Assembly: GCA_018648645.1 (NCBI GenBank)
Contig: JABGQS010000017.1
Coordinates: 1 to 50,835, forward strand
Direction: 5' to 3'
DNA length: 50,835 nt
Source: Clostridia bacterium
Lineage (GTDB): Bacteria > Bacillota > Clostridia > Christensenellales > SZUA-584
Position 1 is the stretch's first letter. The number at the start of each line of letters is the position of its first letter. The notes under the pieces were generated by a model, which searched no databases, was not told the DNA's origin, and saw nothing but the letters and a program-made list of their open reading frames with translations. Below, piece after piece: positions 1 to 50,835 of this stretch. A program made the position numbers and the translations under genes.

Positions 1-269
1 AGTTCATGATGAGATTCGGAACGAAACCGACTTTCATTGAACCAGGCAGCCCTTGGGAGAATGGTTTTGTTGAATCCTTTAATGGTAAGATGCGTGATGA
101 GTTGCTAAATAGAGAAATATTTTATACAATCAAAGAAGCAAAGGTGATTATCGAACAATGGCGACAGTACTACAATACGGAACGACCGCACAGCTCCTTG
201 AACTATAACGTGCCGGTTCCACAGTCATATTTGTTAAAAGCAGGTCTTGAAGCGGCTATTAGATACTAA
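1..269 (+). CDS. IS3-family transposase (OrfB), C-terminal fragment
   Basis: This is the 3' end of an integrase-core (rve/DDE) transposase of the IS3 type; the frame is open to the left edge, so the gene starts outside the window. The motif PGSPWENGFVESFNGKMRDE contains the third catalytic acidic residue (the E of the VESFNGK segment), and QYYNTERPHSSLNY is the classic C-terminal block of IS3 OrfB proteins. About 87 residues are visible. The protein cuts and joins the ends of the element during transposition. It is followed within about 35 bases by a sequence like an IS3 right end. Whether the rest of the element is intact cannot be judged here. Confidence 0.9.
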   Translation, partial: FMMRFGTKPTFIEPGSPWENGFVESFNGKMRDELLNREIFYTIKEAKVIIEQWRQYYNTERPHSSLNYNVPVPQSYLLKAGLEAAIRY

Positions 270-273
270 CTTA

Positions 274-303
274 AAAACTGGACACCCTATCGGGGTAAGG
301 TCA
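274..303 (+). mobile_element. Probable right terminal inverted repeat of the IS3-type element
   Basis: Read from outside inward on the minus strand, the sequence starts TGACCTTACCCCGATAGGG and continues to the transposase stop. A TG...CA terminus a few tens of bases after OrfB is usual for IS3-family elements. The left copy lies outside the window, so the boundary at 303 is inferred from the terminal CA dinucleotide and distance only. Confidence 0.5.
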
Positions 304-487
304 CATCTTTAACAATTCACTCATTAATTCACCTCAAAAGCACTTAAGCTATTCAATATCATGTCAGTATTTTGCGTTTATATTGTATAAAACTATTGGA
401 TAAATTAAAATGTGAAAACCAACAACAAAATTGTGATTTTCTATAATGATTTATTATCGAATCGCAGCTAAATTACCGCAATACAAT

Positions 488-520
488 ACAAAACCCGTCA
501 GGATAGTCTCCTTTCGGGCT
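488..520 (-). terminator. Rho-independent terminator of the sensor/SBP operon
   Basis: On the minus strand CCCG..AGGA-loop-TCCT..CGGG (arms 494-503 and 509-518) is followed by TTTTG. It lies about 40 bases after the stop of the substrate-binding protein gene. The rest of 304-560 is AT-rich and shows no gene. Confidence 0.6.
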
Positions 521-560
521 TATTTGTATCATGCTATACATATTTAGTTGAAACGAAAAT

Positions 561-1535
561 CTACTCCGTAAACGGGAACACGAGCTTCTGATTCTCGGGC
601 AAATACATGTTTTCCTTGTCAATCACTTCCGACCCTGTGTTAACGGATCTTGGAACCTTCTCGTTGCGAATCGCGTCCAGCGCATACTTTACTCCGAGAT
701 ACCCCATGTTAAACGGGTTTTGTATTACAAGCGATTGAATGACATCCTTCTCCATAAAACTGATTTCCTCAGGCGTGCTGTCAAACCCGATAATTTTTAT
801 CTCGCCTGCATATCCCAGCTCGTCAATTGCGTATGCTGTCCCTACAGTGCCATATGCGTTTAAACACACAAACGCGTCAATTTCCGTCTCGCTGTTTACA
901 ATATCTATCGTAAGCTGCTTTGCAAGCGATTCTTCAGAGTTGCAATACAACGTATCTATTACCTCTATGCCTTCATATTGGCTTATCTCGTCAAAGAACC
1001 CTTCCTCTCTTTGAACAGCGGTCGCAGTTCCTTTAACAAAACTCATTACTACAATTCTGCACTCCGCTCCCACCTTATCAATCAGCGACTCCCCAAGCTT
1101 TCTTCCTGCGTCCACATTGTCTGTGCCTATAAAGCTGTCTATCTTATCAGAATTGAGATTTGAGTCGATGATAATCACAGGTATTCCGGCCGCTTTTGCT
1201 TTTTCTGCCACCGGCACAAGCAATTCATAGTCGCTGGCTGCCAATACCAATGCGTCAACATCTTCATCGATGGCTTCCTGAACCATCTCTATCTGACCGT
1301 CGATATCCCGCTCATATGTCGGACCGTCAAAATCAATATTTACATTGAACTCCCTGCCCGCAGCCTCTGCGCCCATTTGCACTACTGCCCAAAATCCGGG
1401 TTCTTGCATTTTGACAACAACCTTGATGTTAAGCTTTTTTTCCTCAGTTGTCAGCTCTCCGCTCGAGCATCCAATCAAGGACACGCTTATAACCAGTATC
1501 AATATCAATATGACTATTCTATGTAATCTTCTCAT
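561..1535 (-). CDS. Sugar-type substrate-binding lipoprotein (RbsB-like), probable sensor partner
   Basis: A 324-residue periplasmic-binding protein of the ribose/galactose type (Peripla_BP_4). The N-terminus has a basic start, a hydrophobic stretch and a lipobox ending in LIGC (Cys about 23), so it should be membrane-anchored. Typical family blocks are visible: IEMVQEAIDEDVDALVLAASD, the GIPVIIIDS strand and the IGTDN hinge region. The ATG at 1535 is preferred over the GTG at 1538 because AGGAG lies six bases upstream. It is the last gene after a response regulator and histidine kinase, and no permease or ATPase is nearby. It may therefore present a ligand to the kinase rather than feed a transporter, as known for XylFII with LytS in clostridia. 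The ligand is unknown. Confidence 0.88.
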   Translation of the reverse strand: MRRLHRIVILILILVISVSLIGCSSGELTTEEKKLNIKVVVKMQEPGFWAVVQMGAEAAGREFNVNIDFDGPTYERDIDGQIEMVQEAIDEDVDALVLAASDYELLVPVAEKAKAAGIPVIIIDSNLNSDKIDSFIGTDNVDAGRKLGESLIDKVGAECRIVVMSFVKGTATAVQREEGFFDEISQYEGIEVIDTLYCNSEESLAKQLTIDIVNSETEIDAFVCLNAYGTVGTAYAIDELGYAGEIKIIGFDSTPEEISFMEKDVIQSLVIQNPFNMGYLGVKYALDAIRNEKVPRSVNTGSEVIDKENMYLPENQKLVFPFTE

Positions 1536-3327
1536 CACTATCTCCTATCTGCTCCCCGGTCAGAGGTATCGAAATACTCACAGTAGTCCCAACCTCAATC
1601 TCGCTCTTTATATCCACGCCATACTCATCCCCATAGCTCAGCTTAATTCTCTCATACACGTTTTTCAGCCCAACGCCCAATGTTCTTTTGTTCGTAGGCT
1701 CCGTTTCAAATATCTTTTTCAAACGCTCCGGCTTTATTCCAAACCCGTTATCGGCAACACGGAAAATAATCTTGTCGCCTTCAATAAACACTTTGATGTA
1801 GATCTCGCCCTTGTCTTGAATCTTGTTAATCCCGTGATATATCGCGTTCTCGATAATCGGCTGCAAAATCAGCTTTATCGTTTTATGATGAAGCGCCTCG
1901 TCCTGCACATCAATAGTATAATCAAACTTGTTCTTATACCTGATTTTCTGAATGACCAAATAGCTTGCCGCATGCTCAACTTCGTCACTTACGTCAATAA
2001 CCTCGTTGCCTTTGCTTATGCTTATTCTAAAGAACCTCGCCAATGCCCCCGTCATCTCAGACACACCCTCGTGGTTTTGGTTCTCGTTCATCCATATAAT
2101 CGAGTCCAGCGTGTTATACAGGAAATGCGGATTAATCTGCGCTTGCAAAGCGTTAAACTCGCTTTTGCGTTTCGCTTCCTGCTCGCTGATAATCTGGTTC
2201 ATCAGCATTTTGATTCGCGATATCATCAGATTGAACGCCTTCGTCAAGCGCTTCACCTCGTCCTCGCCCTTCACTTCCAAGTTTTCAATATCAAAATCGC
2301 CCTGTTCCACGCGGTTCATCTGATGCTCAAGTCTTTTAACGGGTTTTGATATCCTTGACGAAATGAATATTGACGCCAGAACAACAAATACAATTCCAAA
2401 CACCAATATAATTATAATAAAGTTGGTAAAGTCACGCATGTTCGGCACAAGCTCGTCAACATAACTGACCCCAACCATTTTCCAATCGGAATACTGTATG
2501 TTTTTTATCGTTGTGATGCGCCGCTCACCTTGAAAGTCGTCAACAAACGACCCTTGCTCAAGCTCAATCACTTCGTCTATGCTCTCCTCTTTCAGCCCCG
2601 AATATATGAGCTGCTGCTGAGGATGAAAGATGATATTACCGTCTTTATCCACCACATAAATGTATCCGCGGTTCCCAAGGCTGACGCGGTTGCAAAGCTC
2701 TTCGATAACGCTGAAATTCATATCGACCATCGCCGCCCAAGTCTCATCGCGTCCAAGGTACTCGACACTCAAACCTCTGTTCATCGAAACCACCCAAGGT
2801 CGCCGTCCTTCAAACAGCCTTTGTACATGCGGCGGTTGAAACAAATACGCTTCCGGGTCTTCTATCGTTTGGTTGAACCAATCCTGCTGCAACACAGAAT
2901 AGGTTCTGTCCGTGTCGTGCCCCGGGTTCGTCAGCATCACGTTCCCATTGCCGGTATATATCGCAACCGTCACAATATCTTCCCTAAGCTCAAGCGTCAA
3001 CGACAGCATATTGTCAAGGTTTTGCATATTGTCGGGCGATGTATCAATCATATTTGCGCTTATCAAGTCGGATATTTCTATCATCGTCTCCAAATAGTTT
3101 TCAAGGTTTATAGTCGCCTGGTCCATAATCTGCTGGGCGCTCGAAGCCGCGTTCTTCTCGGCGTTGCTGGAGAACGTGCTGTACAGCCCAATCCCCACCA
3201 TAATCATCGCAATAATCGTTATTGTAGAAAACGACAACGTAATAATCGACTGAATGCTGTTTATTCTGAAACTTTTTCTCACCACTTTGGGCGTTTTTAT
3301 TAATATTCGCTTTAGCCTTCGTCTCAC
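1519..3327 (-). CDS. YesM/LytS-type sensor histidine kinase
   Basis: A 602-residue membrane histidine kinase. In order: TM1 about 27-52, an extracytoplasmic dCache-like sensor about 53-300 (GNRGYIYVVDKDGNIIFHP is typical), TM2 about 302-323, HAMP about 324-376, a His_kinase domain with QINPHFLYNTLDS (phospho-acceptor His401), and a HATPase with N-box ENAIYHG and GxG motif DNGFGI. It starts at a GTG with AGGAG upstream; the start overlaps the stop of the response regulator by four bases (GTGA), which suggests coupled translation. Its 3' end overlaps the binding-protein gene. It probably phosphorylates the YesN-like regulator upstream in response to an extracellular sugar-like signal. Confidence 0.93.
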   Translation of the reverse strand: MRRRLKRILIKTPKVVRKSFRINSIQSIITLSFSTITIIAMIMVGIGLYSTFSSNAEKNAASSAQQIMDQATINLENYLETMIEISDLISANMIDTSPDNMQNLDNMLSLTLELREDIVTVAIYTGNGNVMLTNPGHDTDRTYSVLQQDWFNQTIEDPEAYLFQPPHVQRLFEGRRPWVVSMNRGLSVEYLGRDETWAAMVDMNFSVIEELCNRVSLGNRGYIYVVDKDGNIIFHPQQQLIYSGLKEESIDEVIELEQGSFVDDFQGERRITTIKNIQYSDWKMVGVSYVDELVPNMRDFTNFIIIILVFGIVFVVLASIFISSRISKPVKRLEHQMNRVEQGDFDIENLEVKGEDEVKRLTKAFNLMISRIKMLMNQIISEQEAKRKSEFNALQAQINPHFLYNTLDSIIWMNENQNHEGVSEMTGALARFFRISISKGNEVIDVSDEVEHAASYLVIQKIRYKNKFDYTIDVQDEALHHKTIKLILQPIIENAIYHGINKIQDKGEIYIKVFIEGDKIIFRVADNGFGIKPERLKKIFETEPTNKRTLGVGLKNVYERIKLSYGDEYGVDIKSEIEVGTTVSISIPLTGEQIGDSDEKIT

Positions 3328-4958
3328 TTGGTTGGCTCCTGACCGTTAAGTGCTGTGTTCTTATACTCTCTCGGGGAAACACCAAAGTTTTTCTTGAAGA
3401 AATAACTGAAATAGCTTACATCAGGGTAGCCTACCTTCTCTGCCACTTCGGTAATTTTCACATTCGGTTCTTTTAATAAGCTTTTGGCCGCACCCAGCCG
3501 AACGCGTATCAAATACTTCAAAAACGTTTCCTGCGCTTCTTTTTTGAAAATCAAGCTCAAATAGCTCGAGCTGATAAACAAATGATCAGCCAGCTTTTGA
3601 ATACTCAGCTGGGTATCGCCATAGTTGCTGTTGATATAATCCTTCGCTTTTTCAAGCAGCTTTTGTGTCGCGCTCATGCGCTTGCTCGAAATCCTATTCA
3701 TCAACTCCCGGCTTACGTTCTCAATCCATCCCTTAACCTCATCCATGGTGTTAAAGTTGTTAATTTGCATATACATGTTATAGCTCTCCGGCAAAATATC
3801 CATAATATCAAGCTGATAGGTTCTGCTGAGCTTTGACACAACGGTGAAAATCTCCATAAAGTAAAGCTGATACTCATCGATGGACGCAGCAGCCCCCTGT
3901 AAATCGTCAAACAGCATGTTTACTGCGCTCGTCACCGTTTCCTCGTCACCAAACTTAATGCTAGACACCAGCCTGGCTTCCATTTCCTCGTCCAGCACGA
4001 TCGCGCTCGTTTTCCCAGGCTCGATATCGCCTGCATAGATTACCTTGTTGCCGCCAAGCACCAGCTTATACTCAAGCGCTGTGCTTGCCGACTTATACGA
4101 TTCCTTCATCTGGTTGACGCTATCATAAATGTCGCCAAGTCCAATCGTTACCGTAAGGCTTAAATACTTTTGCACAGCCTGCCTAATCTCCTCCAACAAG
4201 CTAAACAATCGATTGCAAGCGACCGTCTTGTCTTGCTCGTCCATCCCCGCAATAACAACCGGCGTGTTCCCATAAAAGAAAGCCGCGCCCACGCTGTACT
4301 TGCCTAGTATCTCTTGCGCGATATTCAAAACCGCGAACTTCATCAAGTCACCGCTCTTCTCGTGCACGGCTGCGCTCCCCGAGCTTTTTTCATCAAGATT
4401 AATAACCGCAGCCGCAAAACTGCTGCCCGAAATGTTCAAGTCGAAAATGCGTATCTTCGCCTCAATTTCGCTACTCTTTGGGTTCCCGATAATCAGCGAC
4501 GTTAAAAAATTGTCCTTCAATATCGGCAGACTCTCAAAATAATGCTGCTCCAGCTTACTCCTATCCTTCTTATCCTCAAATTCACTGTCCAATTGAGTCT
4601 TCAATCTACCAAGCAGCTCGTTTAAATCTTTCGGCAAAACGGGCTTTAGAACATAATCCGAAACATCGTGCTTAATAGCAGCTTGCGCAAATTTAAAGTC
4701 GTCAAAACCGGTGAGAATCACCATTTTTACCATGGGGTAATCTGTCTTTACCGCAGCCGCCAACTCCAGTCCATTCATCAGCGGCATGTTGATATCGGTA
4801 ATGATAATATCAGGCACATTGTCTTCGATGATATCAAGCGCCTCTCTGCCGTTCTCAGCCTCACCGACCACTTGAAAGTCAAACCGTTCCCAATCTATTT
4901 TTTTTACTATTCCGTGGCGGACTTCTTCCTCGTCATCCACAATAAGTAATTTATACAC
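3324..4958 (-). CDS. YesN-type response regulator with AraC DNA-binding domain
   Basis: A 544-residue response regulator. The receiver domain spans about 1-120: acidic pair VDDEE near residues 8-11, phospho-acceptor Asp55 in IITDINMP, and Lys106 in the YVLKP block. A long linker resembling the degenerate GGDEF-like region of YesN proteins follows. The C-terminal AraC double helix-turn-helix covers about 440-540 (ITEVAEKVGYPDVSYFSYFF then FGVSPREYK). An upstream in-frame ATG at 5021 exists, but the GTG at 4958 has a perfect AAGGAGG six bases before it and begins exactly at the receiver fold, so it is chosen. It is the first gene of the unit with the kinase and binding lipoprotein and probably activates sugar uptake genes elsewhere. 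Confidence 0.93.
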   Translation of the reverse strand: MYKLLIVDDEEEVRHGIVKKIDWERFDFQVVGEAENGREALDIIEDNVPDIIITDINMPLMNGLELAAAVKTDYPMVKMVILTGFDDFKFAQAAIKHDVSDYVLKPVLPKDLNELLGRLKTQLDSEFEDKKDRSKLEQHYFESLPILKDNFLTSLIIGNPKSSEIEAKIRIFDLNISGSSFAAAVINLDEKSSGSAAVHEKSGDLMKFAVLNIAQEILGKYSVGAAFFYGNTPVVIAGMDEQDKTVACNRLFSLLEEIRQAVQKYLSLTVTIGLGDIYDSVNQMKESYKSASTALEYKLVLGGNKVIYAGDIEPGKTSAIVLDEEMEARLVSSIKFGDEETVTSAVNMLFDDLQGAAASIDEYQLYFMEIFTVVSKLSRTYQLDIMDILPESYNMYMQINNFNTMDEVKGWIENVSRELMNRISSKRMSATQKLLEKAKDYINSNYGDTQLSIQKLADHLFISSSYLSLIFKKEAQETFLKYLIRVRLGAAKSLLKEPNVKITEVAEKVGYPDVSYFSYFFKKNFGVSPREYKNTALNGQEPTK

Positions 4959-5048
4959 GCGTTTCCTCCTTAGGTTTCCGGTTGCTGCAAACGCATCGCA
5001 AGATGTTAGACTTATACTCATACAACAAACTTATGCTACATAAGTGTG

Positions 5049-5091
5049 TTTAGTGTGGACTAAATGTACCATAAAAGATTTGAAAACTCAA
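5049..5091 (-). promoter_or_regulatory. Candidate promoter with overlapping inverted repeat, upstream of the YesN-like gene
   Basis: On the minus strand TTGAGT (5086-5091), a 17-base spacer and TACATT (5063-5068) form a moderate sigma-A-like promoter. A perfect inverted repeat TTTAGT-GTGG-ACTAAA (5049-5064) covers the expected start site and could be an operator. Both calls rest on pattern only. Confidence 0.35.
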
Positions 5092-5126
5092 ATGACACTC
5101 TGTTTCACATTATATGTTCGAAATCC

Positions 5127-6071
5127 CTACAGACCAAGAAGCACGACCGCCGTAAAACAGATTACGCCGATAATCGACCCGATAGATAGGGTGTTAGAAA
5201 CATAGTTCAAATCTTCTGTTGAGGGGTCTTTCATGAACACAGGTATCACAAACGGTGCTGGCAAGCAGCACAAAGCATACAGCGCAGTAATAATACGGGC
5301 ATCTACGCCTAGCGGCACAAGCACTGTTTGTACTAATATAAATGCAAACAGCAGCGCAAACGCAACTTTCAGCAATGCCGTCAATATCTCCATTTTCATG
5401 CTCTTTATAGACAGCTTTAAGCCGCTTCCAATCACCAGGCATATCAATAACGCGGTCGGTGCAGACGCGAACGAAAAAATATTGTCAAACGCTGCAAACA
5501 CTTTACTTCCCTCATATGCCCAAAGCCCCGCCAGTGATCCTGCCAGCCCCAATATAATCGCCCAAATCACAGGCGATTTCATTGCCGTTTTAAGCGATGT
5601 CTTAATACTGGCAAGCCCTTTTTCGCTGCTTCCCATATTGATAATCATCGGCACAAACACCAAGAACACAAACACGACCTGACCGATATCCACCACAGCG
5701 AAATCAGCCGCCGCATCCGCTCCAAACACAGCCGTAAACAACGCATACCCCATCATGCCCGCCTCAAACCCGGTCAGCAAAAACGGAAAATACTTTGATT
5801 TAATCGAGAAAACTCTTGCAATCAGCTTCGCAATAAGGAATAGTAAAAAGCATGTGACAAAAACGCACGCAATTATAATCAGATATTCCACTTTGAACTG
5901 GATTTTTATAAAAGCCAAAAACAGCCCAGCCGGAAGTGTCACGTTAACGACAATCTTCTTGAACGCGTCAACCATGCTTTCTTTTAGAAATCCCGCTCTT
6001 GTAAGAAAATACCCAAGCGCGATGGCAACGAGTATTGGTATTACTTTTATCACTATTTCAAATGTATTCAT
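5127..6071 (-). CDS. AEC-family transporter (auxin efflux carrier / malate permease type)
   Basis: A 314-residue integral membrane protein with about ten hydrophobic segments arranged in two halves, starting VIKVIPILVAIALGYFLTRAG. The N-terminal pattern with a glycine-rich first helix and the C-terminal LCCLPAPFVIPVFM block fit the auxin efflux carrier family, whose bacterial members move organic acids such as malate or malonate. The start has a GAGG site at the right distance. It is the last gene behind a tautomerase, an iron-sulfur protein and a CobW-like GTPase, so it may transport the acid substrate or product of that pathway. The substrate cannot be read from sequence. Confidence 0.85.
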   Translation of the reverse strand: MNTFEIVIKVIPILVAIALGYFLTRAGFLKESMVDAFKKIVVNVTLPAGLFLAFIKIQFKVEYLIIIACVFVTCFLLFLIAKLIARVFSIKSKYFPFLLTGFEAGMMGYALFTAVFGADAAADFAVVDIGQVVFVFLVFVPMIINMGSSEKGLASIKTSLKTAMKSPVIWAIILGLAGSLAGLWAYEGSKVFAAFDNIFSFASAPTALLICLVIGSGLKLSIKSMKMEILTALLKVAFALLFAFILVQTVLVPLGVDARIITALYALCCLPAPFVIPVFMKDPSTEDLNYVSNTLSIGSIIGVICFTAVVLLGL

Positions 6072-6130
6072 TATTACCTCTTCATTGATGTCTTATATTT
6101 ATTGCTATCTGCTGCACAGCTTCGTCAGAT

Positions 6131-6370
6131 TTAATAATCTTCAAAATCGCCGTAGCCCGGCTTCTTATACAGCGCATACTTCTTCATAAGAATGTCGGGC
6201 TCATACACCTGCTTCATCCATTTATCGCTGTCAACCTCCTCAAACGAAACAGAAATGCTCTTCTCGTCAGCACATATCGTCTCTTCAACAGCTTGACTAA
6301 TCCTATTGGTCAGCTCGCTCTTCTGCTTCTCTGTCCTACCCGGCCATAGCTTAACTATGATATGCGGCAT
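6131..6370 (-). CDS. 4-oxalocrotonate tautomerase-like protein
   Basis: A 79-residue protein starting MPHIIVKLWPGRTEKQK. The proline directly after the initiator Met is the catalytic base of the tautomerase superfamily once Met is removed, and the following beta strand and PGRTxEQK helix start are typical. At 79 residues it is slightly longer than classic 62-residue 4-OT and is closer to the DmpI/PptA-type small tautomerases. AGGAGG precedes the start. Members keto-enol tautomerise or dehalogenate small unsaturated acids. Its neighbours are an RdhA/QueG-like iron-sulfur protein and an AEC transporter, which together suggest a small organic-acid pathway; the substrate is not known. Confidence 0.85.
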   Translation of the reverse strand: MPHIIVKLWPGRTEKQKSELTNRISQAVEETICADEKSISVSFEEVDSDKWMKQVYEPDILMKKYALYKKPGYGDFEDY

Positions 6371-6395
6371 AAATTCCTCCTAAAAGCTTCTCTGT

Positions 6396-7430
6396 CTACA
6401 CAAATCCCTTATTCCGATTTCGCTTCCTGCTGCCAAATTTCGCTTTATACCCATCAACAAACGCGATGATCTGCTCCTCGGTCATATCCTTGATATTCTC
6501 CGCATCAATCTCCTGCCCAATCGGACACGCGCTTATACATATTCCGCAATCCGTTCCAAGGCTTCGCCAAGTTTTATAACACTTCTCCTGCTCAATCCTC
6601 CAAGTCGCGCTATCGCCGGATTCGGATATCGTTCTTGCGGGGCACGTCTTCACACAAAGCGCACACAACCTGCAAAACCGCTCAATGTTCAGGTTCGCCT
6701 TTGCGTCCGTTTGCAGCGCCAATTCCGTAGTCACAATACCCAGCCGTACAAAACACCCGTTAGCTCTGCTAATCAGCAAACTGTTGCGCCCTCGCTCTCC
6801 AAGCCCCGCTTCCACAGCAATCGGAATCGCCGGCATCAAATAATTGCCGTCCATGTGACACCGCGCGTCATACCCCAAACCTCTGATAAATTGCGCAATT
6901 TGCAGCCCGATAACTGCCGCATCCACATACGCCTTGCTCGTCTCAAGGCACGCCGACATGGCAGGTGCTGTGTTAACAGCATCTACGCTCATCTCCACCG
7001 CAAACACAATCGCGTATTTGCTGCTCGTGTCCACAGCATCTCCATAGTTTTGTGTGTGTCTGCCTCTATGCGAGTAATAAAATTCCTCGTCGGTACGCGC
7101 TATTCCAACGTCAACCGCGCCGTAATGAGCCGTCATGTTTTTTATCAGCGACGAAATCTCCTGGGTATCAACCTGCGTTTTTATTGCGTTCACTTCGCCA
7201 TTGCAAAACTGCCGCAGATGTGCCAACAGCTCAAAGTTCGCTTCAACGGCAGGCACCAGCATCGGGTCATACGTCGGCGTGTTTTGCGCACACAAATGCG
7301 GCATGTCCCTCAGCTCACCGTCAATCGCTTCCCGCTTAGGATGTCGCTTATAGTAATCAAGATATTCTACCCCGCCGGGCTGCAAACCCATCCGCGCAAA
7401 CATAATGTCTCTCTCGTCAACTCTTTTCAT
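6396..7430 (-). CDS. RdhA/QueG-like double 4Fe-4S oxidoreductase
   Basis: A 344-residue cytoplasmic protein (no Tat signal). The C-terminal third carries CxxCxxCxxxCP (Cys253, 256, 259, 263), a lone Cys284 and CxxCxxxCP (Cys295, 298, 302), enough for two [4Fe-4S] clusters. Upstream, AVEAGLGERGRNSLLIS and VRLGIVTTELAL match the block that precedes the clusters in reductive dehalogenases and epoxyqueuosine reductases, both cobalamin enzymes. The ATG at 7430 is chosen (AAAGGA eight bases upstream). It lacks the C-terminal extension of QueG and the secretion signal of respiratory RdhA, so a queuosine role is unlikely. A corrinoid-dependent or plain ferredoxin-like reductase acting on a small organic molecule is an inference from family and context. 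Confidence 0.75.
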   Translation of the reverse strand: MKRVDERDIMFARMGLQPGGVEYLDYYKRHPKREAIDGELRDMPHLCAQNTPTYDPMLVPAVEANFELLAHLRQFCNGEVNAIKTQVDTQEISSLIKNMTAHYGAVDVGIARTDEEFYYSHRGRHTQNYGDAVDTSSKYAIVFAVEMSVDAVNTAPAMSACLETSKAYVDAAVIGLQIAQFIRGLGYDARCHMDGNYLMPAIPIAVEAGLGERGRNSLLISRANGCFVRLGIVTTELALQTDAKANLNIERFCRLCALCVKTCPARTISESGDSATWRIEQEKCYKTWRSLGTDCGICISACPIGQEIDAENIKDMTEEQIIAFVDGYKAKFGSRKRNRNKGFV

Positions 7431-7476
7431 ATGCAAATTCCTTTACAACTTGTAAACTGTACTGCTTTCCGGCGCG

Positions 7477-8520
7477 TTATTTCCTACCGACTACAACGAC
7501 CAGTTTGCTGTCCTGCTCAGCAGCAGCGGTCACGTTCAAGTCGCCATACACCCACTGCACAAGCACACTGCGCCCACCAACGCTCACACGCCCCTTAATA
7601 CGAAACACGGTTTCCGGCAGTTTGTCCTTGACGACGCGCTCAATTAGCCCCTTCAGCGCTTTTTTATCAGCAAGCGGCTTCACATCCAGCACAAAGCTAT
7701 AAAATTCGTCATCATCCGCCTTGTCAGCGTGTACATGTTCTTTTTTCATAATATTACGCCCATTTCCTTCGTTTCCATGCCCATTTCGAGCATGGTCGCA
7801 CTCGTCAACGACGCTTTCGCACCCATTCTTGCTCCCGTCGTACTCATTTTGCCCGTGCTTGCACTCGTCATCGCCCTGTTTGCACCCAATTCCTTCACAG
7901 TCGACTTTGCCGCCTTCACTGCCACTTTTGTCGCGATATCCCACTCCCTCGCCTGCTGCAAAGTCGCTGACATCGCTATATATGCGCTGTGCACCCCTGC
8001 GCTCCTCAACGCTGCGCTGTGCATCGGCAAACACATCGCTGTCGGCGCCCTCTTTCCTGCTAATATATATGATGTTTGCGTTGTCAATTTGGTCGTTATA
8101 GAAAGCACCAAGCAAGTCCATGAACTTCATATGAAACACAGGATTCACAACCGTTATCTTGTTGTTAGTGTATGCAATTCCCCTCAAAGATTCGTGCCCA
8201 GTAGCATCAGCAACATCGCTAAGCTTTGCCACCCCCGTCGTCTCAATTACGATTCGGTCAAGTTCAAACCTCTCGCACAGCTCCTTAATACCCTCAATCA
8301 AGCTGACTTTAAGCGTGCAGCAAACGCACCCGCCGGTAATTTTTGTGATTTCGATATCGCCGGGCAGCAGCGCCGAGTCAATGTCCACTTCGCCAAACTC
8401 GTTCTCGATAATCGCAACTCTCTCACCTTTGTATATCGCTGACAGCAGCGCGTTTATCAGCGTGGTCTTGCCCGACCCCAGAAACCCGGAGATAATATCT
8501 ATCGGTATTTTTTCATTCAT
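7477..8520 (-). CDS. CobW/G3E-family P-loop GTPase with metal-binding-like linker
   Basis: A 347-residue G3E GTPase: Walker A GFLGSGKTT (12-20), the EFGEVDID switch-like segment (41-48), the family CxCC motif in GGCVCCTL (63-70) and ETTGVA (93-98). The C-terminal CobW_C domain spans about 270-345. Between them (about 195-268) is a low-complexity stretch rich in Asp, Cys, His, Gly and Asn, including KKEHVHADKADDDEF, which probably binds metal. The usual base-specificity NKxD box is not seen where expected; the aligned region reads ISRKEG. Family members insert or deliver metals (Zn, Co, Ni) to client enzymes. Next to an RdhA/QueG-like protein, a role in cofactor or metal supply is plausible but unproven. 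Confidence 0.85.
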   Translation of the reverse strand: MNEKIPIDIISGFLGSGKTTLINALLSAIYKGERVAIIENEFGEVDIDSALLPGDIEITKITGGCVCCTLKVSLIEGIKELCERFELDRIVIETTGVAKLSDVADATGHESLRGIAYTNNKITVVNPVFHMKFMDLLGAFYNDQIDNANIIYISRKEGADSDVFADAQRSVEERRGAQRIYSDVSDFAAGEGVGYRDKSGSEGGKVDCEGIGCKQGDDECKHGQNEYDGSKNGCESVVDECDHARNGHGNEGNGRNIMKKEHVHADKADDDEFYSFVLDVKPLADKKALKGLIERVVKDKLPETVFRIKGRVSVGGRSVLVQWVYGDLNVTAAAEQDSKLVVVVGRK

Positions 8521-8568
8521 GATAAGCTCTTTGCTCCCCCGCTCAATCGCACAGCTTACGCCTAACGC

Positions 8569-11466
8569 CTATCCCAAAAACTCTTTTTGTATCAGCCCTT
8601 GCATCTCGTCAATCTCCTTGAACGATTCGCGCAGCAATATCTCTTCCATGTTCCCAAGCTGCGTTGGATCAACAAAGTTGTCAAGCTTTTCGTTGCGTTC
8701 AATCGCCAATACTTGGTTCCACAATCTCAGCCGCACCAAAGTCTCATACGCCGTAATAATGTCGCGGTGCTTGCTGTCAAGTATTATCCCCAGGCTCTTT
8801 ATAGCGTCAAGCTGCAGTAGCGTGTTCGATTCGCGTATAGCGTTTTTCAGCGTGTACAGCCGCGCAAATGTTATAATCGCCATCGCCGGCGTCTTCACGT
8901 CAATTCCGGGATTGTTTTTGCCGCCCGAAGTCATGATGTTACCAAACAGCCGCAGTGGCGTCCTGAATATCAGCGCGTTTTGTGCAATCTGCGATATAAA
9001 GAACGGCGCATCCTTAATCTCTTTAAAAATATGGTTTCGCAGCTCCGCCGCAAGCTCAGTATCCCCCGACACCGGCCGGAAGTCAAACAATATGCTAAAC
9101 TCAATCACGTTCTGTGGCGTGCTGTTGTGTATCCACTTGCTAAAATACGACTTCCAAACAGGCAGCGGCTTGCACCACTCGGGGTTGCTCGCAATCTTGC
9201 CGCCCTCGCATTTTTCGTACCCGACAAGCTCAAGGTCGTCACACACAATTGTTGCAAGCTTGATGAAGTACTCCTGCAAAGTGTCCTCGTCCTGCCGCCC
9301 TGTCGGTTGATAAACGAGCGCGTTGTCCTGATCGCTAAACAGCGTTTGCGACTGCCGCCCGTGGCTGCCCAGCGCCAAGAAAGCGAAAGCCGTCGGCGGC
9401 TCGCCAACCTCTTTGATGGCAAGCTCAATAATTTTTTGCGTTATCAAATCGGATATGGTCGATATCATATACGCAACCGCTATCGACGACGTTCCGTTTT
9501 CCAGAAGCGACACAACCAACCCGCGCGTCTTTTTGCCAAGCGTCACAACCTCGCTCACATGATGCGCATCTCTAATCGAATCAGCTAAGTCACTGGCTAT
9601 GCTGCTCGGCAGATGCAGCAAGCGGTTCAGTGCCACATGCGTGCCCGTGTGCTCCGCGATGTCAACAGAGCGCCGCACCAATATCATAGACCCCGAATTC
9701 GGGTCGTTCATTTCATTCTTTATTGTCAGCTTACAGCTTATCAAATTGCCGTTGCACCGTTTGATAAACCCGCTCACAACGTTCGGCACAAAAGCCTGTC
9801 CGGCATTTTCAAGTATTTCCCTCCACTCCTCGTTTCCTTCAATATCGGGGAATATGTCGTCCAAATCCAATAGCTCAATCATATTGGACGCGCACCCAAG
9901 CAACTCATACATAACGGTGTTTGCATACCGCAATCGTCCGTCATACACATACAATGCACCCTCGGTCGCCGCTTCGCTAAGCGCTTGATACCTCTCGGTA
10001 GACTCCATCAACAGCGTCTGCGCTTCGCCTCGCGAAGTTTCCAGCTTCACACCCTGCCGTATCAAATACAACAGTATCAGCATAACAATCACAACGATGC
10101 CAACTGATATATTCGCAAGATAATTGCGCAGCTCGGCAATCTCTGCCTGCACATCGTGCACATAAAGCCCCGTACCGATTACCCATCCCCACGGTTCAAA
10201 AAGGCGCACAAACGATTCCTTTTGCTCAAGGCGCTCCTCGTCGTCCACCCACTGCCAAACATAGCTGACATACCCTTCGCCTTCTTTAAGCACGATATCC
10301 GCAAACTCGACAAAGATTCTATGGCCTTGCGGATCGGTATAATCCGACACGTCCTGGTCGTTCAAGTCCGTCCTGAACGGATGCATTAATATTCGCGGCG
10401 ACGTGTCCTGCAGCCAAAAATAACCGCTGTTGTCCACTCCATACCGCATCGACGAAATTTGTCTTTTTGCCAACGATTGTGCTTGCTCCAGCGACATCTG
10501 CCCGCTTGCCACTTCCTGCTCCGCTTGGCTAAGCACGCCCCAAGCCGCTTGGCTAAGCTGACGTATGCTTTCGCGCTTTCTGTCCATCAGCGTCTCTTCA
10601 AAGTAAGGCAGTATAAACACGAACAACGCCACCACAAACAGCGCCAGCGACAAAACGGCGGGCAGCAGTATATTTCTGATAAACGCGAACCATTTATTCT
10701 TATTTCGCTTTGGCTTTTTGACCGACTGAGTTTCATCAACCTGAACGGTTTTCGCAGCCACCCTAATCAGCGCGTTTCTAAACGTCTTCCACTGCGCAAC
10801 GCTGATGCTCTTGCCCACTTCATTGCCGTTTGGTTTGTGAAAGTCGGTACCCGCAGACACAAACAACTTGCCTTTTGCCGCAATCTGCAAAAGAGTTTTC
10901 TCTTTATCGCGCGTGTTTGGTCCGTACAGCGCCTCTATGCCGTCGAGCCCAAGGTCCGCGAGCTCGCTCACCATCGTTTTTAGCACATGTTCCCTCGGCT
11001 CTGTATGAAATGGATGCGCCATAACAGCAATACCGCCCGCGCGGTGTATAATATCAATAATTTCTGATGATGTGCGAAATATTTTTGGCGTTGGATTACG
11101 CCCCGTCGTGCTGGCGGTTTTCTCATCAAGCAGCTCAACAATCTCGGAGCTCTCCGAATCAAACCCATAGCCCAGCAAATGCAGCACGTGGTGCTTGTGC
11201 ACTGTCGTAATCTCCACGCCCGACACATAACCAATACCATACTTGGTCAACGCACGCCGAAACGCCGGCAATCCTTCGATAGTGTTGTGGTCGACAAGCG
11301 CGGCATACTTGACACCCGCATCAGACAACTCCTTCGCCACCAGCGCGGGTGAGAGCGCTCCGTCGCTAAACGACGAGTGGCAGTGCATATCAACACGTAT
11401 GGTCTTGCTCGATTCGTCTTTTCTACCCTTTTTGTTCAGCGTTTCTTCAATTTGATCAAACTTCAT
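8569..11466 (-). CDS. PHP phosphoesterase - sCache - PAS - DUF294 nucleotidyltransferase-like fusion
   Basis: A 965-residue membrane protein with a rare domain order. A PHP domain (about 22-240) keeps its metal ligands: HCH (28-30), DH (59-60), AHPFH (His151) and GTDFH (Asp208, His210). TM1 lies about 263-288. A single Cache domain of the sCache_2 type covers about 290-445 (DNSGYFWLQD and WGWVIGTGLYV are hallmark strings). TM2 is about 449-472, then a PAS-like domain about 485-605. A DUF294 nucleotidyltransferase-like domain follows with GSHGRQSQTLFSDQDNALVY (700-719), the GlnD-like catalytic signature, and a DUF294_C helical region about 780-950. The start has AGAGGAAG upstream. It probably links an extracellular small-acid signal to phosphoesterase or nucleotidyl transfer chemistry; the target is unknown. 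It heads the group that continues with the CobW-like gene 48 bases downstream. Confidence 0.85.
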   Translation of the reverse strand: MKFDQIEETLNKKGRKDESSKTIRVDMHCHSSFSDGALSPALVAKELSDAGVKYAALVDHNTIEGLPAFRRALTKYGIGYVSGVEITTVHKHHVLHLLGYGFDSESSEIVELLDEKTASTTGRNPTPKIFRTSSEIIDIIHRAGGIAVMAHPFHTEPREHVLKTMVSELADLGLDGIEALYGPNTRDKEKTLLQIAAKGKLFVSAGTDFHKPNGNEVGKSISVAQWKTFRNALIRVAAKTVQVDETQSVKKPKRNKNKWFAFIRNILLPAVLSLALFVVALFVFILPYFEETLMDRKRESIRQLSQAAWGVLSQAEQEVASGQMSLEQAQSLAKRQISSMRYGVDNSGYFWLQDTSPRILMHPFRTDLNDQDVSDYTDPQGHRIFVEFADIVLKEGEGYVSYVWQWVDDEERLEQKESFVRLFEPWGWVIGTGLYVHDVQAEIAELRNYLANISVGIVVIVMLILLYLIRQGVKLETSRGEAQTLLMESTERYQALSEAATEGALYVYDGRLRYANTVMYELLGCASNMIELLDLDDIFPDIEGNEEWREILENAGQAFVPNVVSGFIKRCNGNLISCKLTIKNEMNDPNSGSMILVRRSVDIAEHTGTHVALNRLLHLPSSIASDLADSIRDAHHVSEVVTLGKKTRGLVVSLLENGTSSIAVAYMISTISDLITQKIIELAIKEVGEPPTAFAFLALGSHGRQSQTLFSDQDNALVYQPTGRQDEDTLQEYFIKLATIVCDDLELVGYEKCEGGKIASNPEWCKPLPVWKSYFSKWIHNSTPQNVIEFSILFDFRPVSGDTELAAELRNHIFKEIKDAPFFISQIAQNALIFRTPLRLFGNIMTSGGKNNPGIDVKTPAMAIITFARLYTLKNAIRESNTLLQLDAIKSLGIILDSKHRDIITAYETLVRLRLWNQVLAIERNEKLDNFVDPTQLGNMEEILLRESFKEIDEMQGLIQKEFLG

Positions 11467-11533
11467 ATCGCTTCCTCTGCCAGTATATTTTGAAAAAAGT
11501 TCGGTGTAAATCTACTGTCGCTAATCGCAGACA

Positions 11534-11539
11534 ATTATA
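11534..11539 (-). promoter_or_regulatory. Extended -10 promoter element for the PHP/Cache gene
   Basis: TGGTATAAT on the minus strand is a consensus extended -10, about 68 bases before the start codon. No clear -35 is seen at 16-18 bases, which is tolerable with the TGn extension. Confidence 0.45.
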
Positions 11540-11564
11540 CCATATCAAATGCGTTTTGAATACT

Positions 11565-12914
11565 CTATTGCGCCCCACCTGCCCTGCTTTCTATTTCGTC
11601 AACCAAGTCTGTGTGCGCTTGCAAACCAATCACATCCTGCTGATTTGCCAATACAAAAGTTTCGTCAAACAGTCCGTGCTCAATTTTGAACATCAGTATT
11701 CGCCGCACAGCATCGTCCAGTCTCTCCTGCGATATCTCGCCGCTTTTCACCGCCGCCAGCAGCGCATCAAACGTCTGCGCTAAATTGATTTGGTCAACCA
11801 ACAATATATCCGCCCCCGCCTGCACAGCCATAACGCTCGCCTTTGGCACCGGCGCAAAATTGGCCATACCCAGCATGTGCATCGAATCGGTAATAATCAA
11901 CCCTTCAAACCCAAGCTGCTCCCGCAAAATTTCCGTCAGTACAAGATATGACACCGTCGAAGGTTTCTCATCTTCCATAACATTTGGCAACACAACATGC
12001 GCGCTCATCACGCCATCGCTCCCCGCTTCTATCCCCGCAACGAACGGCAAAAACTCGCCGACTCTCAGCTGCGCCAACGTGCTGTCGCTGTAAGTCATTT
12101 CTGTGTGAGAGTCCTGCAATGTGCCGCCATGCCCCGGAAAGTGCTTCAATACAGTGCCAATCCCGGCGTCGCGCATGCCCTTCACCATAGCTGACACCAT
12201 CTTAGACACGAGTTGCGGGTCATCGCCAAACGACCGGTCGCCGATCACAGTATTTTTGGGATTATTCCAAATATCCGCAACCGGTCCCAAAACAAGATTG
12301 ACGCCAAGCGACATAAGCTCAGTGCCAAGAACCTGCCCTGCCCTGTATGCCAGCTGCGGGTCGCCCGTCTGTCCTATCATAAACATCGAAGGTAAAAGCG
12401 TTGTCTCCATCTCGTTCTTAGTCGCTCGCGAGACACGTCCGCCTTCTTCTGTAACCGTAATAATCAGCGGCAAATCGCTATAGCTGTTCAAATCCTCCAC
12501 CAGCTTTCGCGTTTGCTCTGCGCTTTGAAAGTTAATCTCACCAAAAACAATACCGCCCGGCGCAATTTCTCTCATCAGTGCCACAGCATCCTCGCCCGCA
12601 ACCGCGCTATTGTAATTCGTTACGATCAACTGCCCCACCTTTTGCTCACTCGTCATGCCCCGCAATATCGTTTCCACAGCTTCATCCCGAATCTCTTGCT
12701 CGCTCATTTGTCGCCCAGATGTTGGCGTAGTACATTCGCTTGCTTGCATAGCACTGCTCTGCGGCCCTGCCGAGATCTTTGGCGTGAGTTCCACCTCTGC
12801 CTGCGCCGAATTGTTGTCATTTGTCACGGAAACTTGCGCATCACTATTAGGCGCGCATCCCGCCGCCGCTATCAATAAACACAATATAATCAACAATACT
12901 CTTAACGCAGTCAC
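11565..12914 (-). CDS. Glycoside hydrolase family 3 lipoprotein (beta-N-acetylhexosaminidase, NagZ-like)
   Basis: A 449-residue GH3 enzyme anchored as a lipoprotein: hydrophobic signal then lipobox AAAGC (Cys20) and a 50-residue Ser/Thr/Gln-rich linker. The NagZ-type signature KHFPGHG (257-263) with Asp268 and His270 (DSH) marks the acid/base dyad, and Asp343 in ITDSMHM is the expected nucleophile. Substrate-binding segments such as LGPVADI and IGDRSFG are present. It probably releases N-acetylglucosamine from peptidoglycan or chitin-derived fragments outside the membrane. GGAGGG lies just before the GTG start. It has its own consensus promoter and no obvious operon partner. Confidence 0.92.
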   Translation of the reverse strand: MTALRVLLIILCLLIAAAGCAPNSDAQVSVTNDNNSAQAEVELTPKISAGPQSSAMQASECTTPTSGRQMSEQEIRDEAVETILRGMTSEQKVGQLIVTNYNSAVAGEDAVALMREIAPGGIVFGEINFQSAEQTRKLVEDLNSYSDLPLIITVTEEGGRVSRATKNEMETTLLPSMFMIGQTGDPQLAYRAGQVLGTELMSLGVNLVLGPVADIWNNPKNTVIGDRSFGDDPQLVSKMVSAMVKGMRDAGIGTVLKHFPGHGGTLQDSHTEMTYSDSTLAQLRVGEFLPFVAGIEAGSDGVMSAHVVLPNVMEDEKPSTVSYLVLTEILREQLGFEGLIITDSMHMLGMANFAPVPKASVMAVQAGADILLVDQINLAQTFDALLAAVKSGEISQERLDDAVRRILMFKIEHGLFDETFVLANQQDVIGLQAHTDLVDEIESRAGGAQ

Positions 12915-12954
12915 TTTTCCCTCCGCAATTTAGACAATTTACTATTACTGCAGT

Positions 12955-12983
12955 ATTATACCATTCGTACATGCCGCTTTCAA
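12955..12983 (-). promoter_or_regulatory. Sigma-A-like promoter of the GH3 gene
   Basis: On the minus strand TTGAAA (12978-12983), a 17-base spacer and TATAAT (12955-12960) preceded by TGG. This is close to consensus and lies about 40 bases upstream of the GTG start. Confidence 0.75.
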
Positions 12984-13065
12984 TCATTGCGCGCGATACG
13001 CCCACCCCTTTTCGCGATAATATACGCATTATTAGCACTTGCAACTATGATTTGCACATTAATTG

Positions 13066-13074
13066 TGCTATAAT
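13066..13074 (+). promoter_or_regulatory. Extended -10 promoter of the DUF6512-like gene
   Basis: TGCTATAAT on the plus strand, 37 bases before the start codon. A short inverted repeat GCACA-TTAAT-TGTGC (13054-13068) lies directly upstream and might bind a regulator. Confidence 0.5.
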
Positions 13075-13110
13075 TATTGTTAATATCAAATTAATTTTTA
13101 GGGGTGGCAT

Positions 13111-13752
13111 ATGAAAATCAGACAACTTAGAACCTGGCACATTATAGGTGCCTTTGTAATATTCGCGCTCGCAGCGCTTTGGCATTTTGTATATGCATGG
13201 ATACCAAGCGGGGTAACAGCCGTAATCTTCCCGGTTAACGAGAGCATTTGGGAGCACGCAAAGCTATTCTTCTTCCCATCAATCATATTTTTTATAATCG
13301 AATACATCGCCGTGGGCAAAAAGTTCCGCAACTTCATATTCGCACAGGCGCTGTCCATCTTTTTCATGACGGGAATCACCTTCGGGCTTTTCTACTTGTA
13401 CCGCGACGGTTTCGGCATTGATGAAAACCTGACCATCGACATCATCCTCACGTTTGTTGGCATTTGCCTCGGGCTGTTGATAGGATACAAGATGACTGTC
13501 AGCAAAAAGAAAATCGGAAACAGTGCCATCGGCATTATTCTCGCAATACTGCTTTGCGCCGCTTACGGCGTGCTGACGTTCTTTGTTCCCGAAAAACCAA
13601 TCTTCATGGACAACGCTTCGCAGAAGTACGGCATCGAAGCTTTTGACGCCAACCACTCGCACACCGAAGGCGATGTCCACGATGACGACGAAGCACACTC
13701 CGATGACGAAGACATCGACGACGCCGACCACGTAGAAGACGACGACCACTAG
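13111..13752 (+). CDS. DUF6512-like integral membrane protein with acidic/His tail
   Basis: A 213-residue protein with about six hydrophobic segments: HIIGAFVIFALAALWHFVYA near the N-terminus, then helices around 50-65, 75-95, 110-130 and 143-160. The PVNESIWEHAK segment after helix 1 looks like a conserved family motif of DUF6512 membrane proteins. The last about 35 residues are almost only Asp, Glu and His (HTEGDVHDDDEAHSDDED and on), a cytosolic or external tail that could bind divalent metal. AGGGGTGG precedes the ATG. It is a single-gene unit with its own promoter and terminator, divergent from GH3. Function unknown; a metal-related role is inference from the tail only. Confidence 0.75.
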   Translation: MKIRQLRTWHIIGAFVIFALAALWHFVYAWIPSGVTAVIFPVNESIWEHAKLFFFPSIIFFIIEYIAVGKKFRNFIFAQALSIFFMTGITFGLFYLYRDGFGIDENLTIDIILTFVGICLGLLIGYKMTVSKKKIGNSAIGIILAILLCAAYGVLTFFVPEKPIFMDNASQKYGIEAFDANHSHTEGDVHDDDEAHSDDEDIDDADHVEDDDH

Positions 13753-13770
13753 ACGAGTTTCAGTATAAAC

Positions 13771-13805
13771 AAAGACCCGAGGCAACCGCTTCGGGTCTTT
13801 TTATA
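13771..13805. terminator. Bidirectional rho-independent terminator
   Basis: Perfect 10-base arms AAAGACCCGA and TCGGGTCTTT with a 10-base loop, ending in a T run on the plus strand. It sits 18 bases after the DUF6512-like stop and, read on the other strand, just after the stop of the URO-D-family gene, so it can serve both convergent units. Confidence 0.85.
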
Positions 13806-13825
13806 TATCACTATTTGCTACCCCA

Positions 13826-14878
13826 CTACCGCGCTATCCCCGGCAACCCAAACGCCGCCGTGCTCATCTCGTCGATATTCTCGCCTTTAATGTCCGCCAT
13901 GCAAGTGTGGCTGTTTGCCACCACATATCCCCCACAGTTCTCAAACGCTCTGTAGTTTCGTATAACCTCTTTGCGAATGTCATCGGGGCTGCCGAACGTC
14001 AACAGGTGCTGCGCGTCAATCGCGCCAAAAAACACAATCTTGCCGCCGTAATGCTGCGCCAGCTCCTCGACCACCATTCCTTGCGCGCTCGTTTGTATCA
14101 CCAGCAGCGCGTCCACACCCATGTCAATCAGGTCGGGTATCACTTCACGCACCGCACCGCACGAATGGAACAACACCTTAAACCCCGCGTCCTTCAAATA
14201 TCGTATCGTTTTTTTCAAATACGGCTTGATAAGCTCTCTCCACATGTCGGGGCTAAGCAGCAGTCCTGTCTCTCCGGCAAAATCGTCACCAATCCACGCA
14301 TAGTCGCAATAATCCCGCGCGCCTGCTTCCACATTCTTTTTAAACACACCCACCGAGTAATCCGACTGTATCTGCGCATACGCTTTGAACACCTCGCGTT
14401 CAAGGTGCATTTTTACCATCGCTTCCTGCATGCCAAACGCTTCGCACGCGCCGCTGAAAATCGGCATCCAATACGGCACCAATATAAACGGAAACTCCGG
14501 CCATCTTGCCTTTGCGCCTTCAAAGTCCGCGACAACCGTTTGGCTCGCGTCAGGGCTGAACATTTTAATAACGTCACCGGCGCTGTGCGCATTTGTCAAT
14601 GGGCGCTCCACATCGTCGGTGTACGAACCCGCTTCATCCGCTCCGTCCGCGTCAAACTCATGCTTGTTCATCTTTTCGGGCGATCCGGTATACAGCCACC
14701 TGAAATCCGCGTGCATATGCGTTAGAATCTGCTCGTCATTGCTAAAATCATATTTATTATAGAAATAGCTTCTCAGCGCCGGCCAAACGTTGCTTTCCAT
14801 CAAATCAATCGGCGGTCTGTCCGTCTGCTCAAAACTAAACGTTTTTGTCGTTCTCTGCCTACTGGTCATTTTTTGCAT
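13826..14878 (-). CDS. Uroporphyrinogen decarboxylase-family protein (MtaA/CmuA-like methyltransferase)
   Basis: A 350-residue URO-D-superfamily protein. It begins with the family pattern RQRTTKTFSFEQTDRPPIDL and keeps the zinc-site motif HSCG (His238, Cys240) seen in corrinoid:coenzyme M methyltransferases, plus a later Cys in ANSHTCM (Cys326). These features point to methyl transfer or demethylation with a corrinoid partner rather than haem synthesis. It is the last gene of a four-gene unit with a D-2-hydroxyacid dehydrogenase and two more distant URO-D relatives. No corrinoid-binding protein is encoded in the window, so a partner would have to be elsewhere. Confidence 0.85.
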   Translation of the reverse strand: MQKMTSRQRTTKTFSFEQTDRPPIDLMESNVWPALRSYFYNKYDFSNDEQILTHMHADFRWLYTGSPEKMNKHEFDADGADEAGSYTDDVERPLTNAHSAGDVIKMFSPDASQTVVADFEGAKARWPEFPFILVPYWMPIFSGACEAFGMQEAMVKMHLEREVFKAYAQIQSDYSVGVFKKNVEAGARDYCDYAWIGDDFAGETGLLLSPDMWRELIKPYLKKTIRYLKDAGFKVLFHSCGAVREVIPDLIDMGVDALLVIQTSAQGMVVEELAQHYGGKIVFFGAIDAQHLLTFGSPDDIRKEVIRNYRAFENCGGYVVANSHTCMADIKGENIDEMSTAAFGLPGIAR

Positions 14879-14896
14879 TGCGCACTCCTTAGCTGT

Positions 14897-15856
14897 TCAT
14901 ACATTTACTGCGTTCACCGTCTCGCCGCCTATATGGCTGACCAAATTACTAACCGCCACCGCCATAAGCCGCTCTCTGCTTTCCTTCGGCGCCCATGCTA
15001 TGTGGGGCGTAATCACAATATTTTTCGCGCCCAATAGCGCATTATCCATGCCAATCGGTTCTGTTGACACAACGTCGCAAGCAGCTCCCGCAACCTTGCC
15101 GCTGTTAAGCGCATCGCGCAAGTCCTCCTCCACAATCAAGCCGCCGCGCGAAGTGTTGATAATCATCACGCCATCCTTCATCATCGCAATCGTCTTTGCG
15201 TTAATCATACCCTCCGTGCTCGAAAACAACGGACAGTGCAGGCTTATGACGTCACTCTTTTTCAGCAAATCAACAAGCCGCGTATAGCGCAAATTGCTGC
15301 TTTGCAGCTCCGTGTGCTTGTATTCATCATATGCGAGTATATTCATGCCGAACGCCTGAGCAATCTTTGCCGTCGCCTGCCCTATTTTCCCAAGACCAAC
15401 GATACCCATAGTTTTGCCCGACAGCTCGACAAGCGGCGTATTCCAATAGCAAAAATCTATCGATTTGCTCCAGTCGCCCGCTTTCACAGTTTGCTCGTGC
15501 TCCCCTACGTGATGACACAGCTCCAGCAGCAGCGCAAACACCATCTGTGCAACCGCCGTTGTTCCATAAGTCGGCACATTGCATACAGGTATACCCTTAA
15601 CTTGCGCGTGTTCAACATCCACCACGTTATACCCGGTTGCTAGCACGCCTATCCACTCTATGGCAGGGCAAGCGTCCAGCACTTCCTTCGATATTACGGT
15701 TTTGTTGGTATAAACGATGCTGGCGTCACCAATGCGCTCGATAGTTTTTTCCGCAGGCGTTCGCTCATACACCGTCAAGTCACCCAGCTTCTCCAAACCC
15801 TCCCAAGACAAATCTCCCGGGTTCAATGTATATCCATCCAGTACAACAATTTTCAT
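14897..15856 (-). CDS. D-2-hydroxyacid dehydrogenase (NAD-dependent)
   Basis: A 319-residue protein of the D-isomer-specific 2-hydroxyacid dehydrogenase family. The Rossmann motif is GIVGLGKIGQ (about 153-162). The expected catalytic residues appear as Arg in INTSRGGLI, Glu in VSTEPI and His in ITPHIAWAP. The length is typical of glycerate or phosphoglycerate-type enzymes without a regulatory domain. It reduces a 2-keto acid (glyoxylate or hydroxypyruvate are usual for this group) to the D-hydroxy acid. It lies between URO-D-family genes, 18 bases from the next one, which suggests a shared pathway of unknown substrate. Confidence 0.92.
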   Translation of the reverse strand: MKIVVLDGYTLNPGDLSWEGLEKLGDLTVYERTPAEKTIERIGDASIVYTNKTVISKEVLDACPAIEWIGVLATGYNVVDVEHAQVKGIPVCNVPTYGTTAVAQMVFALLLELCHHVGEHEQTVKAGDWSKSIDFCYWNTPLVELSGKTMGIVGLGKIGQATAKIAQAFGMNILAYDEYKHTELQSSNLRYTRLVDLLKKSDVISLHCPLFSSTEGMINAKTIAMMKDGVMIINTSRGGLIVEEDLRDALNSGKVAGAACDVVSTEPIGMDNALLGAKNIVITPHIAWAPKESRERLMAVAVSNLVSHIGGETVNAVNV

Positions 15857-15877
15857 GCTAATACCTCCAATAATTTT

Positions 15878-16948
15878 CTATTTAATATCAAGCGGGTTCC
15901 AATCCTCGGGCAGCCAATAGAGCATCATCAACCCTTGCGGTTTTAATGCGTCCAGCATTGTTTGCACCTCGTCCCGGCTAAGCTCGCCGTTAATCAGCAC
16001 ACACTTGTCAGCGTCCTGCACCGTTTTGCACGCCTGCATCACCTTGTCCAAGCTCCATTCCGGCACAGCTTCTCTGTCAAGGTTAATTTGCACACATCCA
16101 AGCTCCTTTATTTTAACCAAACTTTCGATAACGTGCAAGCCCGTATAGTGCGTGTGTATCAATGAATACTCGAACTCGGCGACAATTTGCGCATCAAACT
16201 CAAGCAGCAAATCCTCGTACATGTCCCTGCTAAAAAGATTGGACGCGTCCACTTGATAGCTAAGCAGCTCGCCCGGCGCATACACGCCCCAAGAAATCAC
16301 GTTACCGCCCCGCCACAAACCGCGCTTCTGTATGTCGCTTTTTGCCGTTTCAATATATAACTCAGTGAATTTGCTCGCAAGCTGCTTAATCATGTCGGGA
16401 TAATCGTAAACCGCCAAACACAGCACGTCCTCTTTAAAATACGCCGCCAACATATCCACAATCCCGCGCAAATGAAACTGCGATGCCGCGATTTTCCCGT
16501 CAGCGTGCCCTACAATCGCGTCCGTGCACTCCTGCAGATACTTATACCAATCCGACTTCATTGCCCTCTCAACACTGAATTTCTCTGCCGCCTGCGCAAT
16601 ATCGCCATACTCTGCGCCAAGCGCGCTGCAGCTTACCCCAGAAGCACATATCGGACACCCGATTATCCCGCTCATCCAAGCCTGCGGATAAAGCGGCATC
16701 ACACAATCGATTCGGTTTCCATAATGCAAGTCAGGTATCGGTTTTCTGAGTCCCAAAAACTTTGCTGTGTTGATTTCGCTCGGCACAATTTGCTGCACAT
16801 CAACAATATCGCCGCCCTTTAGCGGATACGGCTTTGTGCGCCACCGCACAAACGGCACCTGCTGCAAAACAGCCTGCTCGTTGCTTCGCTCCCAAAATGC
16901 GCAATGCTTCTCAATCACGGCTTCAATGCTATGTGCTTTCTCCTGCAT
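15878..16948 (-). CDS. Divergent URO-D-superfamily protein
   Basis: A 356-residue protein that I place in the uroporphyrinogen decarboxylase superfamily by its overall layout: C-terminal barrel strands with LIHTHYTGLHVIESL (His265, His267) where methyltransferases have HxCG, then KELGCVQINLD and DKCVLINGELS. The zinc-type Cys is replaced, so the chemistry may differ. An N-terminal Cys cluster (CPICASGVSC, about 98-107) is unusual. A TTG at 16960 is possible, but the ATG at 16948 is preferred. It lies 12-25 bases after the next URO-D-like gene. The function is unknown beyond probable barrel enzyme. Confidence 0.65.
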   Translation of the reverse strand: MQEKAHSIEAVIEKHCAFWERSNEQAVLQQVPFVRWRTKPYPLKGGDIVDVQQIVPSEINTAKFLGLRKPIPDLHYGNRIDCVMPLYPQAWMSGIIGCPICASGVSCSALGAEYGDIAQAAEKFSVERAMKSDWYKYLQECTDAIVGHADGKIAASQFHLRGIVDMLAAYFKEDVLCLAVYDYPDMIKQLASKFTELYIETAKSDIQKRGLWRGGNVISWGVYAPGELLSYQVDASNLFSRDMYEDLLLEFDAQIVAEFEYSLIHTHYTGLHVIESLVKIKELGCVQINLDREAVPEWSLDKVMQACKTVQDADKCVLINGELSRDEVQTMLDALKPQGLMMLYWLPEDWNPLDIK

Positions 16949-16972
16949 ACCTGCCCCCAATATAGTAAATGC

Positions 16973-18178
16973 TTAGTGCAAACCGCTTATCGCTTCCCGC
17001 GCAATCTTCGCCCAGTCGATCAGCTTTTGCGGTTCATTGTTTATGGTCTCAAGGTCACTGAGGTTCAAATCAAATGTCGCATTATTGCTTTTATACTGTC
17101 CGCAAATCCGTTTAATATCGCTTGCAATCTGCTCGTGACTATACGCAAACAGATGGTTCGCGGGATGCACGTGCGCTTCATATACGAATCCGCTGCCAAG
17201 CTCCGCCGTAATTTTCCCGATATCCGACCACGGCGATATATGAAACCGCCGCAGGTTCGGCAGCTCCTTTATATACTGCGCCTTTTGCGTCAAATCCTCG
17301 CACCCATGAAAGTACACTTTGCCAAACAGCTTAGTTATCCTCTTGTGATAAGCAATTATAAACTCGCTGAACATATCGGGCGATATCACGCACGCGCTTT
17401 GGTCAGAAACATAAACCCAACAGTTTTTGAGCGTGTTTCGTTTCGTCTCGTCCTCTATACGGTCATGATGAATCCGAAAATCCCACGTCTGCTCAGGGTC
17501 ATAGCCGATACCGTCAAGCTCTGTAAACCGCCTGATAATCATCTTCGTAAACGTATCCATCAACGCGTGCACCAGCTCCGGATTATCAATAAAATCTAGG
17601 TACAAGTCGTCCATACTGCGAAACTTTGCCGCAAACTCAAAAGGGTTCGCGTGCAGCATAGGCATCTTCACTTTTATAGGTATCTTGTCACCTACCAGTT
17701 CGCGCATGTGCTGTATTTTCGTCTCGGTTTTCTGCTCGTCAATATCAAACACAGGCTGCTTGAATTTGCTAACATCCTCAATGTTCTGAATCACCGATGT
17801 ATACTTAATGCTCACACCATCGTGCGCAGCAAGTTCGTCAACACCAAACATACTGCTTTTCTCGCTCATCACAGGGTTTACCCAAACAGTAGGCTGCATC
17901 ACGTCATCATCATCAATTTTTGTAAACTTGTATATACGCTGCAAAAGCGTGCGCTCCAAAAATATCTCGTCCTCGGTTTTGCTGACAATCTCGCTGTCAG
18001 GGACAAGCTCCCTCCAAAGCGGGTTAATCACATTCTTCCAAAAATGAACGTTGATCAATATCTCGCCATCGCTTTGCAAGTTGTTATGCGCTATCCACTT
18101 CTTTTTGCGTTCTGCATTTTTGCTTGAGACATCAAGCTCTCTGATAGTGTCTGCCAGCTCTAGGATTCTACTGTTCAT
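16973..18178 (-). CDS. Divergent URO-D-superfamily protein
   Basis: A 401-residue protein distantly related to the uroporphyrinogen decarboxylase/methyltransferase superfamily. VYFHGCEDLTQKAQYIKELPN (His291, Cys293) sits where the HxCG metal site is expected, followed by a strand and a SPWSDIG segment. The first 100 residues resemble no domain I recognise. GGAGG six bases before the ATG fixes the start. It is the first gene of a four-gene unit (two more URO-D relatives and a D-2-hydroxyacid dehydrogenase). The likely role is methyl or decarboxylation chemistry on an unknown substrate; this is inference. Confidence 0.65.
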   Translation of the reverse strand: MNSRILELADTIRELDVSSKNAERKKKWIAHNNLQSDGEILINVHFWKNVINPLWRELVPDSEIVSKTEDEIFLERTLLQRIYKFTKIDDDDVMQPTVWVNPVMSEKSSMFGVDELAAHDGVSIKYTSVIQNIEDVSKFKQPVFDIDEQKTETKIQHMRELVGDKIPIKVKMPMLHANPFEFAAKFRSMDDLYLDFIDNPELVHALMDTFTKMIIRRFTELDGIGYDPEQTWDFRIHHDRIEDETKRNTLKNCWVYVSDQSACVISPDMFSEFIIAYHKRITKLFGKVYFHGCEDLTQKAQYIKELPNLRRFHISPWSDIGKITAELGSGFVYEAHVHPANHLFAYSHEQIASDIKRICGQYKSNNATFDLNLSDLETINNEPQKLIDWAKIAREAISGLH

Positions 18179-18207
18179 GACTCCTCCGTATAATGCAGAT
18201 TAATGTG

Positions 18208-18237
18208 CGTATACGTTGCTTTGATTGTTAAACTCAA
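18208..18237 (-). promoter_or_regulatory. Possible promoter of the URO-D/dehydrogenase unit
   Basis: On the minus strand TTGAGT (18232-18237), an 18-base spacer and TATACG (18208-18213), about 30 bases before the start codon. Moderate match only. Confidence 0.35.
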
Positions 18238-18322
18238 GCTAAATATATACACATTCACCCTTTTTGTAAAGCATTATTTGCTCTATATCACGCATTTCCT
18301 TTCAAACGCTGTAAGTATAGCA

Positions 18323-18362
18323 AAAGCAGCCTTGTCTAATAAAAAAAACACAGCTGCTTTTC
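18323..18362 (-). terminator. Possible terminator after the M20 amidohydrolase gene
   Basis: Nine-base arms AAAAGCAGC and GCTGCTTTT with a 22-base loop that itself contains a run of T on the minus strand, 22 bases after the amidohydrolase stop. The long loop makes it weaker than usual. Confidence 0.4.
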
Positions 18363-18383
18363 AATCGTACTCATTGTCCGCGA

Positions 18384-19556
18384 CTAGTCAGCAAGGCAAT
18401 AATTCGCGAAAATCGCTACGCCCAGCGGCAATATATCTTCGTCAATTCTATACTTGCTGTTGTGAATCGGCAACGTACACCCCTTCTCCTCGTTATATGT
18501 GCCAAGGAAAAACATCGAAGCAGGGATATGCTGCCCGAAACATGAGAAATCCTCAGAGAACATGTACGGCGTTTCGCGTATTTTTATCTGGTCGTCGCGC
18601 AGAATCTCGCGCGTTCGTTGCAGCAGCTTTTGCGTAATCGCCTCATCGTTTATTGTCGGCTGCACCGAATACACCGGTCGCATCTTACAGGTAGTTCCAA
18701 ACGCGGCGCACACTCCGTCCGCAATAGTTTGAATCTGCTCAAACACCTCGTTCCTGACCTTCATATCGTGCGTCCTTATCGTACCGCTCATATACCCCTC
18801 GTCCGGCACGATGTTATATCTGCTTCCCGCGGCCATTTGACACACGTTGACCACAACAGGCTTTACCGCCTCGATTTTTTTGTTGGCGATGTTTTGCAGT
18901 GCTATTACGATGTTCGACATCGCAATAATCGGATCAACACACACGTGCGGTGCGCTGCCGTGTCCACCGCTTCCATATACGGTAATCTCAAACATATCGC
19001 TGGACGCCAGCATAACACCATTCATAGTCTCCATCCTGCCCGCCTCTAATGTCGGCACAACGTGCAACGCTATAATCTCGTCAACATGTGGATTCTCCAA
19101 AACCCCATCGTCAATCATCACCTGCGCCCCCGCGATAATCTCTTCCGCCTGCTGAAAAATAAACTTGACTTTGCCGCGCACTTTCTGCTTGTTTTCACTG
19201 AGCAGCTTTGCCGCACCAAGCGCCATCGTCATGTGCGAGTCGTGCCCGCACGCATGCATCGCGCCTTTGTTTTGCGATCTGAACTCCAGCCCCGTTTCCT
19301 CAGTTATAGGCAGCCCGTCAATATCCGCTCGAATGCCCACCGTTTTGCCAGGCAGTCCGCCTGTCAGCACCGCGCTAAGCCCCGCGTTCTTGTCGCCGCG
19401 CTTAACCGTCAACCCTAAATCGGTCAAAAACTTCTCTATATACTCCATCGTATTATATTCTTTAAAACTCAGCTCCGGGTGCGCGTGCAGCTGCCTGTAT
19501 ATCGCGCTAAGCTCCCCCGACATCGCCTGTGCCTGCTCTAATACGTTTGTGTTCAT
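18384..19556 (-). CDS. M20-family amidohydrolase (N-acyl amino acid / IAA-conjugate type)
   Basis: A 390-residue M20D metallopeptidase-like amidohydrolase. Metal-site blocks are visible: MHACGHDSHM, QQAEEIIAGA with the general-base Glu, the LHV His, the GGHGSAPH dimerisation/substrate loop and SEDFSCFG near the C-terminus. It should hydrolyse the amide of N-acyl amino acids (such as N-acetyl or aromatic acyl conjugates) in the cytoplasm. An upstream in-frame start at 19601 exists, but GGGAG eight bases before the ATG at 19556 makes the shorter form the better choice. It appears to have its own promoter. Confidence 0.92.
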   Translation of the reverse strand: MNTNVLEQAQAMSGELSAIYRQLHAHPELSFKEYNTMEYIEKFLTDLGLTVKRGDKNAGLSAVLTGGLPGKTVGIRADIDGLPITEETGLEFRSQNKGAMHACGHDSHMTMALGAAKLLSENKQKVRGKVKFIFQQAEEIIAGAQVMIDDGVLENPHVDEIIALHVVPTLEAGRMETMNGVMLASSDMFEITVYGSGGHGSAPHVCVDPIIAMSNIVIALQNIANKKIEAVKPVVVNVCQMAAGSRYNIVPDEGYMSGTIRTHDMKVRNEVFEQIQTIADGVCAAFGTTCKMRPVYSVQPTINDEAITQKLLQRTREILRDDQIKIRETPYMFSEDFSCFGQHIPASMFFLGTYNEEKGCTLPIHNSKYRIDEDILPLGVAIFANYCLAD

Positions 19557-19590
19557 CAAGTTTCTCCCTTTGTGCTTCTCGTTAGTATTG

Positions 19591-19621
19591 CTTATATCCA
19601 CTCTACTACTTTATCTGTCAA
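19591..19621 (-). promoter_or_regulatory. Candidate promoter of the M20 amidohydrolase
   Basis: On the minus strand a consensus TTGACA (19616-19621) and TATAAG (19591-19596) separated by 19 bases, slightly long. It lies between the methyltransferase stop and the chosen start. Confidence 0.4.
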
Positions 19622-19638
19622 AAATCAATAACAACACT

Positions 19639-20373
19639 TTATAGTTTTGTTCCCGCAAAAACAGCCAAGTCATTGCTCTTAAAATAAATATCAACGCGCT
19701 TAAACCCAATTATTCTTAGCCAATCGACCTGCGTTTCTCCTGAAAGCAATATGTTGTCCTTTTTATCTGGTCTGTTATGAAACTCCTCGGCAATTTCCTC
19801 TCTTGTTCTTTTCCCCCCAAGTTTTGCTTCGTACGCCTGTCCCGAATCAATAAACGCTTCATCGGCAAGCATTTCGCCCCACGGGGACCTAGACGAAACA
19901 TGCTCTAGATTAATGAACATTCCGTTGTCGGATAATCTACTATAGATTTCGCTATACAGCTCAAATTTGCGCTCATGAGTAAGATGATGAATGGTGTATC
20001 CCGAAACAACAGCATCTACCTTCTCATCAAGGGTTTTAAATATCTGCTTTTGCCAGTCCGGGCTGCTAAGATCACCATTAATAATCTGCATATTATCTTT
20101 ATGCTTCACCATCTTCTTTTTTGCCTCGTCAAGCATAGGCTGCGAAAAATCTAAAAGATATGCGTAAGCCTCCTTGTACTGTTGCAAAATCAACTGAGCA
20201 AGTATTCCGTCACCAGTACCCAAGTCAATAAAACTACTAATTCTCTTCTCGTTATAGTGTAGTAGTTTCAGCATAACCAAAATTTGATCAATCGAGTACG
20301 GAAACGAAGCACGTCTGTTTTCAACGTATTTTTTAACAACATCCGCGTCTTTCCAAGCTGATTGAGTACCCAT
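19639..20373 (-). CDS. Class I SAM-dependent methyltransferase
   Basis: A 244-residue Rossmann-fold methyltransferase. Motif I is FIDLGTGDGILAQL, followed by an acidic residue at the end of strand 2 (LLDFSQPML), motif II around INGDLSSPDW and VDAVVSGYTIHHL after strand 4. The GYTIHHL string is common in small-molecule C/N/O-methyltransferases. The ATG at 20373 has GGAGG seven bases upstream and is preferred over 20409. The substrate cannot be inferred. It lies between the M20 gene and a URO-D-family gene, probably as a separate unit. Confidence 0.88.
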   Translation of the reverse strand: MGTQSAWKDADVVKKYVENRRASFPYSIDQILVMLKLLHYNEKRISSFIDLGTGDGILAQLILQQYKEAYAYLLDFSQPMLDEAKKKMVKHKDNMQIINGDLSSPDWQKQIFKTLDEKVDAVVSGYTIHHLTHERKFELYSEIYSRLSDNGMFINLEHVSSRSPWGEMLADEAFIDSGQAYEAKLGGKRTREEIAEEFHNRPDKKDNILLSGETQVDWLRIIGFKRVDIYFKSNDLAVFAGTKL

Positions 20374-20484
20374 TCTCAAGCCTCCATATGAATTGTTATA
20401 TTTGGACATTATGTTTATATATTACATACATCTTACTGCATAAACTTATTTTAAGCAACTCAAATCTTGCCACACATCCTCTAT

Positions 20485-21672
20485 TTAATACTTCCCATAC
20501 TCTTTCGCGGTTTTGCTAAACTCATACAGCAGCTCGGGCGATACTTCGGGCGATATCGCTTCCCCAACGTTCAGTATATAACCACCGCCCTTCCCGGCAT
20601 CCTCTATCGCCTGCTTGGTCGCCTGCCTCACCGTCTGCGTTGTGCCCATGTCAAACGTATAGCACGGGTCTATCCCACCCATCAGCGCCATACTATCGCC
20701 GTACAGCCTTTTTGCATCGCTCAGCGCAATGTCTCCGCCTGTGTCCGGCGGCTGCAACCCCGATACGCAATCAGCGCCCGCATCGGCAAGAAAACCCATC
20801 ACATCCTTTAGCTTACCGTCGTCATGAATTACAAACAGCGCATCATAGCTGTGCGCGAGGTCTATGACTTCCTTTATCAGCGGCAAAAACACGTCTTTAT
20901 ACGTATCAATGCTCCAGCCCGTCGACAAGCTGCATTGGAACCAGCTGTCCATCACAACCTTCACGCCCTTCTCCAGCATCGCTTTTATGTTATTCAAATG
21001 CGCATCATTTTGTATCCTGCACACGCCTTTTAGCAAAGCGACATCGTCTACGGATGCAATCAGCATCTGCTCGGGCAAAAACACCTCCGTGCCCCAGCTG
21101 CCAAAATTAACACAGTCCAGCGCCGCCAGCACTGCGTCGTCCCCAAGATCCTCCATGATAATCGGTATCTCCGCCACCAAATCACGCCGAGGCTGCGGAT
21201 ACAAAAACTTCAGCGCATCCAAATCCTTGCTAGATTTAACAAGCGGCTCTTCCCTGTGCGGATTGGGTCCGTCACCATACCCCATGTCGGGTCGCGCCCA
21301 CCGAATCACGTCCCTCAGCTCCCCTGCAGGCGTTATGAATTTTCTGTCATAAACGACCCATTGCTCTTCGTTTTTCACTTCCATCTGCACATCCACGTTC
21401 TCAAGATCACCAAACACGCCATTCACGCTATAGTTGTGTCCGCCAGAAGGCGAATACACGTAATCATTCGCAATCGTCTGCCACGTGTATTGATAGAACG
21501 GCAGAAACGAGTCGAACCCGAACCGCTTGTGCGCCCTGTAAAGATGCCGTATGCACGAGCACCCGTCATTTCCGCGCACCCACCGCGTTAGGTTCGGGCA
21601 CACAGGAACTCTGTCCGGTACCCCGCCCTTCAGCGCGCTCATCAGCCTTTGTTTACCGGTCATTTCCGCCAT
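20485..21672 (-). CDS. URO-D-family protein lacking the usual zinc cysteine
   Basis: A 395-residue member of the uroporphyrinogen decarboxylase superfamily, beginning TGKQRLMSALKGGVPDRVPV as in MtaA-type proteins. At the metal site it reads HDDGKLKDVMG (His283, Asp285) instead of HxCG, so a zinc-thiolate methyltransfer mechanism is doubtful. The C-terminal GGIDPCYTFDMGTTQTVRQ and GGYILNVGEAISPEV blocks are family-typical. The ATG at 21672 has GGAGG eight bases upstream. It lies downstream of an FrdA-like flavoprotein and an AraC regulator, all on the same strand, which suggests a small inducible unit for an unknown compound. Confidence 0.8.
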   Translation of the reverse strand: MAEMTGKQRLMSALKGGVPDRVPVCPNLTRWVRGNDGCSCIRHLYRAHKRFGFDSFLPFYQYTWQTIANDYVYSPSGGHNYSVNGVFGDLENVDVQMEVKNEEQWVVYDRKFITPAGELRDVIRWARPDMGYGDGPNPHREEPLVKSSKDLDALKFLYPQPRRDLVAEIPIIMEDLGDDAVLAALDCVNFGSWGTEVFLPEQMLIASVDDVALLKGVCRIQNDAHLNNIKAMLEKGVKVVMDSWFQCSLSTGWSIDTYKDVFLPLIKEVIDLAHSYDALFVIHDDGKLKDVMGFLADAGADCVSGLQPPDTGGDIALSDAKRLYGDSMALMGGIDPCYTFDMGTTQTVRQATKQAIEDAGKGGGYILNVGEAISPEVSPELLYEFSKTAKEYGKY

Positions 21673-21806
21673 GTCACTTTCCTCCAATACAATATGAGAT
21701 ATCACACCTTCATTTTATTGGGTTAACGGTCATCTCGCAATACATGCAACAGCCAACTTTACTGCTCCATATGTCTTGACGACAAAACATTTGCCGCGCT
21801 TCCTGC

Positions 21807-23489
21807 TCAGAATTCAACCAGCTCAAGCGATGTTTTCCCGTTCCTGCTTTGCACAACAATCGCTCCGTTATACTCCTCGCTCGTTTGCGGATAATCCATC
21901 CTGAAATGCGGACCGCGGCTTTCCTTGCGAAATTCCATAACAGTCAAAAGCAGCCGTGCAATCCCGATAAATGAGCGCAGCTTACTCACCTGCTTGATGT
22001 CGATACCCGCGTCATAATGTGCCATCGGGTTAAACGATTTGTCGATCGCGTCCAACCTCGCCAACCCCTGCTTGCACCTGTCCTCGCTGCGTACAATCGC
22101 TCCGCAGCCCCACATGATGTCTTTGATTTCGCTCTTTGCCGCCGCAATATCCACCACGCCGCCGCTTTCCTTACCCATCAAATTCTCGGTATAGTCGCGC
22201 GCATATTCGATAGACACTTCCTTGCTCTTCTTCGCCATGCAATACTGCGCCGCGCTTTGCCCTGCGATGCCGCCAAACACCTGCGTAGCCGTAATAGCTG
22301 CTCCGCCCATCCTGTCAGCGCCGTGCGGTCCTCCTGCCGTCTCTCCCGCCGCAAACAGCCCTTCAACGCCCGTGCCCGTATGCTCGTCTATGTATATACC
22401 GCCGTTAAACCCCTGCGCGTGCGGCATTATATCTATTCCCTCATTCACAACGTCCATACCCCGCTCGCTCATCCATTTCAGCCACTTTTTCGTGGTATTT
22501 CGTGTATCGTCCATCGTTTCTTTCGGATAGCTCATATGCACACCATCCGAAGCAAGCGTTCTGCCCGCTCTTTGCTCCTCGTACATCGCGATATCGAACC
22601 AGCGGCTTACGTCCATATTAGTAAACGGCCCATGCTTCGCCCTCTCTATCAAACACCCCTCCATAGTCACGCCATCCGGTAAATAATCATATACAAACTG
22701 CCTTCCGTCCTTGTTGGTGATTTTCGGGAAATGGTCGAGTGTTTTCTCGTGGAACAGAATCCGCTTTACCGGTGCGGTTAAGCCGGGTATAAACTGTATG
22801 AACTCGAGGTTAATGAGCCGCGCTCCAGCTTCAAGACCCATCAAATAACCATCCCCGCTTTGCTCGCTTGTCGCCAGCGCAAATTTATAGAGGTTACAAG
22901 CGCCGCCCGTGGCAAGTATCGTCGCACCCGCGCGTATAAAGCAAAAATTGTCCGTCTCGTCGATAGCGAGCGCGCCCGCGCACACACCGTCTTTGACCAC
23001 CAAATTGGTGACTGTCACTCCGCTTCTTACCCGCACTCCGCTTTTCATTAGGTTTTCCCACAGCACACGGCGAATTTTGTCCATGTCCATAATCGCGCCG
23101 CCGCGCTTTCTTTTTGCAAAGCATGGAAGCACAGTGATGTGCTCGCCTTGCGGCGTTTTTTCGTGCGGCAGACCAATCGCTTCAATCTCATCAAACCGCT
23201 TTGCCGAATCGCGGACGAGAACTCTTGCCAGCTTCGGGTCAGCCACACCTGCGCCCGCCTCCATAATCTCGTCATAAAAATCCTGCTCGCTGTCGCCCTC
23301 AAAATTAACTTTCAAGCACCCCCAGCCCGGCGTTCCGGGATAAAAAGTAGACCCGCTGTGCCCGAAACGCATCTGCGACACCAGCAATACTTTCGCTCCA
23401 TTGCGTCTCGCCTCCAGCGCCGCCTTAATCCCCGCGTTTCCGCTGCCGATAATCAGCACCTGTTCGTCCACCGTATACTTGATTTCCAT
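21807..23489 (-). CDS. FAD-dependent fumarate reductase/succinate dehydrogenase flavoprotein-like oxidoreductase
   Basis: A 560-residue flavoprotein of the FRD/SDH-A and L-aspartate oxidase superfamily. The FAD-binding fold starts with LIIGSGNAGIKAALEARR; the capping domain and the second FAD block GGIYIDEHTGTGVEGLFAAGE followed by GADRMGGAAI are clear, and a helical C-terminal domain covers about 430-560. No iron-sulfur or membrane-anchor subunit follows, so it is not a classical respiratory complex. It may be a soluble reductase or oxidase of an unsaturated or 2-enoate substrate. GAGGAG precedes the ATG. It sits between an AraC regulator and a URO-D-family gene, the likely pathway partner. 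Confidence 0.85.
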   Translation of the reverse strand: MEIKYTVDEQVLIIGSGNAGIKAALEARRNGAKVLLVSQMRFGHSGSTFYPGTPGWGCLKVNFEGDSEQDFYDEIMEAGAGVADPKLARVLVRDSAKRFDEIEAIGLPHEKTPQGEHITVLPCFAKRKRGGAIMDMDKIRRVLWENLMKSGVRVRSGVTVTNLVVKDGVCAGALAIDETDNFCFIRAGATILATGGACNLYKFALATSEQSGDGYLMGLEAGARLINLEFIQFIPGLTAPVKRILFHEKTLDHFPKITNKDGRQFVYDYLPDGVTMEGCLIERAKHGPFTNMDVSRWFDIAMYEEQRAGRTLASDGVHMSYPKETMDDTRNTTKKWLKWMSERGMDVVNEGIDIMPHAQGFNGGIYIDEHTGTGVEGLFAAGETAGGPHGADRMGGAAITATQVFGGIAGQSAAQYCMAKKSKEVSIEYARDYTENLMGKESGGVVDIAAAKSEIKDIMWGCGAIVRSEDRCKQGLARLDAIDKSFNPMAHYDAGIDIKQVSKLRSFIGIARLLLTVMEFRKESRGPHFRMDYPQTSEEYNGAIVVQSRNGKTSLELVEF

Positions 23490-23522
23490 ATGCTAACTCC
23501 TCTTTCCCGATACTCCCGTACG

Positions 23523-24392
23523 TTACTTATGTCTAAACGAATTCGGCGACACGCCCGTTTGCTTCTTAAACGACGCCGAAAAGCTTGCAGGCGACAAATA
23601 CCCCAGTCTTTGCGAAATTTCCGTCACTGATAAATCAGTGCTTTTCAGCAAATCCTTAGCAAGCTCGGTCTTCGTCGAAACAAGCTTGCCGGAAAACGAA
23701 ACTCCAAACAGCTGCTTTAGTATCCTATCCAGCTGCCGTGTGCTTACATTCAAATGCTTCGCCAAATCTGCGGGCGCGGGAAACGCGTCATAATGCTTCT
23801 CGAAGAACGCTTCAATCTGCGCCACTTCAACTGCCTTGTCCCTATATTCCGGCAGACCAATATCTGCACCTCTAGTTGCCGTATCCTTCGTCATCTCCCG
23901 CAGTATCTGCACCAGCAACACGCTAAACAGCGCTCCAACTTCTTGCCTTACTCCAAACTCATCCGCACCATACACGCTGTGAATCCGCTCTATCGTTTGA
24001 AAAATATGTGCCATGTCCCGCGCATAACGAAAGTCGAATTGGTCAAAAAGCTTCTCTGTTTTCTCGTCTGCGGCATAGCTAAACTTTAGCGTATACTTAA
24101 TCACGTCGCGTGCCCTATTTTCGTCCGGCTTATACGCATGATAAACCTGCGGCGCAACAATCACTATAGAGTTATCCGAAAACTCAATAACTTCGTTTTG
24201 CACCAGCATTTTCCCGCTTGACTGCTTGTTGAAAAACACTTCATAATTGGCGTGATTATGCTTTTTTGCATTCAATATATCGTGCTGCGGAAAAAACGCT
24301 CTCGTCAGCGGTATTTCAAACTGTATTCCTTCAATTTGCGTTTTGATTATTTGCTGAATGGCTTCATTTCCCTGCGAAGTAAAATACATCAT
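23523..24392 (-). CDS. AraC-family transcriptional regulator
   Basis: A 289-residue regulator with an N-terminal cupin-like sensing domain (HNHANYEVFFNKQSSGKMLV with His residues) and a C-terminal double helix-turn-helix: DLAKHLNVSTRQLDRILKQ (about 195-215) and VTEISQRLGYLSPASFSASF followed by TGVSPNSFRHK. GAGGAG lies just before two adjacent ATG codons (24392 and 24389); either could be used. It is directly upstream of the flavoprotein and URO-D genes on the same strand and probably regulates them in response to a small ligand bound by the cupin domain. Confidence 0.92.
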   Translation of the reverse strand: MMYFTSQGNEAIQQIIKTQIEGIQFEIPLTRAFFPQHDILNAKKHNHANYEVFFNKQSSGKMLVQNEVIEFSDNSIVIVAPQVYHAYKPDENRARDVIKYTLKFSYAADEKTEKLFDQFDFRYARDMAHIFQTIERIHSVYGADEFGVRQEVGALFSVLLVQILREMTKDTATRGADIGLPEYRDKAVEVAQIEAFFEKHYDAFPAPADLAKHLNVSTRQLDRILKQLFGVSFSGKLVSTKTELAKDLLKSTDLSVTEISQRLGYLSPASFSASFKKQTGVSPNSFRHK

Positions 24393-24557
24393 CTCTCCTC
24401 AGAAACGAATCATATAATTTAACACAACAGCATCCCCTGTCGCATTCATTCTCTGCTTTGTCCATACAATATGCCATATAACGGTGTTCGGCTGCGCAGT
24501 TATACGGGCGCATTGTCGCCCTGCCTAGTGCGTTCTGTTTGGCTTATAATACACCGC

Positions 24558-25577
24558 TTATCGCTGCACCCTGCCCGACGCGTCGCCCTGCTTCAGCTTT
24601 TCCACCTCCGCAACGCTCACTCGGTTAAAGTCACCGCTAATCGAGTGCTTCAAGCAGCTTGCCGCCACCGCGAACTCAAGCGAATCCTGCCTTGGCACAT
24701 ATTTGTGCAGACCATAGATCAACCCGGCAGCAAACGAATCTCCGCCACCCACTCTGTCAACAATATCGCCTATTTCATATCGTTTACTGTGATAAAAATT
24801 GTATCGGTCATTTAAACACGCGGACCAGCCATTAGTATCGGCAGACACGCTCTCGCGCAGCGTTATCGCCATAAGTTTGAGATTGCTGAACTGCTCCAAA
24901 ACTTTTCCCGACAACGCTTTGTATTTCTCCAAGTTAAGCTCGCCGCGTTGCACGTCCATGTCAACCTCGATACCAAGCGACTTTTGGCAATCCTCCTCAT
25001 TCGCGATTCCGATGTCAACATACTTCACCAGTTCGGGCATCACTTGCGTTGCCGCCTTGCCGTACTTCCACAGCTTGCCCCTAAAGTTAAAATCACACGA
25101 AACGGTAATGCCCTTTGCTTTTGCTACCTTCACCGCCTCAAAGCTAAGCTCCCTCGCGCTTTCCGATATCGCAGGCGTAATTCCGGTGATGTGAAACCAG
25201 TCCGCACCGTCGAACACAGCGTCCCAGTCTATCTTTGTTGCTAATGATATCGCAGACCCGCTTCTGTCATACACCACGTTAGACGGCCGCTGGTTTGCGC
25301 CCGCCTCCAAGAAATAAATCCCCATTCTGCCTTCGCCGCGAGTTATCCTGCTCGTGTCCACTCCAAATCGTTTAAGCTCCCTCACGCACTCGTCACCAAT
25401 CACGCCCGTCGGCAGCACGGTTACAAACGCCGCATCCATCCCAAAATTACACAGCGACACAGCAACGTTAGCTTCGCCGCCGCCAAAGGTCGCTTCGAAA
25501 CCGGGGCTTTGGAAAAACCGCTCGTGACCGGGGCTTTTCAGCCGCATCATTATCTCGCCAAAAGTGACTATTTTCAT
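24558..25577 (-). CDS. kdgK: PfkB-family sugar kinase, probable 2-keto-3-deoxygluconate kinase
   Basis: A 339-residue ribokinase-fold kinase. The N-terminal substrate motif [15 protein letters not shown] and the C-terminal DTGGGDxF-like motif (seen as [17 protein letters not shown], with the catalytic Asp) are present, and [17 protein letters not shown] is typical of KDG kinases. It would phosphorylate 2-keto-3-deoxygluconate to KDPG, which the aldolase encoded 13 bases upstream then cleaves; this is the lower part of hexuronate catabolism. An AGGAG ten bases before the ATG supports the start. The kinase-aldolase pairing makes the assignment firmer than sequence alone. Confidence 0.88.
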
Positions 25578-25590
25578 AATGTGAGAACTC

Positions 25591-26388
25591 CTATTTCTTA
25601 GTCAAGTGAATTTTACACCCGTCCATCTGTGCAACCTGCGCATCAGCATCAATGCTGTATCCCAAATTTTGCAGATAATACATTGCTCTGTCGATGTTGT
25701 TCGTTTGCGCATCGCAATCGCAGCTATTTTTGTGACACACACAAATATGATCCAGCCCAAACCCCAGAAGAATATCAATCGATTGCTTGACTACCTTCGT
25801 TATTTCTTCAAAGTTGCCGCTTGCGATGTCAGCGCTTTTGCACAGCCACCCGCCGCCTATCGCGTGTATATACTCCTTGTCGGCAAAGTCATCCAAATTC
25901 TTCAATGACACGCCGCCCGTAGGCACAAACTTAACCATCCTGTACGGACCATAAAGCGCTTTGCATCCGTTTATACCGCCATACACGTTAGCAGGGAAAA
26001 ACTTCAGTATATTTATGCCGAAGCCAAGCGCGTGCTCAATCTCGGTAGGCGTCACGCATCCCGGAGTAATTGCAATGTCGTTGTCGATGCACCAGCGTAC
26101 AACATCGTCGTTAAACCCCGGCGACACGATAAACTGCGCGCCCGCGTCCACCGCTGCCTTTGCCATGTCCACGCTAAGCACCGTGCCCGCTCCCATCAGA
26201 ATTTGCGGATACGCCTTCGTTATTGCGCGTATAGAAGGCAGTCCTGCATCTGTCCGCAAAGTAATCTCCATAATCGGCAGCCCGCCGTCAATCATAGCTT
26301 TCGCTGTACTTAGCGCGTCCTTTTCGTCCTCTATAACCACGACAGGAACAAGTCCCATCAATCCTATTTTTTTAACTATATCATTCAT
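25591..26388 (-). CDS. eda: KDPG/KHG aldolase with partial VOC-like C-terminal tail
   Basis: A 265-residue protein. Residues 1-202 are a class I KDPG aldolase: MEITLRT with Glu41 and Arg45, the GAGTVL strand and Schiff-base Lys129 in ILKFFPA. It cleaves 2-keto-3-deoxy-6-phosphogluconate to pyruvate and glyceraldehyde 3-phosphate. Residues about 203-265 ([18 protein letters not shown]... [14 protein letters not shown]... MDGCKIHL) resemble half of a vicinal-oxygen-chelate domain, like the longer Eda-VOC fusions of other Bacillota, but shortened and Cys-rich. The ATG at 26388 is chosen because GGGGG lies a few bases upstream. It lies between kdgK and an isomerase-like gene in one unit. Confidence 0.9.
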
Positions 26389-26410
26389 AATACAAACCCC
26401 CATCATTATT

Positions 26411-27892
26411 TTATTTATACGGATTCTCCGTTTCATACATCATGCCGCTCGGTTGGTTAAACCCGATGTCGGTTACGCCCAGCATTTTTATCACTTCGAA
26501 CATTGCTTTGCCGGTGTGTCCGAATGCCACCGCTGCGTGATGCGGAAATCTCTTCTCTACCAGCACGTGTCTATAAAACCTGCCCATCTCGCTGACAGCA
26601 AAAACGCCAATGCTCCCGAACGATTTCGGGTCGATGTCCAGCACCTCGCCCTGCGCAATATAGCTTCGCAGCTCACAATCCGCCGTGCTTTGCAGCCTGA
26701 ACATTGTAACATCTCCCGCCATAATCGTGCCTTCAAGCGTTCCGCGCGTGATGTTTGGCTCGCTGTCCGATTCCATCAACCTATGCATAATCAACTGATG
26801 CTTTAGCGTCGGCGTGTTCAGACATCCGCTCGACACATTGCCGCAATGAAATCCCATGAACAAATCATCCGGCTTATACTTCTTGCCTATTTCCGCGTTG
26901 TCGTCATACATATCCTGCGGTACGGTGTTGTTAATGTCGAGGAACGCAGGCGGCTTCTGAGTAACACACACAGCAATATATTCACTGAGCGCACCGTATA
27001 TATCGGCTTCGCACGCAACGGGTATGCCCCTGCCCGCCAACCGCGAGTTTACATAACACGGCACAAACCCAAACTGCGCTTCAAACGCCGGCCAGCACTT
27101 GTTGGCAAACACAACGTACTCGCTAAGCCCCTTGTTCTGCTCATAGAAATCGACAAGCGTCAGCTCATACTGCGCCAGCTTATCAAGCATATCGGGATGC
27201 GTGTTGCCGCTCCCAAGCTCGCTCGCCATATCCGCCGCAACATCTGCGATTCTCTCGTCATTCTCGTGCTCCTTAAAGTCCACAAACAAATCGAGCTCGC
27301 TCTTTTCCATCAGCTCCACGCCAAGGTCAAACAACGGCTTGATGGGCGCGTTGCACGCCACAAAATCGTTCGGTCTAGGTCCAAACGATATGATCTTCAG
27401 CTTGCTTACTCCAATAACCGCCCTCGCGATATCAGCAAAACTTTCTATTTCCTCTGCCACGCCGACAGCGTCTCTAACCGGCGACTCGGGTATATACGGC
27501 AGCAGCTTTCGTATCCCAATGTTATAGCTTGCATTCAGCAAACCGCAATACGCGTCACCCCTGCCGTCAAACAAGTTATCCTGCGACTCCTCAGCGCTCG
27601 CCACAAACATGACAGGTCCGTCGAACTTTTGCGCAAGCATCGTCTCGGGCGTTTCGGGTCCAAAGTTTCCAAGCAGTATGACCAGCGCGTTAACTCCCAG
27701 CTCGTCAATCTCCTTTAGCGCAGCACCCACATCAGCTTCGTTCTCTACCGTCACCGATATCTCCTCGATACTCGTATTGCTGCCCTTGCAAGCGCTCATC
27801 ACCGCTCGTCTTCGCTTTTCACTAAGCTCAATCACAAAGCAGTCTCTGCTCACAGCAACCAGCCCAATTTTCACATTTGGAATATTGTTCAT
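26411..27892 (-). CDS. L-fucose/L-arabinose isomerase-family protein
   Basis: A 493-residue protein of the fucose/arabinose isomerase superfamily. The N-terminal half has the Rossmann-like fold with GVNALVILLGNFGPETPE, and the C-terminal half carries CWPAFEAQFGFVPCYVNSRLAGRGIPVACEADIYG, where the Glu and Asp of CEADIYG are probable metal ligands, plus HHAAVAFGH near the end. Such proteins convert aldoses to ketoses with a divalent metal; the substrate of this subgroup is not clear. GAGGGTGG precedes the ATG. It is the first gene of a unit with KDPG aldolase and KDG kinase, so a role feeding deoxy-sugar acids or pentoses is likely. Confidence 0.85.
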   Translation of the reverse strand: MNNIPNVKIGLVAVSRDCFVIELSEKRRRAVMSACKGSNTSIEEISVTVENEADVGAALKEIDELGVNALVILLGNFGPETPETMLAQKFDGPVMFVASAEESQDNLFDGRGDAYCGLLNASYNIGIRKLLPYIPESPVRDAVGVAEEIESFADIARAVIGVSKLKIISFGPRPNDFVACNAPIKPLFDLGVELMEKSELDLFVDFKEHENDERIADVAADMASELGSGNTHPDMLDKLAQYELTLVDFYEQNKGLSEYVVFANKCWPAFEAQFGFVPCYVNSRLAGRGIPVACEADIYGALSEYIAVCVTQKPPAFLDINNTVPQDMYDDNAEIGKKYKPDDLFMGFHCGNVSSGCLNTPTLKHQLIMHRLMESDSEPNITRGTLEGTIMAGDVTMFRLQSTADCELRSYIAQGEVLDIDPKSFGSIGVFAVSEMGRFYRHVLVEKRFPHHAAVAFGHTGKAMFEVIKMLGVTDIGFNQPSGMMYETENPYK

Positions 27893-28065
27893 TCTTCCAC
27901 CCTCTTTTCATTATGTTAAGTTCATTTTATATTCAATAGCGAGTTGTTGCAAGCATTTCACTGCTTATTTGTCAAAACAAATTGCAGTACACTGCTTTTC
28001 TGCGCATGTCGATTATTTCCGCGTGTACTTCGCTAATAGCTCCCGACTATTCCCCCTCTGCTCAG

Positions 28066-28683
28066 CTACAATATCGTAGGTATCAGCGCCGCCAATTGCG
28101 CCAAAGTATCTGCTTGAGCTACAGCACTCGTTTTCTTCGCAGTCGCGCCAAACAATATCGTCTTAATCCCAAGCTCTTGCGCCCCGATGAGGTTATTCTC
28201 ATTATCATCGATAAACACACAGTCGCCCGCTTTCGCCTTGCTTCGCTCAAGCATCATCGCAAAAATCTCATTCCCGGGTTTTCTGTGCCCCACATCCCCG
28301 CTTATCACAACCTGCTCAAAATAGTGGTCCAAACCGTGCTTCTCCCGAAGATACGCCGACCACTCCCCGATATCGTTGCTGAGCATTGCCAAGCTATAAT
28401 TCTTGGCAAGCTCCTGCGCAACTTTCGCAAACTCATCGTCCAGCGTTAGCTGCCCATCAAGATACTCTCGCTCAATCTGCGGATACGCATCGCCCAAACC
28501 AAGTCGCTCCCAAAACCCCTGCGCCGATATGTGCCCCAGACTCGCTCGCTTATACACCTCGCTAATTTTCTGTGGCATAATATACTTATTGCGCGCGCGG
28601 ATAAACGGCACCAGCAGCTCCCCAACATCATCGCCCACTTTAAATATCACGCCCATAGCATCAAAAATCACCCACTGCTTCAT
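28066..28683 (-). CDS. HAD-family hydrolase (subfamily IA)
   Basis: A 205-residue haloacid-dehalogenase-like hydrolase. Motif I reads IFDAMGVIF (nucleophile Asp8, with Ala in the usual +1 position and Met at +2, a slight departure from DxDG). Motif II is AMLSNDIGEW, Lys appears in DVGHRKPGNEIF and motif IV is CVFIDDNENNL. A helical cap lies about 15-85. It probably dephosphorylates a sugar phosphate. The second acidic residue of DxD is missing, so phosphatase activity may be altered. It lies between the isomerase and deoC units with a terminator upstream of it. Confidence 0.85.
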   Translation of the reverse strand: MKQWVIFDAMGVIFKVGDDVGELLVPFIRARNKYIMPQKISEVYKRASLGHISAQGFWERLGLGDAYPQIEREYLDGQLTLDDEFAKVAQELAKNYSLAMLSNDIGEWSAYLREKHGLDHYFEQVVISGDVGHRKPGNEIFAMMLERSKAKAGDCVFIDDNENNLIGAQELGIKTILFGATAKKTSAVAQADTLAQLAALIPTIL

Positions 28684-28751
28684 AATCCGCCTTCTTTCAT
28701 CTGGTCGATAATATATACGTCATTCGTTTTCTGCAAATCATTACCACGAAC

Positions 28752-28780
28752 AAGAGCCAAGCGCATTTGCCCGGCTCTTT
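28752..28780 (-). terminator. Terminator after the first deoC-like gene
   Basis: Arms AAGAGCC (28752-28758) and GGCTCTT (28773-28779) around a 14-base loop, followed on the minus strand by a short T-containing tail, about 27 bases after the aldolase stop. Confidence 0.55.
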
Positions 28781-28805
28781 GTGTTTGCTAATTTGTCTGC
28801 GCTTC

Positions 28806-29630
28806 TTAGTATTCGTTTCTAATAATGGTCACGTTACCACTCGGGCACTTTGTTGTGCATGCGCCGCAGTGTATACATACGTCCTGCTCATCGCCTTCGA
28901 TAATCTTAATTCCTTTGCTTGTGCCCATGCGTATGGCGCCCGCAGCCAGCATTTGGTCACAAACCATACGGTCATTGATACCTGTCGATGCTTTCACCAT
29001 AATACCCTCGCCCACAGTACGCTTCATCAAACGAACATCTTCAACAGTAGCGCCGCCTTCGCCAAATCCGGTCGATGTCTTCACAAAATCAGTACCCGCG
29101 CGTTTAGCGAGCTCGCAAGCTCTTACCTTCTCTTCATCCTCCAATGCGCTCGTCTCTATAATCACCTTTACCGTTGCCTTTGGATGCGCCGCATCCACGA
29201 CTGCTTTTATGTCCTCATACACCAGCTCATAATCCTTGTCCTTCAGCGCGCCGATGTTTATAACCATATCCACTTCGTCCGCGCCGTTTTTGACAGCTTC
29301 CATCGCTTCAACGCCTTTTATAAACGTAGTGTTTGCACCAAGGGGGAATCCGATAACGCAGCACGTTTTCACGCCGCTGCCTTTCAGCCTGTCTGCAACG
29401 TATTTCACATGCGTCGGGTTAACGCAAACGCTGGCGAACTTGTAGCGCATCGCCTCGTCACAAAACTTCGCGACCGTGCTTTGCGTTGTTGCGGGCTTTA
29501 GCACCGTGTGGTCCATATACTGCCCGTACGAAGCATCATAGCTCCCGACCTTTGCAGCGCTCTGCTCCGTTTCGCTCGCCTGACCAATCACCTGACTGGT
29601 AATCTCACTGATAATTTTATCGATATCCAT
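28806..29630 (-). CDS. deoC: Deoxyribose-phosphate aldolase paralogue with N-terminal targeting helix and C-terminal [4Fe-4S] motif
   Basis: A 274-residue DeoC-family protein. A core of about 35-245 keeps Asp121 (EVDMV) and Schiff-base Lys184 (DFVKTSTGF). Two departures from the paralogue at 33565 are seen: KASTG for KASGG near Lys213, and GTSKG for GTSSG (Lys239) in the phosphate loop. The first 17 residues (MDIDKIISEITSQVIGQ) form an amphipathic helix followed by a loose linker, like microcompartment encapsulation peptides. The C-terminus has CIHCGACTTKCP (Cys252, 255, 258, 262), a full [4Fe-4S] ligand set not found in ordinary DeoC. The ATG at 29630 follows AAAGGGG; the longer form from 29675 is less likely. 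DeoC cleaves deoxyribose 5-phosphate to acetaldehyde and glyceraldehyde 3-phosphate; here the substrate may differ. Confidence 0.88.
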   Translation of the reverse strand: MDIDKIISEITSQVIGQASETEQSAAKVGSYDASYGQYMDHTVLKPATTQSTVAKFCDEAMRYKFASVCVNPTHVKYVADRLKGSGVKTCCVIGFPLGANTTFIKGVEAMEAVKNGADEVDMVINIGALKDKDYELVYEDIKAVVDAAHPKATVKVIIETSALEDEEKVRACELAKRAGTDFVKTSTGFGEGGATVEDVRLMKRTVGEGIMVKASTGINDRMVCDQMLAAGAIRMGTSKGIKIIEGDEQDVCIHCGACTTKCPSGNVTIIRNEY

Positions 29631-29979
29631 TGTTTCCCCTTTCGCTCGTGCATTTTCTTGCGACGAAAACGTCATATGTATTTATTTAATAGTAATCCGA
29701 CACGTTTAGTAATCAAAATTCAATTCATTTGTGTTAATATAGGTTGACTTTTATTCTATTACAATTTGACCGTTTTGTCCATGTATTTACGCTTCAATTT
29801 CCAGATAATAAATCCGCGCCGTATAGTCTCAGAAAAGCGCTCTTTTCGCCGCTTCACGCTATAGTCTCAACACCACTATGGCAATCAATTTGTCGAGTAT
29901 CCCATCCGGTCCATATTAAAAATTCTGCAAGGCATCATCGTGATAATCTTTCCCCAAGTTCATATGTCACATTGCCAGT
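29631..29979. other. Intergenic region between deoC-like and SDR genes
   Basis: No gene is visible in these roughly 350 bases. On the minus strand a weak promoter for deoC may be TTGATT (29711-29716), 16 bases, TACTAT (29689-29694). A small hairpin GAAAAG-CGCT-CTTTTC (29832-29847) and a 10-base direct repeat TATAGTCTCA (29822, 29860) are present without clear function. Confidence 0.4.
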
Positions 29980-30741
29980 TTATCTGCCAATCATGCCGCC
30001 GCTGATGTCAAGGTTACTTCCCGTCATATAGCTGCTTGCGCTGCTGCACAAAAACACAACTCCGGCCGCAACTTCTTCAACTGTTGCTATACGCCCAATC
30101 GGTATGCGCTCGTTATACTCCTCTAATTCACTGCCCGGCTTGTCCGAGTTCATCTCCGTAAACATCATGCCCGGCGACACCGCGTTCACCGCAATATCGT
30201 GCTTTGCCACTTCCTTTGCAAACGAATTTGTAAACGTCAGCATCCCACCCTTGCTAGCCGCATAGTGAGACTTACCGCTTTTGCTGCCGTTCATAGCAGT
30301 CTGCGAACATATGTTGACAATCTTGCCCGGCTTGCCCTCGCCAATCAAATACCGCGCCATTTGCCTGCACGCAAGAAATGTCCCCGTCAAGTTCGTAGCC
30401 ATCACGTCACTCCAAATTTGCAGACTCATATCCACAACAAAGGAAGTCGGGCACACCCCGGCGTTGTTGACCAGCAAATCGAGCCCGCCAAGCCCTTTTA
30501 CAGCAACGTCAAACATATTACCAACGTCGTGCTCGCTGCTCACGTCGCCGCCAATCGCAACCGCCTTCACTGAATACTCGCGCTCTACCAGTTCCGCCAG
30601 CTCCATCGCTTTTGTCTCGCTGCTCTTATAGTTTACAGCAACGTTTACACCCTCTTTTGCAAGCCCCAGGCAAATTGCCCTTCCAAGCCCCTGCGCACCG
30701 CCCGTCACCAAACAACTTTTTCCAACCAATCCAAGTTCCAA
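29980..30741 (-). CDS. SDR-family NAD(P)-dependent oxidoreductase
   Basis: A 253-residue classical short-chain dehydrogenase. The cofactor motif is TGGAQGLGRAI (TGxxxGxG), NNAG marks strand 4, and the catalytic YAASK motif (Tyr and Lys) is present with an upstream Ser in the SQTAMNGSKSG stretch. It oxidises or reduces a hydroxyl/keto group on a small molecule, often a sugar or sugar acid in such clusters. I chose a TTG start at 30741 because AGGAG lies seven bases before it; an ATG at 30759 gives a six-residue longer form with a poor ribosome site. It follows a near-consensus promoter and the terminator of the upstream aldolase gene. Confidence 0.9.
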   Translation of the reverse strand: MELGLVGKSCLVTGGAQGLGRAICLGLAKEGVNVAVNYKSSETKAMELAELVEREYSVKAVAIGGDVSSEHDVGNMFDVAVKGLGGLDLLVNNAGVCPTSFVVDMSLQIWSDVMATNLTGTFLACRQMARYLIGEGKPGKIVNICSQTAMNGSKSGKSHYAASKGGMLTFTNSFAKEVAKHDIAVNAVSPGMMFTEMNSDKPGSELEEYNERIPIGRIATVEEVAAGVVFLCSSASSYMTGSNLDISGGMIGR

Positions 30742-30784
30742 AATATCTCTCCTACTCATACTAAATTCTTTGCTCTAAATTAAC

Positions 30785-30811
30785 ATTATACATGATTATT
30801 GGCTTTGTCAA
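30785..30811 (-). promoter_or_regulatory. Promoter of the SDR gene
   Basis: On the minus strand TTGACA (30806-30811) and TATAAT (30785-30790), both perfect consensus, but with only a 15-base spacer. The expected start is about 20 bases before the ATG at 30759. Confidence 0.55.
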
Positions 30812-30852
30812 CGTCACTATAAGTTTTTTTACGCTCCCTGCCAATCCGTTGC

Positions 30853-30887
30853 AAAAAAAGACTGCCCGGTTTCCCGAACAGTCTTTT
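30853..30887 (-). terminator. Rho-independent terminator after the class II aldolase
   Basis: Nine-base arms AAAAGACTG and CAGTCTTTT with an inner CGG-GAAA-CCG on the minus strand, followed by a run of seven T, about 30 bases after the aldolase stop. Confidence 0.8.
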
Positions 30888-30915
30888 ACCTATACATATC
30901 AATTACTGTGCGATA

Positions 30916-31821
30916 CTACTCCGCAACAATCTTTCTCGTTCCTTCAATCAGGAAGAAATCTTTGATAACCCACATTACACGGTCATAGCAAGCCTGCTGT
31001 GCGCCCTTAACAGTGCCGGTCTTCTCAAGACCCTGCTCATACGCCTGACGAATTTCCGTACCAACGTTAATCTTAGCAATTCCGTTTTTAACTGATTCCA
31101 AAATACTTTCCTGCTTGATGCCCGAGCCGCCGTGCAATACCAGCGGGATTCCGGTTACGTCGCGCAGCTTCGCCAAATACTCTACGTTAATACGCGCTTC
31201 CGGTTTCTTCTGGTCTCTTGTCGCTTCGCTGATCGCGCCGTGAATGTTACCGACAGCAACAGATAGCCAGTCACACCCGGATTCCTCAGCAAATCTTTTT
31301 GCTTCTTCAATACGCGTGAATCCTTCTCCCGATACAAACATTTCCTCATACGGCGGCATTGGACCGGCTTCATGACCGAGCACTGCGCCAAGCTCTGCTT
31401 CGCATACGATACCTGCTTCGTGCGCAATCTTCGCTACTTTTGCTGTCGCTTCAATGTTCTTATCAAGGTCAAGCCGAGAACCGTCAACCATAACAGACTG
31501 GTATCCAAGTTCAATCGCTTCCTTAACTATAGCAACATAGTCCACCAGCAAATGGTCCTCATCAATTACAGGAACATGGTCAAGATGCAGACGCACGTTC
31601 TTTGGGTTGTCGAACTTAACGAACTCGTCTCTTACAGATTTAAGACTCTTAGCAGAAAACTTTTCCCATTCCAGCCTCGCTACCTGTACCAACGCAAACG
31701 AATCTGCATCAGTCACTGCAGCGATTACAGGCTCTACCATCGGCAGATGCGGAATGTTAAATGCCGGCACCACAACTTTTGCCTCAAGCGCATTGCTAAT
31801 AATTTCTCCGGTTTTAATCAC
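30916..31821 (-). CDS. Class II ketose-bisphosphate aldolase (FbaA/GatY-like)
   Basis: A 301-residue zinc-dependent aldolase. VRLHLDHVPVIDEDH contains the His and Asp of the metal/catalytic site, EAELGAVLGHE the family Glu block, VAVGNIHG a second metal His, and LHGGSGI plus INVGTEIRQAY the phosphate-binding segments. It cleaves a ketose (bis)phosphate into dihydroxyacetone phosphate and an aldehyde; fructose, tagatose or another ketose phosphate cannot be told apart by eye. The GTG at 31821 has GGAG seven bases upstream. It has its own promoter and terminator, so it is a single-gene unit within the sugar cluster. Confidence 0.92.
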   Translation of the reverse strand: MIKTGEIISNALEAKVVVPAFNIPHLPMVEPVIAAVTDADSFALVQVARLEWEKFSAKSLKSVRDEFVKFDNPKNVRLHLDHVPVIDEDHLLVDYVAIVKEAIELGYQSVMVDGSRLDLDKNIEATAKVAKIAHEAGIVCEAELGAVLGHEAGPMPPYEEMFVSGEGFTRIEEAKRFAEESGCDWLSVAVGNIHGAISEATRDQKKPEARINVEYLAKLRDVTGIPLVLHGGSGIKQESILESVKNGIAKINVGTEIRQAYEQGLEKTGTVKGAQQACYDRVMWVIKDFFLIEGTRKIVAE

Positions 31822-31847
31822 AATATTTCTCCATTCAAGATTTATTT

Positions 31848-31877
31848 ATAATACCATCATCGGGCAAACCGACTCAA
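31848..31877 (-). promoter_or_regulatory. Promoter of the class II aldolase gene
   Basis: On the minus strand TTGAGT (31872-31877), an 18-base spacer and TATTAT (31848-31853) with a TGG extension, about 27 bases before the GTG start. Confidence 0.55.
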
Positions 31878-32118
31878 GCACTATTGATCAACGTTTTTTT
31901 CGAATCAAGACAGCGCGCTTCTCATCGCAAAACCTGCGCAAATGCCTCCCGGTAACATATTCTACCGAGAGTAATTGTAACCTTTAATCGTTTATTTGTC
32001 AATTGGTGTTTGCTTGGTTTCATATGGTTTGGAAATCTTTTGCTTTTGACCGTTTTGCAGCAAATAGCGCAAAAAACACATCAAGCCTCTTGCCATGCTC
32101 ACTCGTTAATATCGCCGC

Positions 32119-33126
32119 TTAGTCCTCGTCGTATTTTACCCCCCACTGCTTGCGCAGATAGTCAATTGTCTGAGCTATCTTAATCGAGTCGTCCCACGAC
32201 ATTTCCTTCGCCTGCTTCGCGCCGCTTGCCACATAGTCCTGTACAGCCTTCGCTTCGTATTGGAACCCAATCGAGCTGTACGAGTCCACAAACGCCTCGC
32301 TGTCCCCGTTATAGCTAAATATATCGTCACCCTCCAGCATCAATTCCGCCCTTTTGGCGTGCCACCAATGGTTGCCTTCGCCGATTTTCACGCAGCCCTT
32401 TGTGCCGCTTATCATCACGTTGTTATCCATTACAGCCGTCAGCGCGCTGTTAAGCACAGCAATTTTTCCGTCGGGATACGTTAATGTAATCGTGTTCACT
32501 TCATCTATTCCGTTTTGCACAAACGCAGACGTGGTAATTTTGCTGTAATCCGTGCCAAACGCCGCAAACGCCATCGCCAATGGATATATCCCCACATCCA
32601 TCATCGCGCCGCCGGCCATTTCCCTCTTAAACCGCCAAGCGCTCTTGTCGCCCGCGCCCACAATGCCTAGAGAAGCAAACAACACTTTCGCCTCACCGAT
32701 GCTGCCGTTTTTCACCCACTCCAGCCCTTTCTGCACAGCAGGGAAAAACCGCGTCCACATCCCTTCCATAAAGAACACATCGTTTTCCTTCGCCTTTTGT
32801 ATCATCGCCCTTACCTGCTTCTCGTTGGCGGCAAGCGGCTTCTCGCAAAGCACATGAATCCCCTGCTTCATAAACATAACGGAATCGTCCAAATGCGCGT
32901 TGTTCGGCGTGCCGATATACGCAATGTCAATCTCACTATCCGCGCTCATCTCCTCATAGCTGCCATACGCTTTACTTATATCGTACTTTTGCGCAAACGC
33001 CTTTGCAGATTCAATGCTGCGTGATGCAACAGCTTCAATTTGCGCACCTTTAACAAATTTCAAACATTGTGCAAACTGATTCGCGATCTTCCCCGTAGAA
33101 ACGATGCCCCATTTTGTTTTGCTCAT
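32119..33126 (-). CDS. Gfo/Idh/MocA-family oxidoreductase
   Basis: A 335-residue NAD(P)-dependent dehydrogenase. The N-terminal Rossmann fold starts KWGIVSTGKIANQ, and the family motif EKP is in HVLCEKPLAANE. The GAMMDVGIYPLAMAF block with Asp and a following Tyr corresponds to the catalytic site region. Such enzymes oxidise or epimerise sugars and inositols or act on dihydrodiols. GAGGGAG lies a few bases before the ATG at 33126, which is preferred over the longer form. A promoter lies about 65 bases upstream, so it is transcribed apart from the shell-protein gene. The substrate is unknown. Confidence 0.92.
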   Translation of the reverse strand: MSKTKWGIVSTGKIANQFAQCLKFVKGAQIEAVASRSIESAKAFAQKYDISKAYGSYEEMSADSEIDIAYIGTPNNAHLDDSVMFMKQGIHVLCEKPLAANEKQVRAMIQKAKENDVFFMEGMWTRFFPAVQKGLEWVKNGSIGEAKVLFASLGIVGAGDKSAWRFKREMAGGAMMDVGIYPLAMAFAAFGTDYSKITTSAFVQNGIDEVNTITLTYPDGKIAVLNSALTAVMDNNVMISGTKGCVKIGEGNHWWHAKRAELMLEGDDIFSYNGDSEAFVDSYSSIGFQYEAKAVQDYVASGAKQAKEMSWDDSIKIAQTIDYLRKQWGVKYDED

Positions 33127-33190
33127 AATACTCCCTCTTTCAAAACGATTTATATAGCTGTCACTAACCCGGCGCTTACTTTCTAACAAT

Positions 33191-33219
33191 ATTATACATA
33201 CCCGTGCGAATCTTTGCAA
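33191..33219 (-). promoter_or_regulatory. Promoter of the Gfo/Idh gene
   Basis: On the minus strand TTGCAA (33214-33219), a 17-base spacer and TATAAT (33191-33196), directly after the terminator of the shell-protein gene. Confidence 0.6.
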
Positions 33220-33221
33220 AC

Positions 33222-33254
33222 AAAAAGACTGCCCGATCTGAATTGAGCAGCCTC
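33222..33254 (-). terminator. Terminator after the BMC shell gene
   Basis: On the minus strand GGCTGC and GCAGTC (one G-T pair) enclose a 14-base loop and are followed by TTTTTG. It starts about 20 bases after the shell-protein stop. Confidence 0.6.
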
Positions 33255-33271
33255 TGTATATCGCTTAATGC

Positions 33272-33544
33272 CTACTTAGGCAAAATACCTTCTACGTCTT
33301 CGTGCGGACGCGGAATCACGTGCACGCTCACCAGCTCGCCAACGCGTTTTGCTGCCGCCGCGCCTGCATCCACGCTAGCTTTCACAGCGCCAACGTCCCC
33401 ACGCACCATTACCGTCACAAGTCCTGACCCGATTTTCTCTTTGCCCATAAGCGTCACATTCGCCGCTTTTACCATTGCATCCGCCGCTTCAATCGCGCCA
33501 ACCAATCCTTTTGTTTCGACCATTCCGAGTGCTTGCTTTTCCAT
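33272..33544 (-). CDS. BMC-H microcompartment shell protein (PduA/EutM/CsoS1-like)
   Basis: A 90-residue single-domain BMC protein starting [23 protein letters not shown], the hallmark start of hexameric shell proteins. The pore-loop string [21 protein letters not shown] places a small GSG at the central pore, as in PduA-type tiles. It ends with [11 protein letters not shown], also typical. Hexamers would tile into the facets of a protein shell. It is 20 bases downstream of a DeoC paralogue with an encapsulation-like helix, strongly suggesting that this aldolase is cargo. No pentamer (BMC-P) or trimer (BMC-T) genes occur in the window, so other shell parts must be elsewhere if a closed shell forms. 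Confidence 0.95.
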
Positions 33545-33564
33545 TTTTACTTATCCTCCAAAGA

Positions 33565-34395
33565 TTAATATGCTGTTTTTGTTAATGTAACGTTGCTCGT
33601 CGGGCATGTGCCTGTGCAAGCTCCGCAGTTGATGCAAACGTGCTCTTCGTCCACATCGCCGGTCACTATCTTCACGCCCGAGCTTGTGCCCAGCCGCGTT
33701 GCTCCCGCCTTTATCATCTTGACTGCGCTGGCATAGTCCTTAACGCCGCCCGATGCTTTAACGCCGATGTCCGGTCCCACAGTTTGACGCATCAATCGCA
33801 CATCTTCAACCGTTGCGCCGCCTGTCGAAAACCCTGTCGATGTCTTCACAAAATCCGCCCCGGCAAGCTTAGCAACCGTGCAAACCTTCACCTTCTCCTC
33901 GTCCGTCAGCAAGCAAGTCTCGATAATCGTCTTGACAAGCGCTTTCCCTCGCGCCGCCGCCGTTACCGCTTCAATGTCCCTTTTGACAAGCTTCCAGTCA
34001 CCCGACTTTATAGCGCCGATGTTGACAACCATGTCCACTTCTTTTGCGCCAAGCGCAACCACAGCGCTCGTTTCCGCCGCTTTCACTTCCGGCGTTGTTG
34101 CTCCAAGCGGAAATCCGATTACCACACACGGTGCCACGCCGCTGCCGCTAAGCTGCTGCGCAACAAACTCTATGTAGTTCGGGTTCACGCACACGCTGGC
34201 AAACTTGTTTGCCCTCGCTTCGTCGCACACCTTTTTCACTTGGTCGCGCGATGCCGCGGGCTTTAGCAGCGTATGATCCACATACTTTGCAAGCGATGCC
34301 GGCGAATAGTCACCCGCTGCAGCCGGCACGCTCTGCCCTGCCGCTTTCGCAACCACTTCCTCCGTCACTTGCCTAATCAGCTCATCAAGATTCAT
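33565..34395 (-). CDS. deoC: Deoxyribose-phosphate aldolase, BMC-associated, with C-terminal [4Fe-4S] motif
   Basis: A 276-residue DeoC. Core residues are intact: Asp121 (EVDMV), Schiff-base Lys184 (DFVKTSTGF), Lys213 (VKASGG) and phosphate loop GTSSG (236-240). Residues 1-18 ([18 protein letters not shown]) form an amphipathic helix followed by an Ala/Gly/Pro linker, matching the design of encapsulation peptides. The C-terminus carries [12 protein letters not shown] (Cys254, 257, 260, 264), a complete CxxCxxCxxxCP ligand set. Ordinary DeoC is about 220-260 residues and lacks both ends. It should cleave deoxyribose 5-phosphate to acetaldehyde and glyceraldehyde 3-phosphate inside a shell. AAGGAG precedes the ATG; the shell gene follows. 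It fits the known 'sugar phosphate utilising' BMC class. Confidence 0.92.
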
Positions 34396-34461
34396 TAGCT
34401 CTATCTCCTTATAGTAAAATTAAAAAATTGCGTTATCAACTTGTACCTTACATTTAAATTC

Positions 34462-34490
34462 ATTATATACCTATTTATGTTTCGGGTCAA
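34462..34490 (-). promoter_or_regulatory. Strong promoter of the deoC-BMC unit
   Basis: On the minus strand TTGACC (34485-34490), a 17-base spacer and TATAAT (34462-34467), about 65 bases before the deoC start. One mismatch to consensus. Confidence 0.75.
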
Positions 34491-34576
34491 TACAAAGTTG
34501 CCTACAATGCGAAATTTCCTCATCCGCGCTCATCTCCCTTCAAAATCTATAAAACATCCCTCTGTTTACGCAAAAA

Positions 34577-34607
34577 AAATCTTACTTTTGGCGATCAAGT
34601 AAGATTT
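34577..34607 (-). terminator. Hairpin with T run, probable terminator of the DapA-family unit
   Basis: Perfect 11-base arms AAATCTTACTT and AAGTAAGATTT with a 9-base loop, followed on the minus strand by eight T. It is about 240 bases after the DapA-family stop, so the 3' untranslated region would be long. The rest of 34396-34846 holds the deoC promoter, a second hairpin (34629-34660) and AT-rich DNA with no convincing gene. Confidence 0.6.
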
Positions 34608-34846
34608 AGCAAATTTAAAACTAGGAGGAAAGAAAAATCATAGGCTTTGCGATTTTCTTTATAACTATATATACCACTAAATTTCGGTTTGAAACAATAT
34701 ATAGTGCTTTTCCACATAAATAATACTATTTTATTACAACAAGCATACGTTTGCTTGCTCGTCAAGGCAGATTATCAAGTAAGGTAGCTGTCAATGTCGC
34801 TGCCCTCGCACTCAGCGCGCAACGTCACCCTTCACGTAATCATTTC

Positions 34847-35779
34847 CTATTTCACAACATCCAAGTCGCGCTCGGGCACACACTCGCTCATCTGCGCCTT
34901 CAAATCGCCCGTAATCCTCGTTTGCGGATATCGCACATTGTTGCTTTTAAACAGTCCCTTCACTTTTAATATAGTATGATACAACGTCCAATGCCCCATC
35001 GGCCGCGCAAGCCCTGCGCGCATAATCGGCTCCTCATACTCTTTGATAATCTTAACCGCGGCCTCAATATTACCGTTCATTATATGCTCATAACACTCCA
35101 GCGACTTCTTGGGGCTGTACATCGCTACAACATCAGCGTAATACTTCTGCCCAAAGTTGTGTCCGTGCAAGAAAGACGATATCGTACCACCCGTAACAAT
35201 CAAAAAGTCTTGTCCAAACTCGCGCGCTTCCTTCAAGTATTGACAATTCATATAGTAATCGTCAGCATCGTTCTTCATGCCCACATACTGCGGCATCGCC
35301 ATCAGCTGCCTTACCACGTCGTAACTCAGTTTATTCGGTGCAAGCGTATACGCCAACAGCGGAATCGGTGAATCCTTCGCAATTTCTCGATAACACTTCA
35401 CGATATTCTCATCCGTCGGGTTAAACCGATAATCGAGCATCACCTTCACGACATCCACGCCACACTCGTGCGCAAACGCAATAAAGTCGCGCGCTTTGTG
35501 CACCGGCCAGTGCCAGTTAATCGACGCAATAAACACCGCTCTGCCGTCAATACACTCCGCTATTGCTTTCGTCAGCGTATAGATCTCGTCGTCCGTCAGG
35601 CAAAAATAGTGCGTCGTTCCACCCGTCGTCCAAAAGCTCCTCATACCGTTGTCTATCAGCCAGTTTATCCAGCCGCACGTAGACTCAAGGTCAAGGCTAC
35701 CGTCCTCGCCAAACGCAGGAATAACAGGCACAATCGGTCCCGTCATCTTGTTGTGGGTCTCTTTAAACATATCGCTCAT
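34847..35779 (-). CDS. DapA/NanA-family aldolase-lyase
   Basis: A 310-residue class I aldolase of the dihydrodipicolinate synthase/N-acetylneuraminate lyase family. TTGGTTHYFCLTDDE replaces the usual GTTGE block, a Tyr is present in LLAYTLAP, and the Schiff-base Lys is in YVGMKNDADD. In DHDPS-like enzymes pyruvate is bound by the Lys; the altered GTTGE loop argues against true lysine biosynthesis and for a sugar-acid or keto-acid substrate. GGGGAG lies nine bases before the ATG. It is encoded upstream of the deoC-BMC unit on the same strand but is separated by a terminator. Confidence 0.88.
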   Translation of the reverse strand: MSDMFKETHNKMTGPIVPVIPAFGEDGSLDLESTCGWINWLIDNGMRSFWTTGGTTHYFCLTDDEIYTLTKAIAECIDGRAVFIASINWHWPVHKARDFIAFAHECGVDVVKVMLDYRFNPTDENIVKCYREIAKDSPIPLLAYTLAPNKLSYDVVRQLMAMPQYVGMKNDADDYYMNCQYLKEAREFGQDFLIVTGGTISSFLHGHNFGQKYYADVVAMYSPKKSLECYEHIMNGNIEAAVKIIKEYEEPIMRAGLARPMGHWTLYHTILKVKGLFKSNNVRYPQTRITGDLKAQMSECVPERDLDVVK

Positions 35780-35967
35780 ATGAATACTCCCCTTGCTATT
35801 TAGTTAATATACTGTGTTTGCCTTCTGTTAGATATTGTGCGCCTATTCAAGAAAAGCCTCAGCTTCTTAACTTGCCAATCGCGCAAATTTTACCTGCCAT
35901 AATTATACACGAAATTTCGCTTATGCGCACCACAAAACTAGAATATGCTTTGCCGATTTTACAGGAA

Positions 35968-36435
35968 TCATAACTCCATAGTCATCCAAGTTATTTCATC
36001 TTCCGCATCAGGCTGTCTTTCATCAACAATAAACCCAAACTTCTCATAAAATGCTACCGCGTTCATAGTCGATGGTACATGCAAAATGTCAATCCCCTGT
36101 CCGCGTGCAATGTCAATTACAAAATCAACGAGCTTTCGCCCCAATCCCTTTCCGTGTTCACTCACATCAACGAATACATTCGAAAGCGAATATTTCGGCA
36201 GCTCCTCGGTGCCAAAGTTCGTAAACGCAATTGTTCCATGTACAGCTTCATTTTCTCGTAAAACAAAAACCTGTTTCCAGTTCAGCTGATTCGTGATGCT
36301 TTGCAAGCTATTCTGCTGTTTGAATTTCTGAACAACTTCCTTCGAATGATGCTTTGCAATCACAGCATCAAAATTCGTGTCTATCAGCTGCTTTATACGC
36401 GCCACGTCTATTTGCGTTGCCTTAACAATTTTCAT
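35968..36435 (-). CDS. GNAT-family N-acetyltransferase
   Basis: A 155-residue acetyltransferase. The acetyl-CoA binding motif appears as VFVDVSEHGKGLGRKLVDFVID (R/QxxGxG/A form), followed by the typical FYEKFGFIVDE near the C-terminus. It transfers an acetyl group from acetyl-CoA to an unknown amine in the cytoplasm. Small GNAT genes like this are common single-gene units; neighbours (VOC protein, second GNAT) give no pathway hint. Confidence 0.88.
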   Translation of the reverse strand: MKIVKATQIDVARIKQLIDTNFDAVIAKHHSKEVVQKFKQQNSLQSITNQLNWKQVFVLRENEAVHGTIAFTNFGTEELPKYSLSNVFVDVSEHGKGLGRKLVDFVIDIARGQGIDILHVPSTMNAVAFYEKFGFIVDERQPDAEDEITWMTMEL

Positions 36436-36488
36436 AGCAGCACCCCTTCATTCAAATATTTATCGTTACATGCTAAACTATTTGGACT

Positions 36489-36923
36489 CTAGTCAATCAC
36501 AAGCATATCGTTCTCATCGAACTCCCACGACTCCCCAAACGCCACTTCCCAGTAATACCCGTTCGGATCCCTAAAATATCCGCTGTACCCGCCCCAAGAC
36601 ACCCTTTGCGGTTGCTTAGCTACCGTACCGCCAAACCGCTTCGCTTTCTCTATGATATCGTCAACTTCCTGCTCAGACTTCAAATTGCATGCCAGCGTTA
36701 TTCCGCCAAACCCGCCCGCGCTAATTGTAGGAGGATTCGCCTCGTCAATATCCTTCGCCAGCTCATCAATCGGATAAAGCTCCAGCTTACTGCCTTGATT
36801 GTCAAAGAACACAATCGGCGGATTATCCCCCGTCTCATGCGTCTCAAACCCAATATTCTTATAAAACTTGAGCGATTTCTCCATGTCAGCTACACCCAAG
36901 CAAATCAGATTAATCCTGTTCAT
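36489..36923 (-). CDS. VOC-family (glyoxalase-like) protein
   Basis: A 144-residue vicinal-oxygen-chelate protein with two beta-alpha-beta-beta-beta units: LICLGVADMEKSLKFYKN at the start and GFGGITLACNLKSEQEVDDII in the second half, ending YFRDPNGYYWEVAFGESWEF, where the Glu of WEVA is a usual metal ligand. The position expected for the first His reads Cys/Leu, so the metal site may be incomplete. AAGGAG precedes the ATG at 36923. Members include glyoxalase I, dioxygenases and resistance proteins; the role here is unknown. Confidence 0.87.
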   Translation of the reverse strand: MNRINLICLGVADMEKSLKFYKNIGFETHETGDNPPIVFFDNQGSKLELYPIDELAKDIDEANPPTISAGGFGGITLACNLKSEQEVDDIIEKAKRFGGTVAKQPQRVSWGGYSGYFRDPNGYYWEVAFGESWEFDENDMLVID

Positions 36924-37019
36924 ATCATTTCTCCTTTTATAAATTAATGTCCTTCGTTTTATTCCCACGAGGAGTAAAACACTTTACTTTAAAGCTAACT
37001 TGCAATCCGCGTCTCCCAA

Positions 37020-37466
37020 TTACAGCCGCTTCGACATAAACCCGCTAGAATCCTCAAACCCGGCTTCCAGATATATCGACTTGCCCATTTCGGATGCGTG
37101 CAATCTTATAACTTTATAGTTCTGCTCCACCGCTTCATTTATCAGCAGCGTTAACAACTTTGTCGCAATCCCTGCGCGCCTAAACTCGTTCTTTGTATAC
37201 ATGTTAGTTATATATGCGTTTTGCCCCGTAGGGTTAGAAAACGTTGGCGGCAGACAATAAAAGCATATCGCACTTGTCGCGATAATTGTCTCCCCCTCCT
37301 CCGCAACCCAGCAGATCAATTCTCCGCTATCGATGCTTACAGAAAAATACCGCTTCATCTCGTCATCAATATCGTTCTCCGCCTGCTCACCCTCATCTAT
37401 CAATTGCTTCTTCCGAAGTTCCGCAAGCTCTTGTGCATCATTGACTCCCGCTTTTCGGTAAATCAT
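37020..37466 (-). CDS. GNAT-family N-acetyltransferase
   Basis: A 148-residue acetyltransferase. The N-terminal AGVNDAQELAELRKKQL helix, YITNMYTKNEFRRAGIATKLLTLLI (R-R-A-G-I-A acetyl-CoA loop) and the final LYLEAGFEDS-like block (seen as IYLEAGFEDSSGFM) are family-typical. The substrate is unknown. Bases between this gene and the next (37467-37564) show nothing further. Confidence 0.88.
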   Translation of the reverse strand: MIYRKAGVNDAQELAELRKKQLIDEGEQAENDIDDEMKRYFSVSIDSGELICWVAEEGETIIATSAICFYCLPPTFSNPTGQNAYITNMYTKNEFRRAGIATKLLTLLINEAVEQNYKVIRLHASEMGKSIYLEAGFEDSSGFMSKRL

Positions 37467-37564
37467 AAAATTCTGCCCTCCTATTCCTTACATAATAACT
37501 CTACCATACATGCCATAGTCGATATGATAAATTGCCAGTTGCTATTTCTTTTTTCCTGCAATGG

Positions 37565-38119
37565 TCATTTTGTTCTCAACCAGTCCCTCGTTTCCTGTGA
37601 CAAAGCCGACGCTTCATCTGAAAGCTTAGTTTCAAGTTCAACATCTCCATTTCCCTTTGCAGTATATATGGCTATCATGACTTCAGCGTGTTCGACAATC
37701 ATTTCTTTATATTCTTTTCCAATCGTTGTTACTGGAGTTAAGTCATAATACTTCACAGTGTACTCTATCCCTCGTTCATATAATTCGGGAAGTAGAAAAA
37801 GGTCATTTGATTCTTTTGCATCTGCTATCGCTTCATGAACAAGTATTCCTTCCTCATTAATAGAATAAATCTTATCCATAAAATCTTTATCGTTAAAAAG
37901 TAGATATTGTACTCTGTTTTCCCAAAAGTCTATGCTATCTTTCTGCGGCACTACCGTTGGTTTGCTTGTTGGTCCTGTTGTTGGTTCTGCTGTAGGTTCT
38001 GATGCTTCCTCTAATCCATCGTTAAATCCTTCTTGAAATTTCTCTAGACCATCGTTAGAACAACCAAAAAAACTAAAAACAACAATAAAAATAAGAATTA
38101 CGCACATTGTTTTTTTCAT
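37565..38119 (-). CDS. Hypothetical lipoprotein with Pro/Thr-rich linker
   Basis: A 184-residue protein not matching a family I know. The N-terminus is a lipoprotein signal with lipobox FFGC (Cys20). Residues about 40-60 form a repeated E/S/G-P-T linker (EPTAEPTTGPTSKPTVVP), typical of surface lipoproteins in Bacillota. The remainder is a charged helical domain without clear motifs. AAAGGAG precedes the ATG. Base composition here and in the flanks is visibly more AT-rich than in neighbouring genes, which may mean recent acquisition. It probably sits on the outer face of the membrane; function unknown. Confidence 0.75.
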   Translation of the reverse strand: MKKTMCVILIFIVVFSFFGCSNDGLEKFQEGFNDGLEEASEPTAEPTTGPTSKPTVVPQKDSIDFWENRVQYLLFNDKDFMDKIYSINEEGILVHEAIADAKESNDLFLLPELYERGIEYTVKYYDLTPVTTIGKEYKEMIVEHAEVMIAIYTAKGNGDVELETKLSDEASALSQETRDWLRTK

Positions 38120-38220
38120 TATTCACTACTCCTTTATTATAGTATCTTTATTATATAATATATTTCTATATATTGTAATCAATTTTTTCTACCTCCACTT
38201 CCACCGCAAGCTGCATCAAA

Positions 38221-38517
38221 ACCCCGTTCAAGTTCCTCGTCCTCCAACATTTACAGCCCACTTACGTGGGCTGGCGGATTCCGACTTGCTCCGCTCGGCT
38301 ACCGCCTCGCTATCACGCCACTTCGCTTGCCTTTATCCTCCCTATTCGGTCGGCGGCAAGCTCAGGTTCAAGTCTCGTCCTCCAACATTTACAGCCCACT
38401 TACGTGGGCTGGCGGATGAAGGGACTTGCTCCGCTCACTGCGTTCGCTATCACGCCTGGGCGGCAACACAGCCCACTGGGCTGTGTTGCTTTCGCCCGTT
38501 CAAGTCCCTTCATCCGC
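38221..38517. repeat. Repeat block built on tRNA 3'-end-like sequences and hairpins
   Basis: Two copies of a 43-base sequence (38237-38279 and 38375-38417) each contain the hairpin CAGCCCAC-TTAC-GTGGGCTG. In the second unit, 38412-38428 matches 17 bases of the 3' end of the nearby tRNA-Leu(CAG) in the same orientation, and 38498-38517 matches 20 bases of it in reverse, forming an inverted repeat. Between them lies a long hairpin (38458-38497, 13-base inner stem GCAACACAGCCCA). The first unit has similar tail-like ends (GTTCAAG...) with other sequences. No protein is likely here. Confidence 0.7.
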
Positions 38518-38523
38518 GCATAC

Positions 38524-38562
38524 AAAAACGCAAGTACACACTTTGTGTGTACTTGCGTTTTT
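38524..38562 (-). terminator. Strong terminator of the tRNA-Leu pair
   Basis: Perfect 18-base arms (38524-38541 and 38545-38562) with a three-base loop, ending in TTTTT on the minus strand, directly after the CCA end of tRNA-Leu(CAG). The plus strand also ends in TTTTT. Confidence 0.88.
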
Positions 38563-38648
38563 GGTGCGGATGAAGGGACTTGAACCCCCACGATGTTGCC
38601 ACCACTAGGTCCTGAACCTAGCGCGTCTGCCAGTTCCGCCACATCCGC
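38562..38648 (-). tRNA. tRNA-Leu (anticodon CAG)
   Basis: On the minus strand an 87-base tRNA with acceptor stem GCGGATG/CATCCGC, discriminator A and an encoded CCA. The anticodon arm reads CTAGG-TTCAGGA-CCTAG, anticodon CAG. A long variable arm (class II tRNA) and the T arm GGGGGTTCAAGTCCC are clear. It lies downstream of a second tRNA-Leu and ends at a strong terminator. Confidence 0.95.
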
Positions 38649-38773
38649 ATACTGGTCTTGCGTATTCCCTATTTTCCTCTTGCCGTACCCATACAACCTC
38701 AACGCGGGCATTAACGTAATGTATCCTCACGCCTTACTTCGCGAATAAGGGTGCAGCGTCACGCTGCGTTGCC

Positions 38774-38860
38774 TGGTGCGAGGGATGGGAATCGAACCCA
38801 CATGGAGGTTAGTCCACACGGCCCTCAACCGTGCGCGTCTGCCAGTTCCGCCACCCTCGC
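38774..38860 (-). tRNA. tRNA-Leu (anticodon GAG)
   Basis: On the minus strand an 87-base class II tRNA: acceptor GCGAGGG/CCCTCGC, discriminator A and encoded CCA. The anticodon arm CACGG-TTGAGGG-CCGTG gives anticodon GAG. The long variable arm and the T arm GTGGGTTCGATTCCCAT are present. It is about 125 bases upstream of tRNA-Leu(CAG); both are probably co-transcribed. Confidence 0.95.
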
Positions 38861-39082
38861 TCATGCACCTTAGCTTTTGTCTCACAAACCAATCATCTGA
38901 GGTATCCGGGCACAATCCAACCGCGTCCCGAAAAATAATCAGCGAAGGTTATTATACACTATGACAGCGGCAATTACAAGACGCGATTTCGCAAACTTCA
39001 CGATACCGCAATTTTGATTTGCTTTGCTGCCGCGTCCTGCTCAATTTCGTGCACATCCTACCTCGCTTCTTACTCAACGCGC

Positions 39083-39523
39083 CTACTCCGCCACCTCAAT
39101 ATCGTCGCCCGGCTTTACAACGCCGCCTTGCACCACCTTGGTGAAAATCCCTTCGCTCGGCATAATGCAGCTGCCCACCTCGCGCATCACCGCGCAACCG
39201 CTGTCGTGACACTTCTTGCCTATCTGCGTAACCTCCTGCACCGTCTGCCCAATGCGAATCCTCGTGCCGACGCGAATCTCGTACAGCACCAATCCCCGCG
39301 TCGTGATATTCTCGGCGAAATTGCCCGAGCACAACCCCTTCACCATATTCTGATTCATCTTATCAATACTCTCCTGCCCAAGCAAGCTGACCTGCCGCAG
39401 CCCCTTTCCCGCGTGCGCGTCTCCCACAAGCCCGTGGTCCTGCTTAAACACGCCCTGCTCAATCGAGTGCTTTTGCTCTCCCTTATTCTCGCTGATATTA
39501 ACCGCGACCACTTTGCCCTTCAT
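39083..39523 (-). CDS. MOSC-domain protein
   Basis: A 146-residue stand-alone MOSC domain: KQDHGLVGDAHAGKGLRQVSLL, then NFAENITTRGL and a C-terminal IGKKCHDSGCAV block with Cys residues, where MOSC proteins carry sulfur. MOSC domains bind molybdenum cofactor or transfer sulfur to it. AAAGGAG precedes the ATG at 39523, preferred over the longer form. It is the last gene of the long molybdenum-cofactor operon, after a MoeA-PBP fusion, so a role in cofactor maturation or transfer is likely. Confidence 0.92.
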   Translation of the reverse strand: MKGKVVAVNISENKGEQKHSIEQGVFKQDHGLVGDAHAGKGLRQVSLLGQESIDKMNQNMVKGLCSGNFAENITTRGLVLYEIRVGTRIRIGQTVQEVTQIGKKCHDSGCAVMREVGSCIMPSEGIFTKVVQGGVVKPGDDIEVAE

Positions 39524-39610
39524 AACCAATTTCTCCTTTATAATCACAACCGTCTGCCTGCCTTGTCCACCGCTCTGCGCATCTCGTTTCACTCTACGCT
39601 CGCACTCTCG

Positions 39611-41524
39611 TCAAACCTGCACCACTTCACCGATACGCGGATACTTATATCCCCCAAACCCGTCCAGCGCCTGCCTCAACTCGTCGCTTTTCAGCGCATC
39701 CATAAACGCAGCAAATTTTTCCGTATCCAAAAAGTCTTTCCTGACCACAAAGTCATAGTCCTCTTCTCCAATCGGATAAAAATCCAGCTCCATCGCCCGC
39801 GCCGCACTCATCACACCAACTCCGGCATCCGCGCTGCCCGATGCCACCGCCATTGCCACCATCATGTGCGTCCCTACCACACGCTCATACCCTTCGATAT
39901 CGCTGGCGTCGACTCCATTTTCATTCAGCTGATAATCAACCAAAATCCGCGTACCGGAGCCTTTCTGTCGGTTGGCAAAAACCATACCGTCCTGCGCCAA
40001 ATCGGCTATGCGTTCAATCTTTTTCTCGCTGTTTTTATGCACCATAATTCCCTGCGTTCGGCGCACGCCCTTCACCAGCACGCAATCAGTATCCTTCAAA
40101 TACTTTTTTATATGCGCTGCGTTATACAGCCCTGTCGTCTCGTCCAGCAAATGAACAGGCGCAAAGTGACAGTTCCCGCCGCTCATTGCAGCAATTCCGC
40201 CCATGCTCCCTACATGCGTAGACGACAAGTTCATGTTACCCTCGCCCTTGTGCAGCAAGTCATTCAACATGTCCAGCATAATATCGTGGCTGCCGATGCT
40301 GACAATACTGCGCTCAATCTCGCCGATATCCTTCATCAGCTCGACTCGCACTTCCTGCCCTGCTTCATACCCTTCCACATTTTTCGGGATTTTCAATACA
40401 CCATCCGCGTTCACCAGCGACATCGTAACGCCCGCGCCGCGCTTTAGCGGAGCCGCGACCATCTTGCCGCCCACGCTCCCCAGCTTCACGCGCACAAACT
40501 CCAAATGTTTCAGCGAAGATACCACTCGGTTGGCAAGCGTTGCCGCCGCGCTCTCTCTTTGCGTATCCGCTTGGCACAAATACTGATTTATCGCGCTCCT
40601 CACGAAATATTCAAACACAAAATACGCGCTAACGGGATATCCCGGAGTTCCAACAACACACGTACCGTTCACTTTGCCCAGCACAACAGGCTTTCCCGGC
40701 TTTATCGAAACGCCGTGAAACAGCACCTCCCCCAGCTCCTCGATACCCTGCCGTGTATAATCCTCCGTGCCGGCTGATGAACCCGCACCGATAATCACGA
40801 TATCGCTGTCCTCGCACGCATCTGCCACCGTTTTCTTAATCAAATCAAAATCGTCAATAACAGGCTTTAACCGCTTGCACGCCGCCCCTGCATCCGCCGC
40901 CATAGCCTCAAACATTCGCGAGTTCGAATCGATAATCTTACCGTGTGCAATGTCCTTTGGGCTTTCCACAAGCTCTGTCCCAGTCGGTATTATTGTCACT
41001 ATCGGCTTTTTGATAACCTCTATTTGACTGATACCTCCGGCATACAGCGCGCCTATGTCAACAGGTTTTACTTTGTGATACGACGGCACTATCATCTCAC
41101 CCTTTACAATATCCTCACCAACGCTGCGCACATGCTGCCAAGCGCTGCACGCCGCGAAAATCTCAATCGTCTCGCTGTTAAACTCTCTTATATCCTCAAT
41201 CATAATCACCGCGTTGTACGGCGCATCAATCGCATCCCCCGTGTCCACAATCTTATAATCCACGTCTTTTTTCAACCGCAAAGGTTTCTTCTCATTCGCC
41301 TCGACCGTGCGCTCATATCGGACACAAACTCCGTCCATAGCGCTTGCGTTATAATACGGCGAGGAAACTCTTGCAAACACCGCCTGCGCACAAACTCTGC
41401 CCGCCGCTTGCGATACCTCAACTACCTCGCTGCGTTTGCTTCCCCGTATACTGTCCTTCAATATCGCTGTCGCCTCGTCCAAATCCACGCTATTTAGATA
41501 TATATTTCGCTCGTTTTTTCTCAT
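39611..41524 (-). CDS. MoeA molybdotransferase fused to a PBP-like domain
   Basis: A 637-residue fusion. Residues 1 to about 400 are MoeA: ASAMDGVCVRY, PTGTELVES, the GAGSSAGTEDYT loop, HGVSIKPGKPVVLGKV and GTPGYPVSAYFVF. Residues about 430-637 are a periplasmic-binding-protein-like domain (LSSTHVGSMGGIAAM, GSGTRILVDYQL, VASGSADAGVGV) of the PBP_like type that often follows MoeA and resembles ModA-type molybdate binding. MoeA inserts molybdate into adenylated molybdopterin; the added domain may sense or supply oxyanion. It lies between a second MoeA and the MOSC gene. Having two different MoeA proteins in one operon suggests different metals (Mo and W) or client enzymes. Confidence 0.93.
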   Translation of the reverse strand: MRKNERNIYLNSVDLDEATAILKDSIRGSKRSEVVEVSQAAGRVCAQAVFARVSSPYYNASAMDGVCVRYERTVEANEKKPLRLKKDVDYKIVDTGDAIDAPYNAVIMIEDIREFNSETIEIFAACSAWQHVRSVGEDIVKGEMIVPSYHKVKPVDIGALYAGGISQIEVIKKPIVTIIPTGTELVESPKDIAHGKIIDSNSRMFEAMAADAGAACKRLKPVIDDFDLIKKTVADACEDSDIVIIGAGSSAGTEDYTRQGIEELGEVLFHGVSIKPGKPVVLGKVNGTCVVGTPGYPVSAYFVFEYFVRSAINQYLCQADTQRESAAATLANRVVSSLKHLEFVRVKLGSVGGKMVAAPLKRGAGVTMSLVNADGVLKIPKNVEGYEAGQEVRVELMKDIGEIERSIVSIGSHDIMLDMLNDLLHKGEGNMNLSSTHVGSMGGIAAMSGGNCHFAPVHLLDETTGLYNAAHIKKYLKDTDCVLVKGVRRTQGIMVHKNSEKKIERIADLAQDGMVFANRQKGSGTRILVDYQLNENGVDASDIEGYERVVGTHMMVAMAVASGSADAGVGVMSAARAMELDFYPIGEEDYDFVVRKDFLDTEKFAAFMDALKSDELRQALDGFGGYKYPRIGEVVQV

Positions 41525-41528
41525 AACA

Positions 41529-42758
41529 TTACTGCAGAGGATAAACGTTCACCGCTTCCCCCGCTTCCTTTCCTTCGCTGCTGCTTTCGATCACAAAATA
41601 CCCGTACGATTTGCTCAGCAGACTAATCATGCCCGACTTACCGCGTATCACCTTCGCAACTTTGCCATGCTCCCCTTGCGCTATCTGCACCATCTGAAAC
41701 GTTTTTCGCCCCGGTGCCGAAGCCACGTTCTGGTCGAGCTTCGCTGCCACATACGTCTTAACGCGCACATTCTTATAAAACACTTCATGCAATATATCCA
41801 GCATCAGAGTCAGCACCATCAACGCCGAAGCAGGCTGACCCGGCAGTCCAATCACGGGCTTTCCATCAACATCCGCCACAATAGTCGGTTTCCCCGGCTT
41901 TATATTCAGCCCATGCGCGATTATCTCTTTACCGCTCAGCTCTTTTAGTATCTCATACGTATAATCCTTCTCTCCGACAGAACTTCCGCCCGACACTAAT
42001 ACCACATCGCACTTCTCTGTCGCCTTTTCAACTTCGCTTTTTATAGTGCCAAAATCGTCCACAACCACCTTTTTTATCGCGACCTCGCCACCAAAGCTCT
42101 CTATTTGTGCTGCGAGCGCAAACGTGTTGATATCCTTGATTTTTCCCATCGTCAGCTCGCTGTCCGGCGAAATAATCTCATCCCCCGTCGACAACACCGC
42201 AAACTTTGGTCGTTTATACACCGAAATCTCGCGGTGCCCCGTGCTAGAGAGAGCGCCAATATCCTGCGCATACAATCTTTTACCCTTCGTCAAAACCATC
42301 TCGCCAACTCTAATATCGTCACCTATTCGCAGCATATTCTCATACATCGAAGCACTCCGATACACCGCAATCTCATCATCTGCAACCTTTTGCGCGTGCT
42401 CAATCATCACCATCGCTTGCGTACCCTTTGGCACCATCCCGCCTGTCGGCACATACATGCACTCGTTCTCGCGCAGCACCGCAGTGTTTTCCTCGCCCAT
42501 TTGCACAGAGCCAATCAGCTTCAAAAACGCAGGCACGCTCTCGCTCGCACCGTCCGCGTCACCCGTTCTCACAGCATACCCGTCCACAACGCTTCGGTCA
42601 AAATGCGGCACATCAACGTCAGATCTAACGTCGCTCGCCAATACACGATTCAGCACATTTTCGATATCCACACGCTCCTCGCCCAAAGCATACCCGTCAA
42701 ACGCCTGTTTCATCAATTCTCTTGTCCGATCAATCGTTTTTACATTAAAAAATTCCAT
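41529..42758 (-). CDS. moeA: MoeA-type molybdopterin molybdotransferase
   Basis: A 409-residue MoeA/gephyrin E-domain protein: FDRSVVDGYAVR, VPTGGMVPKGTQAMVMIEH, the STGDEI motif, VSGGSSVGEKDYTYEIL, HGLNIKPGKPTIVADV and GLPGQPASALMVL, all standard. The C-terminal domain IV ends YFVIESSSEGKEAGEAVNV. It catalyses metal insertion into molybdopterin-AMP in the last step of Mo cofactor synthesis. It lies four bases upstream of a MoeA-PBP fusion and ten bases after a TiaS-like gene, so all are in one operon with a type II importer. Confidence 0.95.
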   Translation of the reverse strand: MEFFNVKTIDRTRELMKQAFDGYALGEERVDIENVLNRVLASDVRSDVDVPHFDRSVVDGYAVRTGDADGASESVPAFLKLIGSVQMGEENTAVLRENECMYVPTGGMVPKGTQAMVMIEHAQKVADDEIAVYRSASMYENMLRIGDDIRVGEMVLTKGKRLYAQDIGALSSTGHREISVYKRPKFAVLSTGDEIISPDSELTMGKIKDINTFALAAQIESFGGEVAIKKVVVDDFGTIKSEVEKATEKCDVVLVSGGSSVGEKDYTYEILKELSGKEIIAHGLNIKPGKPTIVADVDGKPVIGLPGQPASALMVLTLMLDILHEVFYKNVRVKTYVAAKLDQNVASAPGRKTFQMVQIAQGEHGKVAKVIRGKSGMISLLSKSYGYFVIESSSEGKEAGEAVNVYPLQ

Positions 42759-42768
42759 TATCGCCCCA

Positions 42769-43512
42769 TCAATACTTTTTAAGCTCAGCTTTGCTCAAGT
42801 TTACAAACACTTCGCCGTCCTTCGTTTTCTGCCGCTTCACCAGCAGCACCGACTTATTGTCCAAATTCACCGTCTTAATTCTCTGCGTAATAAACACCTG
42901 CGTATCGGGCGAAATCTGCTCCCCGCCCTCGCTCATAACCGCATCCACATACGGGTGCGACAATATATCGCGGCACAGCATGTTGTCGTGATTCACCCCC
43001 AGCTCAAAGTTGCCCTTATACCGCCCATCGCTGCCATTAAGCCGCAGTGCAGCACCTGCCAGCGCACCGATAACGCCTATGCCTTCGCCACCCAGCTCCC
43101 TCAGCATAATGCCAAGCTCGCCCGCTATCTGCCGCGCTTCATGCTTGTGCACATATTCCGTTTTGCACCTCTGTCCATACCGCTCCAGCGTTGCGATTTC
43201 ACCCGCCTTAACCTTATCCACGTCAAACAAGCACGCGCCCGGGTCAGAGCCCTCCGCCGCATTCTCCAACAAATAATCGCAAACTGCATTAAACACCTGC
43301 ACCGCTAGCGCATCCGTTGTCACAATCGTAGACATCGCGCTGTTGTGCGACGTATAACGTATCCTCGGCGAGAAGAACAGCTGATGCCGCGTCACTCTTG
43401 CGCAGCTGCATCCGTGCTCTTTCTCCAGCACAACAATAATGTTTTCGAGCTGCTCACCCGTGCCGACAGACTCAAGATTGTCCGTGTCGTCTATCGCCAA
43501 AATATACTTCAT
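42769..43512 (-). CDS. TiaS-like (COG1571-type) protein in a Mo-cofactor operon
   Basis: A 247-residue protein that starts KYILAIDDTDNLESVGTGE, very similar to the first catalytic block (IDDTD) of archaeal TiaS, the ATP-dependent agmatinylcytidine synthetase. It continues with the FFSPRIRYTSHNSAMS and GIGVIGALAGAALRLNGSDGRYKG segments. It is too short for full TiaS (about 420 residues) and lacks its OB and zinc-ribbon C-terminus. Bacteria do not use agmatidine on tRNA-Ile2, so the role must differ. Its place between the importer and moeA, with good ribosome sites and tight spacing, suggests involvement in molybdenum or tungsten cofactor use. Function unknown. Confidence 0.7.
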   Translation of the reverse strand: MKYILAIDDTDNLESVGTGEQLENIIVVLEKEHGCSCARVTRHQLFFSPRIRYTSHNSAMSTIVTTDALAVQVFNAVCDYLLENAAEGSDPGACLFDVDKVKAGEIATLERYGQRCKTEYVHKHEARQIAGELGIMLRELGGEGIGVIGALAGAALRLNGSDGRYKGNFELGVNHDNMLCRDILSHPYVDAVMSEGGEQISPDTQVFITQRIKTVNLDNKSVLLVKRQKTKDGEVFVNLSKAELKKY

Positions 43513-43515
43513 AAC

Positions 43516-44592
43516 CTACTCCAAATTCTTGCTATACCGCATGCCTTCGCCGCGCAGTATTTGCACGATCTGCTCGTCCGTCACCTCATACTCGAACAGC
43601 TCGCTGTAAAACTCTCGCATAAGCTCCTCCAAGTTCACATCACCAAACGTGTCAGGGTACAGCGTCTTCGCCGTCCAAACAATCGCCAGCGGTGTCTCAA
43701 TAGATGTCGTGTGTCCCCATCTCGATATCCCCACAGGCATCAAATAAACATCGCCGTTTTTTACAGCCTGCATGTTTTGCCACGCCGCCTGCTCATTTAT
43801 ATACTCGTATGTAGTATCCACGTTGCACAAAATCACCTGCGGGTCCCACATAAGTATCTGCTCCAGCGTGGTGTAATACTTGTCCTCGTCTATCGCAAGC
43901 TGCCCGCCAAGAGACACGTCAATACCGCCCGCAGCCTTCATCCAATCCTGCGGCAGCGTATTGCGTCCCACGGTGTTCACTGCTTCGTTGATACTGTGAT
44001 ACACAGTCACATCGCTCTCATTTCGCTCCTCATGCAACGCACTCACCATGTCCAAAACCTTATCGTAAAAGTCGATATACACCTGCGCCTCCGTCTCCTC
44101 GTTCAGCACATCGGCAATCACGCGCACCAGCGTTTTCTGCTCCTCTATCGAATCAAACGACACCACCACATACGGCAGCCCCACTTCGTCCAGCTTTCTC
44201 ATCGCTTTTTCGTCCAAATACATATCGTGCGAAACAAACACCACATCGACATCCAGCGATACCAGCTCCTCAATATTAAAATCCCCGCTCACCTTAACAA
44301 CGCTCGCGTTTTTAATCTCGGGGCATATCTCGTGCAGCATCTTGTCTCTTTGCAGCCCGTTGCTCGTCGCCACAATATCCTCTCCGTGCCCCAGCATCAC
44401 CGTAATATGTCCGGCCGGCGAATACGTCGCAGCAATCCTGTCAACGTTTTGCACAATACGCACCTGCCTGCCGACACAATCAACAACCGTGCGCATCTGC
44501 TCGCCATTTTTCGGCTCCTCAACACGCGCTCCGCAAGCCGTAAAACTCACAGCCATCATTATGCAAACTAAAACTAATATCGCTTTTCTCAC
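43516..44592 (-). CDS. BtuF/FepB-type ABC transporter binding lipoprotein, possible molybdate/tungstate binder
   Basis: A 358-residue cluster A-II (helical-backbone) binding protein. From the GTG at 44592 (GGGAG five bases upstream) it has a lipoprotein signal with lipobox FTAC (Cys20). Family segments are IAATYSPAGHITVMLGHGEDIVA, LVSLDVDVVFVSHDMY, WDPQVILCN and LYPDTFGDVNLEEL. These proteins bind siderophores, cobalamin or haem; the related MolA of Haemophilus binds molybdate/tungstate. The operon with moeA genes and the mobile-element-free context favour an oxyanion. It lies 14 bases after the ATPase gene. Confidence 0.88.
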   Translation of the reverse strand: MRKAILVLVCIMMAVSFTACGARVEEPKNGEQMRTVVDCVGRQVRIVQNVDRIAATYSPAGHITVMLGHGEDIVATSNGLQRDKMLHEICPEIKNASVVKVSGDFNIEELVSLDVDVVFVSHDMYLDEKAMRKLDEVGLPYVVVSFDSIEEQKTLVRVIADVLNEETEAQVYIDFYDKVLDMVSALHEERNESDVTVYHSINEAVNTVGRNTLPQDWMKAAGGIDVSLGGQLAIDEDKYYTTLEQILMWDPQVILCNVDTTYEYINEQAAWQNMQAVKNGDVYLMPVGISRWGHTTSIETPLAIVWTAKTLYPDTFGDVNLEELMREFYSELFEYEVTDEQIVQILRGEGMRYSKNLE

Positions 44593-44605
44593 TATCTCTC
44601 CCGCT

Positions 44606-45397
44606 TTATCTCGCAACAAACGCTTTACTCTCGTCGCTATACTGCAATATCTCACAATCCACATTGTACACTTCCGCTATGTTTTGCTTGGTCAACACCT
44701 TGCTCGGCGCGCCATAATGCTTGATGCGCCCTTGCACAAACAACGCGGCGTTCACCGCCAAGTTCTCGTTCTCAAAGTAATACGCATGATTCGGCTGATG
44801 CGTCGCCAGCACAACCGTCTTGCCCGTTTTTCTCACCATATCCTTTATGCGCCGCAGCACCATCATCTCGTTTTTCACGTCTAGAGACGATGTCGGTTCG
44901 TCCAGCAATATAATATCCGCGTTCTGCGCCAGCGAGCGCGCAATCATCACCAGCTGCTTTTCTCCGCCCGACAGCTTGGTAAACGCCCTGTCAGCAAACT
45001 GCGTCAGCCCCATGCTTCTCAGCGCCTCCTGCGCAATTTGGCTGTCCTTCCTTCTCGGCGCAGACAGCTTGCCGATGTGCGGATTCCTGCCCATCAACAC
45101 AATTTCCATAACGGTGTACGGGAAAATATTGGACGTGCTTTGCGGCACATACGCCACCCTCTTCGCTTTGTCCGATATCGAAAAAACCTTATCCTCAACG
45201 CCAGCGATATGTATGCTCCCCTGCTCGTGCTTCCTGTACCCAATGATGCAGTCGAGCAACGTCGTTTTACCGCACCCGTTTGGACCAAGCAAAACCACAA
45301 CCTCGCCCTGGCTCACGTTAAGATCCAGCCGCTCCAGCACCACCCTATCTTCGTATTTAAAATGAAGTTCCTTTATACTCAGCACATTCATTACCAT
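44606..45397 (-). CDS. ABC transporter ATP-binding protein (FecE/BtuD/MolC-like)
   Basis: A 263-residue ATPase: Walker A GPNGCGKTT, Q-loop VAYVPQST, signature LSGGEKQLVMIARSLA, Walker B IILLDEPTSSLD and switch His in LATHQPNHA. It powers the FecCD-type permease whose gene overlaps its start by seven bases. The start may be ATG 45397 or ATG 45391. The C-terminal extension (IKHYGAPSKVLTKQNIAEVYNVDCEI) is typical of iron/cobalamin/molybdate importers of type II. Confidence 0.95.
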   Translation of the reverse strand: MVMNVLSIKELHFKYEDRVVLERLDLNVSQGEVVVLLGPNGCGKTTLLDCIIGYRKHEQGSIHIAGVEDKVFSISDKAKRVAYVPQSTSNIFPYTVMEIVLMGRNPHIGKLSAPRRKDSQIAQEALRSMGLTQFADRAFTKLSGGEKQLVMIARSLAQNADIILLDEPTSSLDVKNEMMVLRRIKDMVRKTGKTVVLATHQPNHAYYFENENLAVNAALFVQGRIKHYGAPSKVLTKQNIAEVYNVDCEILQYSDESKAFVAR

Positions 45398-46398
45398 CCG
45401 CCCCCTTTTGTTCTGCGCAGCAAAAACACATAAAACGGCAGTCCGATGAATGATGTCAGCATCCCGATCGGAAGTTCTGCCGATGTAATCGTTCTTGCCA
45501 ATATATCAATCAGCGCCAAAAACCCTGCGCCCAGCAAAAAGCTGTACGGTATTATCACCCTGTTGTTGCTCCCCAGCAGCATGCGCACAATGTGCGGTAT
45601 AACCAGCCCAATCCATCCTATCGTACCTACAACCGACACCGCCGCCGCCGTGCCAAGCGCGCTCAACGCCACCACCAATATCTTTATAACACGCGTGTTG
45701 ATTCCAAGCGCGTGCGCATCTCGTTCACCCATCGACAGCACATTTATTTTCCATCCTAGTATCGACAACCCAATCGCGCTGACTAACACAGGCACAAGCA
45801 CATAAAGCACCTGCGCATAGCTCACATTCGCAAGGCTGCCCATCAGCCAAAACACAATGGATGGCAGCTGATCTGTCGGGTCTGCGACAAACTTGCCCAT
45901 CGATATCAGCGACGAAAACAGCGCCGACACAATCACACCGCCAAGCACCAGCATCAGCTTTGGTGACGATTTATAAACCGTACCAATCATATACGCCAGC
46001 AGCACCGCTATCAGCCCAAACCCAAACGCGAACAGTATGGTAATAGCTTGCGAGTTGCCAAACGCGATAATTCCGACTATCGCGCCAAACCCAGCGCCCG
46101 AGCTCACTCCAAGCATACCCGAGTCCACCAGCGGGTTCTTGAACATGCCTTGCAAACTTGCACCGCTCGCAGCCAATATTCCGCCCACCAGCAGTCCTAG
46201 TATCGCCCGCGGTATCCGCAAATCGTACACAATAGAATACGCAATTTCACCCGAATGCTGCGCCGGAGAAAAAATCATTCTTACAACTTCCACAAACCCC
46301 AGCTCATATCTTCCGATGAATATTGATAGTATAAATGCGATCAGCGGCAAAACGATAATCGCAGTTTTTATGGCTCTCGCCCTATTTGCTTTTGTCAC
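45391..46398 (-). CDS. FecCD-family ABC transporter permease (BtuC/MolB-like)
   Basis: A 335-residue type II importer permease with about ten membrane segments. Marker strings are YDLRIPRAILGLLVGGILAASGASLQGMFKNPL, GVSSGAGFGAIV, IGWIGLVIPHIVRMLLG and the C-terminal ELPIGMLTSFIGLPFYVFLLRR. Homodimers form the pore for siderophore, cobalamin or molybdate import. A GTG at 46398 is preferred to the distant TTG at 46446 because it leaves a normal short N-terminus; it overlaps the end of the upstream gene by 17 bases. It is the second gene of the Mo-cofactor operon. Confidence 0.93.
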   Translation of the reverse strand: MTKANRARAIKTAIIVLPLIAFILSIFIGRYELGFVEVVRMIFSPAQHSGEIAYSIVYDLRIPRAILGLLVGGILAASGASLQGMFKNPLVDSGMLGVSSGAGFGAIVGIIAFGNSQAITILFAFGFGLIAVLLAYMIGTVYKSSPKLMLVLGGVIVSALFSSLISMGKFVADPTDQLPSIVFWLMGSLANVSYAQVLYVLVPVLVSAIGLSILGWKINVLSMGERDAHALGINTRVIKILVVALSALGTAAAVSVVGTIGWIGLVIPHIVRMLLGSNNRVIIPYSFLLGAGFLALIDILARTITSAELPIGMLTSFIGLPFYVFLLRRTKGGGW

Positions 46399-46900
46399 GT
46401 CTTCTGTTTCGAATTGCAGTAATGCCAACTGCCGCAACCGCCGCAATAATAATCAGCAGCCACCAATATCGAAAGCCGCTTGTCTCGCTTTGCGCTGTCG
46501 TAAACGATATTGTTATATCCTGCCCTAGCGTGTTGCCGTTCTTTCCGCTCAGCGCTCCGCTTATAATCAGCTTATAGCTCGCCCCCTCTTCCAATATCTC
46601 AGCCGGTCTAACGATTATCGTCCTTTTCATTTCCGGCTCAATTTGATCATCCGCCATTTCGATATAAACAGGAACTCCCTGCCCGCCGCTCCTCAGCGCA
46701 ATGCTCGAGGCGTTGTTTTGCGCCACAGCTGCATTCACTACGTTGTTGCTGAACTCCAGCACAATCACCACATCAACAAGCACATCGCTCTGTCCGTCCG
46801 CAACGCTCGAGGCTTCCAGCGCAACCGCATTATCCTCCGCCAACGCAGACGACGATAAAACAACCAAAACCAACACAATAACAATTAACACCCTTTTCAT
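46382..46900 (-). CDS. Secreted Ig-like (Big_5/SbsA-type) protein with C-terminal membrane anchor
   Basis: A 172-residue protein: signal peptide (1 to about 22, ending SSSALA), one Ig-like domain of the Big_5 type (VVIVLEFSNNVVNAAV, then RTIIVRPAEILEEGASYKLIISGAL and GQDITISFTT), and a C-terminal TM helix (WWLLIIIAAVAAVGITAI) followed by a basic tail. It should sit on the outer face of the membrane. GAAGGAG precedes the ATG. It is the first gene after a leader that looks like a Moco riboswitch and overlaps the permease gene, so it may help the importer outside the cell. That role is inference. Confidence 0.8.
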   Translation of the reverse strand: MKRVLIVIVLVLVVLSSSALAEDNAVALEASSVADGQSDVLVDVVIVLEFSNNVVNAAVAQNNASSIALRSGGQGVPVYIEMADDQIEPEMKRTIIVRPAEILEEGASYKLIISGALSGKNGNTLGQDITISFTTAQSETSGFRYWWLLIIIAAVAAVGITAIRNRRRDKSK

Positions 46901-46950
46901 AAATGCTCCTTCTGTTTTGCTTCGCCCGACTATTTATATTTTTACACACG

Positions 46951-46982
46951 AAAAAAGAAAAACTCCTCGGTTTCCCGAAAAG
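46951..46982 (-). terminator. Terminator hairpin in the leader of the Mo-cofactor operon
   Basis: On the minus strand CTTTTCGG-GAAA-CCGAGGAG forms eight pairs (two G-T) and is followed by TTTTTCTTTTTT. It lies before the first gene, not after one, so it most likely acts as the switchable terminator of a riboswitch. Confidence 0.7.
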
Positions 46983-47105
46983 CCAAATGCGCAGCAAAAA
47001 GTATCGCTGCACATCGTGTCTTCTTTCCAATCGGGAGGCACATTCGTTTCCAAACATACCCTATCGTCTCAATTCCGTGGCAAAACTTTAGGAATTTTCG
47101 ATCGA
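46955..47105 (-). promoter_or_regulatory. Candidate molybdenum-cofactor (Moco) riboswitch
   Basis: The roughly 150-base leader of the Mo-cofactor operon is highly structured. It holds a hairpin AATTCC/GGAATT (47071-47096), the string GTGCCTCCCGATTGG (from 47041 down), a 9-pair hairpin (46987-47014) and the terminator TCGGGAAACCGAGGAG. TCCCGA (47031-47036) can pair with TCGGGA (46973-46978) of the terminator arm, giving two exclusive structures. From memory, the CCTCCC segment and GAAA-loop end resemble the Moco RNA motif (RF01055). The downstream genes (importer, two moeA) are what that riboswitch controls. A cobalamin riboswitch was considered and not supported. Confidence 0.55.
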
Positions 47106-47119
47106 AGCACAATATATAT

Positions 47120-47147
47120 TTGATTTAACCGTATTATAGCATATAAT
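47120..47147 (+). promoter_or_regulatory. Promoter of mogA
   Basis: TTGATT (47120-47125), a 16-base spacer and TATAAT (47142-47147), 40 bases before the mogA start. Confidence 0.65.
47133..47141 (-). promoter_or_regulatory. Extended -10 promoter of the Mo-cofactor operon leader
   Basis: TGCTATAAT on the minus strand lies inside the spacer of the divergent mogA promoter, so the two promoters interleave. The expected RNA start is near 47126, just before the riboswitch candidate. Confidence 0.55.
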
Positions 47148-47186
47148 AAGTATAGGTAATAGTAGTTTTCGCAAGAGGGGTAAGAT

Positions 47187-47678
47187 ATGTATACAGTCGG
47201 AATCATCACCGCCAGCGACAAAGGCGCAGCAGGACAGCGAGAGGATACGGCCGGTCCGTTGATCGCGCAAATCATGGCAACCGCAGGCTACGACGTAAAG
47301 CAAACGCTCATCGTTGCTGATGAGCAAAGCTTAATAGCAAGCGCTCTAATTGACTTCGCTGACAACAAGAAATACAACCTCATTCTCACCACCGGCGGCA
47401 CAGGGCTTGCCCCGCGCGACGTTACGCCTGAAGCCACGCTCAGCGTTATCAAAAAGCAAACACCCGGCATCAGCGAAGCAATGCGTCATCATAGCCTGCG
47501 AATCACCCCCAAAGCGATGCTTTCACGCGGTGTCAGCGGTATACGCAGCAAATGCCTCATCGTCAACTTGCCGGGCAGCCCAAAAGCAGTGTCCGAGTGC
47601 CTATCGTTCATTCTTGAACCTCTCTCGCACGGTCTTGATATTCTGAACGGTAACGACAGCGAATGCGCGCGCGAATAG
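47187..47678 (+). CDS. mogA: MogA/MoaB-type molybdopterin adenylyltransferase
   Basis: A 163-residue MogA-family protein. Motifs include TVGIITASDKGAAGQREDTAGP, the glycine-rich TTGGTGLAPRDVTPEAT with catalytic Asp, and NLPGSPKAVSECLSFIL. It adenylylates molybdopterin before MoeA inserts the metal. AGAGGGG precedes the ATG. It is divergent from the large Mo-cofactor operon and shares its promoter region, which fits joint control. The gene is followed by the fumarase unit, which has its own promoter. Confidence 0.94.
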   Translation: MYTVGIITASDKGAAGQREDTAGPLIAQIMATAGYDVKQTLIVADEQSLIASALIDFADNKKYNLILTTGGTGLAPRDVTPEATLSVIKKQTPGISEAMRHHSLRITPKAMLSRGVSGIRSKCLIVNLPGSPKAVSECLSFILEPLSHGLDILNGNDSECARE

Positions 47679-47687
47679 CGCAACCAT

Positions 47688-47716
47688 TTGCAGCAGCATC
47701 TATGATGAGCTATAAT
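47688..47716 (+). promoter_or_regulatory. Promoter of the fumarase genes
   Basis: TTGCAG (47688-47693), a 17-base spacer and TATAAT (47711-47716), 27 bases before the start of the alpha subunit gene. Confidence 0.7.
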
Positions 47717-47742
47717 GATATAAAATAAATTGAGGTACTTTT

Positions 47743-48579
47743 ATGCGAACGATTGACAGCAAACTCATGACACAAACGGTGCGCGACTTGTTCTTGTCCG
47801 CCGCAAAAATGCCGGGCAGCGACGCGCTCAGAGCCATTGAATCTGCGCACGAAACAGAGACTTGTGCACCGTCCAAGCAGGCGCTTGCCCAGCTTATCGA
47901 CAACGCCCGCATCAGTGGCGAGACAGGCATGCCCTACTGCCAAGACACCGGAATGGCGGTCGTTTTTATCGACGTTGGTCAAGACGTCCACATTGACGGC
48001 GACATCACCGCCGCAGTCAACGAAGGCGTGCGTGGGGCGTACAAGCAAGGTTACTTCCGCATGTCGGTGCTCGACCCATTAACGCGACAAAACACCCTCG
48101 ACAATACGCCCGCGGTAATCCATTTTAACATCGTCCCCGGCGACAAAATCGACATTACTGTCGCGCCCAAAGGTTTTGGCAGCGAGAACATGAGCCGCAT
48201 CGCCATGCTCAAACCGAGCGATGGAATCACGGGTATACAGAACTTCGTTATAGATTGCGTTAAGACAGCAGGCGGCAGCCCGTGCCCTCCTGTCGTTCTC
48301 GGTGTCGGTATAGGCGGCACGTTCGAGAAATGCGCCCTACTCGCCAAGAAACAGCTCCTTCGCGACATCGGCAGCACAAACGAGGACGACGCGCTGGCAA
48401 AGCTGGAGCAATCGCTAAAAATCGACATCAACGCGCTTGGCATTGGCGCAATGGGCTTTGGCGGAAGCAATTACTGCCTCGCCGTCCACATCGCCAAATA
48501 CTCGACTCACATAGCAGGTCTACCCGTCGCAGTCAACTTTCAATGCCACGCCGCGCGTCACGCACATGCAACCATATAA
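47743..48579 (+). CDS. Class I fumarate hydratase (or tartrate dehydratase), alpha subunit
   Basis: A 278-residue alpha subunit of the two-subunit iron-sulfur hydro-lyases. The likely [4Fe-4S] ligands are Cys66 (PYCQDTGM), Cys181 (GGSPCPP) and Cys197 (FEKCALL). GSENMSRIAML and the glycine-rich GVGIGG are substrate-site blocks. Together with the next gene it interconverts fumarate and malate; L-tartrate dehydratase is very similar and cannot be excluded. GAGG precedes the ATG. The beta gene begins nine bases later. The type is oxygen-labile, consistent with an anaerobe. Confidence 0.93.
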   Translation: MRTIDSKLMTQTVRDLFLSAAKMPGSDALRAIESAHETETCAPSKQALAQLIDNARISGETGMPYCQDTGMAVVFIDVGQDVHIDGDITAAVNEGVRGAYKQGYFRMSVLDPLTRQNTLDNTPAVIHFNIVPGDKIDITVAPKGFGSENMSRIAMLKPSDGITGIQNFVIDCVKTAGGSPCPPVVLGVGIGGTFEKCALLAKKQLLRDIGSTNEDDALAKLEQSLKIDINALGIGAMGFGGSNYCLAVHIAKYSTHIAGLPVAVNFQCHAARHAHATI

Positions 48580-48588
48580 GGAGTCTTC

Positions 48589-49110
48589 ATGAAGCAGATA
48601 CAAGCACCATTCAATGCCACCGATATAAAGTTACTGCACGCAGGCGACATTGTTTCACTTTCCGGCAACGTATATACTGCAAGAGACGCAGCACACGCTC
48701 GGCTTTTCGAGCTGCTTAATAATAACCAACCCTTACCCATACCGATTGCGGGCAGCGGTATATTCTACGCAGGTCCTTGTCCCGACATGCCGGGGCGCGT
48801 CATCAACTCGTGCGGGCCAACCACGTCCTCGCGCATGAACGCATTCGCCCCCACGCTGTACGACATGGGTCTAAATTTCGTCATCGGCAAAGGTCCCGTC
48901 TCAAGCGACGTAAAGCAAGCTATCACTCGCAACGGTGCAGTGTACTTTGCGGCAGTCGGCGGCGCAGGCGCGCTTATAGCGTCCCATATCACAGTAGCAG
49001 AAAAAATCGCCTTTGACGACCTTGGTGCAGAGGCGATTCGTCAGCTTACATTCGATAAAGTACCGCTTATTGTCGCAATCGACTCATACGGCAGTAGCGT
49101 ATTTTGCTAA
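48589..49110 (+). CDS. Class I fumarate hydratase (or tartrate dehydratase), beta subunit
   Basis: A 173-residue beta subunit: SLSGNVYTARDAAHARL, IFYAGPCPDMPGRVINSCGPTTSSRM and FVIGKGPVSSDVKQAI are all standard, as is the terminal EAIRQLTFDKVPLIVAIDSYG. It supplies the swivelling domain of the hydratase active site. AAGGAG precedes the ATG. Its stop overlaps the stop of the convergent CotH-family gene by a few bases, leaving no room for a terminator between them. Confidence 0.94.
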   Translation: MKQIQAPFNATDIKLLHAGDIVSLSGNVYTARDAAHARLFELLNNNQPLPIPIAGSGIFYAGPCPDMPGRVINSCGPTTSSRMNAFAPTLYDMGLNFVIGKGPVSSDVKQAITRNGAVYFAAVGGAGALIASHITVAEKIAFDDLGAEAIRQLTFDKVPLIVAIDSYGSSVFC

Positions 49111-50835
49111 TACCCATCATCGGGGAACAATTCTGCCATCCTCTCGTCAGATAATTTAAAGTATCGCTGCAAATCATCTTTGCATTGATCCGCCCTCACC
49201 AACAGATATCCTCTTAGTCTGTCAATTTCTTTTTGCCAGCTGCTAACAGATCGCGGCGCATGCCATCTTTTAACGTGCCTGTCCATCTCTACCTCAACCT
49301 CACCCACCATACTGTCAAACAGCGCTACTATCGTCTCGGGCGCAAAGGTTGTTTGCAAAATATAAGCGTATCTTTCGATAAACGCTTGCTTCCACCCCTC
49401 ATTTTGTAGCAGCGCGTACGGAATGTCCATGTTTGTTTTCGAGAGATTCCCCCCTGTCCATGTAACGCCGTATCTGCTGAAATACGAGCCAAGATAAGAC
49501 GGTCCTCCCCCATACCTAAACGCATAATCCAAATCAAAAAGCATTGGTCGCCACTCGTGCTCATAGTCAACAGTTCGCCAATATTTCTGGTTATACATAT
49601 CCCAATTATTAATAAAAGTTTGCACGATAATGTAATCAATAAACGCCTGCTCGTCAACCATACCGATAAACTCATTATAGTTTTCTTCGATTCCCATATC
49701 GTGCGTCCTTGCGAACTTTCTCACATCCAAAAATTCTTCGTTTGTGCCGCAAATCGCTGTAGAGTTTCTGCGTACCACTTCAATATCGTCTCTGTCAAAA
49801 TCGTAAGCGGACGCAAAATGATCCTCGTTTTGGTTTTCGCTCAACCAATACATTCCCCAATACCTGCCGTTAATATACACCGCCACCGGTTTCTGCTGCA
49901 TATTATCAACATCCATGTCCTGCACAGCCATCTCGAAAAACGCCGTCTTCATATGCGAATAGAACAAGTCCTGCCCGGAGTTCCTAATCGTCAGCGACTG
50001 AAAATCCACAACCGGATAATCGTCAAAAAACGGGTACACCACATCGCTTTGCCCGTATCCGCCGCGCAGATAAATGTTCAACGACTTTTGAGGATAGCTG
50101 CGGCTTATCAGCCCAACCACCCGAATACCCGCCGGAAACGACACTCCAATACTTCCATCGCTTTCATAGTACTCTATGTGCACCTCTTCTTCTCTGTTAC
50201 TTCGTGACGAAGAATACGCATAGTTAATATCGTCCCAATCGCCCGATATACACAGCACCGCAATGTCATGCTCGGCCTCCACCAAATAGTTCGTTGTCAC
50301 AATCGGGCTGTTTAGCATACCTGCCGACACCGCAATCGCGCGCAACGGCAGCGACTCATTTATCACCACACCGCCAGTGTACAACAATGAGCTCGTCGTC
50401 GGTCTGTCCCCATTAATCGTATAGTAAATCTGCGCACTCTCATCCGCGCAGCTAATCTGCACCACAGTTCCTTTGTCAGCATACCCTCCAAGCACAGAGA
50501 ATACGGGCTCGCTCGTGTACGCGCTATACCCCTCATCCGCATTCGCTTTGCCCTCCGTCGTTGTAGTGAAAAACACACGTCCGCCTTGCTCATCGCCACC
50601 AAGCCGCCCCGCGCTGTTGCCAACGCCAATCACCCCGGTGTCAAACATGTCAATCACAACGCCACTCGGCGCACTCAGCACCAGCTTTTCGCCCGACACC
50701 GCAATGTTAAACGGCGCGGTACTCTCCGTCTGCTCCTGCGCGGTACCGCTCGCGTAAATCACCGCATACCCGCCCGCTTTCACGGTAATGCTAGGCATCT
50801 GCCACATATACGGATCATTCAAACTGTCGCTCAAG
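49107..50835 (-). CDS. CotH-family protein with LTD and chitobiase-like domains (N-terminus outside window)
   Basis: At least 575 residues of a large surface protein; the frame is open to the right edge, so the start is not seen. In order: a lamin-tail-like (LTD) region (about 1-95, AGGYAVIYASGTAQ, EKLVLSAPSGVVIDMFD), a chitobiase C-terminal-like Ig domain (about 115-185, IYYTINGDRPTTSSLLYTG), then a CotH kinase-like domain (about 200-550) with VAVYINGRYWGMYWLSENQNEDH and MLFDLDYAFRYGG. CotH proteins include a spore-coat kinase of Bacillus; many clostridial relatives are surface or cellulosome-linked. The role here is unknown, but the Ig-type domains suggest extracellular display. Confidence 0.88.
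   Translation of the reverse strand, partial: LSDSLNDPYMWQMPSITVKAGGYAVIYASGTAQEQTESTAPFNIAVSGEKLVLSAPSGVVIDMFDTGVIGVGNSAGRLGGDEQGGRVFFTTTTEGKANADEGYSAYTSEPVFSVLGGYADKGTVVQISCADESAQIYYTINGDRPTTSSLLYTGGVVINESLPLRAIAVSAGMLNSPIVTTNYLVEAEHDIAVLCISGDWDDINYAYSSSRSNREEEVHIEYYESDGSIGVSFPAGIRVVGLISRSYPQKSLNIYLRGGYGQSDVVYPFFDDYPVVDFQSLTIRNSGQDLFYSHMKTAFFEMAVQDMDVDNMQQKPVAVYINGRYWGMYWLSENQNEDHFASAYDFDRDDIEVVRRNSTAICGTNEEFLDVRKFARTHDMGIEENYNEFIGMVDEQAFIDYIIVQTFINNWDMYNQKYWRTVDYEHEWRPMLFDLDYAFRYGGGPSYLGSYFSRYGVTWTGGNLSKTNMDIPYALLQNEGWKQAFIERYAYILQTTFAPETIVALFDSMVGEVEVEMDRHVKRWHAPRSVSSWQKEIDRLRGYLLVRADQCKDDLQRYFKLSDERMAELFPDDGY

Follow-up and report, generated by a model that had tools for sequence, protein, structure and literature searches.

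Pflu5625 of P. fluorescens, a protein with cAMP-binding, CBS and nucleotidyltransferase domains, has been treated together with the CrbS/R acetate system, and its mutant showed no phenotype (PMC5715377). RNase AM, a PHP-domain enzyme, coordinates its metals through H13, D20, H45, E72, H83, H198, D255 and H257, and an insertion domain within it binds the 5′ phosphate and the base of the nucleotide (PMC9410882). In the chemoreceptor PscD, seven residues touch propionate (PMC5062169). Replicative DNA polymerases, moreover, are known to be proofread by either of two kinds of enzyme, PHP domains or DEDD exonucleases (PMC5636811). Here we describe a gene from a Clostridia bacterium that encodes a PHP domain, a Cache sensor, a PAS domain and a DUF294 nucleotidyltransferase on one chain; it lies in a 50,835-nucleotide stretch of DNA, referred to below as the window.

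The gene occupies positions 8569–11466 of the minus strand, on which all its features lie, and is read as a single 965-codon frame with an ATG start and no internal stop; a good ribosome binding site, AGAGGAAG, stands ahead of the ATG in the 5′ leader (11467–11500). From the N-terminus, the chain consists of a PHP phosphoesterase domain (residues 22–240, 10747–11403, delimited by alignment to RNase AM, 7UG9; Pfam match at 25–92, E 6e-9, with homology carried to about residue 220 by phmmer), a transmembrane helix (about residues 263–288, 10603–10680) preceded by the basic stretch KKPKRNKNK, an sCache_2 sensor (residues 289–446, 10129–10602; Pfam 292–444, E 7e-33), a second transmembrane helix (about residues 447–472, 10051–10128), a PAS domain (residues 485–605, 9652–10014; PAS_8 at 490–549, E 7e-5), the DUF294 nucleotidyltransferase (residues 646–784, 9115–9531; E 8e-41, 139.6 bits against a cut-off of 21) and DUF294_C, a helical substrate-binding domain (residues 822–962, 8581–9003; E 3e-28, 99 bits against a cut-off of 22.5). 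All five Pfam domains score above their cut-offs, and the open reading frame and Pfam agree with the original prediction that these domains share one chain in this order. The Pfam scan found no HD, ACT, second nucleotidyltransferase, CBS, HisKA/HATPase or MCP signalling domain in the protein; between the PAS and DUF294 domains, where related proteins carry a CBS pair, the alignment has a gap. In the hydropathy profile, the hydrophobic segments at about residues 266–286 and 450–469 both have basic residues on their PHP or PAS side, which places the PHP and nucleotidyltransferase domains inside the cell and the Cache domain, between the two helices, outside. This agrees with the predicted cytoplasmic phosphoesterase and outward-facing sensor. 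The description of the sensor as periplasm-facing is to be corrected, however, since the genome encodes PolC, a pointer to a Bacillota-type bacterium, and the Cache domain may therefore be extracellular.

We then asked how far the fusion recurs. A complete orthologue (L066:8533–11424, 964 amino acids, 63% identity) lies mid-contig in a genome of another family of the same order (G806). Two partial copies come from a single further family, in another order of the class: one covers residues 1–725 (L055 in G487, 62% identity) and is cut by a contig end, and the other covers residue 253 to the end (L056 in G654, 65%) and is cut by a contig start. The domain order is repeated in all three over the parts present, and the weakly scoring PAS domain is recovered in L066 too. 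Four genomes, from three families or more, thus carry the fusion, amid unrelated genes wherever the surroundings are visible; it is therefore real, rare, patchy and old enough for its sequences to have diverged to 63% identity. Whole-genome searches placed the PHP-bearing form in four of roughly 1,000 genomes of the phylum, a lower bound, because the searches covered samples of each group and contig ends truncate two of the carriers; no further carrier was found among five genomes of the family or in partly overlapping samples of the phylum (398), class (291) and order (396). Nor was the PHP-bearing form recognised in 258 genomes of the class of Desulfofustis, a class with many sCache-DUF294 proteins, in a search whose 1e-60 cut-off hid weak PHP matches, so that PHP was checked only in the loci read back, none of which carries it. 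Selection by name also caught longer DUF numbers, such as DUF2946, along with DUF294, and several such matches were set aside. An alignment-based search of IMG/VR returned no relatives. With four carriers seen and no published description found in the literature searched, the architecture is neither widespread nor already characterised, and the complete and partial orthologues rule out a frame error that joined two genes, the other event that could have undone the original prediction. Its suggestion that the order may be new stands as regards the architecture, which we did not find described, but not as regards relatives, because sCache-PAS-CBS-DUF294 proteins are common in the class of Desulfofustis.

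The PHP domain aligns with RNase AM (7UG9), the phosphoesterase 3E0F and CV_1693 (2YB1). The published RNase AM ligands, in the order given above, correspond to H28, D35, H60, E85, H96, H151, D208 and H210, and H15 of its HxH motif, which we add to the published list, corresponds to H30. Together these residues make up a nine-ligand, three-metal site, and none of the nine varies among the three PHP-bearing sequences, even though the domain is only 50–56% identical between orthologues and has changed more quickly than the sensor and the nucleotidyltransferase (65–75%). All metal ligands are thus present, as had been predicted. The RNase AM insertion (residues 107–172, about 65 residues) has no counterpart, with residues 119 and 126 aligning to 106 and 173 of 7UG9, and R201 of RNase AM is replaced by H154; this probably leaves the pocket open, and a substrate other than that of RNase AM is to be expected. 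Scores against the NCBIfam models for RNase AM (119 bits; cut-off 400) and nucleoside bisphosphate phosphatase (108 bits; cut-off 375) both fall below threshold; the domain, a PHP phosphoesterase by its nine-ligand site, thus lies outside these two families.

The sensor aligns with PscD (5G4Y, E 1e-30; 5G4Z) and with Adeh_3718 (4K08). All seven propionate-contacting residues of PscD are kept (Y349, W351, H362, F385, Y402, W404 and K416), and they are invariant in five relatives. The putative ligand is accordingly a small carboxylate of the acetate, glycolate, propionate and pyruvate class, in keeping with the external acid that had been proposed.

In the DUF294 domain, the G-S, D-x-D and third acid of the Pol-beta superfamily are all present, as G700 and S701, D712 and D714, and D795, which falls just past the Pfam match; the motif singled out in the original prediction, GSHGRQSQTLFSDQD, spans residues 700–714. 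The GS pair and the triad are invariant in nine relatives. At residue 706 (about 9349–9351), all four PHP-type proteins read GRQS, with serine in place of the glutamate of the GR-x-E motif of the other DUF294 proteins read. A tree of DUF294 domains gathers the PHP type in one clade (support 100/100), which is placed firmly with neither kind of DUF294 protein. An AlphaFold model of residues 609–965, built from three sequences, is mostly helical (mean pLDDT 62) and matches both halves of GlnE (Z 15.7 and 14.5) and DrrA (Z 14.6) over 267–286 aligned residues; the next match, to aminoglycoside nucleotidyltransferases, falls to Z 8.7. A full-length model from two sequences reached a pLDDT of 39, and a PDB sequence search with the nucleotidyltransferase part alone gave no match. 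For the model of residues 609–965, which is of moderate confidence, protein adenylylators of the GlnE and DrrA type are the best fold match, a likeness of fold that does not imply function. The predicted GlnD-like nucleotidyltransferase with its partner domain is in agreement with the Pfam DUF294 and DUF294_C matches, the triad and the GlnE/GlnD-like model.

In the genome with the complete orthologue, G806, the genes immediately upstream of the PHP-DUF294 gene encode a Na+/solute symporter of the VC_2705 family (TIGR03648, 804 bits; ActP superfamily) and a small membrane protein; this pair lies at L066:6228–8432. It recurs in the window's genome, on another contig (L139:6723–9093, contig C39), with 75% and 47% identity to that of G806; the small protein is conserved and has 110–147 residues across both, and its L066 copy has no Pfam match. 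Of 18 loci from the window's phylum, 4 have an SSF symporter close to the DUF294 gene; such a symporter also lies beside a Balneolales gene (L018) and near 12 of 18 sCache-DUF294 loci of the class of Desulfofustis, the last being close relatives and not independent loci. This neighbourhood therefore occurs in three phyla, and acetyl-CoA synthetase-type genes are also among the DUF294 neighbours. The target of the protein may thus be another protein, which departs from the self-contained enzyme of the original prediction, as a target is still needed.

The neighbours in the window itself (a CobW GTPase, an Fe-S protein and a GH3 protein) were rejected as a guide to function, for none adjoins the gene in G806 or in the flanks read in G487 and G654, and a role in anti-phage defence was set aside, as PADLOC returned no match. 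The window has other features of its own. About 2.5 kb away, at 1519–6071 (minus strand), is another sensing cluster, with genes for a dCache histidine kinase and for a response regulator of AraC type whose middle domain resembles GGDEF, adjoined by a Mem_trans-family carrier gene (5127–6071, minus strand). At 6396–8520 (minus strand), a reductive-dehalogenase-like 4Fe-4S protein, which scores below its family cut-off, is encoded beside the CobW GTPase, which has a His/Asp/Glu-rich insert; with a nearby URO-D-type methyltransferase gene (13826–14878), this pair probably belongs to corrinoid-dependent metabolism. At 13111–13752 (plus strand) is the gene for a DUF6512 membrane protein whose long His/Asp-rich tail may bind metal, and a 360-amino acid open reading frame with no Pfam or NCBIfam match lies at 15878–16960 (minus strand), beside URO-D and 2-hydroxyacid dehydrogenase genes.

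A second aspect of context concerns a partner hydrolase. A DEDDh exonuclease is encoded in 17 of 18 cNMP-CBS-DUF294 loci of the window's phylum (L100–L116 and L118), mostly directly downstream on the same strand, and this steady pairing offers a clue to the chemistry of DUF294 proteins at large. No separate DEDDh gene was found in the window's genome or in G806 (a draft 68% complete), where the sole matches lie inside PolC, and none was matched in G487 or G654 (drafts 86% and 71% complete). The PHP domain may therefore fill the missing role, and this, together with the analogy of the polymerase proofreaders, suggests that it may provide in cis a hydrolysis for which the exonuclease serves in trans. 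The sCache-PAS-CBS-DUF294 loci of the class of Desulfofustis have neither an exonuclease nor a PHP domain nearby, however; that branch can evidently do without a hydrolase partner, and the idea of PHP as a plain replacement for the exonuclease is weakened.

Given the architecture and its conservation, the intact catalytic and ligand residues, the topology and the fold match to adenylylators, we tentatively favor, at somewhat less than even probability, a receptor for a carboxylate of the acetate type that attaches a nucleotide to a target, while PHP acts as the opposing eraser. The original prediction that the protein could add and remove a nucleotide is a reasonable one, and its interpretation as a whole is partly supported; the symporter neighbourhood, the link of Pflu5625 to CrbS/R and the exonuclease pairing also speak for this reading. 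A small carboxylate would bind the extracellular sCache domain and shift the second membrane helix; through the PAS linker, this shift would govern how active the cytoplasmic DUF294/DUF294_C nucleotidyltransferase is. The latter would nucleotidylate a target protein, perhaps a monocarboxylate symporter or an acid-activating enzyme. PHP, a putative three-metal phosphodiesterase on the same cytoplasmic face, would remove the nucleotide, a role taken by HD in GlnD. The stricter proposal of a membrane-spanning switch made of one protein, whose carboxylate sensor outside the cell has direct control over both a protein nucleotidyltransferase and a PHP-type eraser, is more doubtful; we found no description of such a use of PHP in protein de-nucleotidylation in the literature searched. 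Against the favored reading count the symporter adjoining the gene in only one of four carriers (G806), the absence of any account of DUF294 biochemistry from the same literature, the hydrolase-free sCache-PAS-CBS-DUF294 loci, the modest pLDDT of the nucleotidyltransferase model, the serine in the GR-x-E motif and the loose placement of the PHP clade in the tree.

DUF294 might instead make a free nucleotide messenger (a short oligonucleotide, a nucleotidylated RNA end or a small molecule) that PHP degrades, as DEDDh would in trans. The regular DEDDh partner of the cNMP-CBS-DUF294 proteins is a polynucleotide enzyme, the PHP enzymes most closely related to this one, RNase AM and bisphosphate phosphatase, have nucleotides as substrates, and PolX shows that PHP and a nucleotidyltransferase can be fused (PMC6616362). 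Nevertheless, the top fold matches are protein adenylylators and not polymerases, and both the nucleotide-binding insertion and R201 of RNase AM are missing; we regard a messenger as a serious but rather unlikely alternative. It is unlikely that PHP forms an independent output of its own under the same sensor, as a phosphatase or phosphodiesterase for a substrate that has nothing to do with the nucleotidyltransferase, as the two intact active sites at opposite chain ends and the faster evolution of PHP might suggest, because its pairing with DUF294 is kept across families while the neighbours are not and because GlnD and PolX are precedents that tie such pairs to one product. Loss of the R201 and GR-x-E equivalents and the structural cap formed by PHP in E. 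coli DNA polymerase III (PMC3666897) would fit a regulatory remnant of one or both catalytic domains; this seems improbable with nine metal ligands and a full triad invariant, given that the E. coli domain has lost several ligands (PMC3666897). A frame error or assembly chimera, conceivable in a draft of 77 contigs, is ruled out for practical purposes by the complete mid-contig copy in a second draft genome, the two partial copies, and GC and GC3 that are uniform along the gene.

The protein offers a tractable system for the study of DUF294 proteins, which accompany acetate-type transporters in several phyla: sensor, writer and probable eraser are here in one chain, with known candidate ligands, obvious catalytic mutants and, in G806, an adjoining symporter as first candidate target. 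If PHP is the eraser, this would suggest why other DUF294 genes keep an adjoining exonuclease.

How does the protein compare with known systems? The sCache-PAS-(PAS)-CBS2-DUF294-DUF294_C proteins, such as that of Desulfofustis (Thermodesulfobacteriota; L017:7968–10916), share its order of transmembrane helix, sCache_2, transmembrane helix, PAS, DUF294 and DUF294_C and keep the seven ligand residues and the triad, but they lack PHP, carry the CBS pair and a second PAS domain and are about 35% identical. The cNMP-CBS2-DUF294-DUF294_C proteins (cf. Pflu5625) have the output domains and the acetate-linked setting in common, but are soluble, sense by cNMP and CBS domains and, in the loci read, have the DEDDh exonuclease as a separate gene. 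GlnD and GlnE likewise join a Pol-beta-type protein nucleotidyltransferase, a helical partner, and writer and eraser on one chain; their erasers are HD and a second nucleotidyltransferase, respectively, not PHP, and both are soluble, without Cache or transmembrane segments. RNase AM (YciV) and the 3′,5′-nucleoside bisphosphate phosphatase CV_1693, among the closest solved PHP relatives, share the nine ligands, whereas the substrate-binding insertion domain and R201 of RNase AM are missing here. The PscD chemoreceptor (5G4Y/5G4Z) has a similar ligand-binding domain, with all seven contacts, but its output is chemotaxis. Bacterial PolX DNA polymerase also combines PHP with a Pol-beta-type nucleotidyltransferase (PMC6616362), but has PHP at the C-terminus, acts on DNA and has no membrane sensor. 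Thus, the sCache-PAS-CBS-DUF294 and cNMP-CBS-DUF294 kinds were known already, and what is new is the presence on the same chain of a PHP domain that lacks the RNase AM insertion, together with the loss of CBS, in genomes in which no separate DEDDh gene was found.
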